Assembly (NCBI GenBank): GCA_017506895.1 | Contig: JAFWBV010000011.1 | Location: 1-52,295, forward strand | Reading direction: 5' to 3' | DNA from: Candidatus Saccharimonadota bacterium | GTDB lineage: Bacteria > Patescibacteriota > Saccharimonadia > Saccharimonadales > Saccharimonadaceae | DNA length: 52,295 nt | The notes under the pieces: generated by a model | The model's database searches: none | Seen by the model: only the letters and a program-made list of their open reading frames with translations | Told to the model about the DNA's origin: nothing | Part shown: positions 1-52,295 of the stretch, piece after piece | How positions within the stretch are numbered: the stretch's first letter is position 1 | Layout: each line of letters begins with the position of its first letter | Program-made: the position numbers and the translations under genes

Positions 1-1879
1 CGCTACTGTATCTCGCACATAAATTACCACCACCCAAATTATAATTCTCATCTCCATTTCGGGTTGTACCTGCACCAGGAATATAGACCACAAGTTTTAT
101 AGCAGAACCACCAGTTTTTGTAGCATAAGCTTCATCATCACTACCATTAGTAGTTTCACTATTCTTTTTAGTAAGTACATCCACTAATATGTCTACCGTA
201 CCATTCTCGCCCGCCCCCACGGTTGTCTCTTCTGTGTTTAAGTTTATCGCTGTACGATAATTATATGGAATCTTGGCTGATGCCGTTTTCTTAAGTGTAT
301 CCGTGTAGATCTGCGCAACATTATAATCAATCCCACCAATCGTCTGCTTGACAAACGAAATCTGCTTTGGTGTTGTTTTAATCTCATCAGGAATATTTGT
401 CTGCGCCACGCCATCCAAAGTTTTACCAACTTGAGAAGCTACAACTCTGTATTCGTCATAATTCATTCGCCGTTCAGTGTTCCCTATATTATATATATAA
501 TTCCTTCCAAATGATGAAGCAAAATCACCATTCACGGCATAAGCATTTTGCCAATTTCTTAAATCAGACGATATAGCAACCCTACCTACATTATATAAAT
601 CACCTAATCTATTATTATTAATTCCAGATACTGGAAAAATCGTAGCGCTATTATTAATTCTCATTTTTTCCGGAATCAAATTATACGCATATTGCAAAAA
701 TGGATTATAAACGCTCTGAAAGCTTAAAGAGTCTCCCGGCTTAGCATACACAAGCGCCTGATAATCATTATATTTTTCTACATCATTATTCTTAACTTTC
801 ATATCTAGCGATGTTCTATCTCCGGAAGGAGTTTCTGATTCTGGCGGCACCGCATCGCCAAGCGCTGATGCACAAACCGTCAGATCTTTGGTCTCACCCC
901 TTTCATTAACTGAAAAAGTCAACGTTTCACACACCACTTGCCCGGGTTTTAGTTTATTTACAAAAGCTTCTTCGCGCAACTTTACAACTTCACCACTCGA
1001 AAACGTCTCTGTAGTATTTCCCACAACTGTGCCGCTACTTATCGATGAATAATTTGATGTTCTTTTAATAATATAGTTTGTTGTTCCTGTGCCACCTTGT
1101 CGTTTTAAATAATGCCAAAATTTAACCGTACATCCATTTACTGGGTCACAATTATTGATGTAATACGTTTTTTTGTCACTAGTCTGTGTAAAAGTATCAT
1201 TGGTCCCAACCGAAACACCATTGCTGCTAGTCCAAGTACCATCCGATGATGAAACTAATGATTTACCATAGAATTGCTTTCTAACTACCACTCTCACCGT
1301 TTCATCCATACAGCTGCAAGCTCCATTATACGAATCACAAGTCGCGGCATATTCATTTTTACGACATACCTGAATATTTCTCGTATAAATATCACCACCA
1401 TCGCCCGATACTCGAGTGGCTCCATCAACAAATCTACCAACATCAAGATGCGTAGCAATACTATTCGGATGCGCCCAAACACCACGTCTTAAATTTTTTG
1501 ATGCATCAATTGAATAGTTATCATTCAGTATCCAAATATCACTCGTAGTATTTTCTGCCATTGTACACATCCCATAGTAATGAATTAGTACTATACCAGA
1601 GGCATTATCAACATAGATCGTAGGGTCAACACTATCATTCCCGCCAACCCACAACGAACAGACATTCACACCTAACTCAGACGCTTGTTGTGAACATGCC
1701 CATTGCACTGAACCGATGTTTTGTCTACCACCGCTCAGAGCCAAACATTCACCATAACCCCAAGCTGACACATTTTTAGACGAAACTAAACTCATTATCA
1801 CGACACCAAAAAACATTAAAACTTGAAAAACAAAAACCACACCTAATCCACGAGCACCCGTCCGCTTCACCCTTTTCAT
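1..1879 (-). CDS. large secreted protein, 3' end outside the window
   Basis: An open frame runs without a stop from an ATG at 1879 to the left edge (626 codons visible), so the C-terminus is missing. The N-terminus is a classic signal peptide: MKRVKRTGARG, then a hydrophobic stretch to about residue 30 and an alanine-type cleavage site near VSA-W. The mature part is rich in Asn, Ser, Thr and Tyr. It has several Cys in the first 200 residues (CLALSGG, CSQQ, CSLW, CMTM-like spacing, CDSYNGACSC), suggesting a disulfide-bonded exported domain. Later parts look like beta-rich adhesin sequence. No family is recognised. It lies downstream of clpP in the same direction, with a 54-bp gap. Exported by Sec is the only functional statement I can support. 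Confidence 0.8.
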   Translation of the reverse strand, partial: MKRVKRTGARGLGVVFVFQVLMFFGVVIMSLVSSKNVSAWGYGECLALSGGRQNIGSVQWACSQQASELGVNVCSLWVGGNDSVDPTIYVDNASGIVLIHYYGMCTMAENTTSDIWILNDNYSIDASKNLRRGVWAHPNSIATHLDVGRFVDGATRVSGDGGDIYTRNIQVCRKNEYAATCDSYNGACSCMDETVRVVVRKQFYGKSLVSSSDGTWTSSNGVSVGTNDTFTQTSDKKTYYINNCDPVNGCTVKFWHYLKRQGGTGTTNYIIKRTSNYSSISSGTVVGNTTETFSSGEVVKLREEAFVNKLKPGQVVCETLTFSVNERGETKDLTVCASALGDAVPPESETPSGDRTSLDMKVKNNDVEKYNDYQALVYAKPGDSLSFQSVYNPFLQYAYNLIPEKMRINNSATIFPVSGINNNRLGDLYNVGRVAISSDLRNWQNAYAVNGDFASSFGRNYIYNIGNTERRMNYDEYRVVASQVGKTLDGVAQTNIPDEIKTTPKQISFVKQTIGGIDYNVAQIYTDTLKKTASAKIPYNYRTAINLNTEETTVGAGENGTVDILVDVLTKKNSETTNGSDDEAYATKTGGSAIKLVVYIPGAGTTRNGDENYNLGGGNLCARYSS

Positions 1880-1933
1880 ATATACGATAGTATCATAAGC
1901 GTAAGCAAAATACAACAATCGTACACTTAAAAA

Positions 1934-2518
1934 CTACTTAATTATTTCGTCGATAATTCCGTACTTTAATGCTTCTTCAGCACTCATCCAATTATCACGA
2001 TCCATATCTTTTTCAACTTGCTTCAAATCCTTACCAGTATTTTTTGCAAAAATCTCCGCAAGACGTTTCTTCAAAAACACTCCCTCGCGTAACATAATTT
2101 CCTGATCAGTGATTTTACCTTCTGTACCAGAAGAAGGTTGATGAATCATAATTCTTGCATTTGGCAAACAATATCTTTTACCCTTTGCGCCAGACGATAG
2201 CAGCATTGCACCCATTGAAGCTTGCAACCCAATTCCAATTGTTTCAACATCCGGCTCAATATAGTTCATCGTATCTATGATAGCCAGACCATCATACACG
2301 CTACCACCTGGCGAATTGATGTAAAGCTTAATTGGTTTTTTATTGTCTTCATGTGCTAAATACAATAATTGTGCAATTATTAAATTCGCCGTATGCGGAT
2401 TTACATCTTCTCCCAAAAACACAATTCTATCATTTAAGAGTCTCGAATAGATATCGTATGCCCTCTCACCCTTATTTGTTTCCTCTACTACAGTAGGTAC
2501 TAAATAATCCTTTGCCAT
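1934..2518 (-). CDS. clpP: ATP-dependent Clp protease proteolytic subunit
   Basis: ClpP is the serine peptidase barrel that degrades substrates unfolded by a Clp ATPase in the cytoplasm. The 194-residue length is normal. The catalytic triad is visible: Ser101 ([10 protein letters not shown]), His126 (MIHQPSS) and Asp175 (DMDRDNW). The oxyanion-loop motif NSPGGSV is at 68-74. The start is supported by an AAGGAG Shine-Dalgarno lying inside the last codons of clpC. The clpC stop is only 2 nt before this ATG, so the genes are translationally linked. It shares the CIRCE-controlled clpC promoter, which predicts heat-shock co-regulation of ATPase and protease. No propeptide is evident. Confidence 0.97.
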
Positions 2519-2520
2519 AT

Positions 2521-4989
2521 TTACTCCTTTACTAATTTCAATTTTTTATTAACATATTTCAAAGTTGGAATATCACCTTTTTTCAATTTTTCTGAAATTA
2601 TTTCTTCTGACAACAACGATTCCACATCGTCTTCTATTTTTCTTCTCAACGGTCTAGCTCCATTTTTAGGATCATAGCCTTCTTTTATTAGATATTCTTT
2701 GGCTTTTTCGTCAACCTTCAAACCAATACCTTTTGTTGCCAATCGTTTCTTAAGTTCGTTAATCAAATTATCAAAAATGTGTTCCACATCTTTTTTAGTT
2801 AAAGCATGAAATACCAAAATATTATCCAAACGATTAATCAATTCTGGGCGCATCACTTTCTTTAATGCCTTCATTGCATAAGATTTATTCTCTTCATATT
2901 CTTCCGCCAAAGCTTTTTTGTCCTTTGTAGTTTTTGCAGTAAATCCTAGTTCACTTTCACGATACATGTCTGCGGAACCTAAATTAGAAGTCAAAATCAC
3001 AATTGTATTGTTAAATTTAATTTTATTTCCTTGCCCATCAGTCAAAACACCATCTTCCAAAATCTGCAACAATAAATTAAATACATCTGGGTGCGCTTTT
3101 TCAATTTCATCAAACAAAACTACCGAATATGGCTTACGGCGCACTGCTTCAGTTAGTTTACCACCGTCATCATAGCCAATATAGCCAGCTGGAGCGCCAA
3201 CGAGTCGCGATACATTATGTTTTTCACCAAATTCTGACATATCAATTTTTATCAACGCGTTTTCACCACCAAAAACTTCCCTAGCTATCACTCTCGCAAG
3301 CTCCGTCTTTCCTACACCAGTTGGCCCCATAAACAAGAACGAGCCAATTGGACGCCTTGAATCAGTAATACCAGAACGCCCACGCCTAATTGCTCTCGCT
3401 ACAGCGCTAATCGCTTCATCCTGTCCAACGACTGATTTTTTCAGTTCATCTTCTAATCCTAACAGCATCTTCATTTCTGATCCATGCACTTTCGAAACTG
3501 GAATACCAGTCTTTAACGACACTGCAGTCGCCAAATTTTCTTCAGTTAGTTTTGGATTTTCCGTCTTTTTTACACCAGCTTTTTCAAGTTGTTTAATATC
3601 TTTTTCGAGTCTCGCCAACTCTGTCTTATACTGCGCTGCTTTTTCGTAATCCTCTTTTTCTGCCGCTTCCGTAATTTTATTTTCAAGTTGCGATTTTTCA
3701 ATTTTCATTTTTTTATACTTACCGCCACCTTTTTTATCAGCCGCAACCTTACAAATCGCTGACGCTTCATCAATAATATCTATTATTTTATCAGGCATAA
3801 ATCTATCGTTAATATATCGTTGACCCATCGTAATAGCAGTTTCTAGCAAAGAATCTGGAATTATTACACCGTGATGTTTTTCATAATGGCCCTTAATTCC
3901 TTTTAAAATTCTTAATGTTACAGCTGCACTTGGCTCTTCGACCATTACAGTCTGAAATCTACGGCTCAATGCTTTATCTTTTTCAATAGTTTTTCTATAT
4001 TCGTCTAAAGTTGTAGCGCCAATCAAATTAATTGTATTTCGTGCTAAAGCTGGTTTTAGAATATTTGCAGCATCCATCGAACCCTCACCCGAACCAGCTC
4101 CACACAATAAATGAATTTCATCGATAAATAATAGAATCGAATCATCACCAATTGCCTCATCAATCACGCCCTTAATTCGCTCTTCAAATTCACCTCTAAA
4201 TTTCGTTCCAGCAACTAGCGATGAAAGATCAATTTGGTAAATATGTTTACCAATCAAATTTCCCGGGACCTCGTTATTGGCAATTCTCGTCGCCAAACCT
4301 TCTACTATCGCAGTCTTACCAACCCCAGCCTCACCAATCAAGACGGGATTTGATTTAGTTCGACGCGACAAAACCGTCACTACACGCTCGATTTCATTTT
4401 CACGTCCAATTACCGTATCTAGATGTCCCAATTTAGCTTCTTCAGTCAAATCTTTGCCATAACGCGTCAAAAACTTTAACTGTTTCTTGTTCATGTACTT
4501 AGCTTTTTCGGCTTTCAATTTTTCGTCTTTTGTTTGTTCTTCTACTAATTTTTCTATTTCATCTAATACTTTCTCGTTATCAACTTTAAGCCCGATTAGT
4601 ATTAGTGACGCTCTCGAATTCGGCTGCGACAAAAGTGCATATAATATATGTTCCGTCCCAATCACATTAAGGCCTTGTTCCCTAGTATAGTTTTGCGCCA
4701 TTCTTAATGTCAATATCACCGCTTCAGACAAAGACATCATTGCCATATCGGAGCCAGGCACTTCTACCGCTACCTTATTTAAAGCCTTTTCAACTTCCTC
4801 TACCGTTACACCCTCATCTCTAAGTATCTTTGCGCCCGTAGAATTATCCATCGACATAATCCCAAGCAACAAATGTTCCGTACCCATATAGCCATTATTA
4901 TATCTTTTACTATAGTAGTCCGATTTCTGCAACGCAAAACGTGCATTTTCAGACAGTTTATTCATTATTTCACTAAATTCTTCCTGCAT
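2521..4989 (-). CDS. clpC: ClpC-type AAA+ unfoldase
   Basis: Hsp100 unfoldase partner of ClpP. Domains in order: an N-terminal Clp_N double repeat ([10 protein letters not shown] and [11 protein letters not shown]), AAA-1 with Walker A GEAGVGKT and Walker [12 protein letters not shown], a coiled middle domain containing a UVR-like segment, AAA-2 with Walker [10 protein letters not shown] and Walker [12 protein letters not shown], and a C-terminal D2 small domain. The longest frame begins at 5022, but that ATG lies inside the -35 box of the promoter. I therefore place the start at 4989 (MQEEFSEIM, 822 aa), with 4965 (MNKLSENAR) as the alternative. Family N-termini align from about [12 protein letters not shown]. 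Transcription would start close to 4992, so 4989 would be nearly leaderless. Confidence 0.95.
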
Positions 4990-4998
4990 GATACTACC

Positions 4999-5036
4999 AT
5001 TATAATAAACTAGCACTCTCATGTCAAGAGTGCTAA
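4999..5036 (-). promoter_or_regulatory. clpCP promoter overlapped by a CIRCE operator
   Basis: On the minus strand TTGACA (5027-5022), a 17-nt spacer and TATAAT (5004-4999) form a consensus sigma-70 promoter. The inverted repeat GAGTGCTAA (5028-5036) / TAGCACTC (5011-5018), separated by 9 nt, matches the CIRCE element (TTAGCACTC-N9-GAGTGCTAA) with one mismatch. CIRCE is the HrcA repressor site. Its loop here holds the -35 box, so HrcA binding would block RNA polymerase. hrcA is not in the window. Confidence 0.93.
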
Positions 5037-5072
5037 TTAACTAAAATTATCATCTTGAAATTCTATAATTCG

Positions 5073-5102
5073 TGCTATAATGAAACTAGTAAAAAGCGAG
5101 GT
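5073..5102 (+). promoter_or_regulatory. extended -10 promoter and SD for the adenylate-forming enzyme gene
   Basis: TGCTATAAT at 5073-5081 is an extended -10 box. A GAGGT Shine-Dalgarno at 5098-5102 precedes the ATG at 5106. The position of the -10 rules out the earlier in-frame ATG at 5055, which lies upstream of the promoter. Confidence 0.75.
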
Positions 5103-5105
5103 AAT

Positions 5106-6809
5106 ATGTTAAAAATCAAAGGCCAAAAGCGTGACCCGTTCGTCCCGCCAATCAGCATTTCAGCATTATTCAATCTATCAAGTTTTCGTCATTGGGACGA
5201 CATCGTCGTTAACCAAAAAGAAATAGACTTCACTCGTCGCGAACTTAAGCAAGATGCAAAAACTCTTGCCAAAGCCTTCTTACAGCTTGGTCTCAAAAGG
5301 AAAGACATTATCACTGTTGCCACTGGTCGCTCCATGTATGAAAACATTCTTATCTTCCTAGCCGCCAATCGACTAGGAATCGTTGTAAGTTTTCTAGATG
5401 AAAAAACCGCCCGTGACACATTAGTACATTATCTTGAAGAATTTAATTCTAAATTACTCATAACTTACAAATATAGCGAAAAACGCATTCACGATTTAAA
5501 GCATGATGTTAAGAATCTTAAGTACGTCATTAATTTAGACGGGCGCACCGTTGACGAAGCTGGTCCAGATGATGAGCAAGAAGAAGACATCGAATTTCAT
5601 GCGCTTGATGGTTTTTGGCTCGGCAAAACTAATATTACTATTATAGCTGATCAATACCGCGGCCGTGTACCTAAAAATACTTTCAAACCTCACAACGAAG
5701 CTTTGATTTCATTTACATCTGGCTCAACTTCTGGTCCAAAGCCCATGGTTTTTACCAACAATAATCTTATCGCATCGGCAATTTATTCCAAGGTCGCTTC
5801 AGAAGTCAAAATGTGGGATAAAAATCTTCACACTTGGATGGATTATGTTAAATTTGATTGTCCATATGGCTTTGTGGTTTCTACTCTTGCACCGATCTGC
5901 GGTGGTGGCGAAGTCGTTTTGACCCCAGACATTAATGATGAAAACTTTGACTATTATATCGGCAAAAATCCCAATACTATTTTCGGAGTACCACCGCTAC
6001 TCGAAGCCATGCCATCTATCAAAAAGACCACCGATATTAGCAATCTAAAAATGTTCGCGTCTGGTGGTGAACGTCTAGAAAAGTCCGCTTCCCTGGCAGC
6101 ACTAGACTTTTTCAAATCTCGCGGACTTACCAATATCAAAATCAGTAATGGTTACGGCGTTGGCGAAGCTCTCGGTCTTATTTCTACCGCCGTCGGTGGT
6201 TCTGCCTACAACCCAGATTCCGTAGGCATTGTCCCAGCTGGTGTACATGTTATGGTCTTGCATCCAGAAACTGGTGAAGAATTAGATTTTGGTAAAACTG
6301 GCCTGCTCTACGCCACTGGCAAACACATTTTAAATCGCTATTACAATCGCCCAGAACTAGACGACAAAAAAATCATCACCATTCACGGCAAAAAATTTAT
6401 CAATACTGGCGATTTAGCTTACGTTACACCCACTGGCTATGTCACATTAGTTGGCCGTGCCACCTTCTTTATCAATAATCTTCCAGCCAAAGTTTATTAT
6501 GAAGTTGTACGCGCCGCAGTTTCCAAATCTGAACTCATTGACAAATGTTATGTCGTCAAAGGCCCAGATAAAAATTACAAACTCGCACCATATGCCTTTG
6601 TAGTTACCAAACCAGGAGTTACCCATAACGAAGCTACTCGCAAACAAATTCTCCAGACTACTAGCGAGCCATTCAGTATCGGTCGCCGTCGTATTACCCT
6701 TAAATCATACGAGCTTCCATCTAAAATTATTTTCCTAGACGAACTCCCGCTGACCCGTGCAAACAAAACCGATTTCCGCAAGCTCGAAAAAATGGCAAAA
6801 GAACTCTAA
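5106..6809 (+). CDS. ANL-superfamily adenylate-forming enzyme (acyl-CoA synthetase-like)
   Basis: A 567-residue member of the acyl-CoA synthetase / NRPS adenylation / luciferase superfamily, which activates a carboxylate with ATP. Visible core motifs: the P-loop TSGSTSGPKP near 204, NGYGVGEALG near 348 (the A5 YGxTE position, with Gly for Thr), TGDLAYV near 434, a divergent A8 hinge LVGRATFFINN, and LPLTRANKTDF near 547 with the A10 catalytic lysine (K554). The motifs are complete enough to expect activity. The A8 segment lacks the usual Asp-x-x-Ile-Lys-x-x-Gly pattern, so the thioesterification half-reaction is doubtful. No carrier protein, fatty-acid or siderophore gene lies nearby, so the substrate cannot be named. 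Start chosen from promoter and SD. Confidence 0.85.
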   Translation: MLKIKGQKRDPFVPPISISALFNLSSFRHWDDIVVNQKEIDFTRRELKQDAKTLAKAFLQLGLKRKDIITVATGRSMYENILIFLAANRLGIVVSFLDEKTARDTLVHYLEEFNSKLLITYKYSEKRIHDLKHDVKNLKYVINLDGRTVDEAGPDDEQEEDIEFHALDGFWLGKTNITIIADQYRGRVPKNTFKPHNEALISFTSGSTSGPKPMVFTNNNLIASAIYSKVASEVKMWDKNLHTWMDYVKFDCPYGFVVSTLAPICGGGEVVLTPDINDENFDYYIGKNPNTIFGVPPLLEAMPSIKKTTDISNLKMFASGGERLEKSASLAALDFFKSRGLTNIKISNGYGVGEALGLISTAVGGSAYNPDSVGIVPAGVHVMVLHPETGEELDFGKTGLLYATGKHILNRYYNRPELDDKKIITIHGKKFINTGDLAYVTPTGYVTLVGRATFFINNLPAKVYYEVVRAAVSKSELIDKCYVVKGPDKNYKLAPYAFVVTKPGVTHNEATRKQILQTTSEPFSIGRRRITLKSYELPSKIIFLDELPLTRANKTDFRKLEKMAKEL

Positions 6810-6990
6810 ACAGTTGGCTAGTTTTATTAGCATAATGAGATTTAGACCAGATTTGTTTATTGTGTTTTTTACAACTTAACAATGAAAAAATGTCCCCAGC
6901 GAGTTTACGAGCAAATAAGGACATTTTTTCTTGCCTTATGTTGTGAAAAATACAATAAACAAGTCCAGCTAATAAAACTAGCTAACTGTT
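6809..6990. repeat. long imperfect inverted repeat between two genes
   Basis: Three nested pairs of complementary arms fold the whole 182-bp gap into one hairpin. Outer arms 6809-6831 and 6968-6990 are 23 nt with one mismatch. Middle arms 6853-6875 and 6940-6962 are 23 nt with two or three mismatches. Inner arms 6884-6895 (GAAAAAATGTCC) and 6919-6930 are perfect. The apical loop is 6896-6918. The outer left arm begins at the stop codon of the preceding gene, and the right arm ends 14 bp before the galU promoter. It is too long for a simple terminator and resembles a small non-coding (MITE-like) element or structured RNA. It does not share the GC-rich core of the other palindromes in this window. 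Confidence 0.85.
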
Positions 6991-7003
6991 TTATGATTCT
7001 TTA

Positions 7004-7012
7004 TGCTATAAT
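7004..7012 (+). promoter_or_regulatory. extended -10 box of galU
   Basis: TGCTATAAT, 9 nt before the galU ATG at 7022. No Shine-Dalgarno fits between them, so the transcript has a leader of about 3 nt or none. Confidence 0.8.
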
Positions 7013-7021
7013 TTTCTTATT

Positions 7022-7852
7022 ATGATTACAAAAGCTATTATCCCGGTAGCTGGTTGGGGGACAAGAAGACTACCGATTACCAAAATTATCGAAAAATCAA
7101 TGTTGCCAGTAGGCAATCGCCCGTTGGTAGACTATTCCGTTCAAGATTTAATCAAGGCCGGAGTCAAAGATATCTATATGGTTATATCCAATGTCGAACC
7201 ATGCCAAGTTCAAGAGTTTTACAAAGATAATTTAGCCTTAAACCAATATTTAATCGATCGTGGCAAAGAAGATCGTTTGAAACTAGCCAAAACACTCCCA
7301 AACGATGTTACAATTCACTACACCGTTCAAGACCCAGCTGGCAAATATGGCACTGCTGTTCCAATTGCCCTAGTCATGAAGGAATATAACATCAACGAAC
7401 CAGTTCTAGTTTTTATGGGCGACGATTTTGTTTGGAATCCTGGTGGCGAATCAGCAGCAGAAGCGCTCATCCAATCCATCAAGGACGATACTGATTCTGC
7501 TATTCTAGGTGTCGAAATCGACAAATCTAAAGTTGAAAAATACGGCGTTCTATCTACAAAAGACGGCAAATTGACTGGAGTAGTAGAAAAACCAACCCCA
7601 GAAGAAGCTCCATCCAATCTCATCAACGTTTCTAAATACATTCTTTCTCCTGAATTATTGCAAAAAATCACCAAATATGTCGACGAACACGATTTCGGTC
7701 CGCTCGATCAAGAATACATGATCACCGACCCAATTGATGAATACATCAAAAATGGCGGCATCATGCGCATTGCTACCACAAAAGGCGAATACTTAGATGG
7801 CGGTTCCGTTGAAGGCTGGCTTCACGCCAATAATGTCGTCTGTGGCCAGTAA
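7022..7852 (+). CDS. galU: UTP-glucose-1-phosphate uridylyltransferase
   Basis: Makes UDP-glucose from UTP and glucose-1-phosphate for glycan or envelope synthesis in the cytoplasm. The 276-residue length is typical of bacterial GalU. The N-terminal nucleotide-binding signature is clear (AIIPVAGWGTRRLPITK, KSMLPVGNRPLVDY), as are the metal-binding GDDF (replacing the more common PDD), VEKP and DGGSVEGWLHAN. The usual GLGTR loop reads GWGTR. The gene appears monocistronic and converges on gpmI with a 53-bp gap. A weak palindrome at 7899-7920, across the gpmI stop, may act as a shared terminator. Confidence 0.93.
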   Translation: MITKAIIPVAGWGTRRLPITKIIEKSMLPVGNRPLVDYSVQDLIKAGVKDIYMVISNVEPCQVQEFYKDNLALNQYLIDRGKEDRLKLAKTLPNDVTIHYTVQDPAGKYGTAVPIALVMKEYNINEPVLVFMGDDFVWNPGGESAAEALIQSIKDDTDSAILGVEIDKSKVEKYGVLSTKDGKLTGVVEKPTPEEAPSNLINVSKYILSPELLQKITKYVDEHDFGPLDQEYMITDPIDEYIKNGGIMRIATTKGEYLDGGSVEGWLHANNVVCGQ

Positions 7853-7905
7853 AACCAAACAGTTAGAACCCGAAACACTTCGAGAGCACCCGACAATAAT
7901 TGCAA

Positions 7906-9549
7906 CTATTTAGTTGTAATCAGTGGCCGGCTCCACTGTTCTGGATAATCATCCCGACCTAAAAGCATCGCCACCGTTGCTGCAACATTTGCTAGCCCCG
8001 GTTCATGCAAATTAGCTAATCGATAACGCTGACGATTTTCTGTGTCATCACAAATAATACATGGCACTTTGTTAGTGGTATGTGAAGTTTTAGGCTGTCC
8101 ATTTTCATCCAATAATTCTTCCGCATTCCCATGGTCGGAAAGCACAATCATCACACCACCTAATTCTTTCACTTTAGCATAGATTCGCTTCAAACTTAAA
8201 TCAATTGCTTCCATCGCCGTAATCGTCGCTTCCATATCCGCTGTATGCCCCACCATATCACCACCAGGATAATTAACCCTAATAAACCGATAATCGCCCA
8301 AACGCTTTATCACTTCATCTGTAATTTCTGCAGATTTCATCCATGGTCTCGTCTCAAATGGCTCAGTATACGATTCAACTTCTACAAACTCTTCGTGTGG
8401 AGCTTTATCATAACTATTGCCATTAAAATAATAAGTTACATGCCCAAACTTTACCGTTTCCGAAACTGCCAATTGTGAAATATCCCGCTCGCCCAAAAAC
8501 CTGCTTAATGTTTCATCAATCCAGACAGGTTCCACCAAACGATGCTCCGGCACATGCGTGTCCGAATTATACTCAGTCATACCCACAAAATACACATCAT
8601 CAGGCGAATAGCTACCACGATTAAAATAAGGGAAATCATAATAAGTAAATGCTTGCGCTATTTCAATCGCCCGATCTGCTCGAAAATCAAAATAAATTAA
8701 AGCATCACCTTTTTGAATTTTACCAATAGGATTATCGGCTCCATCCACTATCACAAAAGGTGGCAAATTCTGATCCTGCACCTTTGGATCAATTCTACGC
8801 AACATATTAATCGCTTCGGTAGCATCCTTAAAATAATAATTCGCTTCGCCGTTCACCATCATATCCCAACCACGCGCCACAACCGACCAGTCATTTTCAT
8901 ACCGATCAGCCACACACACCATTCTTCCGCCACCCGAAGCAATTCGAATATCAGCGTCCTTAAACCTACTCACGAAATTTTCAAATCGTTGAATAAATTT
9001 TGGTTCTGATTGCGGCAAAACGTCTCTTCCATCAAAAATCGCATGTATTCTCATTTTACGAACACCATCAGCATATGCTTTTTCAACCATCTGTTCAAGA
9101 TGAGAAATATGACTGTGTACCCCACCATCAGAGAAAATACCTGCAAAGTGTAAAGTTGCAGGCCCTATCTCTCTATTATACCACGTTTCATTAGAATTGT
9201 CAAGATTAGCCGCACCATCACTCAAAACTCGATTAATCGCCCCCTTCCAAGCATCAGATTCAAAAATCGCACCAGTTTTAAAAGCTTCCTCGATATGTGC
9301 CACACCTTGCTTATAAATTCGACCAGAGCCCATCGTGTTGTGTCCAACTTCCGAATTTCCCATCTGACCAGGCAATAGTCCGACAGATTCTCCAGACGCA
9401 CTCAAAGCCACGTGTAAATATTTAGAAGCAGCTTCACCCAAAAATAATGTCCTTGCTTTCGACACGGCATTACCCGGTCCATCTGGAGCTAAACCCACTC
9501 CGTCCAAGATTGCGAGCACCACAGGCCCATCATACTGTAGTCTATCCAT
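7906..9549 (-). CDS. gpmI: 2,3-bisphosphoglycerate-independent phosphoglycerate mutase
   Basis: Interconverts 3- and 2-phosphoglycerate in glycolysis using two Mn2+ ions and a phosphoserine intermediate. The 547-residue length is slightly above the usual 510-515. The phosphorylated serine is Ser66 in GQMGNSEVGHNTMGSG. Other family motifs are ILDGVGLAPDG, HSHISHL, DGRDVLP, FDFRADRAIE, VLSDHGNAEE and TSHTTNKVPC (metal ligands). A TGATATAAT box at 9564-9556 stands 6 nt before the ATG, so the gene has its own promoter and a predicted leaderless mRNA. A palindromic element separates it from the upstream antiporter gene. Confident assignment. Confidence 0.96.
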   Translation of the reverse strand: MDRLQYDGPVVLAILDGVGLAPDGPGNAVSKARTLFLGEAASKYLHVALSASGESVGLLPGQMGNSEVGHNTMGSGRIYKQGVAHIEEAFKTGAIFESDAWKGAINRVLSDGAANLDNSNETWYNREIGPATLHFAGIFSDGGVHSHISHLEQMVEKAYADGVRKMRIHAIFDGRDVLPQSEPKFIQRFENFVSRFKDADIRIASGGGRMVCVADRYENDWSVVARGWDMMVNGEANYYFKDATEAINMLRRIDPKVQDQNLPPFVIVDGADNPIGKIQKGDALIYFDFRADRAIEIAQAFTYYDFPYFNRGSYSPDDVYFVGMTEYNSDTHVPEHRLVEPVWIDETLSRFLGERDISQLAVSETVKFGHVTYYFNGNSYDKAPHEEFVEVESYTEPFETRPWMKSAEITDEVIKRLGDYRFIRVNYPGGDMVGHTADMEATITAMEAIDLSLKRIYAKVKELGGVMIVLSDHGNAEELLDENGQPKTSHTTNKVPCIICDDTENRQRYRLANLHEPGLANVAATVAMLLGRDDYPEQWSRPLITTK

Positions 9550-9555
9550 AAGCCT

Positions 9556-9564
9556 ATTATATCA
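9556..9564 (-). promoter_or_regulatory. extended -10 box of gpmI (leaderless)
   Basis: TGATATAAT on the minus strand with its last T at 9556, followed by 6 nt and the ATG at 9549. That places +1 at or next to the A of the start codon. Confidence 0.8.
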
Positions 9565-9568
9565 CATG

Positions 9569-9688
9569 GAACAATAAAAAAATACCATCTCGGGACATTT
9601 CGGAGCCTGGCAAGGCGAGAATTAGTGCCGGCCGCCCGTGGCGACGGGTCGGCCGGACACGTGTCCCGAATGGTATTTTTTATTGTTC
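9569..9688. repeat. GC-rich palindromic element, copy 1 (intergenic)
   Basis: Terminal arms GAACAATAAAAAAATACCAT (9569-9588) and its near-perfect complement (ending 9688) enclose a GC-rich core. The core has inner arms CGGGAC/GTCCCG and a stable stem of GGCCG repeats capped by CCCG-TGGCGA-CGGG (9636-9649). Blocks of the core (CGGAG, GGCGAG, GTGGCGACGGG, CCCGAAT) recur in the copies at 41757 and 49610, while the outer arms do not. It fills the gap between gpmI and the antiporter gene, with its right arm touching the antiporter stop codon, so it may also terminate transcription. Confidence 0.9.
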
Positions 9689-11472
9689 TATAGCGAGAAC
9701 AGGCACAGTACGATAATATTAACTACCGCAATACATGCCACCACGCGAATTCCCCACTTAAACCAAGTAGCATAATCTACCTTAGCAAGTGCAAGACCGC
9801 CCATAATCGCACCACAAGTTGGCGTAATCAAGTTAACAAGCCCATTTGCAGCCACAATCGTCATTACAGCCACATTAGTGCTATAACCCAAATTCGCCGC
9901 TACAGGAGCAATAATTGGTGTGGAGAGTGTTGCAAGTCCAGAAGAAGAAGGAACCAACACAGACAAAACTACATGTAGTAAATAGTTCAAAGGCACAAAT
10001 GCCATCTCTGGCAAATTTCTTAAGCCTTCTGCGGCATTTACTATAATAAAGTTATCCATTGAAGTTTCCGCCATCAAGACAGAAGCACCACGTGCTACCG
10101 CAATTACTAAGATTACGCCAATCATATCATCAGCGCCATCCACGAATGCGTCTACAAAACCATGTTCACCTTGGCGATTAATGATTGCAATAATGATAGC
10201 GCAAATCAAGAACCAGAGAGCTGCTTCATAGAACCACCAATTTCCAAGTGATGAACCAGTTAACCAGCCCGTCCACGAATCAAAGAAGGTAATTCCGAAT
10301 TCGCCCCAAGGCACAAATCCAACAATCATCACAAGGAAAGTAATTCCAAATACAATCAAAGTCGCAATTTGTTTACCAGACAGCTTCATTGTGTCTTCTT
10401 GTGTTTTTAGATACTTGCCATAGGCTTTTTCAGCTGCAGCCTGTTCGCGCAAGCTCAAGAAAGTAGAGCCTTTGTCGCGTTGAACCTTCTTTGCATATTT
10501 AATGACAAAGAACGCAGCAATTGCAAGCGTTGTCAACCATAGCACAACTGCAATTAAAATTACAGTTCCCTGATTAAACTCTATTCCAGCATCCTTCAAA
10601 GCCGAAATCGCTACACCAGTTGCAAATGGGTTGATAGTTGAACCCAGTACACCAGCGCCTGAACCAAGCAAAATAGTTGCTACACCTACAAGTGGATCTA
10701 ACCCGGCTGCAAACATCGTTGCCGCAATTAGTACATAAAACCCAACACTTTCTTCCAAGAACCCATAAGTTGTACCCAGTATCGAGAAGATAAACATTAA
10801 TAGTACAATTAATAAGTATTCTTTACCGTGTAGTTTTTGTACCAACAATTTGATGCCATTTTCTAGTGCCTTTGTTCTAGCGACTACTGCCAAAAGCCCA
10901 CCAAGCATCATAATGAATATACAGACATCTATCGCATCCGCAAATCCAAGAATTGGCGCCATTAATACTTGATGTAATTGAGCCCCAACTACACCTGAAC
11001 CGTCTACGATTGCACAACCCTCTTCACCATAAACTTCTTCGCAAGCTTCTAACGATTCGTAAACTTCAGAGTTTTCATCTGAAGCAATTAGCATAGTATC
11101 TGCGCTTTCACCAACGGTTGTGGCTTCTTCGCCTGCCCCAACAGTTTCACCAGCTTCAATGCTTTTTACTGACATTTCATCATCAGCGACTGGTTCACTT
11201 GTTATCATCCTACTTTCAGATAGATTTTCACCAGTAACTTCATCACCAACAGCTGGCTCAGCAAGTTCGCCTTCAGCAGGTACTTCACCTTCCCATTCTC
11301 CTGGACCAACTTCAACACTAGATTCTTCTGTGTCTGAAGCCACCGGAGCAAATTTTGCTCTTGGCAAAACATGTGACAAAATGCCAAGCAAAATAATCAA
11401 AATCATAATAATCGAATACGCCGAAAGCATCGCACGTGTTCGTTTCTTACTTCGATTTTTCTTCCTAAACAT
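9688..11472 (-). CDS. YfcC-family basic amino acid antiporter (ArcD-like role)
   Basis: A 594-residue multi-pass membrane protein of the YfcC / C4-dicarboxylate anaerobic carrier-like group. Family features include MMLGGLLAVVARTKALENGI, GSGAGVLGSTINPFATG, VPSSSGLATLSTPIIAP and GLVNLITPTCGAIMGGLALAKV. After TM1 (about 15-37) it carries an unusual acidic segment of about 110 residues (roughly 45-155, rich in Glu, Gly, Ser, Ala), probably extracytoplasmic, before TM2. Family members normally have a much shorter loop. Its position directly after arcB-arcA makes arginine/ornithine exchange the likely job (inference). SD AAAGGA precedes the ATG. Confidence 0.88.
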   Translation of the reverse strand: MFRKKNRSKKRTRAMLSAYSIIMILIILLGILSHVLPRAKFAPVASDTEESSVEVGPGEWEGEVPAEGELAEPAVGDEVTGENLSESRMITSEPVADDEMSVKSIEAGETVGAGEEATTVGESADTMLIASDENSEVYESLEACEEVYGEEGCAIVDGSGVVGAQLHQVLMAPILGFADAIDVCIFIMMLGGLLAVVARTKALENGIKLLVQKLHGKEYLLIVLLMFIFSILGTTYGFLEESVGFYVLIAATMFAAGLDPLVGVATILLGSGAGVLGSTINPFATGVAISALKDAGIEFNQGTVILIAVVLWLTTLAIAAFFVIKYAKKVQRDKGSTFLSLREQAAAEKAYGKYLKTQEDTMKLSGKQIATLIVFGITFLVMIVGFVPWGEFGITFFDSWTGWLTGSSLGNWWFYEAALWFLICAIIIAIINRQGEHGFVDAFVDGADDMIGVILVIAVARGASVLMAETSMDNFIIVNAAEGLRNLPEMAFVPLNYLLHVVLSVLVPSSSGLATLSTPIIAPVAANLGYSTNVAVMTIVAANGLVNLITPTCGAIMGGLALAKVDYATWFKWGIRVVACIAVVNIIVLCLFSL

Positions 11473-11473
11473 T

Positions 11474-11617
11474 TTAAATCCTTTTAACTTTAATATTATC
11501 CCCCACTGTATTCTTGCGATTAATTTCCATGAAGTTAATTGTCTTTATATCTTTAAAGGCAATTGTTCTCACGTCACTAACGCTAATGTGCACTCTTGTC
11601 TTTATGTTTATTTTCAT
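11474..11617 (-). CDS. small unknown ORF, 47 aa, in the arc operon
   Basis: An ATG at 11617 with a strong AAGGAG Shine-Dalgarno 4 nt upstream opens a 47-codon frame (MKINIKTRVHISV ... IKVKRI) ending 1 nt before the antiporter ATG. The product is basic, with no Cys, no membrane segment and no recognised family. It fills almost the whole gap between arcA and the antiporter, and its 3' end contains the antiporter's SD, which suggests translational coupling. It could be a real small protein or a leader that sets antiporter translation. The SD quality and tight fit argue for translation; conservation is unknown. Confidence 0.5.
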   Translation of the reverse strand: MKINIKTRVHISVSDVRTIAFKDIKTINFMEINRKNTVGDNIKVKRI

Positions 11618-11665
11618 TTTTCTCCTTTATTTTACCCCCTTTAGATTTACTCCCAACTTATAAAT

Positions 11666-12898
11666 CTATTTTCCCTCCTCTCTGACGAGTGCCATCGCCA
11701 TACAGTGCGAACCACCACGCCCGCGCGATAATTCTGAACTTGGAATTTCAATCACTTTCACTCCGTGCTTTCTTAAAGCCTCATTTGTAACAAAGTTACG
11801 GTCATAAGCCATCACTACACCAGGACGAATACACATCAAATTTACGCCATCGCTCCATTGTTCACGCTCAGCATCGATTCTTCGACCATTACCACATTTA
11901 ATAAGCTCTACATGTGAAAGATGTAGATATTTTTCCAGAACTTTCGTAAGGCTTTGGTGAATCTCTACAATCTCTATTTCGCCACCACGTCCAGCCGTAA
12001 TTTCATAAATCGTAGAAATATCCATAATCGCTTCTTGGACTGCAAATTTATCCACATCCACTTGGGTCATCACAGTATCAAGATGCATAAAACTTCTCTC
12101 ATCTGGAATATCTATGGCAAGTACATATTTAAACGCATTGTTCTTGTCTTTAAACAAATTCTTAGCAAACGTCGCAATCGCATCTGGCTCCGTTCTTTGC
12201 GAGATACCAATTGCTACTACCTCTGGCGACAACACTTGGATATCGCCACCTTCAATACAATAAGGCTCAGAACGATCATAATATAATTTTACATCATCGT
12301 AAAATGGATGATATTTAAACACGTATTCCGCAAGAATTGACTCGCGCGTTCTCGTAACTGCCCACATTTTATGCAAAGTCGCACCATGCCCTATCGTTGC
12401 CATCGGATCTCTTTGGAATAAAATATTTGGAATCGGATCTATAATCATCCTACCAGTATCACGTGTTGCATAAAAACCAGAAATCTTTCCAAGTTTCTTC
12501 AATTCCGAGATATCCACACCGGCAATACATTTTTTCACCATATCACGAGCATCTTTAAAAGAATTTAAATAATCGAAACAGTGCTTTGTGACTTTTGGTG
12601 AAGTTACGCCAGCCTCCATAATAAACTGCTCCAAAAATTTTCTTCTCACCGTTCTCCCACCAGCTTCAATTGCTTCGGCTACCAAATCTGTAATATAAAC
12701 TACTTCTACTCCCTCTGCTCTCATAGCATTAGCATAAGCATCATGTTCCTGTTGTGCTAGTTTTAAATAAGGAATATCATCAAACAATAATCTTTCCAAA
12801 GTATTCGGCGTTAGATTTAAAAACTCATCACCTGGTCGATGCATCAAAACTTTTTTTAGTGGCGCTATTTCACTAAAATTGCTAATCGATTTTTTCAT
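11666..12898 (-). CDS. arcA: arginine deiminase
   Basis: Hydrolyses arginine to citrulline and ammonia, the first step of the arginine deiminase pathway. The 410-residue length is typical. Motifs: LMHRPGDEFLNLTPN, FQRDPMATIG, EGGDIQVLS, SFMHLDTVMTQVD with the catalytic His, and GGSHCMAMAL with the nucleophile Cys399. The ATG overlaps the arcB stop (ATGA at 12898-12895), so the two are translationally coupled. Citrulline made here feeds the arcB product encoded just upstream. Ammonia release can also buffer acid. All catalytic residues I can check are present. Confidence 0.97.
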   Translation of the reverse strand: MKKSISNFSEIAPLKKVLMHRPGDEFLNLTPNTLERLLFDDIPYLKLAQQEHDAYANAMRAEGVEVVYITDLVAEAIEAGGRTVRRKFLEQFIMEAGVTSPKVTKHCFDYLNSFKDARDMVKKCIAGVDISELKKLGKISGFYATRDTGRMIIDPIPNILFQRDPMATIGHGATLHKMWAVTRTRESILAEYVFKYHPFYDDVKLYYDRSEPYCIEGGDIQVLSPEVVAIGISQRTEPDAIATFAKNLFKDKNNAFKYVLAIDIPDERSFMHLDTVMTQVDVDKFAVQEAIMDISTIYEITAGRGGEIEIVEIHQSLTKVLEKYLHLSHVELIKCGNGRRIDAEREQWSDGVNLMCIRPGVVMAYDRNFVTNEALRKHGVKVIEIPSSELSRGRGGSHCMAMALVREEGK

Positions 12899-13896
12899 TT
12901 TTTATTCCTTTCATATAAAGTTAAGAACATCACCGCTTTAATTGTATGCATACGGTTTTCTGCCTGTTCAAATACCAATGAGCGCTCCGAATTAAATACT
13001 TCATCCGTCACTTCCATCTCACTAATACCAAATTTTTCATTTACATCACGAGCAATTGAAGTATTCAAATCGTGGAATGATGGCAGACAGTGTAGGAAAA
13101 TTGCTGAATCCTTTGCTTTTGACATCATCTCAGCATTTACTTGATATGGTTTCAATAGCTCAATCCTTTCACCCCATTTTTCCTGCGGCTCACCTAGTGA
13201 CAACCATACATCAGTATAAATCACGTCGGCTTTATCATTTAATGTTGCAATATCTGAAGTAATTGTAATAGTCGAACCATTTTTCTCTGCAATTGGTAAG
13301 CACTTACCTATAATATCATCCGAGGGCCTTAAGTGATTCGGACCACAAGCAATAAAATTAACACCCATTTTTGCGCTCATCGCCATTAATGAATTTGCTA
13401 CATTATTACGCGTATCACCCACAAAAGCCAAAGTTAAACCTTTTAGCTTACCAAAATGCTCTTGAATAGTCAAAAAATCGCCCAACGCTTGTGTAGGATG
13501 ACATTCATCAGTTAGACCATTCCAAACAGGTACATCAGAATACTTAGCCAAATCATCCACAATCGATTGGTCAAACCCGCGATATTCTATACCGTCATAA
13601 AGACGTGACAAAACTCGCGCCGTGTCAGCAATCGATTCCTTGTGCCCCATTTGCGAACCTGTCGGATCCAAAAATGTCACACCCATACCGAGATCATAAC
13701 CAGCCACCTCAAACGAGCATCTCGTTCGTGTAGAAGTTTTTTCAAACAAAATTGCAATATTTTTGTTCGGAAAAAATTTATGATCTTTTCCAGCACGCTT
13801 GTATTCTTTGAACATGTGAGACACATCCAACATATATCGGAGTTCATATTCATTGAAATCCAATATCCTTAAAAAGTCTCTTCCATAAAAATCCAT
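12895..13896 (-). CDS. arcB: catabolic ornithine carbamoyltransferase
   Basis: Converts citrulline and phosphate to ornithine and carbamoyl phosphate in the catabolic direction. The length is 333 residues. The carbamoyl-phosphate site STRTRCSFEVAG is at 55-66, with HPTQALGDFLT and HCLPSFHD (ornithine/catalytic loop) further on. The operon context (arcA, antiporter, divergent arcC) argues for the catabolic rather than the biosynthetic enzyme. It is the first gene of the arcBA-antiporter operon. A TATAAT box at 13927-13922 gives a leader of roughly 18 nt carrying a weak AAGGG. The stop is UGA, overlapping the arcA start. Confidence 0.95.
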   Translation of the reverse strand: MDFYGRDFLRILDFNEYELRYMLDVSHMFKEYKRAGKDHKFFPNKNIAILFEKTSTRTRCSFEVAGYDLGMGVTFLDPTGSQMGHKESIADTARVLSRLYDGIEYRGFDQSIVDDLAKYSDVPVWNGLTDECHPTQALGDFLTIQEHFGKLKGLTLAFVGDTRNNVANSLMAMSAKMGVNFIACGPNHLRPSDDIIGKCLPIAEKNGSTITITSDIATLNDKADVIYTDVWLSLGEPQEKWGERIELLKPYQVNAEMMSKAKDSAIFLHCLPSFHDLNTSIARDVNEKFGISEMEVTDEVFNSERSLVFEQAENRMHTIKAVMFLTLYERNKK

Positions 13897-13921
13897 ATGT
13901 ACCCTTGTTTAGCTTATGCTT

Positions 13922-13927
13922 ATTATA
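13922..13927 (-). promoter_or_regulatory. -10 box of the arcBA operon
   Basis: TATAAT on the minus strand (13927-13922) within the 77-bp divergent arcB/arcC region. No recognisable ArgR box could be made out by eye, so regulation by arginine is unproven. Confidence 0.65.
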
Positions 13928-13958
13928 TATCAAAAACAAATTAAGCACAAGTGTTTTA

Positions 13959-13967
13959 TGTTATAAT
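13959..13967 (+). promoter_or_regulatory. extended -10 box of arcC (leaderless)
   Basis: TGTTATAAT with its last T at 13967, then 6 nt, then the ATG at 13974. It shows that the in-frame ATG at 13905 is not the start. Confidence 0.82.
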
Positions 13968-13973
13968 AAAAGC

Positions 13974-14912
13974 ATGAAAAAACGAATTGTTTTAGCGCTT
14001 GGCGGTAATGCCTTGCAAAAAAATGGCGAAGTCACAGCCGAAGCCCAAAAAAGAGTTGCAAACATCGTTGGCTCCGTCGTTGCGGATTTAGCTGATCGTT
14101 ACGAAGTCGTTGTCGCACACGGCAATGGCCCACAAGTTGGCAACATTTTAATTCATGAAGAACAAGCATCAACCGATAAAGCCCCAGCGATGCCCCTAGA
14201 AACCGCTGTCGCAATGAGCCAAGGTCAAATCGGCTACTGGTTAACTCAAGCTATTCATAATGCTTTTGCCAAAAAGGGAATGCACCGCAAAGTCGCTACC
14301 ATTATCTCTCAAGTTGTAGTGGACGTAAACGATCCTGCCTTTAGAAACCCCACAAAACCCATTGGCCAATTCTACAACGAAAAACAAGCTAAAGCTCTAG
14401 CCAAAGTCAATCACTGGACCGTCAAAGAAGATTCTGGTCGTGGGTGGCGTCGTGTCGTTGCTAGTCCAAAACCAATTGATATTGTCGAAAAACGCACTAT
14501 TCGGGAATTAGTCAAAGACGGTGTTATCGTTATCGCAGCTGGTGGTGGCGGTATTCCAGTCTATCGCACTAAAGTTCTCAAGCGACTCAAAGGCATCGAT
14601 GCCGTCATTGACAAGGATTTTGCCGCCGAACGCTTAGCCGAAGAAGTTAAGGCGAATATTTTCGTTTCCGTTACAGCTGTTCCTAACGCATATATCAATT
14701 TCGGTAAACCTAACGCTAAACCAATCCATAAAGTCAACACCAAAGAAATAACCAAATATATCAATGATGGTTGTTTTAAGGCTGGTTCGATGCTTCCCAA
14801 AATTGAAGCCACCACCACTTTCGCCAAAAAAGGCGGTATCGGCATTATTACCGACATAGACCATCTCCGTGAGGCTTTAACTGGCAAAGCTGGAACAATT
14901 ATTTCAAAATAG
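13974..14912 (+). CDS. arcC: carbamate kinase
   Basis: Transfers phosphate from carbamoyl phosphate to ADP, giving ATP, ammonia and CO2. This is the energy-yielding step of arginine fermentation. The length is 312 residues from the start used here. Motifs: the N-terminal glycine loop LALGGNALQ, VVAHGNGPQVG, PLETAVAMSQGQIGYW, VIAAGGGGIPV and DKDFAAERLA. The longer frame from 13905 adds 23 residues that overlap the promoter and do not match the family. It is transcribed divergently from arcBA, so the two arms of one pathway can be set separately. A strong hairpin terminator follows. Confidence 0.96.
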   Translation: MKKRIVLALGGNALQKNGEVTAEAQKRVANIVGSVVADLADRYEVVVAHGNGPQVGNILIHEEQASTDKAPAMPLETAVAMSQGQIGYWLTQAIHNAFAKKGMHRKVATIISQVVVDVNDPAFRNPTKPIGQFYNEKQAKALAKVNHWTVKEDSGRGWRRVVASPKPIDIVEKRTIRELVKDGVIVIAAGGGGIPVYRTKVLKRLKGIDAVIDKDFAAERLAEEVKANIFVSVTAVPNAYINFGKPNAKPIHKVNTKEITKYINDGCFKAGSMLPKIEATTTFAKKGGIGIITDIDHLREALTGKAGTIISK

Positions 14913-14924
14913 TTTTGATCATTA

Positions 14925-14955
14925 AAAAGCGTACAACGATTTTGTACGCTTTTTT
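14925..14955. terminator. bidirectional terminator between arcC and pgi
   Basis: AAAAGCGTACAA (14925-14936) pairs with TTGTACGCTTTT across a 4-6 nt loop. It is flanked by A's on the left and a T-run on the right, so it serves both converging genes. Confidence 0.88.
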
Positions 14956-14975
14956 CTTACAGTATATGGTTATAT

Positions 14976-16106
14976 CTATTCTGCCAATAATTCTTTCAAT
15001 TTAGTTTTATATGCTTCCACTCCTGGCTGATCAAAAGGGTTCACACCAATCATTTTGGCTGACAATGCGCAGGAAAGCTCAAAGAAATAAATCAGCTCTC
15101 CAAACCCTTTTTCATCAAAACTTGGCACACCAATTGTAAGCACCGGAATACCACCTTCAGCATGTGCCATTTGTACCGCCTTCACTACTTTCGCATTCAT
15201 CTCATCTGTCGGATAATCAATTATCGTTTCAAATAAATTACGCCTTCCATCCTGAATGTATTGCCCAAGTGAATGAAGATCTGTCGAATAAATCACCGAG
15301 TCAGGTAAAATTCCCCGTTTATCCTTTCCTTCCGACTCGCCAAACAATTGTTTGAGCCATTCGTTAAAATACATCGTCGCCGGTTCAAAACTAGCAAATA
15401 TCTCTGTATCATATCGTCGACCATCCAACGAAAAGCGCATCGTTGCATATCGCAGAGCTGGTTCCACCGCTGTCTCTATCGCATCCGAAGCCCCTTCTAA
15501 TAGTTTGTCTACATCTACCCCCGCTACCGCCATCGGTAAAAGCCCCACTGCGGTTAGCACCGAGTAGCGACCACCAATATTATCCGGCACCACAAACATC
15601 TTATATCCACACGCTGCTGCTTCATCATGTAATGCCCCTTTCTTCGCATCTGTTGTGGCGTACATACGTTGATAAGCCCCTTCTTCACCATATTTTTGAA
15701 TTAATTTCTCTTTAAAAGCCGCAAATGCAATAGCGGGTTCTAGTGTCGTACCTGATTTAGAAATCACATTCACCGAAAAATCATGATCTCCCACTTTATC
15801 CAAAGCCCAATCTAGTTCACGCTTAGATAATGAATTACCTGCATATATTATCTTGGTCTCTGATTGCGGTCTCAAGGCTTCAATAATCGCCCGATGCCCC
15901 AGATAAGAACCACCAATTCCAATACAAACCAGATATTCAGAAGAATCTCGTATTTCTTTTGCCGCTTCCTTTATTCTCACAAATTCCCCCGTATCAATCT
16001 CTTTTGGTAGCATTAACCATCCGCCCATCGGGTCCATTGCTATCTCTTTCAGCAGTTTAGCACCACCTTTTTTATCAATTTCAGAATTAAAATTTAATTT
16101 TATCAT
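14976..16106 (-). CDS. pgi: glucose-6-phosphate isomerase
   Basis: Interconverts glucose-6-phosphate and fructose-6-phosphate. At 376 residues it is shorter than Bacillus (about 450) or E. coli (549) enzymes, but the SIS-domain core is intact: CIGIGGSYLGHRAIIEAL, VISKSGTTLEP, DNIGGRYSVLTAVGLLP (PGI signature), the catalytic Glu region NEWLKQLFGESEGK, HSLGQYIQDG and NPFDQPGVEAYK with the catalytic Lys. The gene has a 23-nt leader with a perfect GGAGG Shine-Dalgarno (16115-16111), in contrast to the leaderless neighbours. Its own promoter is at 16138-16130. Confidence 0.95.
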   Translation of the reverse strand: MIKLNFNSEIDKKGGAKLLKEIAMDPMGGWLMLPKEIDTGEFVRIKEAAKEIRDSSEYLVCIGIGGSYLGHRAIIEALRPQSETKIIYAGNSLSKRELDWALDKVGDHDFSVNVISKSGTTLEPAIAFAAFKEKLIQKYGEEGAYQRMYATTDAKKGALHDEAAACGYKMFVVPDNIGGRYSVLTAVGLLPMAVAGVDVDKLLEGASDAIETAVEPALRYATMRFSLDGRRYDTEIFASFEPATMYFNEWLKQLFGESEGKDKRGILPDSVIYSTDLHSLGQYIQDGRRNLFETIIDYPTDEMNAKVVKAVQMAHAEGGIPVLTIGVPSFDEKGFGELIYFFELSCALSAKMIGVNPFDQPGVEAYKTKLKELLAE

Positions 16107-16129
16107 ATCACCTCCAATATCTTATCTCT

Positions 16130-16138
16130 ATTATACCA
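16130..16138 (-). promoter_or_regulatory. extended -10 box of pgi
   Basis: TGGTATAAT on the minus strand, 23 nt before the pgi ATG, giving a short leader that contains GGAGG. Confidence 0.75.
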
Positions 16139-16160
16139 ATCTTAAAAACAAATAAAACTA

Positions 16161-16189
16161 TTGCTTTTTTAAAGAAAGTATGATATAAT
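16161..16189 (+). promoter_or_regulatory. promoter of the 95-aa gene
   Basis: TTGCTT (16161-16166), a 17-nt spacer and TATAAT (16184-16189, preceded by TGA) make a well-spaced sigma-70 promoter. It gives a leader of about 40 nt. Confidence 0.75.
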
Positions 16190-16237
16190 ATAGCATAATA
16201 CGCTGCACATTAATAATATTTATACGGGGGTATAAAA

Positions 16238-16525
16238 ATGATTAACGTTAAAGTTCAGCTTTCAAAGGATAATTCCTTTGAAATGCGTAAAATGCTGTCT
16301 GAGAACAGATTTGCAATCTGTCTCTTTAACACCGTGACAAATGACATTGAAGTTCTGAATGAAGACTACAGTGTCGAAAAAATCATTTACGTAGACGTAT
16401 GCTTATCATTCGTCTGCATTTATAGGGAAAGAAAACTCCCCCCACAGAAGGTCCTTAATGCCATTTTCGAGAATTTCGAAAACGGTTGCGTAATCAATTA
16501 CGCAATCAAAGGAGAACAACAGTAA
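16238..16525 (+). CDS. unknown 95-aa cytoplasmic protein
   Basis: No family is recognised. The product (MINVKVQLSK ... YAIKGEQQ) has mixed alpha/beta character, no signal peptide and no membrane segment. It has its own promoter, a GGGGG-type Shine-Dalgarno 7-8 nt before the ATG (16226-16230), a hairpin AAGGAG/CTCCTT just after the stop, and a strong terminator at 16575. So it is a complete monocistronic unit. Its wording of codons, and a G-run SD shared only with the gene at 27846, differ from the neighbours and could mean recent acquisition. It sits between pgi and tRNA-Leu, a common position for inserted cargo. Confidence 0.7.
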   Translation: MINVKVQLSKDNSFEMRKMLSENRFAICLFNTVTNDIEVLNEDYSVEKIIYVDVCLSFVCIYRERKLPPQKVLNAIFENFENGCVINYAIKGEQQ

Positions 16526-16574
16526 GGAGCCCCCCTTCTCCTTAACTGTCATCTTATTTAACTCCCCTTCTTAT

Positions 16575-16603
16575 CCCCCGAGCCTAGTCTCGGGGGAATT
16601 TTT
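16575..16603 (+). terminator. terminator of the 95-aa gene
   Basis: CCCCCGAG (16575-16582) and CTCGGGGG (16589-16596) with a 6-nt loop, followed by AATTTTT. Confidence 0.9.
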
Positions 16604-16604
16604 A

Positions 16605-16613
16605 TGTTATAAT
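16605..16613 (+). promoter_or_regulatory. extended -10 box of tRNA-Leu
   Basis: TGTTATAAT ends 8 nt before the mature 5' end of the tRNA, so almost no 5' precursor is expected. Confidence 0.75.
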
Positions 16614-16621
16614 TTTTTTAT

Positions 16622-16708
16622 GCCCGAGTGGCGGAATTGGCAGACGCGCTAGCTTCAGGTGCTAGTGGTAGCAATACTGTGCAGGTTCAACCCCTGTCTC
16701 GGGCACCA
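16622..16708 (+). tRNA. tRNA-Leu (anticodon CAG)
   Basis: Acceptor GCCCGAG pairs with CTCGGGC, followed by discriminator A and an encoded CCA (16706-16708). The anticodon stem CTAGC/GCTAG encloses loop TTCAGGT, giving CAG for CUG codons. A long variable arm, as expected for a class II tRNA, precedes the T-arm with GTTCAAC. A weak GCCC/GGGC hairpin with a T-run at 16734-16751 may terminate it. Confidence 0.95.
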
Positions 16709-16783
16709 GATCACGACAATTTTGATTTTTTTCGCCCGCAGGGCAATTTTTTATCACCGAGCGGAGCTCAAGACATAAGTAAG

Positions 16784-17284
16784 TCAATGCATCGTCATCA
16801 ATAGTGTCTGAATTGCTAAATAAGCTACCACGACAAGCGCTGCACTAAAGCCCGTCCAGAACACTGAGGTTAGCTTGGCACCGCGTTTAATTCTTAAGTA
16901 TAGCTCTTGGCCCATCGCGATTAGGCCGAGCAATACGGCAATTGCGAGACATATATAGCCGATGCCGCTTGGCAAACCAGAGATAATTGCCCCACCAAGT
17001 CCAAGCTTAAACGACGACGCCACCATCCCACCGACATAGCCGATGAGGCTAAGCGTGACACCGGCAATTGCAAAAATCAGCGCGCGATCACCCATGCGCT
17101 CGGCGTCCGCGCTAATCACATCCGGGTCTTTCGACCAGCCTTTGACTTTGGTGGCTTTGGAATCCAAAAAAGCAAGATTTGATTTATCGGGTTTTTGGTT
17201 CATTAAATCCTCAGCGGCTTTCATACGTTCAGCTTCAATCTGTTTAGATTTCAATGCCCATTTTTCAGTATCGCTGTCTGCCAT
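16784..17284 (-). CDS. unknown small integral membrane protein
   Basis: 166 residues with a hydrophilic, charged N-terminal 65 residues (MADSDTEKW...) followed by about three hydrophobic segments (near 68-92, 104-126 and 140-162). Only one Cys is present, so it is not a DsbB/VKOR partner of the DsbA-like protein encoded upstream. An extended -10 box (17300-17292) 7 nt before the ATG gives it its own leaderless transcript, 13 bp after the DsbA-like gene. No family is recognised. Confidence 0.75.
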   Translation of the reverse strand: MADSDTEKWALKSKQIEAERMKAAEDLMNQKPDKSNLAFLDSKATKVKGWSKDPDVISADAERMGDRALIFAIAGVTLSLIGYVGGMVASSFKLGLGGAIISGLPSGIGYICLAIAVLLGLIAMGQELYLRIKRGAKLTSVFWTGFSAALVVVAYLAIQTLLMTMH

Positions 17285-17291
17285 ATTTGTT

Positions 17292-17300
17292 ATTATATCA
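17292..17300 (-). promoter_or_regulatory. extended -10 box, leaderless, for the 166-aa membrane protein
   Basis: TGATATAAT on the minus strand, last T at 17292, 7 nt before the ATG at 17284. It overlaps the end of the preceding gene. Confidence 0.78.
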
Positions 17301-17945
17301 TGGAATTAGCTCCTCAATAGTTTCAACCAAATCACCTACCGACACATTTTCGCCGTTAATTCTAAATAGTGGCGTACCTTGTAAATTAACTTTTTTGCCC
17401 ATTCTATGTTCAAAGTCTAATCGTTTCTTGACATCCGAACTATTCATATCGTCTTTGAACTTTTCGACGTCGCCGGCATCGTTTGACGCTTCTTTAAAAT
17501 ACTCAACGAATAAATCATTCGCATCTTTTTTCTCGGCATAAATCCACTCCGATTGGTTAGCGAATAGTAAATCTTTATATTCTTTGAAGTAGCCTTGAAT
17601 TTGCGCCGCGGTAGCAGCGTGGGCGGCACCTAATCCATTTTGGAATCCTAAGTTATACCCACGAAACACTATGGCAAGTTTGCCGTCATGCTTTTTAACC
17701 AATTCATTCATTTGTCTATTCCAATCGGCGCAATGCGAACAGCCGTAGTCGGCGTATTCATAAACTATGAGCGAAGCTTCATCGGGATTACCGATAATTT
17801 TTTCAGGGATGTTGCCTGTTTGTTCCGAGAGCTCAATAATAGAATCGGGAGAAATTCCATCGTCATTCCCAGTGCTATTTATGATTATTATTAAGCCAAT
17901 AATCGCCACGAGTAAAATACCCACAGCAGATAATACTCTTTTCAT
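17298..17945 (-). CDS. DsbA/BdbD-like membrane-anchored thiol oxidoreductase
   Basis: A 215-residue protein with an N-terminal membrane anchor (about 4-23) and a thioredoxin-fold DsbA domain. The active site is C69-S-H-C72, preceded by YEYADYGC. The cis-proline loop is LQGTPLFRI near 190. Proteins of this type catalyse disulfide formation in exported proteins outside the membrane. Cys-rich exported proteins do occur in this window (1-1879 and the 29597-38687 cluster). No DsbB or VKOR partner is visible nearby. SD AAGGAG lies 6 nt before the ATG. It is 11 bp downstream of the HTH gene and probably cotranscribed with it. Confidence 0.9.
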   Translation of the reverse strand: MKRVLSAVGILLVAIIGLIIIINSTGNDDGISPDSIIELSEQTGNIPEKIIGNPDEASLIVYEYADYGCSHCADWNRQMNELVKKHDGKLAIVFRGYNLGFQNGLGAAHAATAAQIQGYFKEYKDLLFANQSEWIYAEKKDANDLFVEYFKEASNDAGDVEKFKDDMNSSDVKKRLDFEHRMGKKVNLQGTPLFRINGENVSVGDLVETIEELIP

Positions 17946-17956
17946 AAAAACTCCTT

Positions 17957-18571
17957 TTAGATAACTTGATAGTATTCACCGCTTGGGTGATAGTTTGGGT
18001 CATCAAGAATTTGACACTTATAAGAATAATTGCCATTATCCTCGCAAAAATAGATGATAGCGGCACAATGATTGCCCGGCAAGGTGCTGCTATAAACATC
18101 GCATTTTATATAAAAAGTGCCATCTTCATCTGCGATTCCATAGCCAACAATCTCAGTGGTTGCATCTTCATTTGGTAAGAGGTTAGTATTCGCAAGAAAA
18201 TTCTCGGCAAGCGTATCAAAGGTCGCCAATTTTGCATTCTCGATAGTGGTGGTTTGGCTAGTGGGTATTAAATGAGATAGTCCAACGCCAGATACTACAC
18301 CAAATATCATTGTTAAACCTGCCAATAATAATCTTTTTGGCATGAATAATTTGTTTTTGATGGTGCCCTGCGATTTTTCTCCGTTTATGAGCTCATCATA
18401 AGAACAATGGAGAATTTCTGTAAGTTGAAAAATATGTTCTGTGCTAGGAAAACTATCGCCATTTTCCCATTTAGAAATGGTTTGACGAGAAACCGACATT
18501 TCTTCTGCCAATTTTTCCTGCGAAATCTTAGATGAATTTCTAACTTTTCGTAAATTATCTTTAAATTTCAT
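17957..18571 (-). CDS. HTH-XRE regulator with a membrane segment and exported domain
   Basis: 204 residues. The N-terminus is a Cro/CI helix-turn-helix (ISQEKLAEEMSVSRQTISKWENGDSFPS, about residues 15-42). A single hydrophobic segment follows (near 86-105) and then a probably extracytoplasmic C-terminal domain of about 95 residues. One-component membrane-tethered regulators of this shape sense an external signal directly. I chose the ATG at 18571 because AGGAG sits 7 nt upstream; the longer frame from 18598 would overlap a TATGAT -10 candidate. It likely regulates its own operon with the DsbA-like gene (inference). The ligand is unknown. Confidence 0.85.
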   Translation of the reverse strand: MKFKDNLRKVRNSSKISQEKLAEEMSVSRQTISKWENGDSFPSTEHIFQLTEILHCSYDELINGEKSQGTIKNKLFMPKRLLLAGLTMIFGVVSGVGLSHLIPTSQTTTIENAKLATFDTLAENFLANTNLLPNEDATTEIVGYGIADEDGTFYIKCDVYSSTLPGNHCAAIIYFCEDNGNYSYKCQILDDPNYHPSGEYYQVI

Positions 18572-18598
18572 ACCAAATCTCCTACCTATATCATACAA

Positions 18599-18863
18599 TC
18601 TATTTAACCATATCGCAAATAACTAATTGATTTTTCTAGAACAATCTTTCTCATAATCATCCTTTCTTTTTTATTGATTCTACAAATGTTTAATAAAAAC
18701 ACTACCAACTATCAGTTGCGTTATGATTTTTGTGCTTCCGCTTTGTTTTTTCTGGCGGGGGAAACTCACAAAAGTCCCCCACTATTCGAGTTTTGTGGCA
18801 AAATAGTTTCTAGCGGTGTTATATAAATACACCATCTATTGACTAATTATTGGCAAGTTGCAC
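18599..18863. other. intergenic stretch with hairpins and one possible leader ORF
   Basis: No recognisable gene of normal size. On the minus strand a 16-codon ORF (18654-18604, MRKIVLEKSISYLRYG) follows AAAGGATGATT and ends just before the promoter of the HTH gene. It could be a leader peptide, but this is weak. A GGGGGA (18757-18762) / TCCCCC (18775-18780) hairpin sits in the middle. Competing pairing between CACAAAA and TTTTGTG flanks it. Confidence 0.35.
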
Positions 18864-18900
18864 AAAAATATGGATAATCTATCTGATTATCCATATTTTT
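18864..18900. terminator. perfect hairpin terminator after the surface-protein gene
   Basis: AAAAATATGGATAATC (18864-18879) pairs perfectly with 18885-18900 across a 5-nt loop. On the minus strand it lies 3 nt beyond the stop of the surface-protein gene and ends in a T-run. Confidence 0.85.
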
Positions 18901-18903
18901 CTA

Positions 18904-20349
18904 TTAGTTAAACTTGACGCGGTGCACATTGTGGACAATATAATACACACCCACCATTACAACTGATAGAACAGGAAGTATAAACACCATGCTCACCATT
19001 CCACCATCTGGACCATTAGTATTTGCGCCAGTATCAGGTACCGCTATAGCCTCACCATCGGATTTATCAGTAGATTCGTCCGTCTTATCATTCTCTTTAT
19101 CATTCTCCTCATCATTTTTTTCATCGTCCTTATTATCGCCATTACCGTCTTCTCCCGAATCGTCATCGCCTGGCGTATTGTCGCCAGTATTATCACCACC
19201 CGTATTATCGCCTGGAGTGTTCCCGCCAGTATTGTCGCCACCAGTATTGTCACCCGTGTTATCTTCACCAGTATTATCGCCAGAAGTATTTCCTCCAGTA
19301 TTATCACCTGTGTTATCTCCGCCAGTATTATCGCCAGAAGTATTTCCACCCGTGTTGTCACCTGATGTATTTCCGCCAGTATTATCACCACCTTCATTAT
19401 CTCCACCGGTATTGTCGCCCGATGTATTCCCGCCAGTATTATCACCTGGAGTATATTCCTGTTCAAACATGGCAGTACAACTGTAGTTTTCATTGACCGT
19501 CAAAGATAAATTTGAATTAGTATATTCTTCACCATTGCATACCCATTTGTCAAAACGATAACGATAGTCAGAATCAGCAACAGCTACCATAGTTACAGTT
19601 GTTCCAGGAGTCACAGTCTTAGAAAACTCATCACTATATAAAATACCATCGACATTGACTTTACCGCCATCTCCAGGATAAATAGTCACATCATATAGAA
19701 TAAATTCCTGCTCAAGTATAAAATGAGCAGTACATTCAATATTAAATTCGCCCATCGTTACAGTTGCAGTGGCAGAATTGTAATCTCTCAAAAAAGAATT
19801 GTCACTTACCTTTCTGCAAGTCCACTTAGAAAAAGAATATCCATCATTAGCCGTTGCGCGAATAGTTACTTGACTATTCGCTGTTGTGGTTTGTCCACCA
19901 GACACAGAACCACCTCTTGATGGGTCAGCTGAGACAGTAATAGTATAAGTAGGTGTGTATTCCTGCTCAAGTATAAAATGAGCAGTACATTTAATATTAA
20001 ATTCGCCCATCGTTACAGTTGCAGTGGCAGAATTGTAATCTCTCAAAAAAGAATTGTCACTTTCCTTTCTACAAGTCCACTTTGAAAAAGAATATCCTTC
20101 TTTTGCCGTAGCGCGAATAGCAACATAATCTCCTGGTTCTACATCAGTCTGCTTACCAGTCACAGTTCCACCATTTGACGGACTCGCAACGACATCCACA
20201 TCATACGCCCCTGCACCTTCAGCATTTACTTCCCCGTTTGTTCTAACAAAATGGTAACCAGTAGCACCTAACGCTAGTGCTACAATCGCGAAACAAAATG
20301 CACACAGAATAAAACGTGCCCTTTTATTAATGGAAAAACTTCTTTTCAT
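18904..20349 (-). CDS. wall-anchored surface protein with InlB-like repeats
   Basis: 481 residues. A long basic N-terminus and hydrophobic segment (13-33) act as signal or anchor. Three related beta-repeats follow (about 50-130, 137-215 and 218-298). Each has a GG-V/S-G and GYSFSKWTC or RFDKWVC pattern typical of divergent InlB B-repeats. Next come a Gly-Asn-Thr-Asp linker (about 300-400) and an acidic stalk. The C-terminus carries a sortase-like signal VPDTG, a hydrophobic stretch and a final VHRVKFN. So it is probably attached to the wall or membrane and displayed outside. Repeats 1 and 2 are nearly identical at DNA level, implying recent duplication. SD AAGGA precedes the ATG. Confidence 0.85.
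19150..19446. repeat. short tandem repeats coding the Gly-Asn-Thr-Asp stalk
   Basis: Degenerate 12-15 bp units (variants of CCAGTATTATCACC and CCAGAAGTATT) repeat about 20 times within the surface-protein gene. The units are in multiples of three, so copy-number change would alter stalk length without frameshift. Confidence 0.85.
19705..19865. repeat. direct repeat copy A within the surface-protein gene
   Basis: 161 bp nearly identical to 19960-20120, at a constant offset of 255 bp. It encodes the conserved part of InlB-like repeat 2. Confidence 0.88.
19960..20120. repeat. direct repeat copy B within the surface-protein gene
   Basis: Partner of 19705-19865 with only scattered substitutions. 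It encodes the matching part of InlB-like repeat 1. Confidence 0.88.
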
Positions 20350-20438
20350 TTTTATTATCCTTTTTTATTTTGTATAACCTTTACGCTTATAATTTTAGCA
20401 CTTTTTACTAAAAAATCAACATTTAAAAACCTACATTA

Positions 20439-22799
20439 TTAACAAAAGTTTTCCACAACTTGCTTTAACTTTGCTAGTACAGCATCACCATACTTATCAA
20501 TCATTTTTATCCTTGCACGGATTTCATTTTCCCCAATTTCAATCGCTCGCGACAAAGCTAGTTCGTTTCGCATCGGACCAAAGAATTCTAAGTATTTATC
20601 TAGTTCAACACTGCTTCTGGCTAATTTTGCTATAAACATCGGATAGTCACTTAACGTTTTCTCACCACCAGTCTTTTTGACAAAATCCCAATTCAAAGTC
20701 AACCATTCAAACGTCCGCGCTTTCGCCTTGGGATTCCGATAAAGATAAATAAACAAATAAATCTGATCTTGCGGCTTCACTACATCAGTATTCCCAAGCA
20801 ATGCCAGCATTTTATCAATTTGTTTCTCATCTTTTGTCAAACACGCCGCGGCCAAATAATCAAACTTTACGTCCGGGTCCACCACGGTTTTGTACTTCTT
20901 CAAATAATCATCTATAATTTCTGGTTCTAGATACGCTTTTGCGGACAAAATATCGTCTCTAATTTCTTTATCCATTTTTTTATAATTAGCGTCATACATT
21001 TTTGCCAGTTCATAAAAACGCTTCTCATCCTCTGCAAAATAATCCAAAGCCAACAAGTTCGCCCTAAGTCTAATTACATCTTCTTCGTCATCTTTTCGCG
21101 TCTTTAGTCCAATCTCCCGCAATTTATCATCTACCAAAGACAAAACATATTGTTTCAACAATTTTTCACCTTCCGAACCGTAATCAAAATACACTCTCAA
21201 ATTCCCAACCAATCCAGCAACTTTATTCCATACCGCCGGAGCCGAATCATTTTTAAATCTGAGCAAAAGTGGCACCAATGAATCCGCACCCCTAAGCCCT
21301 GATTTAGTTATCAAATCACGGTCAATCAAAAGACGCAGCTTTTCTTCCAGCCCCAAATTATCAAAGTTTTTAAGTCGCGATGCAAATTCTTCTTCAGACA
21401 AATCTAGTACATAATGGCCACTCATGTCCTCTGTTATTTTTGGCAACGGCCAATCCGACTTCTTCATTTCCCCATCCAGCAAAAATCTCTTCTGGCTAAA
21501 TTTTTCAAAATCTTTACCCTCATTTGTAATCACCGGATAACCAGGCTTGTCGATAAAAGCATGCATTAGTTCTTTCGGGTTAAACTCCGCATAGGGTTTT
21601 AGACAATCCCATAAATCATCACCAATTGTATTTTGGTATTTATACTTATCAAAATAATCTCGAATCCCTTCACAAAAGTTCTCCCAACCCATCAAGCGAA
21701 TTAACATTAGCATTAATCTTGCGCCTTTAGCATAAACAATCGCCGAATCAAATAAAGTCGCAATCTCTGCTGGCTCTTTCACGTCTTGATGTACTGATTG
21801 CACGCCAGAATACGCATCCCTAAGCAAAGCTGCATAGCAATCCGCCGTAAAAAAACCTTCAAATATTTTGTATTCTGGATGAATTGCATCAACTGCATAA
21901 TATTCCATTACTGAAGCAAACGATTCATTTAACCATAAATCGTCCCACCACCGCATCGTTACCAAATCTCCAAACCACTGATGCGACAATTCATGCGCAA
22001 CAGTCAGAGCCACACTTTTCTTCGTACCAAGTGTTGCATCATCAGAAACCAACATCATCGATTCACGGTACGTTACTAATCCCCAGTTTTCCATTGCCCC
22101 CGCTTCAAAATCTGGCAATGCAACTTGAATTAATTTTTTCAAAGGATACGGTTCTTTAAAATTATCATCATAAAATTCCAGGCTTCGTGCTGCAATTTCA
22201 TTAGCAAAATCTACACTGTCAATACTTTGCGCCAACGAACAATATGTCGTAATTTCAACTCCATGTTTATTTGTAATAGTTTTACCGTGAAACTTACCAA
22301 TCACCCATGCCAAAAGGTACGTACTCATTCTCGGAGAAGGGGTATTTACTAAAACTAAATCATCTTTATCTGGCACCGTAATATTCACTTCAAACACGGC
22401 TTTTGCTGCCGGCTCATCAATACATGGAAATGCTTCTCTTGCATAATGCGATTCAAATTGTGTAGCTACAATTGTTTCAACATGGCCATCATATTCATAA
22501 GTTGATAAATACGCCCCCTCCATGTTTTCATTCAATGCCCCACTATAATATATAGTAATTATAGTGTCACCTTTATTTATCTTAGGGATAATTAATAATC
22601 CATCCGCAACTTCAAACTTAGTTTTTTTCTCATTAATTAAAACATCAGATATTTCAAGGTCAACTGCATGAAATTTTATTTCATTATTTAATACTTTTCC
22701 TTCTACAACTACTTTTCCGCCAATCGTTTTTTTATGTTTATCAATTTCGATATCTAAAACATATTTTTCTGGTATAAAATAATCCAGCAATCTTTCCAT
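20439..22799 (-). CDS. M1-family zinc aminopeptidase (PepN-like)
   Basis: Removes N-terminal residues from peptides, useful for an organism that depends on scavenged amino acids. 786 residues. The exopeptidase signature GAMENWG is at 234-240. The zinc site is H269-E-L-S-H273 with the third ligand Glu292 (LWLNESFASVMEY). The catalytic Tyr region (YAKGARLM) and a C-terminal helical ERAP1-like domain follow. No signal peptide is present, so it should be cytoplasmic. It starts 35 bp after ftsH in the same direction, with SD GGAAG, and the two are probably cotranscribed. Confidence 0.93.
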   Translation of the reverse strand: MERLLDYFIPEKYVLDIEIDKHKKTIGGKVVVEGKVLNNEIKFHAVDLEISDVLINEKKTKFEVADGLLIIPKINKGDTIITIYYSGALNENMEGAYLSTYEYDGHVETIVATQFESHYAREAFPCIDEPAAKAVFEVNITVPDKDDLVLVNTPSPRMSTYLLAWVIGKFHGKTITNKHGVEITTYCSLAQSIDSVDFANEIAARSLEFYDDNFKEPYPLKKLIQVALPDFEAGAMENWGLVTYRESMMLVSDDATLGTKKSVALTVAHELSHQWFGDLVTMRWWDDLWLNESFASVMEYYAVDAIHPEYKIFEGFFTADCYAALLRDAYSGVQSVHQDVKEPAEIATLFDSAIVYAKGARLMLMLIRLMGWENFCEGIRDYFDKYKYQNTIGDDLWDCLKPYAEFNPKELMHAFIDKPGYPVITNEGKDFEKFSQKRFLLDGEMKKSDWPLPKITEDMSGHYVLDLSEEEFASRLKNFDNLGLEEKLRLLIDRDLITKSGLRGADSLVPLLLRFKNDSAPAVWNKVAGLVGNLRVYFDYGSEGEKLLKQYVLSLVDDKLREIGLKTRKDDEEDVIRLRANLLALDYFAEDEKRFYELAKMYDANYKKMDKEIRDDILSAKAYLEPEIIDDYLKKYKTVVDPDVKFDYLAAACLTKDEKQIDKMLALLGNTDVVKPQDQIYLFIYLYRNPKAKARTFEWLTLNWDFVKKTGGEKTLSDYPMFIAKLARSSVELDKYLEFFGPMRNELALSRAIEIGENEIRARIKMIDKYGDAVLAKLKQVVENFC

Positions 22800-22834
22800 T
22801 GCGCTTCCTTTCTAAAATCAAAGACAATATTATT

Positions 22835-24754
22835 TTAATGTAGTTTTGCGATTGTCGGTAGTTTTGCAGATTTTAAAATTGGTTCTAGTTCAGTTTCTTC
22901 TAGTGTTTCGTGAGCAAGTAATTCTTCTGCCAGTTTATCAAGAACCGCCTTATTTGCTTTCAAAACATCTTCTGCACGTTTTGCTGCTTCATCAGACAAT
23001 TTCTTTATCTCTGCATCAATCACTTCAGCTGTTTTTTCCGAATAAGGTTTCCCAGTCGTAATCGTATAATAGCCAGTTTCTTCTCCTGGGAATACAATGT
23101 TTCTTAAATTTGCACCCATACCTTCTTCTACAATCATCGATTTTGCTAACTCAGCAACATTTTTTAAATCTGCCGAAGCACCCGTCGTAATCGCATCGGC
23201 GCCAAAAATCAACTTTTCCGCCATACGACCACCCATTGCTCTCGCCAAAATATCCTTTAGTTCATAAATGTTCTTGTAACTCCGATCTTCGGGTGGCAAA
23301 AACCACGTTACACCACCAGTAGAACCACGCGGAATAATCGTCACTTTGTGTACTGGGTCCGAATCAGGCAAAACATGCCCCACAACAGCATGCCCAGCTT
23401 CATGATAAGCCGTTATTTTTCGCTCTTTCTCATTCATGACTTTCGACTTACGTTCTGGCCCAATCGCTACACGTTCAAACGCTTCAGTGACATCATGATT
23501 CGAAATTGTTTTATGACCTTCACGCGCCGCTGTAATTGCCGCTTCGTTTGCAATGTTTGCTAAATCTGCGCCAGATGAACCGGCTGTCTTCTTCGCCAAA
23601 GCTTCGAGATCAACATTCGCATCCACGGGTTTACCCTTAAAATGCACCTTTAATATTTCCAACCTATCCTTACGTTCCGGCAAAGTCACATTTACGTGTC
23701 TATCAAATCGACCTGGACGTAACAAAGCTTTATCTAGCATATCGACTCGGTTGGTCGCCGCCATCACAATTACGCCGGAATCATTATCAAAACCATCCAT
23801 CTCAACCAAAATTTGATTCAAAGTTTGTTCATCTTCACGACCTGCACCACCACGTGCATCTCTCTTATGCGCAACTGCATCAATTTCATCAATAAATATA
23901 ATCGAAGGAGCATTTTTCTTAGCTTTACTAAACAAATCTCGTACCCTACTAGCACCTACACCCACAAACATTTCTGCAAACTCTGAACCCGAAATTGAAA
24001 AGAAAGGCACATCAGCTTCACCAGCTACCGCACGAGCCATTAAAGTCTTACCAGTACCAGGATCACCAGCCAACAATACGCCACGCGGAATTTTAGCACC
24101 TAATTTTTCGTATTTCTTTGGATTTTTCAAAAAGTCCACAATCTCCGTCAAATCTTGTTTAGCAGATTCGTTACCAGCTACATCTTTAAATGTAACTTTC
24201 TTTTTATCTGGCCCATAAAGACGCGCTCTAGATTTACCAAACGCCATCGATTGGTTATTGGCCGATGCAGCTTGTCTCATTACCCATGAAAAGAAAATCA
24301 CTACGGCAATTAATGGCAGAACGGTCAAAGCTACATCGAGAACAATTCCCCAAACATTGCTATCTTCTTTATATTCAATCTTTGGATATTGCTCTTCACA
24401 TTTTTTTAATTCTTCACCTTCTAAGTCAATACAATGATTAACGAGCCCTTGTTCATACAATGTTCCAGAACCATCCTTGCGTGAAGTTTCCGTAGGCTGA
24501 TCCTTTCCTTTCAAAGTAATATCCAAATTCTGACCAGTTACAGTAATTTTAGCAATATCACCATTTGGGTCGTTAGCCCTTCGAATCACATCCGAAAGTG
24601 GAACTTCAGTTTTTTGCGTACCACTTTTATTAAATGTTGATATTAAAAAAGCTCCAAAACAAATCAAAACGAGTATAAAAAGCATACTACGAATTGTATT
24701 GGATGTGTTATTGTTTTTTTGTCCTATAGTTTTTTTCGGTACTTTATCTGCCAC
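22835..24754 (-). CDS. ftsH: ATP-dependent membrane zinc protease FtsH
   Basis: Membrane-anchored AAA+ metalloprotease that degrades unstable or misassembled proteins. 639 residues. TM1 is near 23-40, a periplasmic-type domain spans 45-135 (with two Cys), and TM2 is near 137-157. Walker A GDPGTGKT is at 230-237, Walker B IIFIDEID at 285-292, and the second region of homology ends in RPGRFDR. The zinc motif is HEAGH at 451-455. The initiator is GTG, preceded by AAGGAG with 6-nt spacing. All catalytic parts are intact. Confidence 0.97.
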
Positions 24755-24813
24755 TTTTATCTCCTTACTGTGTTTATTTTATCATAATCAAATCAATTAT
24801 TAAAACAAAAAAA

Positions 24814-24889
24814 TGGTCTGGGTGACAGGACTTGAACCTGCGACCTCGACTTCCCAAAAGTCGCGCGCTACCAACTGTGCTACACCCAG
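24814..24889 (-). tRNA. tRNA-Pro (anticodon TGG)
   Basis: On the minus strand acceptor CTGGGTG pairs with CACCCAG, then A and an encoded CCA (24816-24814). The anticodon stem CGACT/AGTCG encloses TTTGGGA, giving TGG for proline. It begins with C, as bacterial tRNA-Pro does. It lies between ftsH and the surface-protein gene at 24996. Confidence 0.95.
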
Positions 24890-24995
24890 CCAATAACTAT
24901 ATTATATCACATTTATACGAATAAAAACAATCCGTAATCTGACACTAATAAAGTTTAAATAAATGGAATTAAACTATCTACAAATGTGTCCGCAT

Positions 24996-27008
24996 TTAAT
25001 CTCTACCATACAAGCATCTCACAGAATTACCACGATATTTTGGGGAGAACGATGTGCCGGGATCGACTCTATTAGATTCAAGATTAAGGACATATGCACT
25101 ATTACTGATACTTGTAACAGAAGTCCAATATCCCCCTATTGAACCCCTATTTAACGCTGAAATGTTACTATAATAGCCAGAATATATCATATTATTCGGA
25201 AAAGTTCTTAACAAATTAGAGATTCGACTTCCTTCTACAGAACCGGAATAATACGATCGAGTAAAGCTATTATAATTATTAGGTTTTATCCCATCATTTA
25301 TTCCGTCAACAACTAATACCCAATAATCATTATTTGATTCAATGGTTTTATCTCCGCCTCGCGGTATTTTCCATCCATTAGGGCATATCGAAGAGCTATC
25401 AATTACAGCGTTTTGGCTATAATACGAATTTGTATTAGCTATAACAGCAGACCATGTATAATAATCACCATAATTGTAAATGCTCATCGCTCCATCATTA
25501 GGCTTTTCATCTACAAATAAAGTATTTAAGTTATTATAACGCGGGAATCTGCTTCCAATATAATCACCTACAATAGTTTTTTCAGTAGCCCCATTAGTAC
25601 TATACAAACTATTAGCTATAGCCGAATCACTAAAATTACTGTCTTCTGAGCCAGCCAGACCAATAAAGCTTTCGTCGTAACCTTGCGACAGCAAACTCTT
25701 GTCCCCAATTGAATTGCCAGATTCAAGCCTTAAGTTTTCTATCATCCAACATCGTCCATCCGCTAGCTTTGCTATTGCATATGCATTATTGTCACGCGCA
25801 TCTCGAAGTGCAATCACATCACCTATTTCTAACTCATTACAACTATCCCATTCTTGTAAAGTTTCATAAGATTCTAACCACACAGCATATAAACGCAGCC
25901 CTATTTCCGATAAATCACCCGTCGTAATGGTTTGATTTGGTCCATAAATAGTTACAGCTTCATTATTTGCTAGTTTTATTGCAGCATTTTTATCTTCGCT
26001 CCACCCAGCAAAACCGTAATTTGGCAATGAATAATTTGGCGCTAATAACATTATATCTGAATTACTAACCACATCTTGAAAGCCCATAGAACCTTCAGCA
26101 TTCGCATTATTTTTGTAATAACAAACCTTTTCGCTCGGGCAATCATTCCATTGCGCATACAAACTTATAGTATTTCCAGCAGCCGCCAAATCAGTTACGG
26201 CCTGTCCACTCGCATAACTAGTACCACTTCCATCTTGAGCCGTATTCCAACCCATAAAATAATAAGTCATACCGTCAATCACGGGATTTCCATATACATT
26301 AGTTGTCAAATTTTCCGTAATTCCTTCTGAAATATATTGACTGGGAACACTACCCGTGCCAGTAACAGCAGTCCCGAGATTTGTGCCAGTAGGATTATAT
26401 TCTACTAAGTATCTAAAACAATCTTCTGGTAAAGTTGCATAATAAACAATCTTACCAAAATCACCATCATCATCTTCTTTCATTTTATAATACCCAGAGG
26501 GTAAATCTCCTGAAACTTTCACGCCGTAGTATAGTGATAGCGTATCATTAATTGTTGTAGATCTCGCTGTTTCAGTCGGCGTTTTCAATGGTATATAATT
26601 ATCCAACGTGGGCAAAGGAGAAAAAACACTGTTCGAAGTCGGAATCACATTATCGGAAAAGTAAAAACCCCAAGCATTGCTAGATGATACTAGACTACTC
26701 AAACCATCTACCGGCGAAATAAAAGTGCCACTTGTGTTTATATTAGGATTACCATCAAAATACAAACTACTATCATTTACCGTAGTAGACAAAGAGAGAT
26801 TATATCCTGCCGAACAAGTAGTTGCAACGTTAATTGTTGTTTTATCAATGGACACTCCGTCGCCTGCGCCTGAAACAGTGATAGTATCCGAACCAGTCGC
26901 CGAAATACTGATAGTATGCACCGCATAACTATTATTAAATAGTACAACCGGAGCAAAAATGCTAAAGATACATAATATGACTCTAAACTTTTTATTTTTG
27001 TTTTTCAT
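24996..27008 (-). CDS. secreted surface protein with Listeria-Bacteroides repeat and FISUMP-like domain
   Basis: 670 residues with a signal peptide (hydrophobic 9-26, cleavage near SYA-VH). The N-terminal part (about 30-200) is a Ser/Thr-rich beta domain. Around 205-290 are segments ending in GWNTAQDGSGTSYASG and LYAQW, typical of Listeria-Bacteroides (Flg_new) repeats. A second such unit ends GWSEDKNA and LYAVW. The C-terminal third resembles the Fibrobacter succinogenes major paralogous (FISUMP) domain: GRCWMIENLRLES, YYTWSAVIAN, SICPNGWKIPRGG, GYWTS and SVRCLYGRD. No wall-sorting signal is seen. The role is probably surface display or adhesion. Confidence 0.82.
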   Translation of the reverse strand: MKNKNKKFRVILCIFSIFAPVVLFNNSYAVHTISISATGSDTITVSGAGDGVSIDKTTINVATTCSAGYNLSLSTTVNDSSLYFDGNPNINTSGTFISPVDGLSSLVSSSNAWGFYFSDNVIPTSNSVFSPLPTLDNYIPLKTPTETARSTTINDTLSLYYGVKVSGDLPSGYYKMKEDDDGDFGKIVYYATLPEDCFRYLVEYNPTGTNLGTAVTGTGSVPSQYISEGITENLTTNVYGNPVIDGMTYYFMGWNTAQDGSGTSYASGQAVTDLAAAGNTISLYAQWNDCPSEKVCYYKNNANAEGSMGFQDVVSNSDIMLLAPNYSLPNYGFAGWSEDKNAAIKLANNEAVTIYGPNQTITTGDLSEIGLRLYAVWLESYETLQEWDSCNELEIGDVIALRDARDNNAYAIAKLADGRCWMIENLRLESGNSIGDKSLLSQGYDESFIGLAGSEDSNFSDSAIANSLYSTNGATEKTIVGDYIGSRFPRYNNLNTLFVDEKPNDGAMSIYNYGDYYTWSAVIANTNSYYSQNAVIDSSSICPNGWKIPRGGDKTIESNNDYWVLVVDGINDGIKPNNYNSFTRSYYSGSVEGSRISNLLRTFPNNMIYSGYYSNISALNRGSIGGYWTSVTSISNSAYVLNLESNRVDPGTSFSPKYRGNSVRCLYGRD

Positions 27009-27070
27009 TTTTGTATGACTTTCTACAGCTTTAGTGTATCACGCTTATGAATAATTGTCAAGCACCAAAA

Positions 27071-27092
27071 AATCGCCCCATTTGGGGCGATT
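27071..27092 (-). terminator. terminator of the pilin gene
   Basis: AATCGCCCC pairs with GGGGCGATT across a 4-nt loop. On the minus strand it is followed by TTTTTTGG. Confidence 0.9.
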
Positions 27093-27108
27093 ATTTGATT
27101 AGCTAATT

Positions 27109-27705
27109 CTACTGATCATCGATACAGTAGGTACCTGCACCTTCAAGACGATAAATAACAGCAAAGTGGCGAGATCCAGTTATATTTTGAGAATCAGCTG
27201 GGATAGCTCTTTCACCATCACACTTCGCACCACGAACAATATAAATAATATGATCCATAGCTGTGTCTGTATATTCAAATGAATCGCTCTTATTCGTAAA
27301 GCCTGAGATTTCCATACCATAATACGTACCATCCGGATCTTGGAAAACATTCTCTGCAACAGAATCCGACGTTCCTGAATTCATATAATTACGCACAAAT
27401 TTACAAGCGGATTCTTCACACTGAGGGTCTTCTGTATTATCAGCATAAAAATGCACATTTGATTTAAACTCACCGTCAACAGGAAGATTAGAGCCACCAT
27501 TGGTCCCTTGGTTATTGGTTTGGTATTGCACTAAAGATGTATCAACGCGTGAAAGGTCGTTCCTACGTTGAGTATCACGTTGTGAACGCTGCAAAGCAGG
27601 GAGCGCCACGAAGACCATCAAGAAGATAAGACCTGCGATAGCAAGCACAAGCACGACTTCGATGATGGTAAAGCCTTTTTTAGATTTAGTATTGTCTTTT
27701 GCCAT
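27109..27705 (-). CDS. type IV pilin-like protein
   Basis: 198 residues. A short basic leader ends in KSKKG^FTIIEV, the classic prepilin peptidase site, followed by the hydrophobic N-terminal helix (VLVLAIAGLIFLMVFVALPAL) that packs the pilus core. Four Cys lie in the C-terminal half (CEESAC, KCDG, YCIDDQ), suggesting two disulfides. The start at 27705 is chosen for its SD AAGGA with 8-nt spacing; the longer frame from 27744 adds a segment not seen in pilins. No assembly genes (pilB, pilC, pilD) are in the window. A T4P system elsewhere is required. Confidence 0.9.
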   Translation of the reverse strand: MAKDNTKSKKGFTIIEVVLVLAIAGLIFLMVFVALPALQRSQRDTQRRNDLSRVDTSLVQYQTNNQGTNGGSNLPVDGEFKSNVHFYADNTEDPQCEESACKFVRNYMNSGTSDSVAENVFQDPDGTYYGMEISGFTNKSDSFEYTDTAMDHIIYIVRGAKCDGERAIPADSQNITGSRHFAVIYRLEGAGTYCIDDQ

Positions 27706-27817
27706 AAATAAATCCTTTCTAGATTTTATCCTTATGCTTATCATAACTTAAACATTAAAAAAAATCAAGTATTTTCTTAAGCATTATCTATCTATCAATG
27801 AATCATTCAACAAATAA

Positions 27818-27840
27818 AAACCCACTTAAAAAGTGGGTTT
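27818..27840 (-). terminator. terminator of the beta-helix protein gene
   Basis: AAACCCACTT and AAGTGGGTTT form a 9-10 bp stem just past the stop codon at 27846 on the minus strand, followed by a T-rich tract. Confidence 0.82.
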
Positions 27841-27845
27841 AAAAG

Positions 27846-28814
27846 TTAGTGTTGTTTGTCCCCAGATTCCATTGCAATCTTTGCAGCATGAACTTCCGAC
27901 GTCAAGATTTTATTCCTTTTGTGTCTTGCGACAAATATTTCCATCGGCATATCTTCTCTTACGCCACGATTGTCTAAATAAGACACAATTATGTGTCCTT
28001 CGTCGTTTTTGAAAAAAGTCAACTCTTCACGACTAAAATACACAAATCTATAGTCCTCTTTTCCCACTATGTGAGCATTGCCGCATATCCAAGAAGAATC
28101 GCGAATAATAACTTCATTCGCACGGATACTCGATACAAATGCTTCATCGCCAATATAAGCACTATGGAGAATCTGCGCTTCTCCGCTGACCTCAGCATTG
28201 TCGCGAATCAAAATACCATTACCAGAAATACGTACCTTGCCATGCACCCTGGCTGAATCACAGATTTTACATCCGCCAATGATATGCGCGCAATCATAAA
28301 TCTGTGCCTTTCCTGATATCCCGATGTGATACGCGGAATAAATATTTGCAAATCCATATATCTGTGCCACAGAATCGATTCTACCAGTTCCAGAACCTCC
28401 TATTCTTGCTTTACCATATATTTCACTATGCCCGCTAACAATAAACCGTCCACCGATTCTACACCACTCTGAGGCGACGGCAAATCCTTCAACGATAGCA
28501 AAACCAAACACTCTGGCATTGTCACGAATAATCGCGTTCTCCTTAATCACGGCATCATCAGAAACCAAGGCTTCATCCATAACTAATGCATCATCTTTGA
28601 CAACTGCATTGCCAAACACATACGCAAAATCAGCTACCCAGGCTTTACCATCTTCACTTAAATTCTGCTCCGACTGCACATAGCCGCCCAACTGGCCTTG
28701 TTCAACCAAGCGACCATCCATCGTTTCAAATTCTTTTAGCGCTCTTATTCTATATAGTTCGACGTCTCCAAATTTTCTAGTGTCATCTTTAAGCAATACA
28801 AATTTTTCGTTCAT
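27846..28814 (-). CDS. YdcK-like left-handed beta-helix protein
   Basis: 322 residues. After an N-terminal head (MNEKFVLLKDDTRKF) the sequence is a run of hexapeptide-like turns (GNAVVKDDALVMDEALVSDDAVIKE..., GKARIGGSG, GKAQIYDCAHI, GKVRISGN). It probably forms a left-handed parallel beta-helix, like E. coli YdcK and polymer-forming proteins. No signal peptide. No acyltransferase partner domain is obvious, so function is unknown. The gene has its own promoter, a structured leader of about 120 nt and a GGGGG Shine-Dalgarno (28827-28823). These are unlike most neighbours and resemble the 95-aa gene at 16238. Acquisition from another bacterium is possible. Confidence 0.75.
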   Translation of the reverse strand: MNEKFVLLKDDTRKFGDVELYRIRALKEFETMDGRLVEQGQLGGYVQSEQNLSEDGKAWVADFAYVFGNAVVKDDALVMDEALVSDDAVIKENAIIRDNARVFGFAIVEGFAVASEWCRIGGRFIVSGHSEIYGKARIGGSGTGRIDSVAQIYGFANIYSAYHIGISGKAQIYDCAHIIGGCKICDSARVHGKVRISGNGILIRDNAEVSGEAQILHSAYIGDEAFVSSIRANEVIIRDSSWICGNAHIVGKEDYRFVYFSREELTFFKNDEGHIIVSYLDNRGVREDMPMEIFVARHKRNKILTSEVHAAKIAMESGDKQH

Positions 28815-28834
28815 CTAGTGAACCCCCTTTTCTT

Positions 28835-28890
28835 AGATTATTGCTTTATTACTAGTTAACTCCCTTAACCAGTAAATTCAGCAATAATCT
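28835..28890 (-). promoter_or_regulatory. hairpin in the 5' leader of the beta-helix protein gene
   Basis: Arms AGATTATTGCT (28835-28845) and 28880-28890 pair perfectly. Inside, TTACTAGTTAA (28849-28859) pairs with 28865-28875 with one A-C mismatch, across a 5-nt loop. It sits between the promoter (TGATATAAT, 28950-28942) and the GGGGG SD. A cis-acting role in stability or translation is likely; no known riboswitch is recognised. Confidence 0.7.
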
Positions 28891-28996
28891 GTTTTCGAGA
28901 ACAAAAAAACACTTTAAAAGTACTTGGAACACCACCCCTTTATTATATCATCATTCGAACAAAAAACAACCTAAAGAATCTAGCGCAACCATCTAA

Positions 28997-29587
28997 TTAG
29001 ACCCCATCATCAACGTTTTTACATGGAGTTCTATAATCGCAAACATTCTCTTCATTAACTGTTAATCTAAACAATTCGTTACCGTCTTCGCTAAATATCG
29101 CGACATACATTCCTTCGATATTTTTCCATCCAGCCGAAGAATCAATGATTACCTTTACTTTAGTTTCATCAACATTTAACACCACGTCAAAAGAGAACAC
29201 ATAAGAAGCCTTAAGCTCAAAACTATCCTTAAGATAACTCACTCTATATAAATCCGGCTTATTTGTTTCTGCGAATTTATTAAAAGCATCTAGAAAAACT
29301 GTGTATTGCTCCGGAGTTACGCCTTTACTTATTAGCCCTTCATATGTTCCAGCATACACAATTTTATCATTATTCGGTCCAGCCCCTGTAGGCGCACCAA
29401 ACCACACTTCGGTTTCAGAAGCCGGATCATACTCAGAGTATTGATAATAAGTGTCTTCTGGCTTATTTATCATATTGATAGATAAAACTATCAAAACTAT
29501 AAGCAAAATTGCAATAATAATCACCGCAAGCAAAATGACCGGATTTTTCATCATTGATTTAAACTTTTCTAATTTATCATTTTTCAT
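28997..29587 (-). CDS. single-pass membrane protein of the secretion-like cluster
   Basis: 196 residues: a cytoplasmic N-terminus (MKNDKLEKFKSMMK), one strongly hydrophobic segment (about 16-39) and an extracytoplasmic domain of about 150 residues ending in two Cys (CDYRTPCKN). No family is recognised. It starts 9 bp after the peptidoglycan hydrolase gene and is the last of five genes in the same direction. The topology resembles small bitopic scaffold subunits of type IV secretion systems (VirB8-like arrangement), but no sequence motif supports that identity. Confidence 0.75.
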   Translation of the reverse strand: MKNDKLEKFKSMMKNPVILLAVIIIAILLIVLIVLSINMINKPEDTYYQYSEYDPASETEVWFGAPTGAGPNNDKIVYAGTYEGLISKGVTPEQYTVFLDAFNKFAETNKPDLYRVSYLKDSFELKASYVFSFDVVLNVDETKVKVIIDSSAGWKNIEGMYVAIFSEDGNELFRLTVNEENVCDYRTPCKNVDDGV

Positions 29588-29596
29588 ACTACAAAC

Positions 29597-31969
29597 CTAT
29601 TTTTTCTTTACAATCCACCCCATATGGCTCCCGTGCTGCCTAATCTGACTTACAATAAACTCTGGATCCCATTCTGTATTATTCACATCTGGTGGTCTAT
29701 TCACACTATCAAGTATACGCCATTTACCATTTGATGATAAGCTTCTAATTACAATAAAGTGACCACCACTCGAAAATGTAGTGTCTCCATTCCCATTACT
29801 ATCTGTACCTACGGAAGTAATGACCATACCACCATCTCTTAATGCTGCATTAATTGCATCAACCGTATAATTACTGATGCTTTCAGCCTTTAAGCCGTAA
29901 TCACCATTATTAATAATCTCTCCTGGGCCTTCGTTATACATCCCCACCCCACAAGAGTAGAAGCCAACCGAAGACAATGATTGAGCCATTTTCACAATTT
30001 CCACCGGAGTTACCATTTTTCCAGACAAATTCGTCACCGCCATTGCCGTCGCCATATACCCACATCCATAGCCTAGCCGCCCTTCTGGTGGGTCATATTT
30101 TGTACAAGGAGTGATAACCGTACTATACCAAGAGGAATCTCCATGTTGCCAAAAATAAGTATATCCATCGTCCGTACAACCACCATCATTTTCCGGCAAC
30201 GAACGACAAGTTCCATTTCCACGCCTATTACCACAAGTATCAAAAGAAACACCGTTGTACGAATACCCAAGTCTACCTAACGCTTCTTCGATATATTGCC
30301 AAACATTTAATGGATCCCATTTGCCATTAATGTGTGTATGGCCCAAGACACCAATATAAGACTTTAATTCATTTGTAGGTAGTTTCAAAGCACCAGCTTC
30401 ATTCGCATTTTTAGCCCAAGTTACCGAAGACGTTAACGGAATACCAGTTTCATTGCTAATCGCAATTAATAATTTCGCAATATACTCCCAATCTTCATTT
30501 GAAAAATTAGTATATAAGTATCTATTATTTGTCGTTTCTCCACAAGCGCCAACTATACAGGTTCTCCCCATCTCGTCCCCATGGCCAACTATTTCAATCT
30601 GTATGCCATAATTATCCCACGTTACTCCATCATCCATCTTTATAGCAGCTGAAGGATGCGAAAGCGGGAAGTGCTGAAAAATCTCTCTCTTTCCTACATC
30701 AATCGTAAAATGTGGCGGACAATAAAACGGCTGTTCTGAACTGCCGCAATAATTCGTCCAGTTTCTCGCGCCAAAGTTATCAGCTGAAGTCAAGTGCAAT
30801 ACAATAAAACCAGGCAATCCCGAACCGTTACCAGCGTCAGACGCATATGGCAAATAGTTGCCACTAGCATCAACGACATAATCATCAATCGGATAACCAT
30901 TTGCCCCCATAGTATTTATTTCGTTCTTAATATAGCCTTCTAGGCCAACATTATCTAGCCAATCGTTCTCTGGTGAATGTAAAACCGCATCACCAGAAGC
31001 AGCTTTTATTGTACCATGCTCACCGGTAGATGTAATCGCACCAAATTGTGATGCTTCTTCCTGTGGCAAACCTGCTTCACCATAAGCTTCAAAAATCTCA
31101 CTTCTAATATCTCCCCAACCCCATTTTTCTGTAGCAATACCGCCTGGCTGGATATTCCACGCTTCCGCCAATTCTTCCGAATTCATCCACCCTTTTTCTT
31201 TAATTACATCAAGTATACCAGTCCAATACGTTGACTCGCCTCCTCTAATTAAAGGCTTAATATTCTTATCATAACAACCACCTGTACAATAGCTAGACAT
31301 TAGTAGTGTGATAGCTTCATCAAAATTATTTTTATACCCATCTAAGGTTAGTAGCTTCATGCCTTCATCATAAGCATGGCCATTTCGTCCATGGTAAATA
31401 AAATATCCCAGAAGTTGCTGAGAAATTGTTTTATAAGCATTGAAACAGTTATATTGGTCATTACCCGCTGCATCCTTTTTCGAAACACAAAGTGGCTTAT
31501 AATCTGGATCATCATACGGATCATCAATCCATTGATCGCCTGACTTACTAGTTAAATACAACGTCATCCCCATTGTATTAAAATCGCCAACTTCTTTTGG
31601 AAGAACATTCACATCAGAACTTAAATCACTACCAACCTGACTTTCAAACACCATAATAGCAAAAGGTAATTCCCAAGGTATACCATAATACTTTTGTAGA
31701 ATCATTGCATATTCGCCATAAGTTTCTACTATCAGCTTAAGCCTATCATTCTTTTCCAAAGGCTCCAAATCATCCCAAGTTACTTCATTACCAGAATATC
31801 TTACCGTACTCGCACATTGCTCATCTGGTTCATAAAACATAATCCCATTTTGTGAAAAATTCTCTAGTTTATCTTCGCTTAAAGCATTCACACTAATAAT
31901 CGGAATAAAAAGACACACGAAAGCAAGCAAAGCCACCAAAACCACATATTTGCTTTTTTTGAATTTCAT
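29597..31969 (-). CDS. secreted three-domain peptidoglycan hydrolase
   Basis: 790 residues with a signal peptide (about 6-29). Domain 1 (about 75-265) resembles a glucosaminidase/lysozyme-type muramidase with an acidic residue in MVFESQVGSD (Glu109). Domain 2 (about 385-565) is an Amidase_2/PGRP-type N-acetylmuramoyl-L-alanine amidase, with FIVLHLTS (His392), PPHFTIDV and GHTHINGKWDP (His544, Asp552). Domain 3 (about 620-790) is a C39-like papain-fold peptidase, with Cys636 (GYGCGYMATAMA), His737 (SGGHFIVIRS) and Asp754 (ILDS). One protein could therefore cut glycan, amide and peptide bonds. Its place beside a VirB6-like gene suggests opening the wall for an apparatus, or attack on a neighbour cell. 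Confidence 0.85.
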   Translation of the reverse strand: MKFKKSKYVVLVALLAFVCLFIPIISVNALSEDKLENFSQNGIMFYEPDEQCASTVRYSGNEVTWDDLEPLEKNDRLKLIVETYGEYAMILQKYYGIPWELPFAIMVFESQVGSDLSSDVNVLPKEVGDFNTMGMTLYLTSKSGDQWIDDPYDDPDYKPLCVSKKDAAGNDQYNCFNAYKTISQQLLGYFIYHGRNGHAYDEGMKLLTLDGYKNNFDEAITLLMSSYCTGGCYDKNIKPLIRGGESTYWTGILDVIKEKGWMNSEELAEAWNIQPGGIATEKWGWGDIRSEIFEAYGEAGLPQEEASQFGAITSTGEHGTIKAASGDAVLHSPENDWLDNVGLEGYIKNEINTMGANGYPIDDYVVDASGNYLPYASDAGNGSGLPGFIVLHLTSADNFGARNWTNYCGSSEQPFYCPPHFTIDVGKREIFQHFPLSHPSAAIKMDDGVTWDNYGIQIEIVGHGDEMGRTCIVGACGETTNNRYLYTNFSNEDWEYIAKLLIAISNETGIPLTSSVTWAKNANEAGALKLPTNELKSYIGVLGHTHINGKWDPLNVWQYIEEALGRLGYSYNGVSFDTCGNRRGNGTCRSLPENDGGCTDDGYTYFWQHGDSSWYSTVITPCTKYDPPEGRLGYGCGYMATAMAVTNLSGKMVTPVEIVKMAQSLSSVGFYSCGVGMYNEGPGEIINNGDYGLKAESISNYTVDAINAALRDGGMVITSVGTDSNGNGDTTFSSGGHFIVIRSLSSNGKWRILDSVNRPPDVNNTEWDPEFIVSQIRQHGSHMGWIVKKK

Positions 31970-31976
31970 ACTATAA

Positions 31977-31985
31977 ATTATAGCA
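31977..31985 (-). promoter_or_regulatory. extended -10 box, leaderless, for the peptidoglycan hydrolase
   Basis: TGCTATAAT on the minus strand, last T at 31977, 7 nt before the ATG at 31969. It gives this gene independent transcription within the cluster. Confidence 0.78.
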
Positions 31986-31989
31986 TAAT

Positions 31990-34900
31990 CTAGACTGCAT
32001 AGCTTCTATTTCTTACGTCAGAATAGACGATATTCTCATACTTCACACCGTCAATTCCCGCGAATCTACTATCCTGCTCAAAGAAGATTGGCTCTTCAAT
32101 ATTAAGTTTATTGTTAAATGCATATCTAGTTGTTGGGTCATAATTGGCTAAATACACCCCATAATCTATAATATCAAGAATCGCAACCACATCTTCTTTT
32201 TCTAGACCAGACCATCTCGCCAAAATTCCTTCATACGAATTATCCAAAGGATTTTTTTCATAGTATTCATCAAGAAATACAGCCACCGCCGACTTGTCAA
32301 CTAGGCCCATCGTCTCGGCCAAAGACTGATCTTCGATAAATCTTTGATAATATTTCGCTTTTTCCCAATTTGGCGCATTTAAGTTTTGAACATCATTTCC
32401 CGCCACACATGATTCCCCACTAATATAACCAGTATAGGTTAATACCTTACTATTATTTACAACATCTATGATATCTCCAACTGCAGGAATAGCTCCAATC
32501 GCCGAATTCGCTACATTATTAAATTCATCGTTATCAGTCCTAACATCTGCAAAATCTTGCACTCTGCTAACCACATTCTGGTCCGCAATACCAAAAGATG
32601 AATTTCTATTATCGCAGTATAAAATGTAGTTAGCCAAATCAGAATCTTCTCGTATCTTCACATTTTCATCTTGTTCCGTACCATCCAAAAATTCATCATT
32701 TAGGTGATTAATCACATCAGCGGGATTATTTCCCATGGTTGACATATCCGTAACCGCATAAGGATTACAATATGCATCACCTACAGCACCAATCGAAGCA
32801 AGGTAGGGACAATTCCTTTCCCACTCTTCATCAGTATACGGAAAATCTCCTTCAACCTCGAGAGCCACAGCCGACGGCAATAATGAGACAACGGAAGAAC
32901 TCACTACCGAACTACTCGCCGATAGTGTACCCATCAAATTAGAATCCGCCCTAGCAAATGTCATAAATTGATTTAGTATCGAACCCATGAAAGTATACTT
33001 TGATGTGATGTCAAACGGGCTTCTTGCAAGTCTCTCAGCTTTAGCATACTCCGCCATCACTTGTTTTTGAGCCACAGCAAATTCCGTATACTTTTGTCTA
33101 TTAGCCAAAGAACCACCATTAGCTCTATGAGTCGTTCCAAGATACATATTCGCACCAGACGTAAGAGCATTACCTAAATCCTCTCCGCCTATATCTGTAA
33201 TTAAATCTCTCGTCAGCATATTCGACACCATTGGCAAAACAGTTTTTATGATTGCAGAAATCAGCATACTTATACTAACGCTCATCAAAATCCCCATACC
33301 CAAATCGGTCAAGAACGGAGCACAAGCTGTAAGCGAAGCGCCAGCCGTAAAGAACGCCCCTATCACTCCAACGACACATGCAACGGTCTCTGCAGCATCC
33401 GATCCAGCACTTATTACATTAGCCGCAATCTTTGCATAAGAACAACCCTTAAATGCACTCATGCCAGCACCTATACCACCCAATATTCCACCAATGCTAC
33501 CCATAAAGTTAAAACTTTTTACGCTTGGATCATTTAAATCAATACGCTCATCACCATATATCCCTGCTATCCCACTTGACTGAATTGCGTTCTTTTCAGT
33601 AGTAGCAGATTTCGTCGTTAATGTTTTGATATAACCACCATCTGCACCTGATGCAATATTATCATCCGCATTATCAGCAATACTTTCTCCAGAACCAGTA
33701 AGCACGACATTGGTATTCTTCTTTTTTGCAACAAGCGCCTCGGTAAGCTCATTAATCGGAGAGTCATCCCCTCTACCATCCTTAGTTTTATCCACAGCTT
33801 CAAAATAACCAGAAGTAAGATTAATTATCTGTAAGCCCTCACTTGCGGCTACAAGTAACCCTACTTGACCCAAAAAATTCATTGCTAAACACGAAAAATT
33901 AACAACCTTATTGATTGTGCCACCAGCTTTACCACTATCAAGTTTTTTTCCAATTTCGTCTAATTTTGCTTCAACTTCCGATATTGATTTCATTCTACTA
34001 ATCGAAGTTTTTTTCGCTTTATCAACCTGCAAATCCAGCGCTTTATCTCCATCCGTATCTACGTCTGCTTTTTTAAAAACGTCAGACGGCTTCTCTTTAT
34101 CGCTTGGGTCTGGTTCGGTCGGATTTCCATTTTCGTCCTCCTGACTCTTTGGCTCCGCTTTTGTAATTCCCCCATCTTCTATAACACCAGCTTTTTCTGC
34201 CATCATCTCAAGTGCTATAGCCTTTCGGTTCTCAGCATCTATCTTCGCATTTCCAGTATTTGCCGCATTAACTTTATCAATATAACCAGCAAAGAGATTC
34301 CTAGTTATTTTATTGGAACTTAAGAATTTTGCCGTCACAGAGTTAAACCAGTTTGCGATACTTCCCCGCCACGTCATCGAGCCTTTATTGTATCCATTAA
34401 AGAAATCTGGATCTGTAGCATACAAGTTCTTGAATGTATCAGCCTCGATACCTTCAGCTTTTAACGCTTTAACGCCAGCTTCACTCGCCGCAACAATCTT
34501 CATTTCACCAGAACCATCATCGTATTTTAACACTCTTATACCAGTATTGTTATAATCATCTTCAACAGTAATTCCTTGTTTAGCTAATCTGTCTCTCTGC
34601 TTACCGCTTATCTTAAAAGTATCCATGCTGAATAATTTTGTTTTAATTGGATTCTTGTACTTACCAGCCCCCATTTGCATCCTAAAAAAATTATCAGAAC
34701 GCACACTGGCCGATACTTGCATCGAATTAAAACCCTCTCTATATTGTTCAACCAAGCTAAACGGAAGAAACGCCTGTGAACCGCTCATCAGCCCCCCAAC
34801 ACCAAAAAGCATTAAAAGTATCGCAGCAATTGGACCTTTCTTCTTTAATAATCCGTCCTTACCTTTTTTTTGTTTTTTATTCTCTCCCCGCTCTGGAGTT

Positions 34901-35169
34901 TCGCCTCTGCCTAAATATAGGCCGCCAGCTCGCTCTTCGTTTTCACGCGCATTATTCAATCCACCCCCACCCTTATAAAAGCCACCTTGACTAGCCGAAT
35001 TTTCTACATCATCTAATTCATTCGCCGCCTCATTATTGCTAGCTTTTTTCTTGTCATCAGTTACTAAACCGGCTGGTTTTTCTCCACCGCCAGCACCCCC
35101 CAAAAAACCAGGCTTGACGCTCTCTTCTGCCGTACTATGCTCATTCATTATATCTTTTCTATCATTCAT
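31990..35169 (-). CDS. large membrane protein of the secretion-like cluster, function unknown
   Basis: 1059 residues. The first 105 are hydrophilic and disordered (Gly, Lys, Glu rich: GGAGGGEKPAG, KKQKKGKDGLLKKKG) and likely cytoplasmic, followed by a TM near 111-130. A soluble stretch then carries charged, helical segments. A hydrophobic cluster lies in the middle (GSIGGILGGIGAGMSAF ... VACVVGVIGAFFTAGASL ... MGILMSVSISMLISAIIKTVLPMV). The C-terminal 400 residues look extracytoplasmic, with Cys. No known family. It begins 2 bp after the VirB6-like gene, so it is probably translated from the same mRNA and part of the same machine. Confidence 0.78.
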   Translation of the reverse strand: MNDRKDIMNEHSTAEESVKPGFLGGAGGGEKPAGLVTDDKKKASNNEAANELDDVENSASQGGFYKGGGGLNNARENEERAGGLYLGRGETPERGENKKQKKGKDGLLKKKGPIAAILLMLFGVGGLMSGSQAFLPFSLVEQYREGFNSMQVSASVRSDNFFRMQMGAGKYKNPIKTKLFSMDTFKISGKQRDRLAKQGITVEDDYNNTGIRVLKYDDGSGEMKIVAASEAGVKALKAEGIEADTFKNLYATDPDFFNGYNKGSMTWRGSIANWFNSVTAKFLSSNKITRNLFAGYIDKVNAANTGNAKIDAENRKAIALEMMAEKAGVIEDGGITKAEPKSQEDENGNPTEPDPSDKEKPSDVFKKADVDTDGDKALDLQVDKAKKTSISRMKSISEVEAKLDEIGKKLDSGKAGGTINKVVNFSCLAMNFLGQVGLLVAASEGLQIINLTSGYFEAVDKTKDGRGDDSPINELTEALVAKKKNTNVVLTGSGESIADNADDNIASGADGGYIKTLTTKSATTEKNAIQSSGIAGIYGDERIDLNDPSVKSFNFMGSIGGILGGIGAGMSAFKGCSYAKIAANVISAGSDAAETVACVVGVIGAFFTAGASLTACAPFLTDLGMGILMSVSISMLISAIIKTVLPMVSNMLTRDLITDIGGEDLGNALTSGANMYLGTTHRANGGSLANRQKYTEFAVAQKQVMAEYAKAERLARSPFDITSKYTFMGSILNQFMTFARADSNLMGTLSASSSVVSSSVVSLLPSAVALEVEGDFPYTDEEWERNCPYLASIGAVGDAYCNPYAVTDMSTMGNNPADVINHLNDEFLDGTEQDENVKIREDSDLANYILYCDNRNSSFGIADQNVVSRVQDFADVRTDNDEFNNVANSAIGAIPAVGDIIDVVNNSKVLTYTGYISGESCVAGNDVQNLNAPNWEKAKYYQRFIEDQSLAETMGLVDKSAVAVFLDEYYEKNPLDNSYEGILARWSGLEKEDVVAILDIIDYGVYLANYDPTTRYAFNNKLNIEEPIFFEQDSRFAGIDGVKYENIVYSDVRNRSYAV

Positions 35170-35171
35170 TA

Positions 35172-38100
35172 TTATGCTTTTTCAAATATCGCTTTTACCT
35201 TATTATCCAATTTTGCCATTAGTGCTTCATTACCAGGTTTTCTAATCTCATCAAATGCAGCTTTTAGATTATCGGCCCCTATAGCATTCACCATCGTTTC
35301 ATTTAGTTTTGTCAAGCCATCAGCATTTATTGCTTTGCCAATCGCAGCTGCATTAGATCGATTGACCATCGCAGCAACCGCTCTAGCCGAACGCTCATTA
35401 TCATTGGCCGCCGATGTAGCCATATTTGCAATCACTCCAGCATCCAATGATGAGCCACCATGACCTTGCAAGTACTCAAGTGTTTCTTTATCAGCAGTAT
35501 TTAAAGCATTTAGACCAGCTTGATCTTTTAAATAATCATTGAAACTAGAAATAGCATAGTTGTTGAGGGTCATATTCGGATTCTTGCTCCAACCCTTTAG
35601 TAGCGTATTCCCAGAAGAAGCTGCTTTTGCTACAATACGATCTCTCATATCTTGATCTACACTATTTAAATTAAAACTACCCAACGTTCTCAATAATAAA
35701 TCTGTATCCCCACTACTCGCTAATGCATCCCATGCCGCATCCATTTGTTCAACAGCATCCTCATGTGAAATACCATTGTTATAATAAATGGCATCACTTA
35801 AAGCATTTTCCTTATCTACTTTGCTAGCATTAGATAGTCTCTCGCTATGCGCTTTCTTTATTTCGCTCCTAATCTGAGCTTGCATTTGACTTCGTTTAGA
35901 ATCAGCGACACCTTGTCTCGTGTATAAAACCCCCCTTTCACGATTGCCTTCCGCCTGTATTTCAACTTCCTTCTTTTTTCCAGTCAAATAATCATCGTCA
36001 CCATACAACATCGTATTTGAAAATGAACTATACGCATCGAATTCTTGTTTTTTCATTTTTGCATCATGTAAGTCTTTCTTAGAATAAAGCTTGGCCTGAT
36101 ATCGCCTATCGGCTTCGGATTCAACCGCTCCATATGCACGGCTCAAACGAAGCATATCTCTCTCTGACAAATTGCCGCCATTTCTTGCTCTCTTCCTCTC
36201 CAATCCGTTCGCAATCCTTCTTGCCCTCCTAAATGCTTCTTGGTTCCTTCTATCCTCCGCTCTTTCCTTATATCCTTGCGAACCCTTCCAAGCCTTGTCA
36301 GCATTACCCTGTAGTTTATTACCAAATGATTTACCCATTCCAGAGATCTTATTACCTATATCGCCTAAAGCTCGGATTGAACCTTTAGTTAATGATGGGA
36401 TAAAGAATATCGGAACCGCGCCAATTACCATCGCCATAAATGCAGCAGAAAAACCCTGAGCCGCCATACCACTACTAAGAAGTAGTTTCGAAACATAATT
36501 TCCGCCACCCACTAGTAAACCACATATCGGATAGAGCATTAGTAGCGCTTTTCCAGCACCAACCCACTTTTCAAATAACTTCTTCGTATTTGGCAAAATC
36601 ATACAAGCAAATGCTAATGGCGAAATAATAGTCAGTACCACAATCGCCGCTTCTCTTGCTGCCAATATCAAGAACAATGAGAAAATTGCCATCACGACAC
36701 CAATAGCCGCTACCAATAATGCCAAAACAAGAGCTTCTACTCCGCCTCCATCGGCTACAACTGCCCAAATATTAACTACGACAATACCAAGCAAAGCTAG
36801 CCCAGTAAGCCCAGTTGCACCAATCGACTTTATACCTTCTGCAGTTAAATTGATACTCGCATTTGGTTGAATTCCTAACGGCTGACTAAGAGCATCAAAT
36901 AATGATTGTAAAGCATTCCCAATTATATTTGATACGTCTATAAGCGCAACACAAATTATGTAAGACAGATTGATTAGTACAGCTGCAATAATCAACTTTG
37001 GTAAAATCTTTTTAATACCATAATTATCAATACCAACACCAGTTAATTGTGAAAAGATTACAACTAGGAAAAGAATAATAAACACAATATTCGCAAAACC
37101 CTGGAATATTGACCATGCTTGCCAAGTATTACCGCCAAAATCCGTAAACAATTTTGGACTAACTTGAAGTGCCGGCTCAATAAAATCTTCGTAAGCCGCA
37201 TTAGCCGCCGAAGATAACCCGCTCAAGATTGGGCAAATAATCCACCCAAGCGATCCAGCTGCTCCAGTATTGAGACATGTTGGCTCTTCTGATTCACCAG
37301 GATTTTCGACCAAACTGCTCCCATCAATATTGCTCTCATCTATATTGATTTCCGACAAATCAGTCGTCATCATCCTTTTTATTAACTCTCCGAAATTTAC
37401 AGTCTCAAACAGCCTATTATCGTCGCTCACAATGTTATAAGAATCTGTTATCCTTTCAACCCCATCTATCTTGCACCACTTATTGCCTTGCAATACACCA
37501 TAATTATCACCTAATTCTCCAACATCATCGTAGCACGATTCGGTAGATATACCGATTAATGTTTTATTATTATCCATAGTCAGTTCAACATAATACTTCA
37601 TAATATCGTATTTCTCTTGTGGAGAAAAAACATACTCGTCAAAAGACCCTTTCGGATCACCAGTAAAAAATCTAAGCGCTTTTTCTGATGCTTGCTTTAC
37701 CCTTTGTTCAGGCGTTGATTGTTCAGGCTTCTCTTTATTATTGACGCCTTTCCACCAATTCCCAGACAACTGAGAACTTTCTTCGTCAGATTTTACCTTA
37801 TCTTCGAAAAAACTCTCAACTGTTACCGGAGTAAAATCTTCATCGCCCCCGAAAAAGACTGTAAATAAATGATTACTACTACCCACATTATTATTTAGAC
37901 AATTAACAAAACTAGAAAACATCACGTCGCTTGATATACTACATCCTATAGGAGTACCATTCATCGTGCTACCATCAAGAGGATTAGCCACTGTTTGAGG
38001 ATAAAAAGCGACTGCAGTCCTAACACCATACCAAATCTTATAATTTAAGGTAATTGGTTCTAAATCATAGTACAGAAATCCTTCATTTTCTTCGCTATTC

Positions 38101-38687
38101 CCTTTCTCATATACTTTCACATCATAACTCATTCTGGGAAAACTCCCATCAACTATAAAATATCCATCTTTGTCCAACGAAAAACATAATCTATCAGATT
38201 CATTGACAACATTCCTAGGATATCTATTATAACTGTACTTAAAGTATATACATTTGTCTGTAGCCGATTCACCATCCCGTATCTCCTCATAGCCAAAGTC
38301 ATTCGCATTACCGTTATAACTTCCTTTTTCAAATAATGCAAACAAACCATTGGCATGACCTTTTTTATAATCCCTGCCACTAAATAATGCCCTACAAGAC
38401 AAACTAGCAGCAGTATTAGGTAACGTATTCCCAAGATTATTATTTGGTATCTTAACCGTTTCATTAGTATCTTTCCCCACCTTAGTAAAAAAATTATCAA
38501 AATTGGAAACATCGCTCAAATTAGGTACCATAAATTCATCACCATAACACTGCTGCAATGCATTCAATAATGTTTTCTTATATATAGTCCCTACATCTAA
38601 CGCCATGGCCGACTTTGAAACCAGCAACAAGCTAAAAACAAACGCTAATAGCGTCACCAATGCAACCTTTTTAACAAAACTCCTCAT
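35172..38687 (-). CDS. VirB6/TrbL-like type IV secretion membrane protein
   Basis: 1171 residues: signal peptide (about 7-29), a large exported domain with scattered Cys (30-480), a polytopic core (about 520-770) and a long, basic, Ala/Lys/Arg-rich helical cytoplasmic tail (775-1171). The core has the TrbL/VirB6 style: WSIFQGFANIVFIILFLVVIF, KLIIAAVLINLSYIICVALID, FLILAAREAAIVVLTIISPLAFACMILP and FEKWVGAGKALLMLYPICGLL. VirB6/TrbL proteins form the inner-membrane channel base. Here the extra N- and C-terminal domains make it far longer than the usual 300-500. The gene overlaps the preceding stop (ATGA, 38687-38684). Confidence 0.82.
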   Translation of the reverse strand: MRSFVKKVALVTLLAFVFSLLLVSKSAMALDVGTIYKKTLLNALQQCYGDEFMVPNLSDVSNFDNFFTKVGKDTNETVKIPNNNLGNTLPNTAASLSCRALFSGRDYKKGHANGLFALFEKGSYNGNANDFGYEEIRDGESATDKCIYFKYSYNRYPRNVVNESDRLCFSLDKDGYFIVDGSFPRMSYDVKVYEKGNSEENEGFLYYDLEPITLNYKIWYGVRTAVAFYPQTVANPLDGSTMNGTPIGCSISSDVMFSSFVNCLNNNVGSSNHLFTVFFGGDEDFTPVTVESFFEDKVKSDEESSQLSGNWWKGVNNKEKPEQSTPEQRVKQASEKALRFFTGDPKGSFDEYVFSPQEKYDIMKYYVELTMDNNKTLIGISTESCYDDVGELGDNYGVLQGNKWCKIDGVERITDSYNIVSDDNRLFETVNFGELIKRMMTTDLSEINIDESNIDGSSLVENPGESEEPTCLNTGAAGSLGWIICPILSGLSSAANAAYEDFIEPALQVSPKLFTDFGGNTWQAWSIFQGFANIVFIILFLVVIFSQLTGVGIDNYGIKKILPKLIIAAVLINLSYIICVALIDVSNIIGNALQSLFDALSQPLGIQPNASINLTAEGIKSIGATGLTGLALLGIVVVNIWAVVADGGGVEALVLALLVAAIGVVMAIFSLFLILAAREAAIVVLTIISPLAFACMILPNTKKLFEKWVGAGKALLMLYPICGLLVGGGNYVSKLLLSSGMAAQGFSAAFMAMVIGAVPIFFIPSLTKGSIRALGDIGNKISGMGKSFGNKLQGNADKAWKGSQGYKERAEDRRNQEAFRRARRIANGLERKRARNGGNLSERDMLRLSRAYGAVESEADRRYQAKLYSKKDLHDAKMKKQEFDAYSSFSNTMLYGDDDYLTGKKKEVEIQAEGNRERGVLYTRQGVADSKRSQMQAQIRSEIKKAHSERLSNASKVDKENALSDAIYYNNGISHEDAVEQMDAAWDALASSGDTDLLLRTLGSFNLNSVDQDMRDRIVAKAASSGNTLLKGWSKNPNMTLNNYAISSFNDYLKDQAGLNALNTADKETLEYLQGHGGSSLDAGVIANMATSAANDNERSARAVAAMVNRSNAAAIGKAINADGLTKLNETMVNAIGADNLKAAFDEIRKPGNEALMAKLDNKVKAIFEKA

Positions 38688-39838
38688 AATTCAACTCCCA
38701 TCTTTTGATTTAACTCTATCATTCGAGAACAAAAACTAATCAAAAACAAATTATCATAAAAATACGATAAACTATTATTCATATTATTTATCAGACCATA
38801 GTAATAATAAGTCTCCTTATTATTCAAAGTAGACTTACAAATTCTCGATTCTTCGCTACTAAGTCCATCATAACAACCATTAGAATCATATACTTTTATT
38901 AGCCCAACGTAATCCTCAAAATAAATCCTTAAATAATTGTCTATCGAATTCGAATTATTACCAAACATAGTATTAACATAACTCATAGTCTCATCAAATC
39001 CTTTTTCAATATACATTTCTTCCAAATCATCAACGATATCATCTCGTAAATTATAATTAAGAAAAGATCGGACCTGACTATTATAAACACCGTCCTTAAT
39101 AATTGCTCTATCTTTAACTAAATTATAAAAAACCATATAGGCATCCTTTACGTCGCTATAATACTTTTCATACGAATCGTAACCTTTCTTCTCCAAGCTA
39201 CTATCCAAGTTTCTCAAAAACCATTTATCCGACTCATTACTAATCGAATCCCTACTGTCTTCTGGTTTTTCAATCGAACCATAAACCAACATATTATAAT
39301 AATTAGCCCATCTTACCTTTATACTGCTCTTCAAGTTATTATCATTAACAAAATACACCGCAACACCAACGCTGACAATAATTAAAACCATTATTATGGC
39401 TATAGCTACAAACAACTTCGACTTCTTGCGCCTATTTGAACTAGGATTTAGCACAATATCTCCTTCGTTGCTCTGAGCCCTACCTACACCAACTGGCATT
39501 CCAGAGTTAGCTGTCGATCCGTTCATCGACATTACGTTACTAGTAGGTGTTCTATTAATAACCGAAGCTCTACCATTTACTGGCATTTCACTAGCTGACG
39601 TTCCACCACTTACAGATACTCCACCATCCATTGATGTTCTATTTGTTGGCACCGCATTATTTACCGGCATTCCGCCCGTTGGCACCCCACCATTTACTGG
39701 CATCCCACCCATCGGCATTCCACCACTAGTTGTTCCACCATTCACTGGCATTCCACCCGTTGGCGCTCCACCACCAGGTGCACTACCCTGTCCAGTAGTA
39801 TTACCACCATTAAAATTATTTCCAGTCGACGGATCCAT
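38684..39838 (-). CDS. bitopic membrane protein with Gly/Met/Pro-rich cytoplasmic tail
   Basis: 384 residues. The first about 125 are a low-complexity tail built from GGMPVNGG- and GGMPMGG-like units. A basic stop-transfer NRRKKSK leads into one TM (about 142-165) and an extracytoplasmic helical domain of about 220 residues with Cys. No family recognised. It is the first gene of the five-gene cluster, with a leaderless promoter, and it overlaps the VirB6-like gene by 4 nt. Coupling implies matched amounts of the two proteins. Confidence 0.8.
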   Translation of the reverse strand: MDPSTGNNFNGGNTTGQGSAPGGGAPTGGMPVNGGTTSGGMPMGGMPVNGGVPTGGMPVNNAVPTNRTSMDGGVSVSGGTSASEMPVNGRASVINRTPTSNVMSMNGSTANSGMPVGVGRAQSNEGDIVLNPSSNRRKKSKLFVAIAIIMVLIIVSVGVAVYFVNDNNLKSSIKVRWANYYNMLVYGSIEKPEDSRDSISNESDKWFLRNLDSSLEKKGYDSYEKYYSDVKDAYMVFYNLVKDRAIIKDGVYNSQVRSFLNYNLRDDIVDDLEEMYIEKGFDETMSYVNTMFGNNSNSIDNYLRIYFEDYVGLIKVYDSNGCYDGLSSEESRICKSTLNNKETYYYYGLINNMNNSLSYFYDNLFLISFCSRMIELNQKMGVEL

Positions 39839-39844
39839 GTATTA

Positions 39845-39853
39845 ATTATAGCA
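39845..39853 (-). promoter_or_regulatory. extended -10 box, leaderless, of the secretion-like cluster
   Basis: TGCTATAAT on the minus strand, last T at 39845, 6 nt before the ATG at 39838. Confidence 0.8.
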
Positions 39854-39906
39854 TAAGCAAAAACAAAAATCACATTTTTTCAATAAATAATCTAACAAAA
39901 AAACTC

Positions 39907-42102
39907 TTAATAAAACACCGGCCCATCATCCGGAAATGGGTCAAAATCAGACTCACCAAAATCATTGAATCCATCTCCGTTTTCATCGCGAAAACCATTA
40001 AAATCTTCCGAGCCGTCGAGCCCTAAGCCGTCATCATCAAAATCCATCATCCCGTCACCATCACTATCACGATATCCACTTGAACCATAAGGATTGTAGC
40101 CAAGTTCCAACAAAAATCTCGACGGCATGTTATAATTACGCGCTCCATACGAATATCTTGAACCAGCATATGTCAAAAACAATTTACGCATTGCACGAGT
40201 CATACCAACATAAGCCAATCTTCTTTCTTCTTCCAAATCCTCTTCTTTTTCACTCGATCGCGATGTCGGGAATAAGCCTTCTTCCATACCCACAATAAAT
40301 ACCACCGGGAATTCAAGTCCCTTAGCAGCATGTAAAGTCATTAAAGTCACAGAATTTTTACCAGTAGCTTCATCCGCCGAAGACATCAAGCTCGCATCTG
40401 CCAAAAACTCATCCAAACTAAAATATTCCGATGCAGTTGCGGCCAGCACGTCCAAATTCCCCATTCTATCTTCTCCGCTTGGCGTACCGTCATCAGTCAA
40501 AGTTTTAAAATCAAAATATTCCACCGCACGCCTAATAATCTCTCCGACATTTTCATCTAGTGTCGTCTTTTTTAAGAAATTAATTAGTTTCATTAATCCA
40601 TTACGCGCTTTACCGGCTTTTAAAATCTCTGGCAAATCTACATTAAATAATGGCTTCGTATCGTCAATCGCGTCCATAGCCATCAAAATCTTAGTTAACG
40701 ACGCATCGCCGATACCCATCAGTACATTCGAAACTACCCTTGCTAAACTCACTTTATCGCGTTGATTAACAACCAAACGCAAAATCGCCAAAACATCTTT
40801 TACTTCCTTACGGTCATAGAATCTTACACCACCTATAATCTTATATGGAATTCGCATATCAATAAATGCTTTTTCAAACGCATACGATTGCGCATTTGTC
40901 CGATACAAAACCGCAAAATCACTATAATTCGAATAATCACGTTGCATGTTTAATATTTTGAGTGCCACGTAATTCGCTTCCGCCGTTTCATCTTGCAAAG
41001 ATTCAATCTCTACCGGTTCGCCTTTACCCTCTTCTGTAAATAATGTCTTCTCTGTTCGAGTCTTGTTTTCATTAATAATTTTTTGCGAAGCATCCAATAT
41101 GTTTCCAGTCGAACGATAATTCTGTTCTAGCTTTATCACTTTCGCACCAGGAAAATCTTTTTCAAAATTCAAAATATTTGTGAAATCTGCTCCCCGCCAA
41201 GAATAAATCGATTGCCAGTCGTCGCCCACCACGCAAATATTTTGCTTTTCATTCACCAAAAGTTTCACAATATTATATTGTATGACATTTGTATCCTGAT
41301 ACTCATCAATCAAAATATGCTCAAATCTTTCTTGCCATTTTTTTCGAATTTCTGGATAGTTTTGCAACAACTCTAATTCTTTTAATAATAAATCATCAAA
41401 ATCTAAAGCCTGTGCTTTTGCTTTTTCTTTTTCATAGTTATAAAAAACTTTTGCAATTTGTTTTTGATTCGGATATAAAGCTTTCGCTTCGTAATCTTCC
41501 GGTCCATTTCCTTGATTTTTCTCGCTTGAAATAATTGACTGAATTGATTTCGGTTTTAACTGCTTATTTTCCGACAGTTTTAAATCTTTAATAATTCGGC
41601 GAATCAAAGAAATTTGATCATCTGTATCATAAATGACAAAATTATTATCAAGCCCCATTTTTTCGCCTTCGATTCTTAAAATCTTCACTGCAATTCCATG
41701 AAATGTTCCCATATAAGGCATAAAGGAACGCGTCGGCTCTGAGTAATTTTCAGGAGCATCATCTATATCCCAATTCGGGGGATTTCGGAGCGCGGCAGCG
41801 CGAGAGTTAGCGCGCGAGCCCCGTGGCGACGGGCGCGAGCGACGCGACCCCGAATGGGATATAGATGATGTCCCATCAAGCAGCCTCCAGAGCCTCTCAC
41901 GCATTTCTTTCGCAGCCTTGTTTGTAAACGTTACAGCAAGAATATGATTCGGTTGCACTCCATGCGCAATCAAATTTGCAATTCGATGTGTCAAAGTTTT
42001 AGTTTTTCCAGAACCAGCACCCGCCAAAATCAAAAGTGGACCAGACAATGTTTCAACCGCATCTTTTTGCCTATCATTTAAACCGTCTAAAATTCTATCC
42101 AT
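39907..42102 (-). CDS. UvrD/PcrA superfamily 1 DNA helicase with in-frame palindromic insert
   Basis: 731-residue 3'-5' helicase for repair and replication-fork processing. Motifs: I LAGAGSGKTKT (26-36), Ia FTNKAAKEMRERL, II LIDEYQDTN, III VVGDDWQSIYSWRGAD, IV EQNYRS, V TLHAAKGLEFPVVF and VI EERRLAYVGMTRA. Between Ia and the TFHGIA segment, residues about 78-115 are foreign: SGSRRSRPSPRG... RAAALRNP. They are encoded by the GC-rich palindromic element at 41757-41870, which keeps the frame. The C-terminal 65 residues are acidic and Gly-rich (DSDGDGMMDFDDDG, DENGDGFNDFGE), like calcium-binding loops and unusual for PcrA. Leaderless promoter. Confidence 0.95.
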   Translation of the reverse strand: MDRILDGLNDRQKDAVETLSGPLLILAGAGSGKTKTLTHRIANLIAHGVQPNHILAVTFTNKAAKEMRERLWRLLDGTSSISHSGSRRSRPSPRGSRANSRAAALRNPPNWDIDDAPENYSEPTRSFMPYMGTFHGIAVKILRIEGEKMGLDNNFVIYDTDDQISLIRRIIKDLKLSENKQLKPKSIQSIISSEKNQGNGPEDYEAKALYPNQKQIAKVFYNYEKEKAKAQALDFDDLLLKELELLQNYPEIRKKWQERFEHILIDEYQDTNVIQYNIVKLLVNEKQNICVVGDDWQSIYSWRGADFTNILNFEKDFPGAKVIKLEQNYRSTGNILDASQKIINENKTRTEKTLFTEEGKGEPVEIESLQDETAEANYVALKILNMQRDYSNYSDFAVLYRTNAQSYAFEKAFIDMRIPYKIIGGVRFYDRKEVKDVLAILRLVVNQRDKVSLARVVSNVLMGIGDASLTKILMAMDAIDDTKPLFNVDLPEILKAGKARNGLMKLINFLKKTTLDENVGEIIRRAVEYFDFKTLTDDGTPSGEDRMGNLDVLAATASEYFSLDEFLADASLMSSADEATGKNSVTLMTLHAAKGLEFPVVFIVGMEEGLFPTSRSSEKEEDLEEERRLAYVGMTRAMRKLFLTYAGSRYSYGARNYNMPSRFLLELGYNPYGSSGYRDSDGDGMMDFDDDGLGLDGSEDFNGFRDENGDGFNDFGESDFDPFPDDGPVFY
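41757..41870. repeat. GC-rich palindromic element, copy 2 (in frame inside uvrD/pcrA)
   Basis: Outer arms CATCATCTATATCCC (41757-41771) and its exact complement (ending 41870), extended by TTCGGGG/CCCCGAA, enclose a core. The core contains CGGAGCGCGGCAGCGCGAG and the loop CCCCGTGGCGACGGG. The length is 114 bp, a multiple of three, with no stop in the uvrD frame. GC is far above the flanking gene. The arms encode uvrD-like flanking sequence and are not shared with copies 1 and 3. Confidence 0.93.
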
Positions 42103-42108
42103 TTCACC

Positions 42109-42117
42109 ATTATATCA
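42109..42117 (-). promoter_or_regulatory. extended -10 box of uvrD/pcrA (leaderless)
   Basis: TGATATAAT on the minus strand, last T at 42109, 6 nt before the ATG at 42102. Confidence 0.8.
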
Positions 42118-42128
42118 AAATACTAGAA

Positions 42129-43679
42129 TTATATTCCAGTTAATGGTTCAATGTCTGCACCTAGATGCCTTAGTCTCGCCGCAAAATCTTGATAACCACG
42201 ATTAATCGTATAAATGTTTCTCAAAATCGAAGTCCCCGGAGCAGCCAACATTGCTAAAAGTACCACTACGGCTGGGCGTAATGCTTGTGGCGCCGTCAAA
42301 TCAGCTGGACGAAAATTCGTTGGTCCTTCAATATACACTCTGTGTGCATCTAGAAGCTCCACTTTCACATTTAAATTTGCTAGCTCCGTGATATAAACTG
42401 CACGATTTTCAAATACCCAATCGTGAATCAATGTCCTTCCTTCTGCCACCGCGGCAATTACGGAAAAGAATGGCAAATTATCAATATTAAGTCCCGGAAA
42501 CGGCATCGGATGAATCTTATCGACCGGTGCCACTAAGTTTGATTTGTGTATCACTAAATCTACCAACCTAGTTCGACCATTTGCCGACGCATATTCCGCC
42601 GATCGTTCAATTTTTGCTCCCATATTCTTAAGAACTTCCAACTCAATTTCCAAAAACTCTATTGGTGCACGCGTAATCGTAATTTCCGATTTTGTCACAA
42701 AAGCCGCCGCGATAAACGACATCGCTTCAATCGGATCTTCTGAAATACTATAATCTACATCAAGATCAATCTGTGGACGTCCCACTACAGTCAAAGTAGT
42801 AGTACCAATTCCGCTCACTTTTACACCTAATTTTTCCAAAAAGAAACAGACATCTTGCACCATATAATTTGGCGAAGCACCCACGATTATTGTACGCCCA
42901 GGCGCTAACGCTGCCGCCATCAACACATTTTCAGTCACCGTATCACCACGTTCGGTCAGCACAATATATCTATCACGATATTTGCGTAAAGTTTCTTGTT
43001 TAACGCTTACTTCATAAAAACCACTATTGCAAGTCGCATCTACGTCAAGCCCAAACGATTTTAAAGCTTGAATGTGCGGCTCCACCGTTCGTGTACCAAG
43101 CGAACATCCACCCGCATACGGTATCCTAAATTTCGGATAACGATGTAGCAAAGGCCCCAAAAACATAATGATTGAACGTGTTTTTCTGGCCGCTTCAATA
43201 TCCATTTCATCTAATTTTAATTCGCGTGGTGATATAATTTCTAGATCTCTATGACGGTTTTGCCAGTGGCATTTTACACCAATAGATTCCAAAACTTCAA
43301 TAATTCTAAATACTTCTTCAATTCTTGCCACCTTTCGAAGCACCGTTCTCCCAGTATTAAGAAGTGCCGCACAAAGTAGCCCCACTGCCGCATTTTTCGA
43401 TGTATTCACCGTTATCTCACCATGTAACTCTCTACCGCCTCGAATTCTAAAACTCTGCGAAACTGAATCATTTATAGAGAGAATCTGGCTTCCAAGGGCT
43501 TCAGAAAGTTTCTTTACCATTTCAAGTGAAATATTTTGCCCACCTTTTTCAATTCGGTGAATTGCCGACTGGCTCGACCCCACCATCTTTGCCAATTCGT
43601 CTTGCGTCCATCCTTTTTCTGTTCTTAAATGTTCTATTGTTTCACCAATCAGTTGCTGGTAAGTTTTATTCTTTTTCAT
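42129..43679 (-). CDS. murA: HTH-XRE fused to UDP-GlcNAc 1-carboxyvinyltransferase (MurA)
   Basis: 516 residues. Residues about 1-70 form a Cro/CI helix-turn-helix (GWTQDELAKMVGSSQSAIHRIEKGGQNIS, split across the domain). The rest is a full MurA/EPSP-synthase-fold enzyme, which transfers enolpyruvate to UDP-GlcNAc as the first committed step of peptidoglycan synthesis. The substrate-binding Lys-Asn (NTSKNAA) and the active-site Cys in YAGGCSLGTRTVEPH (about Cys192) are present. MurA normally lacks any DNA-binding domain. The fusion suggests direct transcriptional feedback by the enzyme (inference). The start at 43679 is used because the earlier ATG (43688) overlaps the -10 box. Confidence 0.93.
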   Translation of the reverse strand: MKKNKTYQQLIGETIEHLRTEKGWTQDELAKMVGSSQSAIHRIEKGGQNISLEMVKKLSEALGSQILSINDSVSQSFRIRGGRELHGEITVNTSKNAAVGLLCAALLNTGRTVLRKVARIEEVFRIIEVLESIGVKCHWQNRHRDLEIISPRELKLDEMDIEAARKTRSIIMFLGPLLHRYPKFRIPYAGGCSLGTRTVEPHIQALKSFGLDVDATCNSGFYEVSVKQETLRKYRDRYIVLTERGDTVTENVLMAAALAPGRTIIVGASPNYMVQDVCFFLEKLGVKVSGIGTTTLTVVGRPQIDLDVDYSISEDPIEAMSFIAAAFVTKSEITITRAPIEFLEIELEVLKNMGAKIERSAEYASANGRTRLVDLVIHKSNLVAPVDKIHPMPFPGLNIDNLPFFSVIAAVAEGRTLIHDWVFENRAVYITELANLNVKVELLDAHRVYIEGPTNFRPADLTAPQALRPAVVVLLAMLAAPGTSILRNIYTINRGYQDFAARLRHLGADIEPLTGI

Positions 43680-43686
43680 ACTAACC

Positions 43687-43695
43687 ATTATATCA
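43687..43695 (-). promoter_or_regulatory. extended -10 box of the HTH-murA gene (leaderless)
   Basis: TGATATAAT on the minus strand, last T at 43687, 7 nt before the ATG at 43679. Confidence 0.8.
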
Positions 43696-43811
43696 TAGTA
43701 TGCATAATTGTAAATAATATTTGGACGAGTAACAATTTTAGAAAAGACCCCAAAAATATTTTACCTTAAAAACTTAAGAGAGAAGAGTCGGCAAAACTCA
43801 TCTCAGAAATA

Positions 43812-43820
43812 TGCTATAAT
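43812..43820 (+). promoter_or_regulatory. extended -10 box of pgk (leaderless)
   Basis: TGCTATAAT followed by 6 nt (TGCTTC) and the ATG at 43827. Confidence 0.82.
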
Positions 43821-43826
43821 TGCTTC

Positions 43827-44879
43827 ATGAAAACAATTAAAGATTTAGCTATTAAAGACAAAAACATTTTAGTAAGAGTTGATTATAACGTTCCAATTAA
43901 AAACGGCAAAATCGAAAGTGACCTTCGTATTCGTGCTAGTTTGCCAACAATTGAATATTTACTTGAACATGGTGCTAAAAAAATTATTCTTATTTCACAT
44001 CTTGGTCGTCCAGAAGGAAAACCAGATAAATCTCTTTCCCTTTCTATCGCAACTACTGCACTAAAAAAACTTCTCCCAAAAGTTAAAATAGATTTTTGTC
44101 CTTTACCATCAAATAATGCCAAACTCGATATTCCAAAAGATGCCCAGGTTATTCTTCTCGAAAACTTACGTTTTGATCCAGGAGAAGAAGCTAACGACAA
44201 AAAGTTTATTGAAAATATCATTAAAGCCACCGATGCAGATATTTACGTGCAAGATGGTTTTGCTGTTATTCATCGCGCCCATGCTTCTACCGACGCAGTT
44301 AAACATTTTTTACCAGTTTATGCTGGACTTCTTCTCGAGAAAGAAATCATCAATCTAGAAACAGCCACAAAAAATCCCAAAAAACCAGTGCTATTAATAA
44401 TTGGTGGCGCCAAGGTTGACGATAAACAACCTTTGATTGATAAATTCAGCAAAATTGCCGATCAAATCGTAGTGGGCGGCAAAATTGCAGCTGATGGCTA
44501 CAAATCCAAAGATTCAAAAATCTTTGTTGCTGAAGATTTTGACGAAGACACCGAAGGCCACAAACTAGACGTTGGCCCAGTTTCTACTGCCAAACTTGCT
44601 GGTTTCATTACGGATGCTAGAACCATCATCTGGAATGGACTTTTAGGTTACGCCGAAGATCCTGCCTATGCTACTGCTTCTACGATTACTGCCGAATTAA
44701 TTGGCGAACATCAAGATGCCACTACCATTATTTGTGGTGGTGATACTACAGGTTTTGTCGAAACCTTAATAGAAACTCATCCGCATCTAAAATACTCACT
44801 TGTCTCAACTGGTGGTGGAGCTACACTGGAATATCTCGTCGGCAAAAAACTCCCCGGCCTAGAAGCAATTAGTAAATAA
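43827..44879 (+). CDS. pgk: phosphoglycerate kinase, shortened form
   Basis: Makes ATP from 1,3-bisphosphoglycerate in glycolysis. 350 residues against the usual 385-415. N-domain motifs are complete: VRVDYNVP (normally VDFNVP), DLRIRASLPTI, SHLGRPEG, ENLRFDPGEE and HRAHAST. In the C-domain GGAKVDDK, WNGLLG, CGGDTTGFV and STGGGATLEYLVGKKLPGL are present. About 45 residues between VVGGKIA and the AEDF segment are missing compared with Bacillus Pgk, trimming the nucleotide-binding domain. It still looks functional. Its stop abuts the converging pyk stop with no intergenic base. Confidence 0.94.
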   Translation: MKTIKDLAIKDKNILVRVDYNVPIKNGKIESDLRIRASLPTIEYLLEHGAKKIILISHLGRPEGKPDKSLSLSIATTALKKLLPKVKIDFCPLPSNNAKLDIPKDAQVILLENLRFDPGEEANDKKFIENIIKATDADIYVQDGFAVIHRAHASTDAVKHFLPVYAGLLLEKEIINLETATKNPKKPVLLIIGGAKVDDKQPLIDKFSKIADQIVVGGKIAADGYKSKDSKIFVAEDFDEDTEGHKLDVGPVSTAKLAGFITDARTIIWNGLLGYAEDPAYATASTITAELIGEHQDATTIICGGDTTGFVETLIETHPHLKYSLVSTGGGATLEYLVGKKLPGLEAISK

Positions 44880-46310
44880 TTAAACCTTTCTTACTCGAAT
44901 TGTGTCCGTCCCGACTTTGTCTTTATCTCCCGACACAATCACCGCAGTTAAATCTTTAACACCTTCTTCAGTTTGTAGATATCCGGATGCTTTTAATTCT
45001 TTTGCTAAATCATATCCAAATTCTTCACTATATGGTCTCACAAAAGCTGAATTAGCATAAATTAAAGCAAGTTGATTTGCGACCCTTGGATTTGAAGTAA
45101 CGGAAACTATTGGCAAATTAGGTCTCTGTGCCGCCATCATCCTTGCCGTTGCACCAGAAGCTGTTTGACAAATTATTACATCCGCCGTTATCTTTTCCGC
45201 TAGTCTCGCTGTAGCATTAGATATTGCATCATATGTCTGAGAATCACCTTCTGGTTCCCTAAATAAAGGAGCAATACGTGAATGATTTTGTGTATATAAA
45301 ATCACTTTCTTCATTTCTTTCACAGTCTCTAAAGGATATGAACCATTGGCAGTTTCGTCCGAAAGCATTACTACATCTGCACCTTGAACCACCGCAGTTG
45401 CCACATCAGACACTTCTGCCCTTGTCGGTTCTGGCGAATCCACCATCGAAGACAACATTTGTGTCGCTACTATACATAGTTTCGCATGTGCCCGGCACAT
45501 TGCAATCAGTTTTCTTTGCACAATCGGTACTACTTCCGCGCCAGCTTCCACCGCCATATCACCACGCGCTACCATGATTCCGTCAGACTCTTCAACTATT
45601 TTTTCCAAATGTTCATCAGAAGCAATTGCTTTTTTTGTCTCAATTTTTGCAATTACCTTAGCCGTTGAACCAAGCGATAATAATAGTTGCTTTAATTTAA
45701 CAATATCGGAAGCAGATTGTACAAAGCTTAACGCCACATAATCATAGTCACAATTTGCTCCATATTCAATATCGGCAATATCTTTTTCCGTCAAAATGTC
45801 TCCACCAAAATCAGTATCAGGCAAATTCAATCCTTTATTTGACATAATAAAGCCATCATTTAACACTCGAACTCTAATAGCATCATCGGAAACTATTTCA
45901 ATAACTTCTGATTTAACCTTACCATCAAACATTGAAAGCGACTCACCCACTTTCACTTTTTCCGCTAAGTTGTATTGCACTGGCACAGTTAATCCGCCAT
46001 CATGTTCAAATGCACCATATTTCAATACCAACTCATCATCTTTCTTTAAATCTAAATGGTTATCTTTCAAAACGCCGAGTCTAATTTTTGGACCCTGCAA
46101 ATCTTGCAAAATTGCCACGCTACGTCCTTTTTTTGCTGCTGCTTCCCTAATCCACTTAATTTGTTGGTCTCTTTCTTCATTTGAACCGTGTGAGCAATTT
46201 AACCTACAACCGTTCACGCCAGCCATAATAACACTCTCGACCATCTCCGCCGAATTGGTAGATGGCCCAATAGTTGCTAAAATTTTTGTTCTCTTAAATA
46301 GTCTACTCAT
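44880..46310 (-). CDS. pyk: pyruvate kinase
   Basis: Final ATP-yielding step of glycolysis, phosphoenolpyruvate to pyruvate. 476 residues. Motifs: KILATIGPSTNS, GCRLNCSHG, QDLQGPKIRLG, the catalytic Lys in KVIAKIETKKAI, DGIMVARGDMAVE, ATQMLSSM and ADVVMLSDETANG. The C-terminal domain (about 355-476) is present, with the P-loop-like site region SGATARMMAAQRP for a possible effector. The promoter TGGTAAGAT (46325-46317) is 6 nt before the ATG, hence probably leaderless. There is no terminator between pyk and pgk, so converging transcripts likely overlap. Confidence 0.96.
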   Translation of the reverse strand: MSRLFKRTKILATIGPSTNSAEMVESVIMAGVNGCRLNCSHGSNEERDQQIKWIREAAAKKGRSVAILQDLQGPKIRLGVLKDNHLDLKKDDELVLKYGAFEHDGGLTVPVQYNLAEKVKVGESLSMFDGKVKSEVIEIVSDDAIRVRVLNDGFIMSNKGLNLPDTDFGGDILTEKDIADIEYGANCDYDYVALSFVQSASDIVKLKQLLLSLGSTAKVIAKIETKKAIASDEHLEKIVEESDGIMVARGDMAVEAGAEVVPIVQRKLIAMCRAHAKLCIVATQMLSSMVDSPEPTRAEVSDVATAVVQGADVVMLSDETANGSYPLETVKEMKKVILYTQNHSRIAPLFREPEGDSQTYDAISNATARLAEKITADVIICQTASGATARMMAAQRPNLPIVSVTSNPRVANQLALIYANSAFVRPYSEEFGYDLAKELKASGYLQTEEGVKDLTAVIVSGDKDKVGTDTIRVRKV

Positions 46311-46316
46311 AATATT

Positions 46317-46325
46317 ATCTTACCA
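46317..46325 (-). promoter_or_regulatory. extended -10 box of pyk (leaderless)
   Basis: TGGTAAGAT on the minus strand, last T at 46317, 6 nt before the ATG at 46310. It is weaker than the TATAAT versions. Confidence 0.6.
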
Positions 46326-46356
46326 TAAGTTCAATAATATGATAATATGTTTATAT

Positions 46357-46836
46357 ATGAAGAATCAAACAAAAACTGCCATTCGCAGTCAAAAACTCCA
46401 TACTCCAGTTCCCAAAAAGAAACCCTCTAAATCGTCATCTTTTAGTAAACGTATTATTCTATGTATAATATTTCTTGTTATTATAATTATCACTGCCTTT
46501 ACACTTTTTGCGCTCTTCTTCAAAAACGAGAACTTAGTCAAAGCTGACCTGGATCATCTTGCACGTGATTATTATGAAAATTATTTATATGATTCGTTCA
46601 AAAATTCAAGCCAAAACCAAGACATGGAAGCGTTACTCAGCAAACACACTTCTCGTGGTCTTTCAGTTATCACCTTACGCCAATTATTGTTGCATGACAA
46701 TGCCAAAAATGCCAAAACCGCCAGCTATCTACGTGAGTATTGCGACGAAAATTCAACGTTTTTCCAAATCTACCCAGAACCTCCTTACGAAAAAACTTCC
46801 TATCATCTAAAATTCACCTACTCTTGTAATTTTTAG
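46357..46836 (+). CDS. unknown bitopic membrane protein
   Basis: 159 residues: a basic cytoplasmic tail of about 36 residues (MKNQTKTAIRSQK...KPSKSSSFSKR), one TM (about 37-59, IILCIIFLVIIIITAFTLFALFF) and an extracytoplasmic domain of about 100 residues with two Cys (EYCDENS, TYSCNF). The open frame extends upstream across pyk, but that part is antisense. The ATG at 46357, following a TATGATAAT-like -10, is the sensible start. It is transcribed divergently from pyk and ends 26 bp before tRNA-Glu. No family recognised. Confidence 0.7.
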   Translation: MKNQTKTAIRSQKLHTPVPKKKPSKSSSFSKRIILCIIFLVIIIITAFTLFALFFKNENLVKADLDHLARDYYENYLYDSFKNSSQNQDMEALLSKHTSRGLSVITLRQLLLHDNAKNAKTASYLREYCDENSTFFQIYPEPPYEKTSYHLKFTYSCNF

Positions 46837-46842
46837 CAATTT

Positions 46843-46860
46843 TGTTATAATATATATAAT
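46843..46860 (+). promoter_or_regulatory. promoter of tRNA-Glu
   Basis: TGTTATAAT (46843-46851), with a second TATAAT at 46855-46860 directly before the tRNA. Confidence 0.65.
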
Positions 46861-46862
46861 AC

Positions 46863-46937
46863 GGTCTCGTAGTATAGCGGTTAGTACATCGGGTTTTCAT
46901 CCCGACAATGCGGGTTCGACTCCCGCCGAGATCACCA
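46863..46937 (+). tRNA. tRNA-Glu (anticodon TTC)
   Basis: Acceptor GGTCTCG pairs with CGAGATC (one G-U pair), then A and encoded CCA. The anticodon stem TCGGG/CCCGA encloses TTTTCAT, giving TTC for glutamate. The T-arm GCGGGTTCGACTCCCGC is intact. Its 3' part is duplicated downstream in both orientations. Confidence 0.96.
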
Positions 46938-46947
46938 AGAAATAAAG

Positions 46948-46975
46948 AAAGAGCCAAAGGCTCTTTATTTATTTC
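46948..46975 (+). terminator. terminator after tRNA-Glu
   Basis: AAAGAGCC-AAA-GGCTCTTT hairpin followed by ATTTATTTCTT. Flanking AAGAAATAAA/TTTATTTCTT extends the pairing. Confidence 0.85.
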
Positions 46976-47130
46976 TTGATATTTCAAGCGGGAGAAGAAC
47001 CCGCAGGGTTCGCTCGTGGTAGGAGTCGAATAAATATCTAGAATTTATTCTAGATATTTTGAGACGACGCCCCACGATTTGTTTTCGCGCTAGCGAAAAC
47101 AAACTCCCGCCGAGATTACCAAGAAATAAA
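46962..47130. repeat. tRNA-Glu-derived inverted and direct copies enclosing a four-way cloverleaf
   Basis: 46962-47004 is an inverted copy of the tRNA-Glu T-arm, acceptor and downstream flank. 47103-47130 is a direct copy of the same region with one C-to-T change. Between them is a precise junction. Terminal stem GCGGGAG (46988-46994) / CTCCCGC (47104-47110) encloses hairpin GAACCC/GGGTTC (46997-47011). It also encloses stem TCGTGG/CCACGA (47014-47019, 47072-47077), capped by a 13-bp perfect palindrome around TCTAGA, and hairpin TTTGTTTTCGC/GCGAAAACAAA (47078-47103). The 123 bp look tRNA-like in shape but have no anticodon loop I can assign. Confidence 0.85.
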
Positions 47131-47131
47131 A

Positions 47132-47155
47132 ATAGACCCAAAGGGTCTTATTTTT
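47132..47155. terminator. bidirectional terminator, second tRNA-flank copy and AEC gene
   Basis: AGACCC-AAA-GGGTCT with a T-run on the plus side and A/T tract on the other. It resembles the terminator at 46948 but with both arms changed to keep pairing. It overlaps the stop of the gene at 47154. Confidence 0.8.
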
Positions 47156-48080
47156 ATCCAAAGAAAATCAAAATCATCACTGGCATAGTTACCACCGAAA
47201 GAAGCGTAGAAGCCACCACGAGTTCCGACGATTCGATATTATTCCCGCCATATTTAGTTGCAAAAAGACCCAGCGACGTAGCCGTGGGCAACGCTTGAAT
47301 CAAAGTGCAAACCTGAATTACTTCAATCGGGAAATGTAACGCCGTAAGCAAGCCCCAAGCAGTTAGTGGTCCCAATACCAACTGCACTAACGCCACCACC
47401 ACAAGCCGCCACTTTTTTAAAATAGTTTTAAAGTCTGCACGAGACAACATAAATCCAATACATATAATCGAAAGCGGAGTAGTAGCTCCACCAACATAAC
47501 CAACCGCATCAGTAATAAAACTAGGAAGTTTAATTCCCACAAGAAAGACAATCATTCCTAGTATTACGGCAATAATATTAGGGTTAATCACAATGCTCCT
47601 TAAGAGTTTTAACGAAACCTTATGTTCAAACAACCAAATACCATACGAAAACAATGCAATATTAAATGCAATAATGAAACCACAATAAGCAATCACGCCA
47701 CTAGGACCAAAAGTATTAACTACTATCGGATAACCAAGAAAAGTAGCGTTATTAAAAATAAAAGCAAATTGCGATTCAAAGCGTAATCCTCCTTTAAACC
47801 ACCATTCATTAAACACGACTCTAGAAATCACAATCAGCATTAGCATTACAATCACACCCGCCATCAAACCAGAAAAGAACAAGTTTAATGTAGATTCATC
47901 ATATTCCGACGGAAACGCCACAAAAAGCGAAGCTGGCATAAAAACCGTAAGCAAAAGATTCGTCAATTCTTTATTCGTGCCAGTGCTAATCAATTTCCAC
48001 TTACCAAGCAAAAATCCCAGTATTAAAATTAGTCCAATTGCTGCTAATCGCACATAAAAAGTAGACATTTCAATATTCAT
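47154..48080 (-). CDS. AEC-family transporter (auxin efflux carrier-like permease)
   Basis: 308 residues with about ten TM segments and the AEC-family pattern: N-terminal GLILILGFLLGKWKLIS, FMPASLFVAFPS, FNNATFLGYPIVVNTFG, GGATTPLSIICIGFMLSR and QALPTATSLGLFATKYG. Bacterial members move malate, lactate or other organic anions. The substrate cannot be told from sequence. A TGTTAAAAT box (48095-48087) 6 nt before the ATG suggests a leaderless mRNA. It is 20 bp downstream of ligA in the same direction. Confidence 0.88.
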   Translation of the reverse strand: MNIEMSTFYVRLAAIGLILILGFLLGKWKLISTGTNKELTNLLLTVFMPASLFVAFPSEYDESTLNLFFSGLMAGVIVMLMLIVISRVVFNEWWFKGGLRFESQFAFIFNNATFLGYPIVVNTFGPSGVIAYCGFIIAFNIALFSYGIWLFEHKVSLKLLRSIVINPNIIAVILGMIVFLVGIKLPSFITDAVGYVGGATTPLSIICIGFMLSRADFKTILKKWRLVVVALVQLVLGPLTAWGLLTALHFPIEVIQVCTLIQALPTATSLGLFATKYGGNNIESSELVVASTLLSVVTMPVMILIFFG

Positions 48081-48086
48081 AAGTTT

Positions 48087-48095
48087 ATTTTAACA
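48087..48095 (-). promoter_or_regulatory. extended -10 box of the AEC transporter (leaderless)
   Basis: TGTTAAAAT on the minus strand, last T at 48087, 6 nt before the ATG at 48080. Confidence 0.65.
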
Positions 48096-48100
48096 TGACA

Positions 48101-50233
<2,133 letters not shown>

Positions 50234-50237
50234 TTAG

Positions 50238-51371
50238 CTATCCTTTAAGCATCCAACGATAATACATATATAAATACGTAGTAATATATATGGCAGAAAA
50301 ACATGTCATAGTCACAAGACAAATTGGCACAAACGGAATACCTTCCGTCCACTCAAATTGCTTCATCCACATATCAAATAAAATCAACGGCAGCATTACG
50401 AGAACCCAAACTATTGCAAGCATTAAAACTAAAGCGACTAAACGCAATATAAATCGTGTCCTTCTTCCCGCCATCAAATCTGAAGAAACATTTAAGGCTC
50501 TCAAAGGATACATTCCTGGTGCGCTGACCGCTACAAAAGCCATCAAGGATGACGACAGTAAATATCCAGACAATAGAATCATCAACGCAGCGAATATAAA
50601 GAACACTAAAGCATAAAAAGGTGTTGCCAAAAATTCAGTTTGCACGGCCGAAGAATACACGATTATCAAAAGAAAAATCGGAATACACTGAAAAACCGCT
50701 ACCGCAAAGACCACAAAAGAGGATACAAGTGGCGTCATTGCATTATACAATCCATCTCTAAGGCTAACTTTATGGCCAGCTAATAAATGTCTAAGCAAAA
50801 ATATCGTCGTTAGCCAAATAATTAAAAAGATTAAAACTCCAAACACCACCGGCGCTTCACTTGATTCTCCGGATAAACCTCCTGATGTAATAGTCGAAAT
50901 CAAAAGTAGGGCCGCCTTTGCAACACTTCCAATATCCCCACCCGTCACTTCCGCACTTGTTTGGTCCATAATATCTTGGAACTGCACATAGCTTGACTCG
51001 CTCATAATCCCTACAAAAACCACATTCAAAACAACTGTTAAAACTAATAATGGTAAAAACAATTTCCAATTTTTAAAAATTATCCTAAAACTTGCCATAA
51101 TATGATACATCACGCCTGGCACATTTAAGTCTCTATGATAATCTTCGCGATAGCTACGTCTAAACGATTTGTGTAAAATCACTCTTTTCGCGCGTTTTTC
51201 TTTTATAAAAGCTTTTAGCTCCAAAAATCTCACGCGAAAACCTTTTTTCTCGTGCTTTGTTTTATTAGTTTTTTTTATTTTTTTTACTTTCAGCAATTCT
51301 TCAATCTGTTCGTCTTGTACCTTGCCTAGTGCCTTATTTAGCTGTTTAGTTTTAGAACGTCTTTTTGCCAT
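50238..51371 (-). CDS. unknown polytopic membrane protein
   Basis: 377 residues from the ATG at 51371; a longer frame begins with TTG at 51386. The N-terminal 90 residues are very basic (MAKRRSKTKQLNKAL, KKIKKTNKTKHEKKG, FRRSYREDYHRD) and cytoplasmic. They are followed by about six TM segments (starting FLPLLVLTVVLNVVFVGIM). The layout resembles YciC/DUF975-type membrane proteins, but no diagnostic motif is seen. It overlaps the end of htpX by 20 nt, so the two genes form an operon with translational coupling. Confidence 0.75.
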   Translation of the reverse strand: MAKRRSKTKQLNKALGKVQDEQIEELLKVKKIKKTNKTKHEKKGFRVRFLELKAFIKEKRAKRVILHKSFRRSYREDYHRDLNVPGVMYHIMASFRIIFKNWKLFLPLLVLTVVLNVVFVGIMSESSYVQFQDIMDQTSAEVTGGDIGSVAKAALLLISTITSGGLSGESSEAPVVFGVLIFLIIWLTTIFLLRHLLAGHKVSLRDGLYNAMTPLVSSFVVFAVAVFQCIPIFLLIIVYSSAVQTEFLATPFYALVFFIFAALMILLSGYLLSSSLMAFVAVSAPGMYPLRALNVSSDLMAGRRTRFILRLVALVLMLAIVWVLVMLPLILFDMWMKQFEWTEGIPFVPICLVTMTCFSAIYITTYLYMYYRWMLKG

Positions 51372-52230
51372 GCTCAAGTCTCTCAATTCTTTTTTCTAGT
51401 GGCGGATGCGATGATAATAGATTACTGAAAAAACCTTTTCTCAAAGGATTATTAATATACATCGATTCTGCTGCTATATTTTGACTCTTCATCGGTTGAC
51501 TATGCGACTGTAATTTTTTCAGCGCATTGATCATTCCTTCAGGGTATCTCGTAATATTTACCGCAGAAGCATCTGCTAAGTATTCTCGCTGACGACTTAC
51601 AGCCATTTGAGCAATTGTTGCTACAAATGGAGATAAAATTGCAGCAATTAAAACTAAAACATAACCCACTGGACTTCCTTCGTTATCGCGTCGTCGATTA
51701 CCATAAAACATCATTCTGAATGCAATATCCGATATTAAACCTATTACACACACTAGTCCAAATACAATCATTGAAACTCTGATGTCGTAGTTTTTGACAT
51801 GCGACATTTCATGCGCCATTACAGCATTTAGTTCTTTATCATTCATGATATCTAAAAGTCCAGTTGTTGCCGCCACTGAAGCGTGTTTTGGATCACGTCC
51901 AGTAGCAAATGCATTCGGAGCATTATCGTCAACAATATAAACCCTTGGCATCGGCAAACCAGTTGTAATCGACAAATTTTCTACTATATTATATAGTCTA
52001 GGATTATCCTTCTTTGAAATCTCACGTGCGCCAGTCATTGCCATAGCCAACGTACTAGATGCATAATATTGGAAAACAGCATAAATAATCGCGATTATTA
52101 TTGTCCATACCGCCACCCACACATCATGATAATACCACGCAAAAAGCGCCGCAATTACGCCTACCAATAAAACAAAACCAACGATAATATAAATCGTCCT
52201 ACGTTTATTTTCTGCAATTTGCTTATACAT
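51352..52230 (-). CDS. htpX: HtpX-like membrane M48 zinc metalloprotease
   Basis: Membrane protease that cleaves misfolded membrane proteins, partly redundant with FtsH. 292 residues, normal for HtpX. N-terminal TM pair (about 13-33, 37-57), zinc motif H140-E-M-S-H144 in VMAHEMSHVKNYD, the substrate-side motif NAFATGRDPKHASVAAT, two further TM segments (152-172, 187-210) and the third ligand region SRQREYLADASAVNIT. It lies upstream of and overlapping the unknown membrane protein gene. A palindrome at 52253-52278 sits in the upstream region. Confidence 0.95.
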   Translation of the reverse strand: MYKQIAENKRRTIYIIVGFVLLVGVIAALFAWYYHDVWVAVWTIIIAIIYAVFQYYASSTLAMAMTGAREISKKDNPRLYNIVENLSITTGLPMPRVYIVDDNAPNAFATGRDPKHASVAATTGLLDIMNDKELNAVMAHEMSHVKNYDIRVSMIVFGLVCVIGLISDIAFRMMFYGNRRRDNEGSPVGYVLVLIAAILSPFVATIAQMAVSRQREYLADASAVNITRYPEGMINALKKLQSHSQPMKSQNIAAESMYINNPLRKGFFSNLLSSHPPLEKRIERLEHGKKTF

Positions 52231-52252
52231 TTTGCTAGTCCATTTTGCGACA

Positions 52253-52278
52253 AGTGCCCCATAACTCTATGGAGCACT
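52253..52278. promoter_or_regulatory. palindrome upstream of htpX
   Basis: AGTGCCCCATA and TATGGAGCACT pair with one mismatch across ACTC, 22 bp before the htpX ATG. It may be an operator or leader hairpin. It does not match CIRCE (no TTAGCACTC arm or 9-nt spacer). Confidence 0.5.
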
Positions 52279-52295
52279 CGCCTATCTAATTAAAA

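Follow-up and report, generated by a model that had tools for sequence, protein, structure and literature searches.

A dispersed palindromic element with target-copied arms lies in frame in uvrD and other conserved genes of a Saccharibacteria genome

The uvrD/pcrA-type helicase gene analyzed here carries, in frame, a palindrome whose center belongs to a dispersed family, R1, and whose outer arms derive from the host gene. We favor, with moderate confidence, a model in which R1 is a non-autonomous, mobile-like palindromic element and template switching during replication both creates its arms and preserves them. The window, a 52,295-nt stretch of contig JAFWBV010000011.1, belongs to a genome of 715 kb with relatives among Candidatus Saccharibacteria, mostly from the ruminant gut. 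Features of the window are collected in Table 1.

Table 1. Positions of the uvrD palindrome, its parts, and the other R1 copies of the window
Feature	Position	Strand	Details
uvrD/pcrA-type helicase ORF, 731 aa	39907..42102	-	NCBIfam pcrA TIGR01073, E 2.2e-218; PcrA/UvrD structures
Whole palindrome (arm + core + arm)	41757..41870	no strand	
Left outer arm CATCATCTATATCCCA	41757..41772	+	unique to the uvrD copy; gene strand encodes WDIDDA
R1 core in uvrD	41774..41854	+	model positions 1-81; 99.9 bits, E 4.4e-25; antisense to uvrD
P2 hairpin GCGC-GGCA-GCGC	41790..41801	+	every pair kept in all aligned copies
P3 long hairpin, apex CCCGTGGCGACGGG	41810..41845	+	compensatory changes; both partners differ in 7 of 15 pairs
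Right outer arm TGGGATATAGATGATG	41855..41870	+	exact inverted left arm; gene strand encodes TSSISH
ligA, NAD-dependent DNA ligase, 702 aa	48101..50209	-	second in-frame R1 copy
R1 palindrome in ligA	49611..49720		arms GAAGTTTCAGTTGAA / TTCAACTGGAATTC; core 49626-49706
R1 palindrome, intergenic	9568..9688		arms GGAACAATAAAAAAATACCAT / TGGTATTTTTTATTGTTC; core 9589-9670; terminator-like arms

Results

A Palindrome Occupies a Loop of the UvrD Helicase

The palindrome comprises 114 bp, with 82 nt between its two arms, and the outer arms pair perfectly at 16 of 16 positions. Folded as single-stranded DNA, it gives z scores of -5.5 (plus strand) and -6.7 (minus strand) relative to dinucleotide shuffles, none of which (0/200) equals the observed fold. 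The sequence-only reading had placed this element, in frame and stop-free, inside a UvrD/PcrA helicase, and the ORF confirms it: the gene strand reads ...LLDGTSSISHSGSRRSRPSPRGSRANSRAAALRNPPNWDIDDAPENYSEPTRSFMPYMGTFHGIA... without a stop. The repeated unit is the core of about 81 nt; the 16-nt outer arms are host-derived and lie outside the element. The right arm, which continues LWRLLDGTSS, is probably the native side.

The predicted position of the insert, between motif Ia and the TFHGIA segment, also holds. Residues 3–79 of the query align with residues 7–84 of PcrA, and residues 130–668 with residues 88–642; because PcrA/UvrD structures align on both sides, the insert falls between the helix that follows motif Ia and the TFHGIA strand, where it takes the place of a short loop (PcrA 84–88). 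Many orthologs of the same genus lack the segment and have a short loop such as LLNGISTDSPRSFMPYMGTFH instead, and 21 such empty sites were measured. The insert is thus derived, and these empty orthologs rule out an ancestral conserved domain, the finding that would have refuted the earlier reading.

An AlphaFold2 model built with 42 orthologs assigns pLDDT values below 50 to residues 78–119, whereas the adjoining segments are confidently predicted. Overall, the model is of moderate quality (mean 69, pTM 0.47), and UvrD/PcrA structures are its first matches in Foldseek. Because the low-confidence residues lie between confident segments, a disordered loop is a reasonable reading of the model, which to that extent supports the proposal that the protein tolerates the insert as a surface loop. 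Most likely, the R1 copy has no function for the helicase.

In several other species the uvrD loop, and likewise the ligA loop, is filled by palindromic elements other than R1, so that both loops appear to be repeatedly or persistently occupied; they resemble hot spots or sites that have been occupied for a long time. The elements found there include members of the F2 and F3 families with their own gene-derived arms, in the uvrD loop (L060, L061, L062, L066) and in the ligA loop (L092, L093, L095, L099–L102). By eye, the ORF adjoining uvrD (42129–43688, minus strand) is an apparent fusion of an N-terminal XRE-like helix-turn-helix with a MurA-like UDP-GlcNAc enolpyruvyl transferase domain.

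R1 Is a Multicopy Family with a Conserved Three-Way Junction

A model built from eight copies finds 20 R1 matches in the genome, all with E ≤ 0.0033 (the weakest at 0.0033), and a reversed-pattern control search returns none. The window contains two copies besides that in uvrD: the ligA copy is in frame, and the other is intergenic. Elsewhere in the window, a surface-protein-like ORF (18904–20349, minus strand) contains a 162-nt repeat present twice at 95% identity, as well as a long tract of the GDNTGG type in which units of 12 and 15 nt are repeated in tandem.

The R1 core of about 81 bp is a conserved three-way junction of the stems P1, P2, and P3, in which P1 forms the base of the outer stem. 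Between copies, 13 of 27 core pairs have changed on both sides; the covariation score is 0.357, compared with 0.158 in shuffles, and none of 500 shuffles reaches the observed value. The termini, TTCGGGG/CCCCGAA, form a short inner repeat that is common to the copies, yet variable.

Of 60 relatives, 34 carry R1, every one of them in the same genus. Within the order it occurs in three of 122 genera, all of the same family; its range is limited to a single family of Saccharibacteria. No Rfam family matches R1 at the gathering score, and a relaxed search returns mir-172 (on the hairpin) and a flavivirus element, both far below threshold. Among viral contigs, the longer R1 pattern has no match, and a 19-base pattern has three, in apparently unrelated sequence that lacks the rest of the element.

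Other palindromic families accompany R1. F4 is shorter, with core GAGTTAGTAAGACTTGGCCTAGCGGCCCGGAGCGCTAACTC and copy-specific perfect arms (L158:17965–18043 and L152:2213–2296; in the own genome, C2 and C3), and in one F4 copy the perfect arms, with the shared inner part counted, reach 26 bp. A composite site (L230:9753–9849, equivalent to G119:C1:59753–59849) combines an F2 core with what is left of an R1 core, which apparently encloses it or is joined to it; related species carry plain R1 at this site.

The Outer Arms Are Copied from the Target

The outer stem of R1 palindromes is copy-specific, its sequence varying from one copy to the next. Across 69 copies, the median stem score is 12 for cognate flanks and 4 when the flanks of different copies are combined, and 71% of the copies exceed the 99th percentile of the non-cognate scores (10). 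Protein alignment shows that one arm carries on the native gene sequence and that the other is its inverted copy. Judged in the same way, the native arm is gene-5′ in dus, the iscS-like gene, mnmA, and trmD, and gene-3′ in tatD. The F2 and F4 families have the same arm architecture, as seen from few copies.

Empty sites (21 in uvrD and 10 in ligA) contain no inverted repeat beyond chance, with a best stem of 6.0 in both real and shuffled sequences; an inverted repeat that was already there at coding sites is thereby ruled out. Residue counts against empty orthologs put the net gain outside the core at about +3 nt for trmD, +6 nt for mnmA, +14 nt for dus, and +18 nt for the iscS-like gene. From these sizes, the arm copy would seem to be partly added and partly to replace the target. 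Target-site direct repeats were not detected (3.54 nt for cognate and 3.46 nt for non-cognate flanks, with approximate boundaries). In the intergenic copies (9568–9688, and copies in G119, G170, G071, and G075), the arms resemble extended terminators with an A-tract and a T-tract (CAACAAAAAAGTACC.../...GGTACTTTTTTGTTG), and here the element may lie within terminator loops.

Cores Are Inverted and Exchanged in Place

We compared the clade formed by G119, G170, G071, and G075, whose members are mostly 80–95% identical and have nearly all R1 sites in common. The obg core has one orientation in G119 and G071 and the opposite one in G170 and G075: the G119 and G170 cores are identical at a fraction of 0.97 when one is inverted, and 0.42 when compared directly. 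The corresponding values for the same two genomes at the terminator site are 0.98 and 0.45. The obg ORF is open with the core in either orientation. In ligA, near-identical arms surround an R1 core in G010 and an F2 core in G018. Furthermore, columns of both arms change jointly between species in ligA and obg, at four sequences per site. Two published footprints of template switching are therefore found at R1 sites, namely the homogenization of arms, from few sequences per site, and the inversion of the spacer between them, at the obg and terminator sites.

Within this clade, coding sequence yielded no clean pair of genomes with and without a recent insertion. No very young insertion whose empty allele is almost identical was found either; at 82–95% identity, nearly all sites are shared. 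For this reason, the entry step of R1 was not observed.

R1 Lies in Conserved Genes and Favors One Codon Phase

Fifteen of the 20 R1 copies of the genome lie inside long ORFs. The host genes are uvrD, ligA, trmD, a TatD DNase gene, mnmA, a class-V aminotransferase gene (iscS-like), queA, the gene for gyrase subunit A (gyrA) or topoisomerase IV subunit A, a dihydrouridine synthase gene (dus), ychF, a TIGR01177-like methyltransferase gene, and ileS and obgE, each with two inserts. Empty orthologous sites exist for uvrD, ligA, trmD, mnmA, the iscS-like gene, dus, and one of the obg sites.

In all coding copies examined, the full-length frame stays open. Among 36 coding copies from several genomes, which are not all independent because some loci are the same site in related genomes, 27 use one codon phase, +0/-0 (sense or antisense). 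Phases +1 and -2 are open at a similar frequency (31/36 and 33/36), yet are used only 4 times. The favored peptides, including FRSAAARELAPSARGDGPDGRGPE, are hydrophilic, and one disfavored reading is more hydrophobic (ALTLALPGS). The phase preference and the hydrophilic peptides fit selection on the translated product.

Discussion

A Template-Switching Model for R1

In our model, once a nascent strand has copied the core, it would fold back on the terminal pairs TTCGGGG/CCCCGAA and copy the adjacent flank, leaving on the far side of the core an inverted copy of that flank, which becomes the second arm. Later switches between the arms would homogenize them and invert the core. New sites would, more tentatively, be entered by this route too, without a dedicated transposase. 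Within genes, R1 would survive only where the frame is kept and the peptide is hydrophilic and loop-forming.

The model draws on published footprints. Template switching between inverted repeats homogenizes arms and inverts spacers in yeast genes (PMC8604942), and the creation and maintenance of hairpins have been attributed to it in RNA hairpins (PMC8794818). Arm maintenance and core flipping by this route are supported by the comparison of genomes, whereas entry into new sites is inferred, as no recent polymorphic insertion was found. Other observations also count against the model: the inverting spacer of R1 is about 80–100 bp, whereas those in yeast are at most 5 bp (2–5 bp; PMC8604942), the native side varies between gene-5′ and gene-3′, the net insert size outside the core varies, with target sequence sometimes replaced, and the arm covariation comes from four sequences per site.

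A more far-reaching proposal sees R1 and its sister families as selfish elements that lack their own enzyme and spread and persist purely through template switching. Every new copy would fold back and take up the neighboring gene sequence as its second arm, an inverted, rather than direct, target duplication, and the palindrome would serve as a landing site at which cores invert and replace one another in essential genes. We regard this as possible, and put it forward only tentatively. The Y1 transposase (PF01797) was found in 0 of 22 same-genus genomes, while the control matched 5 of 14. Most of the 22 same-genus genomes encode a reverse transcriptase (RVT_1), as does one of 14 genomes of other families. 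However, this genome and other copy-rich genomes lack the enzyme, and a reverse transcriptase was rejected as the driver, as G000, G003, G004, and G018 have none and bear 13 to 20 copies. One reverse transcriptase (L256:824–2361) has a small helical-looking protein upstream and, judged by its neighbors, probably belongs to a diversity-generating retroelement.

Alternative Explanations

R1 might instead be a conventional MITE, with terminal inverted repeats and an undiscovered transposase, that acquired its host-like arms later by template switching. Its dispersal in many copies and the short conserved termini TTCGGGG/CCCCGAA would fit, and the transposase search covered Y1 only. Within that scope, however, the 22 same-genus genomes contain no such enzyme; the arms reach into host sequence in most copies already, and direct repeats at the target are missing, at boundaries that are approximate. 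We therefore consider this origin unlikely. The terminator-like A-tract and T-tract arms of the intergenic copies raise another thought, that R1 inserts solely where a hairpin, for example a transcription terminator, already exists and that the arms are older than the element. Most copies in the own genome are in coding sequence, however, and inverted repeats at the empty coding sites are no stronger than chance predicts, which makes this explanation highly improbable.

A functional RNA, either a regulatory three-way junction or a ribozyme, could account for the conserved junction and its covariation; alternatively, splicing or translational bypassing might remove the segment so that the peptide is never made, and bypassed palindromes are known from yeast mitochondria (mentioned in PMC6649704). 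Neither a full-length open frame nor a phase preference of 27/36 would be expected of a segment that is skipped, and the best that Rfam offers is the sub-threshold mir-172. To these readings we assign still less weight. Assembly error has to be considered, as most or all of the genomes appear to be metagenome-assembled and palindromes are prone to mis-assembly. But 34 genomes of the genus contain R1, its frames are open and its flanks conserved, and related species share its sites; we give an artifact almost no credence.

Significance

Coding palindromes have been known in Rickettsia since 2000. The lineage described here, whose genus has 174 genomes, offers many copies in several families, alleles with and without the element, and cores that are inverted or exchanged, so that the part played by template switching in the making, upkeep, and movement of an element is directly testable in it. 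It is a reduced-genome bacterium that apparently accepts inserts of 30–40 residues in a helicase, a ligase, tRNA-modifying enzymes, and GTPases. The insert sites form a natural catalog of tolerant loops, and they call for caution in annotation and structure prediction.

Relation to Known Systems

A full-text search of the open-licence literature found no paper that links "palindromic element" with Saccharibacteria, and a broader search returned nothing relevant by title. As far as we have checked, target-copied arms, an invertible core, and core exchange are undescribed for such elements. Like MITEs, REP/BIME, and ERIC sequences, R1 is small, non-autonomous, hairpin-forming, and multicopy. It differs from them in that its fixed terminal repeats appear to extend no further than about 7 bp, no target-site duplication was detected, and the copies are mostly intragenic; in contrast to REP/BIME, no RAYT/Y1 transposase was found in 22 same-genus genomes. 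Arm homogenization and spacer inversion, also in coding sequence, are shared with template switching at quasi-palindromes (PMC8604942, PMC8794818), but the R1 spacer of about 80–100 bp is itself a repeated element, whereas the published spacers are 2–5 bp. Mitochondria of Nematomorpha likewise have inverted repeats inside protein genes, for which repeat conversion and template switching have been discussed as means of maintenance (PMC6649704). No shared mobile core has been described there, in contrast to the dispersed core and host-derived arms of R1 on a bacterial chromosome.

R1 behaves much like the Rickettsia palindromic elements (RPE) and their counterpart in Wolbachia, which are palindromic and translated in frame inside conserved proteins (PMC2229807). 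R1 is also palindromic, within a size range of about 100–150 bp, both genic and intergenic, predicted to be translated in frame, and probably tolerated by the host protein; it is a multicopy palindrome (114 bp, about 20 copies) that is in frame in conserved genes and absent from orthologs. The R1 insert peptides have no NCBIfam or Pfam match, and by peptide profile, the one means by which kinship was checked, no relationship to RPE by descent was detected. The two differ in that R1 is found in Saccharibacteria, has an arm copied from the target flank, and has a core that is inverted and exchanged in place. Moreover, the identity between the repeats of RPE is reportedly lost with time (PMC6649704), whereas the arms of R1 covary.

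Follow-up and report, generated by a model that had tools for sequence, protein, structure and literature searches.

The window, as the whole stretch of 52,295 nucleotides analysed here is called, contains an intact host tRNA-Glu (TTC) gene with an encoded CCA end at positions 46863-46937. Behind it, and like it on the plus strand, lies a series of hairpins. A long, near-perfect, terminator-like hairpin designated P0 begins at the CCA end (46937-46978), and a near-identical copy of it stands behind the tRNA-Ala of the same genome. P0 is followed by an inverted copy of the tRNA 3' half (46979-46994) that supplies the 5' strand of helix P1; its T-stem part, GCGGGAG, is exact and its acceptor part is decayed. 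An unpaired link (46995-46996) leads to the P2 hairpin GAACCC-GCA-GGGTTC (46997-47011), the 3' arm of which repeats the 5' half of the host tRNA T-arm. The long P3 hairpin (47014-47077) carries a conserved internal motif, GTAGGAGYCGA/TYGAGRCGACGCC, two tandem G-A mismatches (47023/47067 with 47024/47066, and 47028/47062 with 47029/47061) and a variable terminal palindrome (47032-47059). The P4 hairpin, TTTGTTTTCGC-GCTA-GCGAAAACAAA, occupies 47078-47103. A displaced second tRNA 3' half, corresponding to tRNA positions 58-76 and identical to the first half at 18 of 19 positions, provides the 3' strand of P1 (47103-47121), and a second terminator-like hairpin is found on its 3' side (47122-47158). 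Measured from positions 58-76 of the first tRNA copy to the end of P4, one repeat unit is 184 bp in length (46919-47102).

A sequence-only reading of this DNA had described the tRNA end as being copied downstream in both orientations around a cloverleaf, and these repeats were confirmed. The arms of the inverted copy (46909-46955 and 46959-47005) are 79% identical over 47 nt, those of the direct copy (46919-46970 and 47103-47154) are 87% identical over 52 nt, and the palindrome at TCTAGA is indeed perfect over 13 bp (47032-47044 with 47047-47059). The four abutting helices that had been proposed, with 0-2 nt between neighbours, were also predicted by folding (46988-46994/47104-47110, 46997-47002/47006-47011, 47014-47019/47072-47077 and 47078-47088/47093-47103), and the second terminator, as claimed, still pairs when read from the sequence though both of its arms have changed. 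The unit 46919-47102 is predicted to fold as four abutting hairpins, which would become a four-way junction if the molecule were circular. An RNA fold of 46975-47130 gave z = -9.45 and a DNA fold of the unit gave z = -12.97, with 0 of 200 shuffled sequences equally stable in either case; in these models, the fold stability at the tRNA-Glu locus is far beyond chance. A family model applied to the window identified the tRNA-Glu copy only, plus a weak mirror match of that copy, and no copy of the element was seen in the stretches read behind the window's tRNA-Leu (16622-16708) and tRNA-Pro (24814-24889). A GC-rich stretch (49630-49698) lies in frame, as 22 protein letters, within a ligase-like open reading frame on the minus strand (48101-50209), which we take to encode an NAD-dependent DNA ligase. 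This stretch may be one of the GC-rich elements named in the sequence-only reading. GC-rich hairpins replace the P3/P4 core in some loci of relatives or of the same genome (L031, L193; loci are given here by L numbers), an arrangement that bears on a further suggestion of that reading, namely that the unit and the GC-rich elements may stem from one inverted-duplication process.

The genome from which the window derives is of the Candidatus Saccharibacteria type and was searched as 715 kb in 12 contigs, an incomplete assembly. It contains a second full copy of the unit directly behind tRNA-Ala (GGC), which is 78% identical and has its arms rewritten to fit tRNA-Ala. Counted separately from this copy, 32 tRNA 3' ends read in the genome include four with the core, three with a repeated half and no core, and 25 with neither. 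BLAST matches were obtained in 67 of 147 genomes of the genus, and same-strand tRNA genes of 13 amino-acid types end just upstream in 104 of the 111 loci read. This holds for 48 of the 51 loci of a first set (exceptions: L029, L030, L052) and for 56 of the 60 loci of a second set made up of model matches, in which no upstream tRNA was found at L107, L144, L153 and L161. In the second set, 50 of the tRNAs lie within 54 nt; the remaining six are 106-225 nt away, behind longer P0 hairpins or in tandem. Like structures, which the earlier reading had suggested seeking behind other tRNAs, are present at dozens of tRNAs in relatives as well as at tRNA-Ala in the same genome.

A covariance model (R1) built from an alignment of 39 copies (A1) matched 121 of 392 sampled genomes of the class. 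These are 88 of the 103 genomes from the genus, 25 from elsewhere in the family, three from elsewhere in the order and five from elsewhere in the class, the eight outside the family being weak matches (E 1e-4 to 1e-7); as eight candidates were scored per genome, copy numbers are lower bounds. Genuine matches among named records are Candidatus Saccharibacteria, many from ruminant guts. A spread to other phyla or viruses was considered and rejected: 37 stretches matching a short pattern, namely 33 of the 80 genome stretches among the matches listed and all four viral ones, came from other taxa, one unnamed bacterium or viruses, and none of them matched the model. No extrachromosomal, viral or plasmid copy was found in these searches. 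Queries of the open-licence PMC library, several of them narrow, turned up no account of such an element, and neither did Rfam. The ~185 bp inserts are an undescribed and widespread repeat family behind tRNA genes in Saccharibacteria, and the family is counted as miniature non-autonomous mobile DNA.

Within the family, the order of parts from the tRNA is the CCA end, P0, the inverted 3' half, a two-base link, P2, P3, P4 and a second 3' half that starts at position 58. Conservation of the stems in relatives had been set beforehand as a test of the sequence-only reading, and all stems of the family were found to covary. P2 follows the pattern GAACC..GYA..GGTTC. P3 takes the form GTAGGAGYCGA ... 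TYGAGRCGACGCC around its variable palindrome, with a covarying GYC/GRC triplet flanked by the two tandem G-A mismatches, whose four positions are conserved in 38, 37, 39 and 38 of 39 copies. An RNAalifold analysis identified 34 pairs in P3 and P4, 32 of which have double-sided changes. The partner of the inverted copy is the second half, forming P1, or the first half where P0 closes the helix; a single-stranded unit would accordingly form four capped arms.

Reduced forms and other repeats were observed as well. At the tRNA-Thr (CGT) of the window's own genome (L109), P3 and P4 are present without P0 and the inverted arm. Core-less forms occur in L186, L191 and L193 of the same genome and in L025, L028, L038 and L352; their layout is a tRNA 3' half, a hairpin, an inverted half, a few bases or a GC-rich hairpin, and a direct half. 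They could represent ancestors, products of deletion or a sister family. Another dispersed hairpin element, ~100 nt long (..GGCGCCATCTCGGCGTTTTTTC..GCTCGCT..CACTTCGC..GAAGAAAACACCAATCTGGCGCC..) stands behind tRNAs, sometimes in place of P0 (L027, L028, L051, L055, L134, L145, L172, L183), and a further repeat beginning AACGGTTTATAAAAT is found directly behind tRNA CCA ends (L175:1578-1747, L011, L135, L164, L107, L210, L315).

The P2 arm and the inverted arm resemble the tRNA behind which a copy lies more closely than they do other tRNAs. Matches were counted in 95 copies with a readable host, after 12 of the 51 first-set loci (L014, L022, L026, L028-L032, L034, L041, L042, L052; these are tandem, truncated or degenerate, or lack a core or a tRNA) and four of the 60 second-set loci had been dropped. 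Agreement between the P2 arm and the host was seen at position 57 in 92 of 95 copies (79.5 expected), at position 52 in 89 (57.3 expected), at position 51 in 81 (47.8 expected) and at position 50 in 43 (20.0 expected). None of 20,000 permutations reached the observed value at any of these positions (all p <= 5e-5). Where the host has A57 instead of G57, the copy carries an A there in seven of nine cases. For the inverted arm, a mean of 6.0 of 7 positions agree with the T-stem of the own host, as compared with 4.6 for other tRNA types; its acceptor part, by a crude measure, displays no host preference (4.13 own versus 4.08 other). The two-base link is most often GA (42), GC (24) or AA (10) among the 91 copies in which it could be parsed, four of the 95 having been left unparsed, and it complements the host T-loop in none of the 91. 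The inverted arm is thus not a plain inverted copy, and a plain snap-back copy is weakened as its origin.

At tRNA-Val (TAC), the window's own genome has an empty site (L175), and the orthologues L011 and L020 are filled. Identity is ~74% over ~880 bp of the upstream gene region, 94-100% in the tRNA and 81-85% in the downstream flank; since this flank recurs behind other tRNAs, the orthology of L011 and L020 rests on the upstream genes. Relative to the empty site, the extra DNA amounts to 189 bp in L011 and 185 bp in L020. A tRNA end of 17-19 nt aligns twice in the filled sites, the insert repeating tRNA positions 58-76. L164 presents the same pattern against L175 (185 bp), its upstream gene lying outside the compared stretch, and L210 looks like a further empty tRNA site. 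An empty/filled comparison alone does not give direction; the repeated tRNA end favours insertion over precise loss and, as judged from these alignments, the orthologous tRNA-Val site has received an insertion. For the window's tRNA-Glu, a search by way of the neighbouring permease found no empty site, the contig of the closest relative ending there.

Signs of movement are also found in the cores. Those of L007 (Glu) and L009 (Val) are 94% identical while their arms differ, and those of L016 (Arg) and L021 (Lys) are 92% identical; L009 looks chimeric in sequence, its left part being Val-type and its P2 and core Glu-type. On a tree of cores, tRNA amino-acid labels require 44 changes (shuffled mean 67.4, range 62-73) and genome labels require 83 (shuffled mean 83.9). 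Lineages thus follow the target tRNA with many switches rather than the genome, and copies within one genome are no more related than chance, so that no recent transposition burst is seen. Four allelic cases (L015, L016, L024, L128) have a displaced half that is a valid allele of other origin and mismatches the acceptor strand upstream; this half therefore appears to have travelled with the cassette. Because the half that does not fit is here the displaced one, these cases weaken a classical crossover at position 57/58 in which the upstream half would arrive with the insert. Tandem arrays of units occur in L017, L023, L038, L049 and L118 with periods of 182-194 (182, 184, 193, 194), the units of L118 being 100% identical; other loci have shorter periods of 153, 167, 173 and 77. 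The same-strand tRNAs, the empty site, the tandem arrays and the core common to different tRNAs fit the suggestion, made in the earlier reading, of a DNA element that targets tRNA ends.

That reading had also raised a structured RNA expressed with the tRNA. The element would then be an RNA gene or a 3' regulatory element, for example a tRNA decoy or processing element, with its stems kept for RNA function. Its constant position just downstream of a tRNA on the tRNA strand, its strong covariation and the resemblance of P1 to a tRNA acceptor/T minihelix with CCA agree with this role, and tandem G-A pairs are an RNA motif too. However, the strong P0 terminator precedes the element, inserts are sporadic among tRNAs and genomes with the orthologous site empty, and the unit occurs in tandem arrays. 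A known RNA family was rejected, since no Rfam match reached the gathering score except the tRNAs themselves and the best match of a permissive search (E = 0.1) fell far below it. The base pairs bear on the same question. In P3 and P4 (39 copies, 1322 cells) there are 23 G-T pairs and 17 A-C mismatches, as compared with 38 and 2 when the acceptor and T stems of 45 different tRNAs at these loci are counted (540 cells; Fisher p = 1.3e-4); P1 has 26 and 41 of 665. P3 and P4 do not have the RNA-type stem pattern, in which wobble is tolerated and A-C is not. G-T and A-C are of similar rarity here but not in the neighbouring tRNAs, which argues for folded DNA over RNA, since such a symmetry would be predicted where pairing is important at the DNA level. 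Wobble pairs are equally scarce in P0 (2.5%; cores 2.2%), which is a terminator and presumably active as RNA, and their scarcity may therefore mark any palindrome in these genomes. It is possible that a general palindrome-perfecting process, such as hairpin-templated correction, is responsible rather than DNA recognition. Given the terminator in front, wobble counts unlike those of tRNA and the Rfam result, an RNA co-expressed with the tRNA is disfavoured and is considered quite unlikely.

Palindrome correction also enters an explanation in which no enzyme mobilises the unit, namely passive template switching in replication at tRNA ends, with fold-back at the terminator hairpins followed by hairpin-templated correction. 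The direct-inverted-direct arrangement of the tRNA half would follow readily, the low wobble content of P0 would be accounted for, and the core-less forms behind Ser, Glu (CTC) and other tRNAs, consisting of an inverted half, a short loop and a direct half, resemble its products. Yet the core sequence is conserved and its internal motif hardly varies across 13 tRNA amino-acid types, the unit length is near-constant and the conserved link is never the host complement, and template switching is judged unlikely. Remnant attachment sites of integrase-bearing islands, the islands having later been deleted, would also leave a direct repeat of the tRNA 3' end, which is the usual mark of such islands, and tyrosine recombinases are common in these genomes. 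This origin is very improbable given that the ~185 bp length and the structure are conserved in 88 of 103 genus genomes, that no gene-bearing copy was noticed among the loci read, and that 13 sampled regions around second integrase genes contained no such four-helix structure at tRNAs.

The tRNA-Glu feature is best explained, with a likelihood somewhat above even, as a copy of a family of ~185 bp non-coding, non-autonomous mobile cassettes that are moved as a folded single strand by a recombinase acting in trans. In Saccharibacteria, the 3' ends of tRNA genes would be its insertion sites. Because the cassette brings its own copy of the target's tRNA 3' half, insertion leaves the tRNA intact and places a further 3' half downstream. 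The inverted half and three further hairpins would fold the single strand into a four-armed cross that serves as the recombination substrate. In this cross, the two T-arm halves would be offered in duplex form by the P1 and P2 arms, with the centre unpaired, and the strand would be marked for the recombinase by P3 and its two tandem G-A mismatches. The enzyme is possibly the near-universal Xer-like tyrosine recombinase. Searched as the broad family PF00589, tyrosine recombinases are present in 138 of 147 genus genomes, with no match in the window's own genome, an incomplete assembly. A Y1 HUH transposase (PF01797; 5 of 147 genus genomes), a reverse transcriptase (RVT_1; 87 of 147), a serine recombinase (resolvase; 55 of 99) and an IS110 transposase (2 of 99) were rejected as the mover because they are absent from the window's own genome and from many carriers. 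No gene lies inside the 184 bp unit of the window, the other enzymes are too rare, and PF00589 is widespread but unmatched in this genome. The family, its tRNA association, the insertion, the host-matched arms and the covarying structure are established by the data, and single-stranded DNA as the active form and the recombinase are what we infer.

Saccharibacteria genomes are tiny, yet most of the sampled genus genomes keep at least one insert beside essential tRNA genes. At the least, the family explains a recurring structure behind these genes. If it moved as folded single-stranded DNA, it would be a minimal mobile element that selects its target by base-pairing to it, would connect recombination of the integron type with tRNA genes and might reveal how a change of target specificity comes about. 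A tentative and on balance doubtful extension is that the family represents a new class of mobile DNA: a gene-less single-stranded cross of ~185 nt, with two interchangeable arms that reproduce the target T-arm as duplex and two recognition arms, that would be used by a host tyrosine recombinase in an integron-like reaction and have its specificity re-written when the tRNA changes.

Among known systems, elements and islands that tyrosine integrases insert into tRNA 3' ends share with the unit the insertion at the 3' half, the intact tRNA and the displaced half downstream, and a direct repeat of the tRNA 3' end flanks the insert here (17-19 nt; the displaced half is present in most copies). In contrast to such islands, the unit contains neither an integrase nor other genes (184 bp in the window; 185-189 bp in L011, L020 and L164), and to our knowledge an inverted tRNA copy and a cruciform are no part of ordinary att sites. 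The TREs of Dictyostelium are tRNA-targeting retrotransposons that prefer positions next to tRNA genes; they are eukaryotic and encode their own enzymes, whereas the Saccharibacteria unit is gene-less and its own genome has no reverse transcriptase match. Repetitive extragenic palindromes (REPs), which RAYT transposases mobilise, are like the unit in being small, non-coding, non-autonomous palindromic DNA repeats. PMC3733652 gives the REP tags as GTAG and CGTC, and by that account the P3 motif, which begins with GTAG and ends with GACG, the complement of CGTC, contains both. In the core, GTAG hardly varies (36-39 of 39 per column) and GACG stands opposite, but the pair lies inside a hairpin rather than at the foot of a 20-40 bp palindrome. 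The unit further differs from REP/RAYT in its four arms, its length of ~185 bp, its location at tRNA ends and its target-matched arms, and the corresponding Y1 transposase is found in only 5 of 147 genus genomes and is missing from the window's own. The proposed analogue of the folded strand is the attC site of integrons, where a folded single strand serves as substrate, its two duplex half-sites flanking an unpaired centre and its mismatches marking the strand. Unlike an integron cassette, the Saccharibacteria unit has no cassette gene, its target is the tRNA T-arm, and its half-sites change with the target.
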